IMG/VR virus record: IMGVR_UViG_3300032087_003055
Location: 1-22,329 of that record
Direction: 5' to 3' (one strand)
Length of the DNA stretch: 22,329 bases
From: a virus
Shown: positions 1-22,329 of the stretch, piece by piece
How the letters are laid out: the number at the start of each line of letters is the position of its first letter
How positions within the stretch are numbered: position 1 is the stretch's first letter
Notes under the pieces: generated by a model
The model's database searches: none
The model's input: only the letters and a program-made list of their open reading frames with translations
What the model was told of the DNA's origin: nothing
Program-made: the position numbers and the translations under genes

Positions 1-2
1 TT

Positions 3-536
3 GTTACTGGTGTTGGGTATCCGCAACTATCGACGGTTATCGAGTGCGCTGATGCCGCTCATGGGCTTGGCGGTCATGTTGTTGCTGACGGGGGTTGCAC
101 TTCTCCGGGAGATGTAGCAAAGGCATTCGCAGCAGGTGCAGACTTTGTAATGCTTGGCGGTATGCTGGCAGGGCATGATGAAGGTGGTGGTGAACCAGTC
201 TACAAATATATCCATAACAATGAGTACTACTACATGAAGGAAGACGAAATCTATAAACCAAAGATTGAGCGTAAAGAGTTCCGACAGTTCTATGGTATGT
301 CTTCTGATACAGCGAATCAAAAACATGCTGGTGGATTAAAAGGTTATCGTGCCTCTGAAGGACGGGATATCCTTGTTCCATACCGTGGTCCTGTAGCGAA
401 TACTGTTCAGTATATTCTTGGGGGTCTACGGAGCACATGCACCTATGTTGGCGCTCGACAACTCAAAGACCTTACTAAGTGTGCAACTTTTGTTCGTGTA
501 AACAATCAATATAATCGAGTATATGAAAATGCTTAA
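3..536 (+). CDS. guaC: GMP reductase, C-terminal part (cut by window edge)
   Basis: GMP reductase converts GMP to IMP with NADPH and would serve purine salvage during phage growth. The visible 177 codons read in frame from base 3 and carry family motifs: TGVGYPQL at the left edge, a [14 protein letters not shown] block, [25 protein letters not shown], then GPV and [13 protein letters not shown] near the end. The catalytic loop cysteine lies just upstream of TGVGYPQ and so falls outside the window. Compared with E. coli GuaC as I remember it, there is an insertion of roughly 19 residues, rich in Tyr and Lys, between the GHDEGGGE and FYGMSS segments. The stop overlaps the start of the heme oxygenase gene by 14 bases, so the two are probably cotranslated. 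IMP dehydrogenase is the alternative, but the C-terminal motifs fit GuaC better. Confidence 0.93.
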
Positions 537-1113
537 ACTTCGTGAACTGACAATGAAGCATCATCAAGAAGCAGAGCGCTCTGAGTTTGCTAAGAAACTT
601 GTGTCAGGTAAAGTCACACGTTTCGATTATTTCGTTTATCTTTATAATATGGCATTTGTATATAATACACTTGAAAATATTGCATGGTCTGTTGGTGCAC
701 TAGATGATATTGAGTCTATTCGACGTGCAGAAAAAATCTGGAAAGATCATAAAGAAATGGAAGAGGAGTTCCCCCCTGCTCCGCTGCTAGATTCTGTTCG
801 AGAGTATATGGACTATCTTATGTCTATTAGGTATCAAAAAAGTAAAATCCTAGCACATGTTTATGTTCGCCATATGGGAGACTTGTCTGGTGGTCAGATT
901 ATTTCTAAACGGTTGGGTAATAATTTCCCTACCAATTTCTATCAGTTTGATGAAGATCAGAATATGTTGAAAGAGAAACTTAGAGAAAAACTAAATAATG
1001 ATATGGCAGAAGAGGCAATGCGTGCTTTCGACCATGCTCATTATATTTTTCTCGAACTGGATAAATTGAATGATAATTCAAAATCTGAAAGACATTCAGA
1101 AACTTCTGAGTGA
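523..1113 (+). CDS. Heme oxygenase (biliverdin-forming)
   Basis: Heme oxygenase opens heme to biliverdin IX-alpha, CO and iron, using electrons from ferredoxin or another donor. The 196-residue protein has the usual bacterial and cyanophage size. The proximal heme ligand is probably His14 in the KHHQEAE segment. The distal-helix signature GDLSGGQ lies at 119-125, with Asp120 matching the conserved aspartate of the catalytic water network. Start is ATG 523, with a second ATG at 529 as an alternative. It overlaps GMP reductase upstream and the bilin reductase downstream (44 bases), so the pair looks like one translational unit. Phage homologues (ho1) are known from cyanophages, and a related phage heme oxygenase accompanies PcyX. 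No ferredoxin gene is visible here, so electrons would have to come from the host. Confidence 0.93.
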
Positions 1114-1765
1114 TCAGTTTAATTCTACTGGTGATCCTGTAGATGAACCTGATATGGCAGAGTTTGATTATGAAGGTTGGAATAACTTAGTATGGCAGTC
1201 TGAGGATTACAGACGTGCTCACCTAGAGCATATTGAAGTAAAGGGAAATGACGGTGAAGTTCGACTCGGTATTATTCACTGTTGCATCTTCCCTCACTTC
1301 CATAATGACGCTCCTATCTGGGGATTTGACGTTGTAGCAGGGCAGAAGAAAATCACCGGATGCTTCTATGATTTCTCACCAACAGTTGATGTTAACCATC
1401 CAATGATTAATTGGTTTGCTAACGCCACAGGAAAATTACATTGGGCGAAAACTCGTACTTTACCAGAATGGGCGACAAATATCTTTAGTAGGCATATCGT
1501 TGCTGCCGGTAATGTTAAAGACGAGAATGAGTGTAGTCAAATCTTTGATATGGTAGAAGAAGGTGTATCATATTATCTGAATCATGTAGGACATTACAAC
1601 GATACTTTTGTTTACGATACATATGGTAAGGATGCTCAGAACAGGTACTGCTTCTGGCAAAAAAGAAATCCACATGTTACTAAATCCCTAGAATCTTCTC
1701 TTGGATTATCTGATAAGCAAGCAGAGAGATTCGTTGAAAATTGTTTATTTCCAGAGGTTAAATAA
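1070..1765 (+). CDS. pcyX: Ferredoxin-dependent bilin reductase, PcyA/PcyX-like
   Basis: Members of this family reduce biliverdin IX-alpha to phytobilins using ferredoxin. The 231-residue protein has the family core: HIEVK with Glu56, IIHCCIFP with His70, PIWGFDVVAG at 82-91, and YDFSP with Asp101. These match the PcyA residues Glu76, His88 and Asp105 from memory. PebS has Asn at the His position. Asn200, in the segment RNPHVTK, falls where PebS carries its second aspartate (Asp206). The C-terminal GLSDKQAERFVENCLF block is also family-like. This residue pattern is PcyA-like. Virus-encoded PcyX is PcyA-related but is reported to make phycoerythrobilin, so the product (PEB or PCB) cannot be read from sequence. 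The symbol is given for the closest type and is not proven. The start at 1070 overlaps heme oxygenase; ATG 1154 is an unlikely alternative because it would shorten the N-terminus. Confidence 0.88.
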   Translation: MIIQNLKDIQKLLSDQFNSTGDPVDEPDMAEFDYEGWNNLVWQSEDYRRAHLEHIEVKGNDGEVRLGIIHCCIFPHFHNDAPIWGFDVVAGQKKITGCFYDFSPTVDVNHPMINWFANATGKLHWAKTRTLPEWATNIFSRHIVAAGNVKDENECSQIFDMVEEGVSYYLNHVGHYNDTFVYDTYGKDAQNRYCFWQKRNPHVTKSLESSLGLSDKQAERFVENCLFPEVK

Positions 1766-1998
1766 TGCCAGTATATACACTTAGAAATGACGTGACAGAA
1801 CAAATTATGGATGTGAATATGTCTTACAAAGATTTGCAAGACTTTCTGCATGGCAATCCCGAATATTCTCAGATTTTTAAAATGCCTGCAACTGTGACAG
1901 GTCGTATGTCAACACACCGTATGGCAGGTGAGGGTTGGCAAGATGTTCTGAAAAAAGTAAAGAAAAACTCAGGTAAAGACAATAAAATCAATGTCTAA
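1765..1998 (+). CDS. Small FmdB-like phage protein lacking a zinc ribbon
   Basis: A 77-residue protein of unknown function. Its opening (PVYTLRNDVTEQIMD), a middle block (MSYKDLQDFLHGNPEY) and its end (GWQDVLKKVKKNSG) resemble small proteins common in T4-like marine phages that are annotated as FmdB-type regulators. Unlike true FmdB proteins it contains no cysteine, so the zinc ribbon is absent. The start ATG overlaps the last base of the bilin reductase stop (TAATG), and its own end overlaps phoH by 8 bases. It therefore sits in a tight cotranscribed run. Family assignment is from memory of pattern only. Confidence 0.6.
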   Translation: MPVYTLRNDVTEQIMDVNMSYKDLQDFLHGNPEYSQIFKMPATVTGRMSTHRMAGEGWQDVLKKVKKNSGKDNKINV

Positions 1999-2674
1999 TA
2001 ACAAACTGCGTTTTCGTTTAGAAGACCTTCCTGAGATTGAACCAATCACAAAAAATCAGGAAAAGATTTTTGATGCCTATGAGAAAGGTGATCATGTTAT
2101 TCTTTCTGGTGCAGCAGGAACAGGAAAAACCTTTGTTGCACTCGCACTTGCATTAGAAGACGTACTAGACAAGGAAACACCCTATGATCAAATCGTATTG
2201 GTTAGGTCTGTTGTACCCACCCGTGACACAGGTTTTCTTCCTGGAACCAAAGAAGAAAAAGAAGACCCCTACACAAAACCCTATCGTGGTATTTGTGCGG
2301 AACTGTTTGGACAGAATGACAGCTGGAACAAACTAATCCAAGCTGGTACTGTTCACTTTGAGTCCACGTCGCATCTGCGTGGAACTACATTCAATAACAC
2401 CGTTGTAATTATTGATGAGATGCAGAACCTTAACTTCCATGAACTTGATTCTGTGATCACCCGTGTAGGTCGTGATTGTAGATTTATCATGTGTGGGGAT
2501 TATTACCAGTCTGACTTTGAAAAAGAAAAAGACAAGAATGGTATTCTGATGTTTATGAATATCGTCGAGCAACTTAGAAACTTTACGACTGTAGAGTTTG
2601 GTTGGGAAGATATTGTTCGGTCTGACTTCGTCAGAGATTATATCATGACAAAAGAGATGTTAGGCATAAAATAA
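1991..2674 (+). CDS. phoH: PhoH-like P-loop ATPase
   Basis: PhoH-family ATPases are very common in marine phages. Their role in infection is not settled, and RNA or phosphate-stress functions have been proposed. The 227-residue protein has a Walker A motif GAAGTGKT at 40-47, a conserved GFLPG at 81-85, a Walker B motif VVIIDEMQN at 138-146, and a sensor-like segment ending CGDYYQSD near 168-175. Length and motif order match phage PhoH. The start overlaps the upstream gene by 8 bases. The stop TAA shares a base with the ATG of the next small gene, which suggests translational coupling. Confidence 0.93.
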   Translation: MSNNKLRFRLEDLPEIEPITKNQEKIFDAYEKGDHVILSGAAGTGKTFVALALALEDVLDKETPYDQIVLVRSVVPTRDTGFLPGTKEEKEDPYTKPYRGICAELFGQNDSWNKLIQAGTVHFESTSHLRGTTFNNTVVIIDEMQNLNFHELDSVITRVGRDCRFIMCGDYYQSDFEKEKDKNGILMFMNIVEQLRNFTTVEFGWEDIVRSDFVRDYIMTKEMLGIK

Positions 2675-2823
2675 TGCTTGACAAATTGGTAAAAGAGTTT
2701 TATGATATGTACCCTGATGCCCCTAATCCGGAGCATTATCCAAAATCATTTGAGTTTTATGTAAAAATGTTTAAATTTAACAAAGGAAAAAAATCAATGG
2801 AGCAACAGAAAGGTAATGGCTAA
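2674..2823 (+). CDS. Small phage protein, 49 aa
   Basis: This short gene encodes 49 residues with a motif DMYPDAPNPEHYPKSFEFYVK. Similar short proteins with a YP..NPEHYP pattern occur in T4-like marine phages, as I recall. Its ATG overlaps the phoH stop and its TAA lies inside the start of the next gene, giving a gapless chain. No known domain, membrane segment or metal site is visible. Function is unknown. A sigma70-like promoter match lies inside its 5' end. Confidence 0.65.
   Translation: MLDKLVKEFYDMYPDAPNPEHYPKSFEFYVKMFKFNKGKKSMEQQKGNG
2678..2706 (+). promoter_or_regulatory. Possible internal sigma70-type promoter
   Basis: TTGACA at 2678-2683 and TATGAT at 2701-2706 are separated by 17 bases. 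This is the same pair of hexamers and spacing as the promoter in front of gp32. It lies inside the 49-aa gene, so coding constraint could explain it. If real, it would boost expression from 2816 onward. Confidence 0.4.
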
Positions 2824-3028
2824 GTTTTCTCGTTTTGACCCTCGGAATAAGAAGAATGGTCGCAATAAGAAGATGACCCTTGGAGAATACCCAAAAGGTA
2901 GTAAAAAGAATGTCATTGATATGGACGAAGATAAGTACCTTCGTAAGTATAAAAAGATCGAGTATGATGAGTACGATCCGGTACTTCAGGATGAAGCAGA
3001 TGAAGAGTTAGGATGGGCAGTTAGATGA
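2816..3028 (+). CDS. Small basic/acidic phage protein, 70 aa
   Basis: Function unknown. The N-terminal third is strongly basic (KFSRFDPRNKKNGRNKKM) and the C-terminal half is acidic with a DEYDPVLQDEADEE run. This suggests a nucleic-acid- or protein-binding tail with a charged counterpart. There are no cysteines, signal peptide or membrane segment. The start overlaps the stop of the preceding 49-aa gene and the stop overlaps the cupin start (ATGATTG), so it belongs to the same operon. Similar FDPRNKK proteins appear in other T4-like phages, by memory only. Confidence 0.7.
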   Translation: MAKFSRFDPRNKKNGRNKKMTLGEYPKGSKKNVIDMDEDKYLRKYKKIEYDEYDPVLQDEADEELGWAVR

Positions 3029-3375
3029 TTGCAGGTAAAGTATGGGGTTCTACAGAACTGATTGAAGCGAACGGTGCACTAGAGTTTCACCGTATCTTCA
3101 CCAAGAAAGGTGGAGTATGTTCCAAACATAAACATGAGTTTAAGTGGAACGGATTCTTTGTAGAGTCTGGATACCTGCTTATTCGTGTATGGCAGAACGA
3201 TTATGATCTAGTCGATGAGACTATCGTAGGTCCAGGTGAGTGGACCAAAGTAAAACCTGGTGTCTATCACCAGTTTGAGTGTATTGAAGATGCTGTTGCC
3301 TTTGAGGTCTACTGGGCAGAGCTGAATAATAATGATATTGTTAGGGAAACCGTTGGATACTCGCAGAACGTTTGA
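3025..3375 (+). CDS. Cupin-domain protein
   Basis: A single-domain cupin of 116 residues. The first cupin motif is visible as HKHEFKWNGFFVESG at about 36-50, providing two His and one Glu as likely metal ligands. The second is seen as GEWTKVKPGVYHQFEC at about 71-86, with one more His. Small cupins of this kind can be isomerases, dioxygenases or sugar-binding proteins, and the exact reaction cannot be told here. A role in sugar metabolism is possible given the glycan cassette downstream, but that is inference. The start overlaps the previous gene by 4 bases. Confidence 0.75.
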   Translation: MIAGKVWGSTELIEANGALEFHRIFTKKGGVCSKHKHEFKWNGFFVESGYLLIRVWQNDYDLVDETIVGPGEWTKVKPGVYHQFECIEDAVAFEVYWAELNNNDIVRETVGYSQNV

Positions 3376-4045
3376 GCACGTTAAAGTTCACTTTGATTAT
3401 GATGACCTTCTCTCTGAAGACACTGAGGAAGGTCGCAAGTATGTAACTGAAGATAAGAAGAAGTATCCTTCTATCACAACAGTGTTGTCTATTCTCTCCC
3501 GTGCTGCTATTGCTGCATGGCGTAAACGTGTAGGAGATGAAGAGGCAGATCGAGTTTCCCGTATGGCGACTACTCGTGGTTCTGCGGTTCACCAGATTGT
3601 CGAGGATTATATTGATAATAAACCTGACTATGATGTAGGGTATTTTCCTCATATTCTGGAAAACTTCCAACAGATAAAAGATATTATCGATAAACGTATC
3701 GGTAAAGTCTATGCTCAAGAGCAACCTTTGTATTCAAATCATTTGCGTGTAGCAGGTCGTGTAGACTGTGTAGCAGAGTTTGATGGTAAGCTGTCTATCA
3801 TTGACTTTAAGACTTCTAAGAAGCGTAAGACCCGTAGTCGCTGCTATAATTACTTTATGCAGGAAGCAGCATATGCTATTATGTGGGAAGAACGTACTAA
3901 GATGCCTATCACACAACTGGTTACGATTATGTCAGTAGATGACGATCATCCTCTTGTATTTGTAGAACAACGTGACGATTGGACGGAGAAACTCCATGAA
4001 ACGATCAAACAATATGAAGCAGAACAATCCACCCTTAATGGGTGA
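3332..4045 (+). CDS. RecB-like PD-(D/E)XK exonuclease
   Basis: A predicted single-strand or double-strand DNA exonuclease of the RecB/Cas4-like superfamily, 237 residues. Visible core: TRGSAVHQIVEDY with His87, AGRVDCVAEF with Asp145, LSIIDFKTSK with Asp158 and Lys160, then the QxxxY motif at Gln177 to Tyr181. This His-Asp-DxK-QxxxY layout is diagnostic of the RecB family. Similar stand-alone nucleases are frequent in T4-like marine phages and probably act in recombination, DNA processing or host DNA degradation. ATG 3332 gives a 44-base overlap with the cupin gene. TTG 3353 is a possible shorter start. Confidence 0.88.
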   Translation: MILLGKPLDTRRTFEHVKVHFDYDDLLSEDTEEGRKYVTEDKKKYPSITTVLSILSRAAIAAWRKRVGDEEADRVSRMATTRGSAVHQIVEDYIDNKPDYDVGYFPHILENFQQIKDIIDKRIGKVYAQEQPLYSNHLRVAGRVDCVAEFDGKLSIIDFKTSKKRKTRSRCYNYFMQEAAYAIMWEERTKMPITQLVTIMSVDDDHPLVFVEQRDDWTEKLHETIKQYEAEQSTLNG

Positions 4046-4334
4046 GAATAAGACTGGTAAGGAACTGATTCCTCAGAAACTTACTCCAGTAAAGGATGAT
4101 ACCAGATTTTATAATCCAATGTTTGCTGGAGAGTATTGTAGTCTTAATATGTGCATAGATAGATTTGATAGTGTGGTGCAAGTAGTAGAAAAAACTGCCA
4201 AAGGTAATTCCTACTACGCATACTATCATGTCTGCAATACATGTGATCGAAAGCACATGTCCTCTCGGAATAAGACAGATACAGCAGAATCTAAGCGACG
4301 TGCTGATCTTGGATATAAGGAAGTTGAATTATGA
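3996..4334 (+). CDS. Putative zinc-ribbon phage protein, 112 aa
   Basis: Function unknown. Four cysteines are arranged in two pairs, one in the YCSLNMC segment (Cys-x4-Cys) and one in HVCNTCDRKH (Cys-x2-Cys). They could form a zinc-binding fold. The C-terminus is charged. I chose ATG 3996 because a GGAG Shine-Dalgarno lies 7 bases upstream. GTG 3972, ATG 4014 and ATG 4038 are alternatives, and the last gives the smallest overlap with the nuclease. The stop overlaps the ClpP-like gene start (ATGA). Confidence 0.65.
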   Translation: MKRSNNMKQNNPPLMGENKTGKELIPQKLTPVKDDTRFYNPMFAGEYCSLNMCIDRFDSVVQVVEKTAKGNSYYAYYHVCNTCDRKHMSSRNKTDTAESKRRADLGYKEVEL

Positions 4335-4969
4335 TGGAACCATTGGGTTTAGATGAACTGCTGGGTATGGGACAGAAGAATAAAAATATCTTCGCCAATA
4401 AGCAAATCGTATCGAAGCATGATTTATATCTGACTGGAGAGATTGGTGCACCAGATCAGTATACAGACTGGTTCGAACTTATCCGTAATGGTGGTAAATC
4501 TGACATTATCACCATCCATATTAACTCGCATGGCGGAGACTTGTTTACAGCGGTTCAGTTGATGCGCTGCATTCAAGAATCTCAGGCAGTTATTACTACC
4601 TCTGTAGAGGGTGCATGTATGTCTGCTGCAACTATGGTATTCCTACAGGCGCAGTCATTTGAAGTATCTGAGCACAGTGCATTTATGTTCCATAACTATT
4701 CTGGTATCGCAGTTGGTAAAGGTGCGGAAATGTTTGCTCAGGTATCTTTTGAGAAAAAACTTGTTGACAAAATGATGAAAAGCGTTTATAGTGGTTTTCT
4801 GAGTGAGGATGAAATCTCTGATATTCTGGAGGGCAGAGACCTTTGGTTAGATGGAGATGAAGTTGTCACTCGACTGAAAGCGATGAAAAAAGAAGTCGAA
4901 CAACTTGAACTGAAACTTGGTGATGAAGATGACGGAAGCGAAGACGAATCAAAAGATGTGGGATGTTGA
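4331..4969 (+). CDS. clpP: ClpP-like serine protease
   Basis: A 212-residue ClpP/crotonase-fold peptidase, as found in many phages. Visible elements: INSHGGD at 65-70 forming the oxyanion-side glycine loop, nucleophile Ser98 in GACMSAATM, His121 in FMFHNYSG, and a candidate Asp170 in EGRDLWLDGDEV. The full catalytic triad therefore appears present. The C-terminus ends in an acidic tail (GDEDDGSEDE) not typical of bacterial ClpP. It may act in proteolysis of phage or host proteins, alone or with a host unfoldase. Start ATG 4331 overlaps the previous stop; ATG 4334 is equivalent. Confidence 0.88.
   Translation: MMEPLGLDELLGMGQKNKNIFANKQIVSKHDLYLTGEIGAPDQYTDWFELIRNGGKSDIITIHINSHGGDLFTAVQLMRCIQESQAVITTSVEGACMSAATMVFLQAQSFEVSEHSAFMFHNYSGIAVGKGAEMFAQVSFEKKLVDKMMKSVYSGFLSEDEISDILEGRDLWLDGDEVVTRLKAMKKEVEQLELKLGDEDDGSEDESKDVGC
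4764..4792 (+). promoter_or_regulatory. Possible internal sigma70-type promoter
   Basis: TTGACA (4764-4769), a 17-base spacer and TATAGT (4787-4792) lie within the clpP-like gene. The hexamers differ from consensus by one base in the -10. It would sit about 0.5 kb upstream of the glycan cassette. The position inside a gene makes chance occurrence possible. Confidence 0.4.
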
Positions 4970-5102
4970 GCAGAATAACTTTATGAAAGAGTATGTTGAT
5001 TCTGCAGCAGGATATGAAACCACAATTGAAGAAGCAAAAGAGTTTATTCAGGGACTTATTGACTCTGAAGCAGCATATATCGATGATCTAAAAATGATGT
5101 GA
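4956..5102 (+). CDS. Small acidic phage protein, 48 aa
   Basis: A short protein of unknown function, helical in appearance, with a DSAAGYETTIEEAKEFIQ segment followed by LIDSEAAYIDDL. No metal site or membrane segment is visible. The frame extends upstream to a TTG at 4917 with ATG codons at 4923 and 4929, but those starts would overlap clpP by more than 40 bases. ATG 4956 gives a 14-base overlap and is preferred, although its Shine-Dalgarno is weak. The stop touches the next gene (TGATG). Confidence 0.55.
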   Translation: MWDVEQNNFMKEYVDSAAGYETTIEEAKEFIQGLIDSEAAYIDDLKMM

Positions 5103-5311
5103 TGAATATGACATTTATACAATACCTAAACTACCGGAGCGAGTATGAACGGCTCGTCTCCGGTTTTATTTTACCAGAAGACATGTATCACGGAACTATA
5201 GATAGTATGCAGTGGTTTCTTGAAAAGGGGCATACTGCAAATAGATTTCGTAAAGGGTTTGATGATGCAACTGAACTTTGTCATCATGTTTTGAAGGAAA
5301 TGAAAAAATGA
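5102..5311 (+). CDS. Small phage protein, 69 aa
   Basis: Function unknown. It is an aromatic-rich small protein starting MNMTFIQYLNYRSEYERLV. A downstream segment, RFRKGFDDATELCHHVLKEM, resembles an amphipathic helix. There are no diagnostic motifs. GTG 5099 and ATG 5108 are alternative starts. The ATG overlaps the preceding TGA, and its own stop overlaps the ATG of the dehydrogenase gene (ATGA), so it is translationally linked to the sugar cassette. Confidence 0.6.
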   Translation: MNMTFIQYLNYRSEYERLVSGFILPEDMYHGTIDSMQWFLEKGHTANRFRKGFDDATELCHHVLKEMKK

Positions 5312-6090
5312 AGATTTGTGTAGTTGGATATGGATATGTCGGCAAAGCAATGGTTGCCGCATTCGATCAGGGCGAGAATATTGATTATGATATTGTAGAC
5401 CCTGCTTATGAAGAATATAATAATTCTCTGCTTGAGGTTATGGAGTCTTGTGATGCTGCTGTAGTCTGTGTTCCGACACCGCAAGGAGAAGACGGTAAAT
5501 GCGATGATTCTACGGTTCTTGATGTTGTAGAGAGTATTGGTCTTGATAAACCTATTCTGATTAAATCCACTACAGACATCGACACACTTCAATGGTTTAA
5601 AGAAAATTATCCTAATGTCTGTTTTTCCCCCGAGTTTCTGCGTGGACGTAGTTCTGTAGAAGATTTCCTTGCTGAAACTAAAATGATTATTGGTGGCGAG
5701 ATCGATCAGGCAGAGGGTTGGATGAATGTGTTTCAAGAATGCTTAGATATTAAAGATGAAGCATTCCTTGACATTGTCGAAGCAGGTTATGTCAAGTATG
5801 CATGTAATTCTTTTTTGGCAACAAAAGTGACGTTCTTTAACGATTTGTTTAATCTAATGCAAAAAGCGCATCCAGAACTTGATTATGATTCTATGGTTTA
5901 TGCTCTGGGTCTAGACTCTCGTATCGGACATTCTCATACTGAAGTTCCGGGGTATGATGGTAAGTTTGGTTGGGGCGGCCATTGTTTCCCTAAAGATACG
6001 GCAGCGTTTGTACATTTTGCAGAACGACAGGATACTGACCTTCCCCTTATTCGAAAGGCAAGGGAACTGAATAAAATTCAAAGGAAGTAA
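5308..6090 (+). CDS. Short UDP-glucose/GDP-mannose dehydrogenase family protein
   Basis: Nucleotide-sugar 6-dehydrogenases oxidise UDP-glucose to UDP-glucuronate (or GDP-mannose to GDP-mannuronate) with two NAD. Here 260 residues carry the Rossmann start CVVGYGYVGKAM, CVPTP at 54-58, the FSPEFLRGRS segment near 106-115, the central-domain Lys163 and Asn167, and the catalytic Cys226 in WGGHCFPKDT. Most family members have about 390-450 residues, so the C-terminal UDP-binding domain is missing although the stop is clean. Either this is a compact phage form or the substrate differs. The start ATG 5308 has an AAGGA Shine-Dalgarno. The adjacent epimerase suggests the product is UDP-glucuronate. 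Confidence 0.85.
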   Translation: MKICVVGYGYVGKAMVAAFDQGENIDYDIVDPAYEEYNNSLLEVMESCDAAVVCVPTPQGEDGKCDDSTVLDVVESIGLDKPILIKSTTDIDTLQWFKENYPNVCFSPEFLRGRSSVEDFLAETKMIIGGEIDQAEGWMNVFQECLDIKDEAFLDIVEAGYVKYACNSFLATKVTFFNDLFNLMQKAHPELDYDSMVYALGLDSRIGHSHTEVPGYDGKFGWGGHCFPKDTAAFVHFAERQDTDLPLIRKARELNKIQRK

Positions 6091-6091
6091 G

Positions 6092-7024
6092 ATGAAAGTT
6101 TTTATCACGGGCATTGCTGGATTCATTGGATACCATACTGCCCTTCGGTATAAGGAAGAAGGTTGGGAAGTATCAGGTATTGATAACTTTAATGACTATT
6201 ATGATCCTCAGCTAAAACGCATGAGACAAGACCGTCTCATGGATCAAAGGATCGATGTTAAGGATATGGATATTCGTTCAGATGAACTTCCCCATACCCT
6301 TGATGATATTCAACCTGATCTTGTTATTCATCTAGCAGCTTCTGCTGGTGTGCGATACTCTATGGATAATGCGATTGAATATATTGATAACAACATTCAT
6401 GGCACTCAGTGTGTTATTAATGCCTGTGAAAAAGTAAATGTTAAAGATGTAATTTATGCTTCTACTTCTTGTGTGATGCACGATAACCCTCTGCCTTGGA
6501 ATGAGGATGAAAAACTCGGACCACAACTAAGTCCATATGGATATTCCAAAGCAACCAATGAACATCAGTTCAACATCTCAAAAATTCCGAATGCAGTCTG
6601 CCTACGGTTCTTTACCGTCTATGGTCCTTGGGGTCGCCCAGACATGGCATTGTTTACATTTACAAAGCAGATGCTTGCAGACGAAACTATCACTGTTTAT
6701 AATAATGGTGATATGAAGCGGGACTTTACATATATTGATGATATTGTGCAGGGAATCTATCTTGTTTCTCAGAATATGAAACCTAGAGATACCTACTGCT
6801 TAGGTAATGGTACACAGGTTCCTTTGATGGAATTTATTACAGAGATTGAACGCAACTTAGGTAATGGAGAATCCAAGAAAGATTTTCAACCACGACATCC
6901 AGCAGATGCAAAAGAAACTTGGTCAGATACAACAAAGATTCAACAATTGGGTTACTCTGCAAAGACTCCTATCAATGTAGGAGTAAAGAACTTTATTGAT
7001 TGGTATATGGAGTATTATAATTGA
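6092..7024 (+). CDS. NAD-dependent epimerase, UDP-glucuronate 4-epimerase-like
   Basis: A 310-residue extended short-chain dehydrogenase. The NAD-binding GxxGxxG is GIAGFIG at 7-13, the catalytic serine region is STSCV at 124-128, and the YxxxK pair is Tyr149 and Lys153. The motifs GIDNFNDYYDPQLKR, LRFFTVYGPWGRPDMALF and RDFTYIDDIV are typical of UDP-glucuronate 4-epimerases, which make UDP-galacturonate. It follows the dehydrogenase by one base with an AAGGAAG Shine-Dalgarno, giving a two-step route UDP-glucose to UDP-glucuronate to UDP-galacturonate. UDP-glucose 4-epimerase or dTDP-glucose dehydratase are less likely alternatives. Confidence 0.87.
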   Translation: MKVFITGIAGFIGYHTALRYKEEGWEVSGIDNFNDYYDPQLKRMRQDRLMDQRIDVKDMDIRSDELPHTLDDIQPDLVIHLAASAGVRYSMDNAIEYIDNNIHGTQCVINACEKVNVKDVIYASTSCVMHDNPLPWNEDEKLGPQLSPYGYSKATNEHQFNISKIPNAVCLRFFTVYGPWGRPDMALFTFTKQMLADETITVYNNGDMKRDFTYIDDIVQGIYLVSQNMKPRDTYCLGNGTQVPLMEFITEIERNLGNGESKKDFQPRHPADAKETWSDTTKIQQLGYSAKTPINVGVKNFIDWYMEYYN

Positions 7025-7797
7025 AACGTCTCATCTATCAGGTTTCTGTAGGCAAACCATCTAAACTCTACAAGCATTGTATTAACTCAGTTTCAGAGTA
7101 TTGTGATAAGCATGATATTGAACATTATGTTTTGACTAAACCTAAACTGCGTATCAATCCAAATGTGTTTACGTCTAATCGGTCAGAAGGTGCTTCTCGT
7201 TTAGGTTATCTACCTATCTTTGAAAAAGAGAATGCTTTTGACCTTCTACCAGAGTATGACCAGATTGCTGTTGTAGATTCTGACATTTACATTAGACCAG
7301 ATTCTCCTAACATCTTTGAAGACTTTGGTACTGATCATCCGTTTGGTGCAGTTTGTGAACGTGAGATGGCAATCAATCAAAAATATGCACAGAAGATTCA
7401 AAACTATTCTCGTATGCAGTATCAACCTTTGCATGGTAAAAAGGGGTTAGACTTTAAACCAAATAATCTAGGATACGAGTTTTTCAATATGGGTCTGATG
7501 TTGATGAACCAGTCTTTCTATGATTATATCAATATGCCAGCAAAGGAGTGGGTTACTCAAAATGAATTTCAGCCATTTGTAGACGGTATTGGTACATGGA
7601 AGTGGTCTACAGACCAGACACTGTTAAACTACTTTATGAAATCTCGTAAGGTTCCTGTGAAACATATGCACTGGAAGTGGAATGGTTTATACAGCGCCAA
7701 TAAGAAAATTAGTGAATGTCATTTTGTTCATTTCTTTTTGAAAGACTTGCTACCAGAACGTGGTGAAAATGTGGAACAGTTGATGGAGCAAATCTAA
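7021..7797 (+). CDS. Glycosyltransferase, GT-A type (DxD)
   Basis: A 258-residue putative glycosyltransferase. It opens with KRLIYQVSVGKPSKLY, then has a VVDSDIY segment with a DxD-type metal motif at Asp86-Asp88, and later a FFNMGLMLMN region and FVDGIGTWKWSTDQTLLNYF. This is typical of nucleotide-sugar GT-A transferases. The N-terminus is related in pattern to the genes at 8801, 10328 and 11600. The start is an unusual TTG that overlaps the epimerase TGA. A GGAG Shine-Dalgarno 8 bases upstream supports it. Donor and acceptor cannot be told. Confidence 0.75.
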   Translation: MKRLIYQVSVGKPSKLYKHCINSVSEYCDKHDIEHYVLTKPKLRINPNVFTSNRSEGASRLGYLPIFEKENAFDLLPEYDQIAVVDSDIYIRPDSPNIFEDFGTDHPFGAVCEREMAINQKYAQKIQNYSRMQYQPLHGKKGLDFKPNNLGYEFFNMGLMLMNQSFYDYINMPAKEWVTQNEFQPFVDGIGTWKWSTDQTLLNYFMKSRKVPVKHMHWKWNGLYSANKKISECHFVHFFLKDLLPERGENVEQLMEQI

Positions 7798-8801
7798 TGG
7801 ATATCTTGATTGTAGGGGCAGGATTTTCTGGTTCTGTTCTTGCACGTCAATTAGCTGATCTAGGGCATAACATAGTTGTAATAGATAAACGTAATCATAT
7901 TGCTGGTAATGCATGGGAATATACTAATGATAAAGGCATAAGAATTCATAAGTATGGTCCGCACATTTTTCATACTAAAAATAAAAGAGTCTATGATTGG
8001 ATTACACAGTTTGATGAATGGACTGAATACAAACATAAAGTGAAGGCTCAGTTGTCCGATGGGCGATATGTGACTATCCCTGTCAATAGAGAAACTAAAA
8101 GAATTGTTGGTGAAGAAAATATTGTAGATATCTTTTATAGACCCTATACGAAAAAGATGTGGGATAAAGATATTGAAGAACTTGATCCTAAAATTTTAAA
8201 TCGTGTAAAAGTCAGGGATGATGATAATGAGTATTATTTTCCAGACTGCGACTATCAAATAATGCCAATAAATGGGTATACTGCGGTAGTTGAAAAAATA
8301 TTAAATCATAAGAATATTAAAGTTAAGTTAAACACAACATACCAAAAACAACTAGAAAATGAGTATGACCATGTATTTAACTGTATGCCGATTGATGAGT
8401 ATTATGATTATAAGTTTGGTAGACTACCCTATAGATCAATTAAATTCCATCATGTAGATTTACCAATGAGTAAAGTCCTGCCTACATCAGTTGTCAATTT
8501 TACTCATGATGGTCCATATACAAGAATTACTGAATGGAAAAATTTTCCTAATCATGGAACAAATCCATCTTGTACTACAGTGACATATGAGGAGCCTTGT
8601 GACTATGTTGATAATAATTATGAAAGGTATTATCCAGTAAAAGATGTGGATGGAGAGAATAGAAAATTATATGAGAAATATAAGTCGATCCCTAATGAAA
8701 AAGTCACCTTTATAGGAAGGTGTGGAATGTATGTCTATATAGACATGGATCAAGCGATTAATGCATCTTTGATTTTGGCAGATAAATTTAAGGAGTTGTA
8801 A
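7797..8801 (+). CDS. glf: UDP-galactopyranose mutase
   Basis: This flavoenzyme converts UDP-galactopyranose to UDP-galactofuranose, the precursor of galactofuranose residues in surface glycans. The 334-residue protein has the FAD-binding VGAGFSG at 6-12, a DKRNHIAGNAW segment, HKYGPHIFHT at 51-60, PYTRITEWKNF with Arg243 at the position of the conserved substrate-binding arginine, and the end block FIGRCGMYVYIDMDQA. It is some 30-50 residues shorter than common bacterial enzymes. Arginine codons are mostly AGA, unlike the CGN-rich flanks. The start overlaps the upstream stop by one base (TAATG). Confidence 0.93.
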   Translation: MDILIVGAGFSGSVLARQLADLGHNIVVIDKRNHIAGNAWEYTNDKGIRIHKYGPHIFHTKNKRVYDWITQFDEWTEYKHKVKAQLSDGRYVTIPVNRETKRIVGEENIVDIFYRPYTKKMWDKDIEELDPKILNRVKVRDDDNEYYFPDCDYQIMPINGYTAVVEKILNHKNIKVKLNTTYQKQLENEYDHVFNCMPIDEYYDYKFGRLPYRSIKFHHVDLPMSKVLPTSVVNFTHDGPYTRITEWKNFPNHGTNPSCTTVTYEEPCDYVDNNYERYYPVKDVDGENRKLYEKYKSIPNEKVTFIGRCGMYVYIDMDQAINASLILADKFKEL

Positions 8802-9625
8802 TGAAAAATATCATTTATCAATATTGGAAAGGTCCACTCAAGCCCGGAGTTTTGTATAGCACTAAACTCATGAAAGAATATGCAGATAGAATTGGTGCTG
8901 AGTATAGATTTGATCATAATGTAACAATTGCAAGCAAAACTGTAGATGTTGATATCTACTATGAACCTGCTAATCCCTTAATTGATACATCTTTTGATGA
9001 ATATGATAATGTCGCCCTTGTTGATATTGATGTTTTTCCAGTAGAAGGACTTACCGAGAATCTGTTCGATCAATTAACTGATGAAGATGCTGGTATCTGT
9101 ACAGAACCGAAACAGCCCATTTACAGAGAATTATATAACGTCGCTGGAATCAACACTGCAAATGATAAAAAATGGGCAGCTGCCCTAAAGAAAAAATGGG
9201 GTGTTGAATATTCTTATGATAAAAAGAATAGGCCAATGGTTTATAATACAGGGGTCGTTGTCATTTCTAAAAAAGGTCTACAGAAAATTCGTGAAACATG
9301 GCCTTCTTTTCAAGATTATGTGAATGAAATGAGGAAACATAGTCTACCTAGATTTTATTCCTTTTTTCAAGATTACTTCTCCGCTTTCATTCATAAAAAT
9401 GATTTTAAGTTTAATCCGATGCATAATGGATGGAATTCGTACATGCATAAACTTGGATCAAAACCGACAGCTAGGGTAAATGATACCCGCACTAAAGAAA
9501 CAAAGTTGGTGCATATTATGTTTAGAACAGCAGATGATTGGCCAGAAGATGTGTTGTGGAGAGTTACTAATTCTTCAGAAGAAGAATGGGATCTACCTGT
9601 TCCGAATGGTTGGCCCAATGACTGA
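8801..9625 (+). CDS. Glycosyltransferase, GT-A type (DxD)
   Basis: A 274-residue protein beginning KNIIYQYWKGPLKPG. It carries a VDIDVF DxD site at Asp75-Asp77, a YNTGVVVISKKG segment and a late NGWNSYMHK region. These features fit a GT-A glycosyltransferase. It is part of the four-member family with 7021, 10328 and 11600, recognised by related N-terminal (I-Y/L-Q-x-W/Y-x-G) segments. It overlaps UDP-galactopyranose mutase by one base, so a galactofuranosyltransferase role is conceivable but unproven. AGA/AGG dominates the arginine codons. Confidence 0.72.
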   Translation: MKNIIYQYWKGPLKPGVLYSTKLMKEYADRIGAEYRFDHNVTIASKTVDVDIYYEPANPLIDTSFDEYDNVALVDIDVFPVEGLTENLFDQLTDEDAGICTEPKQPIYRELYNVAGINTANDKKWAAALKKKWGVEYSYDKKNRPMVYNTGVVVISKKGLQKIRETWPSFQDYVNEMRKHSLPRFYSFFQDYFSAFIHKNDFKFNPMHNGWNSYMHKLGSKPTARVNDTRTKETKLVHIMFRTADDWPEDVLWRVTNSSEEEWDLPVPNGWPND

Positions 9626-10328
9626 TTTTCCACATAAAATTATAAAAACACAATATGGTGACATAGTTGCTCCAATTGACAAAGGTTGGGATAATCCAAA
9701 TGGATTAGTTGATAATTATAAAAAACGGGGCATTTATGAACCTTCAACAATTAATTTCATAAAAGACAATATTGACAATAAATCTATGGTGCATTGTGGA
9801 GCAGCATTTGGAGATATGCTTCCTGCATTTAGTAAGTTTACAAATAAAACAATCTTTACATATGAACCCAATCCTTTAGCGGCTTGGTGTGCTAGAAAAA
9901 CTATTGAAATAAATGATCTGAAAAATGTAAACTTTACAGAAGTTGGATTGGGCGATAGAGAGGATGAAGTAGAGTTTATATATCAATATGAAGATGGCAG
10001 ATATCTAGCTGGTGGTTCTAGATTTGTTGATTCAAAAGTGCCTGACCATTGGGATGCATCAGTCAGATGGAAAAATGCAAAAACTGTAAAAATTCCTATT
10101 AAAAAATTAGATGATATCTTAACTGAAGAAATTGGTATTATTCATTTGGATGTAGAGGGGTATGAAACAAAAATTTTAGAAGGTGCGATTAATTTGATCA
10201 CTTCTTATAAACCCATTTTAATTTTAGAAAGAGTTGGTGCAGATGAAAGTGTAATGGAAGAAAAAATTATACCTCTAGGATATAAATTAATTAGCACTTT
10301 GGATGCTAACACTATTTGGAAAGTTTAA
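9618..10328 (+). CDS. FkbM-type SAM-dependent methyltransferase
   Basis: A 236-residue methyltransferase. Motif I VHCGAAFGDMLPAF lies at 58-71, the acidic residue Glu83 in TYEPNP ends beta-2, and a later block IGIIHLDVEGYETKILEGA is the classical FkbM signature. It most likely methylates a sugar hydroxyl in the glycan. ATG 9618 overlaps the previous gene by 8 bases; ATG 9606 is an alternative. The stop shares a base with the next gene's ATG. The cassette has a second FkbM gene at 12325. Confidence 0.87.
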   Translation: MTDFPHKIIKTQYGDIVAPIDKGWDNPNGLVDNYKKRGIYEPSTINFIKDNIDNKSMVHCGAAFGDMLPAFSKFTNKTIFTYEPNPLAAWCARKTIEINDLKNVNFTEVGLGDREDEVEFIYQYEDGRYLAGGSRFVDSKVPDHWDASVRWKNAKTVKIPIKKLDDILTEEIGIIHLDVEGYETKILEGAINLITSYKPILILERVGADESVMEEKIIPLGYKLISTLDANTIWKV

Positions 10329-11011
10329 TGATTAAAAATATAATCTTACAGCATTACAATGGTAAACCAAAAGAGTTAGAGAAATTATCTTTTGAGAATA
10401 TTTCAAACTATGCCGAATTAATAGGTGCAGACCACAAAGTTATTGGCGGTAAACCTTTCAATGAAAATTTAACTAACCCTTGCCAAAAGGTGCATTGTAT
10501 CAGTGAAGAGTGGGATGATTACGATAATGTACTCATGCTTGATCCAGATGTGTTTATTCGGAAAAATTTAACAGAAAATATTTTCAACGAACAGGGTAAT
10601 GGCATTCATGGCGATACTCAAAAAAGATTAAAGACTAGACTTATTCAGGCAGGTAGAATTGATAAGAATGCTCCATATTGGGCAGGTTCAATTTACAAAT
10701 TCAATAGGGAAGAAAGACAACAGTTAAGAAGTGTCATGCCAAAAAATGATGCATGGATGAAATTTTATAACAAAGCATACCATTTTGAAGATGAGGGTAT
10801 TCTTTCTGAGTTGGCGCATAAATGCGGAATGCCAATCAAGTATTTGGACTTTGTATGGAATCAGTGTAGTTTCTTACCTAATCCTGAATCTGCAAAAATG
10901 ATACATATGAGGACAAAGAAGTTTGGACATCTTAACGGCTCTTGGGAGAATGGTGGTAAACGAGATAAAATAGAAAATTATTACGAACTACTTTCAAAAG
11001 GAATTGTTTAA
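10328..11011 (+). CDS. Glycosyltransferase, GT-A type (DxD)
   Basis: A 227-residue glycosyltransferase relative. It opens MIKNIILQHYNGKPKE, has a LDPDVF DxD site at Asp72-Asp74, and a GSIYKFNREERQQLR segment. N-terminus and DxD position (72/74) are the same as in the gene at 11600, which shows paralogy. ATG 10328 is preferred because it overlaps the previous stop (TAATG); an upstream in-frame TTG at 10316 is less likely. Specificity is unknown. Confidence 0.72.
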   Translation: MIKNIILQHYNGKPKELEKLSFENISNYAELIGADHKVIGGKPFNENLTNPCQKVHCISEEWDDYDNVLMLDPDVFIRKNLTENIFNEQGNGIHGDTQKRLKTRLIQAGRIDKNAPYWAGSIYKFNREERQQLRSVMPKNDAWMKFYNKAYHFEDEGILSELAHKCGMPIKYLDFVWNQCSFLPNPESAKMIHMRTKKFGHLNGSWENGGKRDKIENYYELLSKGIV

Positions 11012-11610
11012 TGATTTTCCCCGAAGATAAAAAAGTCTTTATTCATATTCCTAAAACTGGTGGTAGCAGTATAGAATTACAACTTTTGAAAAAGATTGGT
11101 ATAAAATCTTCTGGTAATAGTGTGTGGGGTGGGATGTCTCATGAGAACAAAATTTCTTTTTTAGGTGAAAAATATAAATCATTCGTCTATGCACCACATG
11201 CAAAGGCATATGAATTAAAACAGCAATACCCCGAATTATATCAGAAATACGAATCTTCCGTAATTGTTCGAGACCCATATGATAGATTTTGCAGTATGTA
11301 TTTTTGGCATACAAAAAAGAAGGGCAATCCAGATCCATTAGATGTTCATAAGAAACTTATTGAAAATAAAGAATTGATGGTAGAACCTCAATATGACTAT
11401 ATCTATGAAAACAATATTTGTATCGTGGATAGAATTTTTAAGTTTGAGGAAATAAATAAAATCTTTGAGTATTTTAATGTGCAACCAAATCACGCTAAAA
11501 ATATGAAAAGGCAGAAAACAGAAGATTTTTATGACCAGTGGCCAAAAATGAAACAATTTGTAGCAAACTATTACTCTAAAGATTTTGAGGTATTTAACTA
11601 TGAAAAATAA
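11011..11610 (+). CDS. PAPS-type sulfotransferase
   Basis: A 199-residue member of the sulfotransferase family that moves a sulfonate from PAPS to a hydroxyl, usually on a glycan. The 5' phosphosulfate-binding loop IPKTGGSS lies at 13-20. The 3' phosphate-binding segment VRDPYDRFCSMYFW lies at 86-99, with Arg87 and Ser95 as the expected contacts. His63 in the APHAKA segment is a possible catalytic base. It sits between glycosyltransferases, so a sugar is the likely acceptor. PAPS must come from host sulfate assimilation, since no cysC or cysD is in this window. Confidence 0.86.
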   Translation: MIFPEDKKVFIHIPKTGGSSIELQLLKKIGIKSSGNSVWGGMSHENKISFLGEKYKSFVYAPHAKAYELKQQYPELYQKYESSVIVRDPYDRFCSMYFWHTKKKGNPDPLDVHKKLIENKELMVEPQYDYIYENNICIVDRIFKFEEINKIFEYFNVQPNHAKNMKRQKTEDFYDQWPKMKQFVANYYSKDFEVFNYEK

Positions 11611-12328
11611 CATAATTTTGCAGCATTGGAATGGTCCGCTACCTGAGTGGGCAAAAGTTGCAAAGAAGACAGTAGAGAAATATTGTGATCATATTGGATG
11701 CCAGTATCAACTTGTCACTGGCCACCCTTTAGGGGAAAAACTGGGACCAAACCCTCAAAAGTTGGTCTACATAACCGAAGAGTATGATCAGTATGACAAA
11801 GTTCTGATGTTAGATATGGATATGATTGCGACTAACAATTATAGAAATGCATTCGAGAGACCTGAGATTGGTGTTCTTCACGATAGAGCTATGAAGGGGA
11901 AATCCCGCACGCCTCCTTCTGCTCCTGATCTTTTTACTTTAGGTATGCCTATATTTTTTGGTAACTATATCATGACAACCAAAGACCAAAGGATTGCGAT
12001 GCGAGAACATGCTGATTGGGATTGGTTAGCAACAAAGTTGGTAGACAGTTATTGCGGCGACGAAATGCTTTTAGCATGGTTACTCAAAGAAGCTGATTTA
12101 CTGAAAGGTATGTCAATTAAAGAGATGTGTATGAGATGCGATGGCAATTCCTATGAAGATATATACTTTAGAAAAGAAACCCGCTGGGATAGAAAGTTCA
12201 CAAACTTAGCATTTGGTGGTGATGAAACTTGCTATGCGGACAAAGATGCTACTTTTCTCCATTTTGGGCAGAGTAGAAAACACTCTATTCCCGAGTATGC
12301 TAATAAAATATTTGGATTACTTTTATGA
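11600..12328 (+). CDS. Glycosyltransferase, GT-A type (DxD)
   Basis: A 242-residue glycosyltransferase relative beginning KNNIILQHWNGPLPEWAK. It has a LDMDMI DxD motif at Asp72-Asp74 and a late YADKDATFLHFGQSRKH segment that could be a substrate-binding loop. It is a paralogue of the 10328 gene. ATG 11600 has a GAGG Shine-Dalgarno 10 bases upstream, and the gene overlaps the sulfotransferase by 11 bases. Donor and acceptor are unknown. Confidence 0.74.
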   Translation: MKNNIILQHWNGPLPEWAKVAKKTVEKYCDHIGCQYQLVTGHPLGEKLGPNPQKLVYITEEYDQYDKVLMLDMDMIATNNYRNAFERPEIGVLHDRAMKGKSRTPPSAPDLFTLGMPIFFGNYIMTTKDQRIAMREHADWDWLATKLVDSYCGDEMLLAWLLKEADLLKGMSIKEMCMRCDGNSYEDIYFRKETRWDRKFTNLAFGGDETCYADKDATFLHFGQSRKHSIPEYANKIFGLLL

Positions 12329-12939
12329 AAATATCGAAACCTGAAACTGAAGGTTGGTTAGGAAAATATGTCCATAACACCTTTGAGAATTATCAGTTGA
12401 AAGAATATACCAAAGCGATTGAATCTGTAAAAAGTAAAAGAACAGCTATTGACTTAGGTGCAAATTTAGGTATAATGTCATATCGAATGTGTAATGACTT
12501 CCACCATGTGCACGCCTTTGAACCTTTGTTTTGTGATCATTTAAAAGAGAACGTGAAAAAAGATAACATTACTTTTTATCCATATGCTGTAGGTGAAAAA
12601 GAAAAAACTGTAACAATGAGAGTTGGGCAGTATCATTCTGGTGGTTCAAATGTTGTGGAGAACCCAAGTAGTAAATCGGAAAAATATGCTACAGAAGTTC
12701 GCTGTGTCACTATAGATTCTTTTAATATTCAAGATGTTGATTTTATTAAAATTGATGTGGAAGATTATGAATGGTATGCCCTTTTAGGATGCCAAGAAAC
12801 CATAAAAGAATATAAGCCAACCATTTTAATGGAATTGAAGCGTGATAACACCCATTATAAATCTATAAGAACCTTCATGAAAGAATTAGGGTATTCGAGT
12901 GAATATGTTGGTGAATTAGATTGCCTTTTTACGCAGTAA
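12325..12939 (+). CDS. FkbM-type SAM-dependent methyltransferase
   Basis: A second FkbM-family protein of 204 residues. Motif I is IDLGANLGI at 42-50, the acidic strand-end Glu66 lies in HAFEPL, and the signature block VDFIKIDVEDYEWYALLGC follows. It probably methylates a sugar position, perhaps a different one from the 9618 enzyme. It overlaps the upstream glycosyltransferase by 4 bases (ATGA). Arginine codons are mixed CGN and AGA, marking the right edge of the AGA-rich zone. Confidence 0.87.
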   Translation: MKISKPETEGWLGKYVHNTFENYQLKEYTKAIESVKSKRTAIDLGANLGIMSYRMCNDFHHVHAFEPLFCDHLKENVKKDNITFYPYAVGEKEKTVTMRVGQYHSGGSNVVENPSSKSEKYATEVRCVTIDSFNIQDVDFIKIDVEDYEWYALLGCQETIKEYKPTILMELKRDNTHYKSIRTFMKELGYSSEYVGELDCLFTQ

Positions 12940-12949
12940 GGATGATGAA

Positions 12950-13648
12950 ATGAAAGCCTTTGTAATCACATTATTTAATGACAAGTATAGTGTAGAGTCT
13001 GCAGAAAGATGTATCAAATCTGCTCGGCAGTTAGATGTAGATCAAGATCTTCATATCGAAATGATTCGTGCTGTAACTCCTGATAAAATCAAAGATAATA
13101 CATATTCATATCCAGCAGAAGGTGAAACGAGTACCTATGAAGGTATGACTCTTATTGGATATAAAGCAAAAGATGTAAGTAAAAAGATTGCCTGTTCGCT
13201 GTCTCATATGCATCTCTGGAATAAATGTGTAGAGATGGATGAACCAATTATGATTCTGGAGCATGATGCTATATTCACTCGTAGATTCAGACTCGGTAAA
13301 CTGCTAAAAGTGATGGAAGACGGTGATGTCGTGATGATTAACGATCCTCGTGGCGCTACTCGTAGAGGAAATCTCTATCATGATAATATTATTCGTTGGG
13401 ACACTGGCGTAAATATTATCGATGGTGTTAACAGTCCAGACGAAAATGTTCCAGACGGACTGGCAGGTAATAGTGCTTACATTATCACACCAGCAGCAGC
13501 AAAGAAAGCATATGAACTTCAGTCGACTATCGGTATCTGGCCAAATGATGCTCTGCTCTGCAAGCAGTTGTTCCCCAGAAAGTTAAAGTCCTACTACCCC
13601 TATATAACAAGAGTTGAACAAAGGAAATCTACGACTACAGGATACTAA
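12950..13648 (+). CDS. Glycosyltransferase family 25-like protein
   Basis: A 232-residue protein of the LPS-biosynthesis GT25 type. It opens MKAFVITLFNDKYSVESAERC, has a CSLSHMHLW segment (82-90), and an ILEHDAIF motif with Glu104-His-Asp106 as the metal/nucleotide site. The region NSAYIITPAAAKKAYE is also typical. GT25 members usually add galactose or related sugars to lipo-oligosaccharide. It is followed by a diverged tandem copy at 13653. An AAGG Shine-Dalgarno lies just upstream of ATG 12950. Confidence 0.85.
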   Translation: MKAFVITLFNDKYSVESAERCIKSARQLDVDQDLHIEMIRAVTPDKIKDNTYSYPAEGETSTYEGMTLIGYKAKDVSKKIACSLSHMHLWNKCVEMDEPIMILEHDAIFTRRFRLGKLLKVMEDGDVVMINDPRGATRRGNLYHDNIIRWDTGVNIIDGVNSPDENVPDGLAGNSAYIITPAAAKKAYELQSTIGIWPNDALLCKQLFPRKLKSYYPYITRVEQRKSTTTGY

Positions 13649-13652
13649 TATA

Positions 13653-14300
13653 ATGCAAGCGTATGTGATTACAATTATGGATGAACCAAGGTCTGTTCAG
13701 TCTGCTGAAAGATGTATCAAATCTGCAAAAAGGCATGGCGTGAATGTAGAGATGTGGCCTGCAATTACACCTAAAGATGATCCTGTAAAAATCTTTGAGC
13801 AAAAGAAACTTCCTACTCGTAGGTTCGAGAATAGTCCATACTCTAGATACGAAAACTGCCTTTCTGCGTTTCTGTCTCATAGAAGTCTCTGGGAAAAATG
13901 TCTTAATGACAAAAGAGAAACTTTGATTCTAGAGCATGATGCATACTTTATTGATAGTATCAAAATGCCATTGTTCTATAGTAAGGTTATTTCTCTAGGC
14001 AAACCCTCCTATGGTAACTACCGTAATCCTGCTCAGTTTGGTGAGAATCCATTAACTTCAAAAGCATACTTTCCCGGTGCGCATGCATATGTAATGTCAC
14101 CTGTAGGAGCAAAAGAAGCACTAAACAAGTCTTTGTCAGGTGCAATGCCTACAGATTTATTTTTCAATATCGAGTATTTTCCCGAGTTAATGGAACTGTA
14201 TCCATGGCCTGTAGAAGTCAGAGAGACCTTTACGACTATTCAGCAGGAAGAAGGTTGCTTGGCAAAACATATGTATAATGAGGAATATGAAATCGTATGA
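13653..14300 (+). CDS. Glycosyltransferase family 25-like protein, tandem paralogue
   Basis: A 215-residue GT25-type protein with the opening MQAYVITIMDEPRSVQSAERC, an AFLSHRSLW segment at 72-80 and ILEHDAYF with Glu94-His-Asp96. The N-terminus matches the preceding gene closely in protein, and 20 bases are identical in DNA (13004-13023 and 13707-13726). This is a tandem duplication with divergence. The paired enzymes may add two different or repeated sugars. ATG 13653 follows the previous stop by 4 bases. Confidence 0.85.
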   Translation: MQAYVITIMDEPRSVQSAERCIKSAKRHGVNVEMWPAITPKDDPVKIFEQKKLPTRRFENSPYSRYENCLSAFLSHRSLWEKCLNDKRETLILEHDAYFIDSIKMPLFYSKVISLGKPSYGNYRNPAQFGENPLTSKAYFPGAHAYVMSPVGAKEALNKSLSGAMPTDLFFNIEYFPELMELYPWPVEVRETFTTIQQEEGCLAKHMYNEEYEIV

Positions 14301-14995
14301 TTACTGTTGCGTGTGTATGCTGGGGTGATAAGTTCTCAGAAGATTATGTCTACAATCTGAAGTCTATGGTTGAACGTAATACAACTATACCTCACAAGTT
14401 TGTTGTATTTTCTGACCGTAAATGGGATGGTATTGAGACCCGTATTCTTAATCCCGGTCTAGAAGGTTGGTGGAACAAACTTCAGTTATTTGATACTGAC
14501 CATAAACTTGACACTAATCGTGTTGTATATCTTGACCTTGATACATTGATTGTAGATAATATTGATTGGTTGTTAGAATATGATGGTAACTTTATGGGTA
14601 TTGAAGACTTAGGTTCTATCAATAAACATCAAACATATCTTAAATCTAGATTACAGTCTGCTGTAATGTCATGGGACTATCAGTTAAATGGGCATATTTG
14701 GGAAAGGTTTATCTCTAGTAATGAAGCAGGAAGATTTAGAGGTGATGGTGAATACCTAAATCATATTATTCCAAAATACCAAAGAGACTTCGTCCAGAAA
14801 AAGTATAGAGGTAAATTGAAGTCATATAAGTATCAAGTATATTCTGAGGGCATTACAGACAATCTCTCTATTATCTGTTTTCATGGAAGACCTAGCATTC
14901 CACAAGCAATGACTGAAACAGTAGAGATTGGATGGAATGGAGTAGAGCGAAGAGTATTTGAACCTCAAGATTGGATTAAGGATTATTGGAGATAG
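14297..14995 (+). CDS. Glycosyltransferase, GT-A type (DxD)
   Basis: A 232-residue putative glycosyltransferase. It opens MITVACVCWGDKFSEDYV, has GLEGWWNKLQLF at 54-65, VVYLDLDTLIV with DxD at Asp80-Asp82, and a RPSIPQAM segment near 199-206. It differs from the 7021-family in its N-terminus. It overlaps the GT25 copy by 4 bases. The donor is unknown. It may build the backbone of the glycan. Confidence 0.76.
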   Translation: MITVACVCWGDKFSEDYVYNLKSMVERNTTIPHKFVVFSDRKWDGIETRILNPGLEGWWNKLQLFDTDHKLDTNRVVYLDLDTLIVDNIDWLLEYDGNFMGIEDLGSINKHQTYLKSRLQSAVMSWDYQLNGHIWERFISSNEAGRFRGDGEYLNHIIPKYQRDFVQKKYRGKLKSYKYQVYSEGITDNLSIICFHGRPSIPQAMTETVEIGWNGVERRVFEPQDWIKDYWR

Positions 14996-15001
14996 TTTAG
15001 T

Positions 15002-15616
15002 ATGGCTAAAGTGGCACATATTATTGGTAATGGTGATTCTTGTGTATGGTATAAACCTGCCAAGGGATTAAAGATTGTTTGTAATCTTCCGCCTATGGAA
15101 GTTCCGAATGTCTACGTTTCCTGTATGGTCGACTTCAAGATGATGAAAGCACTTACTGAGGGCGATTTTCAAAATCCTTATACATGGGTGCTTGGATATA
15201 GACCTAAAATCTGGATGCAAAAGAATTCTGGTTTCTATATGCAAAACTCTGCTAAGATTAAAGAGTTCTATACAGAACTTCCTCCATACGCAGGGAAGGG
15301 TGGTCAGGGATATACCAACTTTAACTGTGGGCATTTTGCTACACACTGGACAGCAAACAAGGTCGGTGCAGAGGAGATTCATATGTATGGATTTGATTCT
15401 ATCATGGACTTTGATATTCGTTCTAAAACTGACTTTCTTCTGCCCTCTGATAGAGGTTCGATGAACACTCAGAGATTATCTCATAAATGGAGAACAGTTT
15501 TCAAAGGTATCTTCGAAGAGTTCAAGGATACTCAATTCGTCATTCATCACAAGCACAACAATATCAAGTTTCCTAAACCTGACAATGTAGATATTGTCGT
15601 GCATAAAAATGGTTGA
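15002..15616 (+). CDS. Putative glycosyltransferase-like or DUF115-like protein
   Basis: A 204-residue protein of uncertain family. It starts with HIIGNGDSCVW, a glycine-rich IIxGNGxS motif, and later has GAEEIHMYGFDS. These two features recall DUF115/MptE-like proteins and family-42 sialyltransferases, but I am not sure. It is the last gene of the glycan cassette and ends with Lys-Asn-Gly-stop. The stop TGA is part of the TTGACT box of the next promoter. Function inferred only from context. Confidence 0.55.
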   Translation: MAKVAHIIGNGDSCVWYKPAKGLKIVCNLPPMEVPNVYVSCMVDFKMMKALTEGDFQNPYTWVLGYRPKIWMQKNSGFYMQNSAKIKEFYTELPPYAGKGGQGYTNFNCGHFATHWTANKVGAEEIHMYGFDSIMDFDIRSKTDFLLPSDRGSMNTQRLSHKWRTVFKGIFEEFKDTQFVIHHKHNNIKFPKPDNVDIVVHKNG

Positions 15617-15640
15617 CTTTTAAAATATATGTGGTAGAAT
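15613..15640 (+). promoter_or_regulatory. Sigma70-type promoter for the 15668 gene
   Basis: TTGACT (15613-15618), a 16-base spacer and TAGAAT (15635-15640). The -35 box overlaps the stop codon of the upstream gene inside the 13-base string AAAAATGGTTGAC, also found before gp32. An AAAGGAG Shine-Dalgarno (15656-15662) follows before ATG 15668. Confidence 0.72.
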
Positions 15641-15667
15641 ATTCTGGTATCAATAAAGGAGTATTAT

Positions 15668-15988
15668 ATGCCAAGAGGTCGTCCCAAGGGTTCTAAGAAT
15701 AAACCCAAAAAGAATAATGGTGAGTTGACTCGTGGAAGCGATATTGAAAATAGAGAGAATTTACAATTCGAGAAAGGCAGAGTTGTAATCTCAAATTTCA
15801 ATCCTAAAAAGAAAAAGATGACTGCAAGACTCTATGGTTCGTTGAATCAAGATTTCAAGAAGGTTGTCGAGGCAGATGGTGAAATGTCCTTTGAGGGTAT
15901 TCTGAAACTGAATCAACCCAAACGAGGGAAACCATATTATGAACTTAAAGATGGTCGCCGATTCGATGCAATGGGATGGCCCATCTAG
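15668..15988 (+). CDS. AT-hook-like basic phage protein, 106 aa
   Basis: The N-terminus PRGRPKGSKNKPKK is a typical AT-hook-like sequence, a short basic element that binds the minor groove of AT-rich DNA. The rest has no domain I recognise: a basic RVVISNFNPKKKKMTARLYGS middle and a KRGKPYYELKDGRRF end. It could be a transcription or DNA-organising factor. It has its own promoter and strong Shine-Dalgarno, stands apart from the sugar operon, and is closed by a terminator downstream. Confidence 0.72.
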   Translation: MPRGRPKGSKNKPKKNNGELTRGSDIENRENLQFEKGRVVISNFNPKKKKMTARLYGSLNQDFKKVVEADGEMSFEGILKLNQPKRGKPYYELKDGRRFDAMGWPI

Positions 15989-16021
15989 ATAAAATTCAAC
16001 ACAATAGTTTGAAAAAAATGC

Positions 16022-16052
16022 AAAAAGGGAGTTGACAACAGCTCCCTTTTTT
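16022..16052 (+). terminator. Intrinsic terminator whose hairpin contains a -35 box
   Basis: A stem of 13 pairs (16022-16034 with 16039-16051; one G-T wobble at 16032/16041) with loop ACAA and a run of six T at 16047-16052. It ends transcription of the 15668 gene. The TTGACA -35 box of the next promoter lies in its apex. Confidence 0.85.
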
Positions 16053-16060
16053 ATTATATT
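16032..16060 (+). promoter_or_regulatory. Sigma70-type promoter for 16093
   Basis: TTGACA (16032-16037), a 17-base spacer and TATATT (16055-16060): a near-consensus promoter. The -35 lies inside the terminator hairpin just described. It serves the genes at 16093 and 16560. Confidence 0.8.
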
Positions 16061-16092
16061 CTATATGTAAGTTGATTGAAAGGAACTGCCCA

Positions 16093-16548
16093 ATGGCTAC
16101 CCGTGCTAATATTATGATCACCTCCGACTGGAAAAACTTTGCTGCGGCATACTGCCACTGGGATGGTGGTCTTTGGTATGTCGGTGAAGTGCTTAATGAG
16201 CATTACAATGACACTGACACTGTCCTTGATCTTGTTGCTCTTGGTGACATGTCTAGTCTGAAAGAGACTGTAGAAGAGACTGCGACTGATGAGGGGAATG
16301 TCTACAAAGAGCAGGATGGTGAAGTTGAGATGAAAACTGAAGAGAATGTTTTCATTCCTAACTGCGGTGAAGAATATCTCTATGTTTGGGATACTGAGAA
16401 AGAAACGTGGTTCGTCGGAACCTACTACACTTCCTTCCCTAACTGGCGGTCTCTGGATGTTGCTGTGATGCAGTTCAAGGATAAAGTTCCTGAGAAGATT
16501 ATCTTTGGTGAAGACTACACTGGTCGTGTTTTCGACATGGTTGCATAA
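16093..16548 (+). CDS. ATRANI-type phage protein, 151 aa
   Basis: Function unknown. The opening MATRANIMITSDWKNFAAAYCHWDGG resembles small proteins often seen in T4-like marine phages that begin MATRA. It has several tryptophans, an EEYLYVWDTEKETW segment and no cysteine metal cluster, signal peptide or membrane segment. ATG 16093 has an AAAGGA Shine-Dalgarno and follows a near-consensus promoter. Codons use CGT and look like the flanking phage genes. Confidence 0.75.
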   Translation: MATRANIMITSDWKNFAAAYCHWDGGLWYVGEVLNEHYNDTDTVLDLVALGDMSSLKETVEETATDEGNVYKEQDGEVEMKTEENVFIPNCGEEYLYVWDTEKETWFVGTYYTSFPNWRSLDVAVMQFKDKVPEKIIFGEDYTGRVFDMVA

Positions 16549-16559
16549 GGAGAAACAAT

Positions 16560-16733
16560 ATGTCTATTCAGGTTAAACCTAACATGAACAACAGCAAGGA
16601 CATGAAAGTCTTTGCTACTGCAAAAGAAGCAGTGCTGTATCTTGAGGAATACACCGGAGGGACTTCTTCCGGTCGTACCTATGAAGAAAAACTCGAAGAA
16701 TGGGTCTGGATCAAAAAAGCAAAAAAACTTTAA
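16560..16733 (+). CDS. Small phage protein, 57 aa
   Basis: A 57-residue protein starting MSIQVKPNMNNSKDMKVF and ending EEWVWIKKAKKL. Its ATG is preceded by an AAGGAG Shine-Dalgarno at 16547-16552. The gene lies in the 12-67 base gaps between its neighbours. The middle segment YLEEYTGGTSSGRTYEEKLEEW is compact and helix-like. No known domain is recognised. Cotranscription with the 16093 gene is likely. Confidence 0.65.
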   Translation: MSIQVKPNMNNSKDMKVFATAKEAVLYLEEYTGGTSSGRTYEEKLEEWVWIKKAKKL

Positions 16734-16741
16734 AAAAGTTG

Positions 16742-16770
16742 TTGACTTTTGGTTTAAACCCAAGTATGTT
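16742..16770 (+). promoter_or_regulatory. Sigma70-type promoter for the DUF932 gene
   Basis: TTGACT (16742-16747), a 17-base spacer and TATGTT (16765-16770). The spacer holds a perfect 10-base palindrome GGTTTAAACC (16751-16760) that could be an operator. The AAAGGA Shine-Dalgarno for ATG 16800 follows. Confidence 0.65.
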
Positions 16771-16799
16771 ATATGAGTAGTCTAAAGAAAGGAAAAAAG

Positions 16800-17744
16800 A
16801 TGGCTCACGAAATTGAAATGGTAAACGGTGTTGCTCAGATGGCGTATGCAGGTGGTCTGCCTTGGCATGGTCTTGGGACTCAGGTCTCTGACGATATTAC
16901 CACAGATGGTATGATGGAAGCTGCTGGTCTTGACTGGACCGTATCTAAGCAACCTATGTACTACATGGACGACCTTGGCGAGATGGGCGAGATTCCCGGC
17001 AAGACTGCTCTGGTCCGCTCCTCCGACAACAAAGTCATGGATATTGTAGGGCAGGATTGGAATCCTGTGCAGAATGCAGAGGCATTCGAGTTCTTCCGGG
17101 AGTTTGTTGATGCTGGTGATATGCAGATGCATACTGCTGGTTCTCTCAAAGGTGGTAAGATGGTCTGGGCATTGGCAAAGGTCAATGACGGTTTCACTAT
17201 CAAGACTGATCAGGGTGAAGACTCTGTAGAGTCCTACCTGCTGTTCTCTAACCCTCACCAGTACGGCAAGTCTATTGATGTCCGTTTCACTCCTATCCGA
17301 GTTGTCTGTAATAACACTCTGACTCTTTCTCTGAATCAGAATGTTGATCAGTATGTTCGGGTTGGCCACCAGCGTCCTTTCAATGCTGAGGATGCACACG
17401 CTGCTCTGGGCATGGCACAAGAGAAGTTGGAGACCTATAAGGAAGCAGCTGAGTACCTCTGTCAGAAGACTTACACTACTGATCAGATGCTCGACTACTT
17501 CAACGCAGTCTTCCCTTCCGCTTCGAAGCGTGACTCTAACAAGTCCCGTGAAGCACAAGAGGTGATGCATACTCAAGCAGGTGCGTCTCTCGGTGAAGGC
17601 ACCTTCTGGCAGTTGTTTAACACTGTGACCTACATGACTGATCATACGCTGGGTCGCAATGCCGACACCCGCCTCCAGTCTTCTTGGTACGGTCATAACC
17701 AGAATGTCAAGAAGAAGGCACTGGAACTTGCTGTAAATATGTAA
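16800..17744 (+). CDS. DUF932 (phage/plasmid-like) protein
   Basis: A 314-residue member of the DUF932 family, widespread in phages and plasmids and without a proven function. The N-terminal AYAGGLPWHGLGTQVSDD, the central NPVQNAEAFEF and the VRVVCNNTL-like segment (IRVVCNNTLTLSL) fit the family. A GQDWNPVQN segment is visible near 80-90. ATG 16800 has AAAGGA at a 6-base distance; in-frame upstream codons are not supported. It is preceded by its own promoter and followed by a hairpin terminator. Confidence 0.87.
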   Translation: MAHEIEMVNGVAQMAYAGGLPWHGLGTQVSDDITTDGMMEAAGLDWTVSKQPMYYMDDLGEMGEIPGKTALVRSSDNKVMDIVGQDWNPVQNAEAFEFFREFVDAGDMQMHTAGSLKGGKMVWALAKVNDGFTIKTDQGEDSVESYLLFSNPHQYGKSIDVRFTPIRVVCNNTLTLSLNQNVDQYVRVGHQRPFNAEDAHAALGMAQEKLETYKEAAEYLCQKTYTTDQMLDYFNAVFPSASKRDSNKSREAQEVMHTQAGASLGEGTFWQLFNTVTYMTDHTLGRNADTRLQSSWYGHNQNVKKKALELAVNM

Positions 17745-17754
17745 AATGAATTGG

Positions 17755-17773
17755 GGGGAGCATCCCGCTCCCC
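17755..17773 (+). terminator. Terminator-like hairpin after DUF932
   Basis: GGGGAGC and GCTCCCC pair over 7 bases around the loop ATCCC (17755-17773). The following TCTTACT is only partly T-rich, so it may be a weak terminator or an mRNA stabiliser. Confidence 0.6.
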
Positions 17774-17797
17774 TCTTACTATGAAAGGAACTTTGCT

Positions 17798-18025
17798 ATG
17801 AATATTCTGAAAACTGTTTTTCTAACTCCAGGATATGTTTTAAATGCTGTTTGGTTTTTAGCATATCTTAGTCCCACAGAATGGGGTTCTAAACGCAACA
17901 CTGCCAAAACATCAAGAATGAACAGCAAAGCAGGACGTATGTTTACCCGTTGGGCATTCTCTCTAGTCTTTTGGCCATTGTTTTTGTTTTTTGTAATTGT
18001 TGCATTTTTACCAGTAGAATCATAA
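17798..18025 (+). CDS. Small membrane protein, 75 aa
   Basis: Two hydrophobic segments: near residues 4-24 (a moderately hydrophobic start with VLNAVWFLAYL) and 52-71 (FSLVFWPLFLFFVIVAFL). They flank a polar, basic loop (SKRNTAKTSRMNSKAGRM). This looks like an inner-membrane protein with two helices. Function is unknown; small phage membrane proteins of this size can act in lysis, superinfection immunity or host takeover. A good AAAGGA Shine-Dalgarno precedes ATG 17798. Confidence 0.7.
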   Translation: MNILKTVFLTPGYVLNAVWFLAYLSPTEWGSKRNTAKTSRMNSKAGRMFTRWAFSLVFWPLFLFFVIVAFLPVES

Positions 18026-18045
18026 AAAGGTTTGGTAGTATAATT

Positions 18046-18219
18046 ATGAAAACTTCAAAGCAATCTGAAAAAGAAGTCAGTTTCTATGATGGCGATAAAC
18101 TTATCGGCACTATCGACTACTCTGCTCATTCTCAGCACTATATCGAAGATGCAAAAGAGAATTGGCAAACAGGCGTTTTAACCGAGGCAATTATAGAAGC
18201 ATTTGCGAAAAAAGCATAA
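18046..18219 (+). CDS. Small phage protein, 57 aa
   Basis: A 57-residue protein with a VSFYDGDKLIGTIDYSAHSQHYIEDA stretch, which looks like two beta strands, and a C-terminal helix. No known motif. ATG 18046 starts a frame with a weak AAAGG further upstream. The frame opens earlier inside the previous gene, but no better start is visible. It is followed by a hairpin and a promoter. Confidence 0.6.
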   Translation: MKTSKQSEKEVSFYDGDKLIGTIDYSAHSQHYIEDAKENWQTGVLTEAIIEAFAKKA

Positions 18220-18225
18220 AAAGTT

Positions 18226-18253
18226 TGGCGAGGGGGTTGACTTCCTCTCGCCA
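18226..18253 (+). repeat. Inverted repeat with a -35 box in the loop
   Basis: GGCGAGGGG (18227-18235) pairs with CCTCTCGCC (18244-18252) with one G-T wobble, and a T-A pair at the outside extends the stem. The 8-base loop GTTGACTT contains the TTGACT box. No T-run follows, so this is not a standard terminator. Confidence 0.75.
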
Positions 18254-18267
18254 GTATGCTATATAAT
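18237..18267 (+). promoter_or_regulatory. Sigma70-type promoter for the 18300 gene
   Basis: TTGACT (18237-18242) in the hairpin loop, then TATATA at 17 bases (18260-18265) or the perfect TATAAT at 19 bases (18262-18267). It drives the 18300 gene and probably the operon through 20863. Confidence 0.7.
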
Positions 18268-18299
18268 ATATGTAAATTGATTTTATTAGGTTATTTGAC

Positions 18300-18836
18300 A
18301 TGATTCGTTTGATTTCTACTCTTTTCGTTTCTGCTATCGTTACTGCTTCCATGTATGCTATTGTCACTGCCCCTAAGACGGAAGCACATGAACTTGATTG
18401 CAACCTCGTCAGCTTTGGCGAATACGACTATACGCATGTATCAACTAATCTGCCGACACGCAATAATAATCCCGGTAACATCCGCAAGACAAAGGTGACT
18501 TACTTTGGCGAGACAACTAATGAATCTGGGTTTGAGTCCTTCGCTGCTCCTGAATGGGGATATGCAGCTATGTTTGATCTTCTTGACCGCTTGTACACTG
18601 GACTCACTCTAAGCGAAGCAATCTACAAGTGGGCACCTCCGGTAGAGAACGACACTGAGAAGTATGTTCGGTTTGTTGCCAAGAAGACCGGATACGATCG
18701 TAATGAATACAAAGTAAATGTGAATGATGAAAGCATCATCGAGTTTGCCAAGTGGATGTCTGTTCTAGAAGGCATGAAAGGTTTCTCTGATGATGACGTG
18801 ACTATGGGCTATATGGTATGGGAGAAGTGCTACTAA
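18300..18836 (+). CDS. Exported NPGN-motif protein, possibly wall-acting
   Basis: A 178-residue protein with an N-terminal hydrophobic segment (residues 4-24, LISTLFVSAIVTASMYAIVT) that may be a signal peptide or a signal-anchor. The body holds RNNNPGNIRKT (54-64), FESFAAPEWGYAAMFDLLDRL and a WAPPVENDTEKYVRFVAKKTGY segment. Such NPGN..R...F.SF..PE.G...A proteins are frequent in phages and sometimes annotated as structural or lysozyme-like, so a cell-wall or lysis role is plausible. The catalytic residues are not evident to me. Start ATG 18300 has a modest TTAGG Shine-Dalgarno. Confidence 0.72.
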   Translation: MIRLISTLFVSAIVTASMYAIVTAPKTEAHELDCNLVSFGEYDYTHVSTNLPTRNNNPGNIRKTKVTYFGETTNESGFESFAAPEWGYAAMFDLLDRLYTGLTLSEAIYKWAPPVENDTEKYVRFVAKKTGYDRNEYKVNVNDESIIEFAKWMSVLEGMKGFSDDDVTMGYMVWEKCY

Positions 18837-19129
18837 TGACTAAGTGTAATGGTTGTGGTACTGAACTCGTTGATGGTGGAGTAGATTGGTACTGTCCTAA
18901 CAAAGAATGTTCCTATGAACGTGATGCAGCTAAAGCATGGTTGGCCGAATACAAAGAACAGAAAGAATATGAAAAGGCAAAGGAGATTATCCTTGCTCAT
19001 GAAGACCATGAAAATTTATCACGTTTAAAATTCTATTGTGTATATCGTATGATGGAGTTGATCGAAGATAAAGAAAGCGTAGTGACGAAAACCGTAATTT
19101 TTAAAAGAGAAGATCCGGATGTTGACTGA
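18836..19129 (+). CDS. Zinc-ribbon protein with coiled-coil-like tail, 97 aa
   Basis: The N-terminus CNGCG followed by WYCPNKEC gives two cysteine pairs (Cys-x2-Cys and Cys-x4-Cys), a typical zinc ribbon. The rest is charged and helical: KEYEKAKEIILAHEDHENLS. A GGAG Shine-Dalgarno lies 11 bases before ATG 18836, within the end of the upstream gene. Its C-terminal half resembles the next small gene. Function unknown; zinc ribbons in phages often bind nucleic acid or protein partners. Confidence 0.75.
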   Translation: MTKCNGCGTELVDGGVDWYCPNKECSYERDAAKAWLAEYKEQKEYEKAKEIILAHEDHENLSRLKFYCVYRMMELIEDKESVVTKTVIFKREDPDVD

Positions 19130-19280
19130 TTTTGAAATTAAACAGACTAATGATTATATTCGGGCGATGGAGATTATCCTACGTCATGAAAATATTGAGG
19201 AGCTGGAGAGTCTACAGCAGGATTGTAAGTATCGTATTAAAAAATTGAGGGAAGAGAATGAAACACAAGCGTTTATGTGA
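19119..19280 (+). CDS. Small protein, partial duplicate of the zinc-ribbon neighbour's tail
   Basis: A 53-residue helical protein, MLTDFEIKQTNDYIRAMEII at the start and a REENETQAFM end. It aligns with the C-terminal half of the preceding gene: NDYIRAMEIILRHE against KEYEKAKEIILAHE, then CKYRIKKL against CVYRMMEL. It has no zinc-ribbon cysteine pairs. It overlaps the preceding gene by 11 bases and the aldolase start by 23 bases in a different frame. This looks like a tandem duplication that kept only the helical half. Confidence 0.7.
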   Translation: MLTDFEIKQTNDYIRAMEIILRHENIEELESLQQDCKYRIKKLREENETQAFM

Positions 19281-20067
19281 ACCAGATTTCGGTAAAAAAG
19301 GTAACTACACTATCATCCTTCCTATTGATCAGGGAGTGGAGCATGGACCGCATTCAGCGTTCTTTGCTACTGATCATCCTGAGATGTTGGACGTAGATTA
19401 TCAGGTAGATTACATTGCCGAGTTGTTACAAGAGGGATTAGTAGGTGCTACGGCACTACCACAGCGCACTGCTAACCTATTGAAGTTTTGGTATCCGCAT
19501 TTGGCACAGGATATCATTATGAAATTAAATCATGGTAACAATTTAAATGACTGGATTGATCCGACTCAAGCAGTCTATGCAACTACAGCAGCTGCCCGAG
19601 AAATGGGTGGTGTTGGATATACGATCTATCCTGGTTCGATTGATCAAGACAAGATGATCAACTACTTTGGTAAGATTAAAACCCATGCCTCGCCAACATC
19701 AAAGACCATTCTCTGGTCGTATCCACGTGGTGGTGAATTTAATCCTATCTCGTTTGAAACCATAATGCATGCAGCATATATCGCTGCACAGTTGGAACCA
19801 GACGTAATCAAAGTTAAGCTTCCTGAGTATGATAGTATTGCAGACCTATGTATTCGTGTAGACCGTATCGTTAAAGCTGCTTGTGGTATCCCTGTGGTCT
19901 TCTCTGGTGGCTCTATGCGTAGAACTGATGGAATCCTGATGGAAGCAGAAGCAATTGCCAAGAATGGTGCGTACGGTATGATTGTAGGACGCAACGTATT
20001 CCAGCGTAAGCGTGATGAAGGTAAAAATCTATTGAGAGATATACACAAAGTGTTTAGGGAGAGTTAA
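19258..20067 (+). CDS. Class I fructose-bisphosphate aldolase, DhnA/FbaB-type
   Basis: A 269-residue aldolase that cleaves or forms fructose-1,6-bisphosphate through a Schiff-base lysine. Signatures: PIDQGVEHGP with Asp24 at 22-31, DVIKVKLPEYDS at 182-193 with Lys187 (or Lys185) as the probable Schiff-base lysine, VFSGGSM near 214-220 and IVGRNVFQR near 242-250 for phosphate binding. Length is that of the archaeal/bacterial DhnA type. ATG 19258 has a GAGGG Shine-Dalgarno. As a phage auxiliary metabolic gene it could redirect host carbon flow between glycolysis, gluconeogenesis and the pentose-phosphate pathway. Related DhnA enzymes make other products, so the exact substrate needs proof. Confidence 0.85.
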   Translation: MKHKRLCEPDFGKKGNYTIILPIDQGVEHGPHSAFFATDHPEMLDVDYQVDYIAELLQEGLVGATALPQRTANLLKFWYPHLAQDIIMKLNHGNNLNDWIDPTQAVYATTAAAREMGGVGYTIYPGSIDQDKMINYFGKIKTHASPTSKTILWSYPRGGEFNPISFETIMHAAYIAAQLEPDVIKVKLPEYDSIADLCIRVDRIVKAACGIPVVFSGGSMRRTDGILMEAEAIAKNGAYGMIVGRNVFQRKRDEGKNLLRDIHKVFRES

Positions 20068-20068
20068 A

Positions 20069-20458
20069 ATGAAAACACTCATAGCAATACTGTTTGCTTT
20101 GGTTCCTAGTGTTGCTATGAGTCAGGTGATCACCAAAGAATATATGATTATGGAATATAACGACATTGCCAGTTTAGCTGCTGCTGAAGTTCTTGGATGT
20201 GGTAAAATCAATAAAGAAAACGTAAAAAGATTTAACGAAATTTTTGATACCTTTATGCTTGACAAAGCTGAAGAAGAAGGTTATAGTGTTACGATAGAAG
20301 ATATTGAAGGATGGAAACTGGCAACACTAATTGAACAATATGATGCAATGAAAGGTATTCCATGTTCAGTTATCAATGAATCTATTGATGAGTTTAATGA
20401 AACAACTCGATATACTCGGGAAATATACGACTATTACACACCAGTAGGAGGGATATAA
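20069..20458 (+). CDS. Exported protein of unknown function, 129 aa
   Basis: A clear signal peptide: MKTLIAILFALVPSVAMS with likely cleavage before Gln19 (Ala-x-Ser|Gln). The mature part has two cysteines (in LGCGKI and IPCSVI) that may form a disulfide in the periplasm, and several helices rich in acidic residues. There is no recognised domain. It starts one base after the aldolase stop and ends just before the 20461 gene, so it is part of the same operon. Possible roles are envelope modification or superinfection exclusion, but that is inference. Confidence 0.72.
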   Translation: MKTLIAILFALVPSVAMSQVITKEYMIMEYNDIASLAAAEVLGCGKINKENVKRFNEIFDTFMLDKAEEEGYSVTIEDIEGWKLATLIEQYDAMKGIPCSVINESIDEFNETTRYTREIYDYYTPVGGI

Positions 20459-20460
20459 AT

Positions 20461-20643
20461 ATGGCCACACTGAAAAACAAACTGCGTAAGAAGCACTTTG
20501 ATACTCAATTCCGTATGAAAAAGAAGTTAGAAAGGCAAGCAGCTTATGACTTGGAATATGCTCAGTCTTATGACATTAACGAGATTCTTTCTGGTAATGA
20601 AGCATATCAAGAGTTTTTGAGCGAAAAGAATAATGGATATTGA
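20461..20643 (+). CDS. Small basic phage protein, 60 aa
   Basis: A basic, helix-rich 60-residue protein starting MATLKNKLRKKHFDTQFRMK. No known domain. A strong GGAGGG Shine-Dalgarno lies at 20447-20452 in the end of the preceding gene. Its TGA overlaps the ATG of the next gene by 11 bases. Basic N-terminus and small size suggest a nucleic-acid or host-protein binder, which cannot be shown. Confidence 0.65.
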   Translation: MATLKNKLRKKHFDTQFRMKKKLERQAAYDLEYAQSYDINEILSGNEAYQEFLSEKNNGY

Positions 20644-20863
20644 GAATAAAATTCTAACTAAAAAACGATTTTGTGATATGGTAGAAACTTATGTTTACAC
20701 CAAGAAAGAATCCTATCTGGATGCTATCACAGATATTATGACACAACATTCTATTGAACCAGAAAGGATTAGCAATCTAATAAATACATCGATCAAGGAT
20801 AAACTAGAAGCAGAAGCTCGTAATCTAAATTTCCTTGAGAGGATCAATACATTACCATTGTGA
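20633..20863 (+). CDS. 33: Late-transcription coactivator, gp33-like
   Basis: A 76-residue protein resembling the phage T4 gp33 family (Trans_coact) that bridges host RNA polymerase and the sliding clamp for late transcription. The typical string is seen as FCDMVETYVYTKKESYLDAI, then QHSIEPERISNLIN, KDKLEAEARNLNFLERI and a short C-terminal TLPL. The C-terminal hydrophobic tip would be the clamp-binding element. Its place a few hundred bases upstream of gp32 agrees with the T4 order 33-59-32, but no gp59 is present. Based on pattern memory, so not certain. Confidence 0.75.
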   Translation: MDIENKILTKKRFCDMVETYVYTKKESYLDAITDIMTQHSIEPERISNLINTSIKDKLEAEARNLNFLERINTLPL

Positions 20864-20870
20864 GGAACGA

Positions 20871-21188
20871 ATGGGGAAATTTATGTTAAAACTAATCGGA
20901 ATGTATATTCCATTTGTGCTAGTCATTCTTGGAATCGGAGCATGTTCTTTTATTTACAAGGACAGTCTTTTAGGTGGATTTGGTCAGTCAGAAGAGGTGA
21001 TTGAAGATGCAGGAGAACTACCCGTTGATGTTGAACCTGTTGAAGAAAGTCCAACCTTTAATGATATTGTTACAGAAGAACCGACAACAGAGGAAGAATT
21101 GGAGACTGTGGATGAAGGAACAGAATCAAGCACTGACGGTGGACTTCCCCCAATCGGAGAATGTGTCTGTCCAGAAACCGACAAGTGA
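20871..21188 (+). CDS. Membrane-anchored or lipoprotein-like acidic protein
   Basis: A 105-residue protein with an N-terminal hydrophobic segment (YIPFVLVILGIGAC) ending in a lipobox-like Ile-Gly-Ala-Cys. The rest is acidic and proline/threonine-rich (EEPTTEEELETVDEGTES) with CVCPETDK at the end. It may be a lipoprotein or a single-pass membrane protein. ATG 20871 has a GAGGAA Shine-Dalgarno at 20862-20867. An out-of-frame gene begins inside its 3' part. Function unknown; a spanin-type role is possible but not supported by motifs. Confidence 0.68.
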   Translation: MGKFMLKLIGMYIPFVLVILGIGACSFIYKDSLLGGFGQSEEVIEDAGELPVDVEPVEESPTFNDIVTEEPTTEEELETVDEGTESSTDGGLPPIGECVCPETDK

Positions 21189-21312
21189 CTATGAACATGT
21201 AGAACAAGATGGTGGGATTCCGGGATTAAGTCTGAAGGATATCCTATCTGTTGGTTCTCCATCTAGTATGGAGATAGAAGAAGGTTCAATCACCTTTGAA
21301 AAAAATGGTTGA
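21112..21312 (+). CDS. Small acidic protein overlapping the previous gene, 66 aa
   Basis: A 66-residue acidic protein starting MKEQNQALTVDFPQSENVS and ending EEGSITFEKNG. It overlaps the 3' end of the preceding gene by 77 bases in another frame. A GGAG Shine-Dalgarno (21100-21103) sits 8 bases before ATG 21112. Beyond 21188 no in-frame ATG occurs before 21270, which supports this start if the frame is used. Its stop TGA lies inside the TTGACA of the gp32 promoter. Unknown function, no membrane segment. Confidence 0.55.
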   Translation: MKEQNQALTVDFPQSENVSVQKPTSDYEHVEQDGGIPGLSLKDILSVGSPSSMEIEEGSITFEKNG

Positions 21313-21337
21313 CAACACTTGAACTTTATAGTATGAT
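21309..21337 (+). promoter_or_regulatory. Sigma70-type promoter of gp32
   Basis: TTGACA (21309-21314), a 17-base spacer and TATGAT (21332-21337). The TTGACA follows the string AAAAATGG and contains the stop of the upstream gene, as at 15613. An AAAGGAA Shine-Dalgarno lies before ATG 21379. Confidence 0.8.
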
Positions 21338-21378
21338 ACAAAACTTAATACTTCAGTAATACAAAGGAATATAAAAAT

Positions 21379-22287
21379 ATGTCTCTTGCAAATCTTAAAA
21401 AATCCCGTGGTTCTTCCATCGATAAACTTGTCAACGCAGCAGCAAAACTTAACGAATCTGCTGATGTTCGGAATGGTCCAGATGAACGTATCTGGAAACC
21501 TACTGTTGATAAGGCAGGTAACGGTTATGCTGTTATTCGTTTCCTGCCTGCACCGGAAGGTGAAGAACTTCCTTGGGTTCGTTACTGGGATCACGGTTTT
21601 AAAGGCAAGACTACAGGTATGTGGTATATTGAAAAATCACTTACCTCTATCGGGCAGAAAGACCCCGTAGGCGAATTAAACTCGCAGCTGTGGAATACTG
21701 GTCGAGATGAAGATAAACAGACTGCTCGGGAACAGAAGCGCCGTCTGCACTACGTCTCTAACATTTATATCGTTTCTGACTCAGGTAATCCTGAGAACGA
21801 AGGTAAGGTGTTCCTTTACCAGTACGGTAAAAAGATTCATGACAAACTGATGGAAGCGATGCAACCACAGTTTGAGGATGAAGACCCTATCAATCCATTC
21901 GATCTTTGGGAAGGTGCTGACTTCAAACTGAAGATTCGTAACGTTGGTGGTTGGCGTAACTACGATCGTTCTGAGTTTGCCGCACCTGGTGCACTGGCAG
22001 ATGATGAAGAGATGGAACGCGTCTACTCTCAAGCTTACCCACTCGGTGAGTTTACTGATCCAGCTACCTTCAAGTCCTATGAGGAACTCAAGGCTCGTAT
22101 GGATATGGTTCTGGGTAATGATATGTCAATGACTACTCAGCAACGTGAGGACCTGTCTATGACAGCTGAGTCAGCGCCAATGAAGACTGTTGAAGCCGTC
22201 TCAGCGGCGCCACAACAAGACACAGGCGGTTCTGACGATGATGACGACACCATGTCGTACTTCTCCAAGCTAGCTAACGAAGACTGA
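21379..22287 (+). CDS. 32: Single-stranded DNA-binding protein, gp32-like
   Basis: A 302-residue T4-type gp32, which coats single-stranded DNA during replication, recombination and repair. Visible: the N-terminal basic cooperativity region (MSLANLKKSRGSSIDKLV), a core with YAVIRFLPAPEG, YWDHGFKGKTTGMWYIEKSL and QLWNTGRDEDKQTAREQKRR, and the acidic C-terminus GGSDDDDDTMSYF that recruits partners. The T4 zinc ligands Cys77, Cys87 and Cys90 have no cysteine counterparts here (WYIEKSLTSIGQKDPVGEL), although the His in DHGF is kept, so the fold is zinc-independent. It has its own promoter and Shine-Dalgarno and a strong terminator. Confidence 0.93.
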   Translation: MSLANLKKSRGSSIDKLVNAAAKLNESADVRNGPDERIWKPTVDKAGNGYAVIRFLPAPEGEELPWVRYWDHGFKGKTTGMWYIEKSLTSIGQKDPVGELNSQLWNTGRDEDKQTAREQKRRLHYVSNIYIVSDSGNPENEGKVFLYQYGKKIHDKLMEAMQPQFEDEDPINPFDLWEGADFKLKIRNVGGWRNYDRSEFAAPGALADDEEMERVYSQAYPLGEFTDPATFKSYEELKARMDMVLGNDMSMTTQQREDLSMTAESAPMKTVEAVSAAPQQDTGGSDDDDDTMSYFSKLANED

Positions 22288-22291
22288 TTTC

Positions 22292-22322
22292 AAAACCCCC
22301 TAGCTTCGGTTAGGGGGTTTTT
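22292..22322 (+). terminator. Intrinsic terminator of gp32
   Basis: AAAACCCCCTAGC (22292-22304) pairs with GTTAGGGGGTTTT (22309-22321) around a TTCG tetraloop, with one G-T wobble, and five T follow the stem's GC part (22318-22322). Strong C/G stem and T tail make this a clear factor-independent terminator. Confidence 0.92.
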
Positions 22323-22329
22323 ACTATCT

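Follow-up and report, generated by a model that had tools for sequence, protein, structure and literature searches.

The 22,329-nucleotide stretch of DNA analyzed here (positions 1 to 22,329 of IMG/VR virus record IMGVR_UViG_3300032087_003055; hereafter, the window) carries an intact open reading frame of 269 amino acids on its plus strand at 19258–20067, which starts with an ATG at 19258, and the stop codon of which ends at 20067. Six nucleotides 5′ of the start lies a GAGGG (19247–19251, plus strand) that, as read from the sequence, is likely the ribosome-binding site. A preliminary description had taken this gene to encode a class I DhnA-type aldolase on a phage contig, and our analysis confirms the gene as real and as first described, with its catalytic lysine intact and under purifying selection. 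The metabolic role suggested there (gluconeogenic or pentose-phosphate flow, or sugar precursors for the glycan cassette) is putative. Chance is excluded as an explanation, because 16 viral homologues keep both the reading frame and the catalytic residues, and because pairwise dN/dS values are 0.05–0.16 in the subclade to which the window belongs. Promoter and terminator signals near the gene were not above the shuffled expectation. We note also an unlisted 53-aa ORF, read by eye at 19119–19280, which overlaps the start of the aldolase gene, and the EIILRHENIEEL of which resembles the EIILAHEDHENL of the ORF at 18818–19129, as if the two were tandem copies.

Downstream, and likewise on the plus strand, follow the genes for a 129-aa protein (20069–20458), for a gp33-like late-transcription coactivator (20633–20863) and for a gp32-like ssDNA-binding protein (21379–22287), the latter two being conserved neighbors identified from Pfam, PHROG and the locus comparison. 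The sole T4-type late-promoter sequence in the window, TATAAATA at 20454 (plus strand), stands just 5′ of the ORF at 20461–20643 and of gp33. The aldolase gene adjoins this gp33–gp32 region and lies outside the sugar (glycan) cassette of the window, which spans ∼10 kb (5278–15616) and includes a UDP-sugar dehydrogenase, an epimerase, a UDP-galactopyranose mutase, GT8 and GT25 glycosyltransferases, FkbM methyltransferases and a sulfotransferase-like ORF. At the other end of the window (3–536), an ORF truncated by the first position of the window encodes the C-terminal portion of a protein resembling IMPDH/GMP reductase; its counterpart in the related contig L123 is 82% identical, and IMPDH-family genes occur in two long records as well.

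By both profile and fold, the 269-aa protein is a member of the DeoC/DhnA (PF01791) class I aldolase superfamily. The Pfam DeoC model matches it at 1.1e-21 and 78 bits, against a gathering cut-off of 23.8 bits, with positions 1–229 of the 229 in the profile covered. Its top PDB match by sequence is 1ojx, the class I fructose-1,6-bisphosphate (FBP) aldolase of Thermoproteus tenax (3e-24), an enzyme also retrieved at 7e-28 in a search with the viral profile. The AlphaFold model (pLDDT 90.5, pTM 0.90) is a complete DeoC/DhnA-type TIM barrel, with 2yce as its top Foldseek match (E 2e-18, TM 0.80), the T. tenax enzyme trapped with a Lys-bound carbinolamine. Of a collection of predicted viral proteins, the best match shares only 15% identity. 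Among the NCBIfam models, the highest score is obtained for the class I FBA model NF006704, at 137 bits relative to a cut-off of 277, and two further viral aldolases score 141 (L121) and 157 bits (L018) with the same model; the ADH synthase models NF005556 and TIGR01949 give 91 and 59 bits (cut-offs 241 and 299, respectively), and the LsrF model 30 bits. The viral aldolases hence stay under every curated NCBIfam cut-off and, reaching 137–157 of the 277 bits required, are relatives rather than members of the NF006704 equivalog.

The DQGVEHGP and VIKVK motifs named in the preliminary description are both present, beginning at residues 24 and 183, respectively. When aligned with the T. tenax enzyme, D24 (codon at 19327–19329, plus strand, as for all codons given here) corresponds to D24, the residues W153, Y155 and R157 of the WSYPR motif (19714–19728) to W144, Y146 and R148, and K185 (19810–19812), the first lysine of VIKVK, to the Schiff-base lysine K177. 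All five residues are invariant across 29 rows (16 viral and 13 cellular), such that the lysine, the loss of which from the alignment would have refuted the preliminary description by its own terms, is retained throughout. The second lysine of the motif, K187, was considered as the Schiff-base residue and ruled out, as many cellular relatives have Asn at this position and the T. tenax numbering points to K185. The phosphate loops, previously described as intact, are so: these are the SGG at residues 216–218 (19903–19911), a putative DHAP-phosphate loop, and the GRN at 244–246 (19987–19995), a putative second phosphate loop, roles which we take from family knowledge. G217, G218 and the entire GRN are invariant in the same 29 rows, and S216 is nearly so. 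Class I chemistry is well supported, and we predict from the sequence a working Schiff-base enzyme of the DhnA type.

The gene is carried by 28 other IMG/VR contigs (in one case, L025, as a partial match only), and the encoded proteins are 57–100% identical over the compared region. Among 50,697 catalogued phage records, in contrast, there are no close copies and only two gut contigs, at 25% identity, making the aldolase rare in catalogued phages, in agreement with the earlier impression that this type is less common. The usual gene order (DUF932, endolysin-like, aldolase, 129-aa protein, 60-aa ORF, gp33, ORF, gp32) is conserved in 24–26 of 27 contigs. As befits a phage auxiliary gene, the aldolase lies between viral genes, with gp33, gp32 and PhoH on the same contig and 24 loci showing the same order. 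Synonymous change greatly exceeds amino acid change, with the pairwise dN/dS values of 0.05–0.16 in the subclade of the window and of 0.25–0.41 in a second subclade (L016, L018, L020 and L021) both being below 1, and strongly so in the former. Residues following R157 are altered in two members of this second subclade (PRSLGY and PRGLGY in L020/L021), and these changes, together with the higher dN/dS, may reflect relaxed constraint, recombination or a shift in substrate. We also observe that all genes up to 21188 are protein-identical between the window and contig L107, yet gp32 is 87% identical, which is likely due to recombination between close strains beside gp32.

A constant partner of the aldolase gene is that for the 129-aa protein, which follows it directly in 26 of the 27 viral loci (with L123 as the sole exception), and is kept after it even in L121/L122, where the remaining order is lost. 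This protein has an apparent signal peptide, an all-helical predicted structure and two conserved cysteines, and gave no match in Pfam, PHROG or the phage records. It is possibly an exported partner of the aldolase, or else a superinfection factor.

The source of the window is an uncultured aquatic T4-like phage: gp32, gp33 and PhoH are found on the contig itself, and baseplate genes in related records. The gp32 of the window is closest to cyanophage gp32 (∼55% identical), while for gp6, a baseplate protein, from a related record the nearest match is Phage C48C1 (317 bits), followed by pelagiphage HTVC008M and cyanophages (∼200 bits); gp23, used as a lineage marker, gave no match in the search and none in the controls either. 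A heme oxygenase gene (523–1113) adjoins that of a ferredoxin-dependent bilin reductase of the PcyX type (1070–1765), with PcyX_EBK42635 as the top PDB match of the latter (2e-43) and with relatives in at least 160 IMG/VR stretches. By itself, this pair of genes would suggest a cyanophage with a cyanobacterial host, a reading with which the similarity of gp32 is compatible. This reading is weakened, however, by the type of the reductase, as phage PcyX groups with alphaproteobacterial PcyA in published trees (PMC10151467), and nonphotosynthetic proteobacteria have been put forward as the hosts of phages with hemO-pcyA/X cassettes (PMC11480375). It is further weakened by our finding no psbA in 15 related records; psbD, talC, zwf/G6PD and GlpX (FBPase) were likewise not found in these records, the longest of which is 96 kb and all of which are probably fragments, making these absences suggestive only. 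The host of the phage is uncertain. An aldolase standing in for talC in this lineage would be compatible with these data but, as the records are fragmentary, we make no such claim.

The best cellular matches are ∼30% identical to the viral aldolase. In samples drawn from cellular genomes, the phylum with Melainabacteria and cyanobacteria gave some match in 59 of the 291 genomes sampled, and the Pseudomonadota in 88 of 398, many of these matches being partial or weak. Phylogenetically, the viral aldolases, with identities of 58–98% among themselves, form one fully supported clade on a stem of ∼2 changes per column, which is sister to, and outside, the bacterial class I FBAs of a Pseudomonadota/Cyanobacteriota-phylum group (support 99/94). 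This tree includes the T. tenax and M. jannaschii rows and leaves out the long E. coli-type FbaB branch; an earlier tree with E. coli-type FbaB did not resolve the placement of the viral clade, long branches meeting there, and given its long stem the exact placement is uncertain. Two members of the bacterial sister group, L160 and L161, pass the NF006704 cut-off of 277 bits with 526 and 462 bits, respectively, and L161 is flanked by ORFs that by eye resemble efp and suhB, which would suit alphaproteobacteria. The comparison with host aldolases proposed in the preliminary description has thus yielded a deep viral clade, and both the depth of this clade and the ∼30% identity to any cellular relative rule out a recent transfer from a host. 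Rather, the aldolase is a long-standing, core-associated gene in one lineage of uncultured T4-like phages.

Taking these observations into account, we consider it probable that the protein is an FBP aldolase run in the gluconeogenic direction, to the benefit of nucleotide and sugar supply, although the substrate, direction, benefit and host are all points that we infer, unlike the fold, the active site, the purifying selection, the conserved position and the deep monophyly, which the data show. By homology to the T. tenax enzyme, the substrate DHAP would form an imine with K185, Y155 would serve proton transfer, and the phosphate would be held by the SGG and GRN loops, with the reversible conversion of DHAP and glyceraldehyde-3-phosphate to FBP as the most likely reaction. 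During infection, flow would be directed towards FBP, from which a host phosphatase would produce fructose-6-phosphate, and this could in turn feed the pentose-phosphate pathway and nucleotide supply, as well as provide nucleotide sugars for the sugar cassette. In line with an FBP aldolase are the Pfam, PDB and NCBIfam matches (with scores falling from NF006704 through NF005556 to LsrF), the fold match to the carbinolamine-trapped enzyme, the invariant catalytic residues, the low dN/dS in the subclade of the window, the conserved locus and the 99/94 placement in the tree beside a group that includes L160 and L161. Against it stand the 137 of 277 bits, the long stem and a length ∼40 aa below that of the bacterial relatives. 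Of the enzymes of this route that we looked for (FBPase GlpX, transaldolase and G6PD), none was found in the 15 related, mostly partial, records.

As the scores are well under all cut-offs and the viral stem is long, the substrate may have shifted, and the superfamily does include enzymes acting on other substrates, such as ADH synthase, YihT and LsrF. The protein would then be a DHAP-dependent, Schiff-base aldolase of the DhnA fold that joins DHAP to a different aldehyde, giving a sugar phosphate or a precursor of glycans or of a cofactor, an alternative to which we assign a smaller but real likelihood. The viral proteins are also ∼40 aa shorter than their bacterial relatives, and the extensive cassette of sugar-nucleotide and glycosyltransferase genes elsewhere in the window would suit such a role; nevertheless, FBP aldolases top every similarity search, W153-S-Y155-P-R157 is identical to the T. 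tenax motif, and the matches to ADH synthase, LsrF and YihT are clearly weaker in either sequence or fold. Going further, a virus-specific subfamily that parted from cellular enzymes long ago and has a new DHAP-dependent reaction, coupled to the small exported protein, is doubtful; instead of plain FBP turnover, such a reaction might, for example, provide a precursor of glycans whose synthesis the phage directs. Equally doubtful is operation in the catabolic direction, with FBP cleavage speeding glycolysis and ATP supply: the reaction is reversible and its direction is not fixed by sequence, but gluconeogenesis is a common setting for class I enzymes of the DhnA type, and a Pfam survey of two long records found no phosphofructokinase or other glycolytic gene. 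That the gene was recently acquired, is neutral and is being lost has no specific support, and is very improbable in light of the 28 other contigs, the conserved position, the low dN/dS in the subclade of the window and the single deep clade. Cellular contamination or a binning error is more improbable still, for while bacterial fbaB can occur in viromes (PMC3877843), gp32, gp33, PhoH and baseplate genes share the contig in many independent contigs.

If the protein is indeed a gluconeogenic FBP aldolase, it would provide a single-gene, assayable case of the steering of carbon by a phage. What is known of how phages control the carbon flow of their hosts comes mainly from the cyanophage genes talC, zwf, gnd and cp12, and here another, less studied T4-like lineage has long retained an enzyme where the triose and hexose routes branch. 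The novelty is modest, since class I FBA genes have already been reported in viromes, as fbaB (PMC3877843, PMC12713726) and as fba (PMC4053976). What is added here is a defined, deep and syntenic viral clade with an intact active site and a constant partner gene, giving annotators of viral metagenomes a defined clade and locus in place of scattered fbaB annotations.

Compared with known systems, one phage parallel is cyanophage talC, likewise a phage-borne TIM-barrel sugar-phosphate lyase/transferase acting around F6P and GAP, but belonging to the family PF00923 and not found in the 15 related records (probably fragments). The fba/fbaB genes of viromes are class I FBA-type viral metabolic genes as well, known there as annotations. 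E. coli FbaB shares superfamily and chemistry with the viral aldolase, yet has ∼350 aa and sits on a separate, distant branch. Nearer are the bacterial class I FBAs of NF006704 (PRK09250.1-1; Pseudomonadota and Cyanobacteriota phylum), which provide the best curated model and the sister group in the tree; the NF006704-type L160 and L161 share the VKVK and WSYPRG motifs with the viral aldolase, which differs from these enzymes in being without ∼20 N-terminal residues and the loop after the lysine strand. Finally, the T. tenax class I FBP aldolase (1ojx, 1w8s, 2yce), an archaeal DhnA-type enzyme, differs in its DHG, which is DQG in the viral protein, and in an identity of only ∼28%, but corresponds to the viral aldolase in fold and length (263 vs 269 aa), in D24, in the W/Y/R triad, in the Schiff-base lysine and in the SGG and GRN loops.
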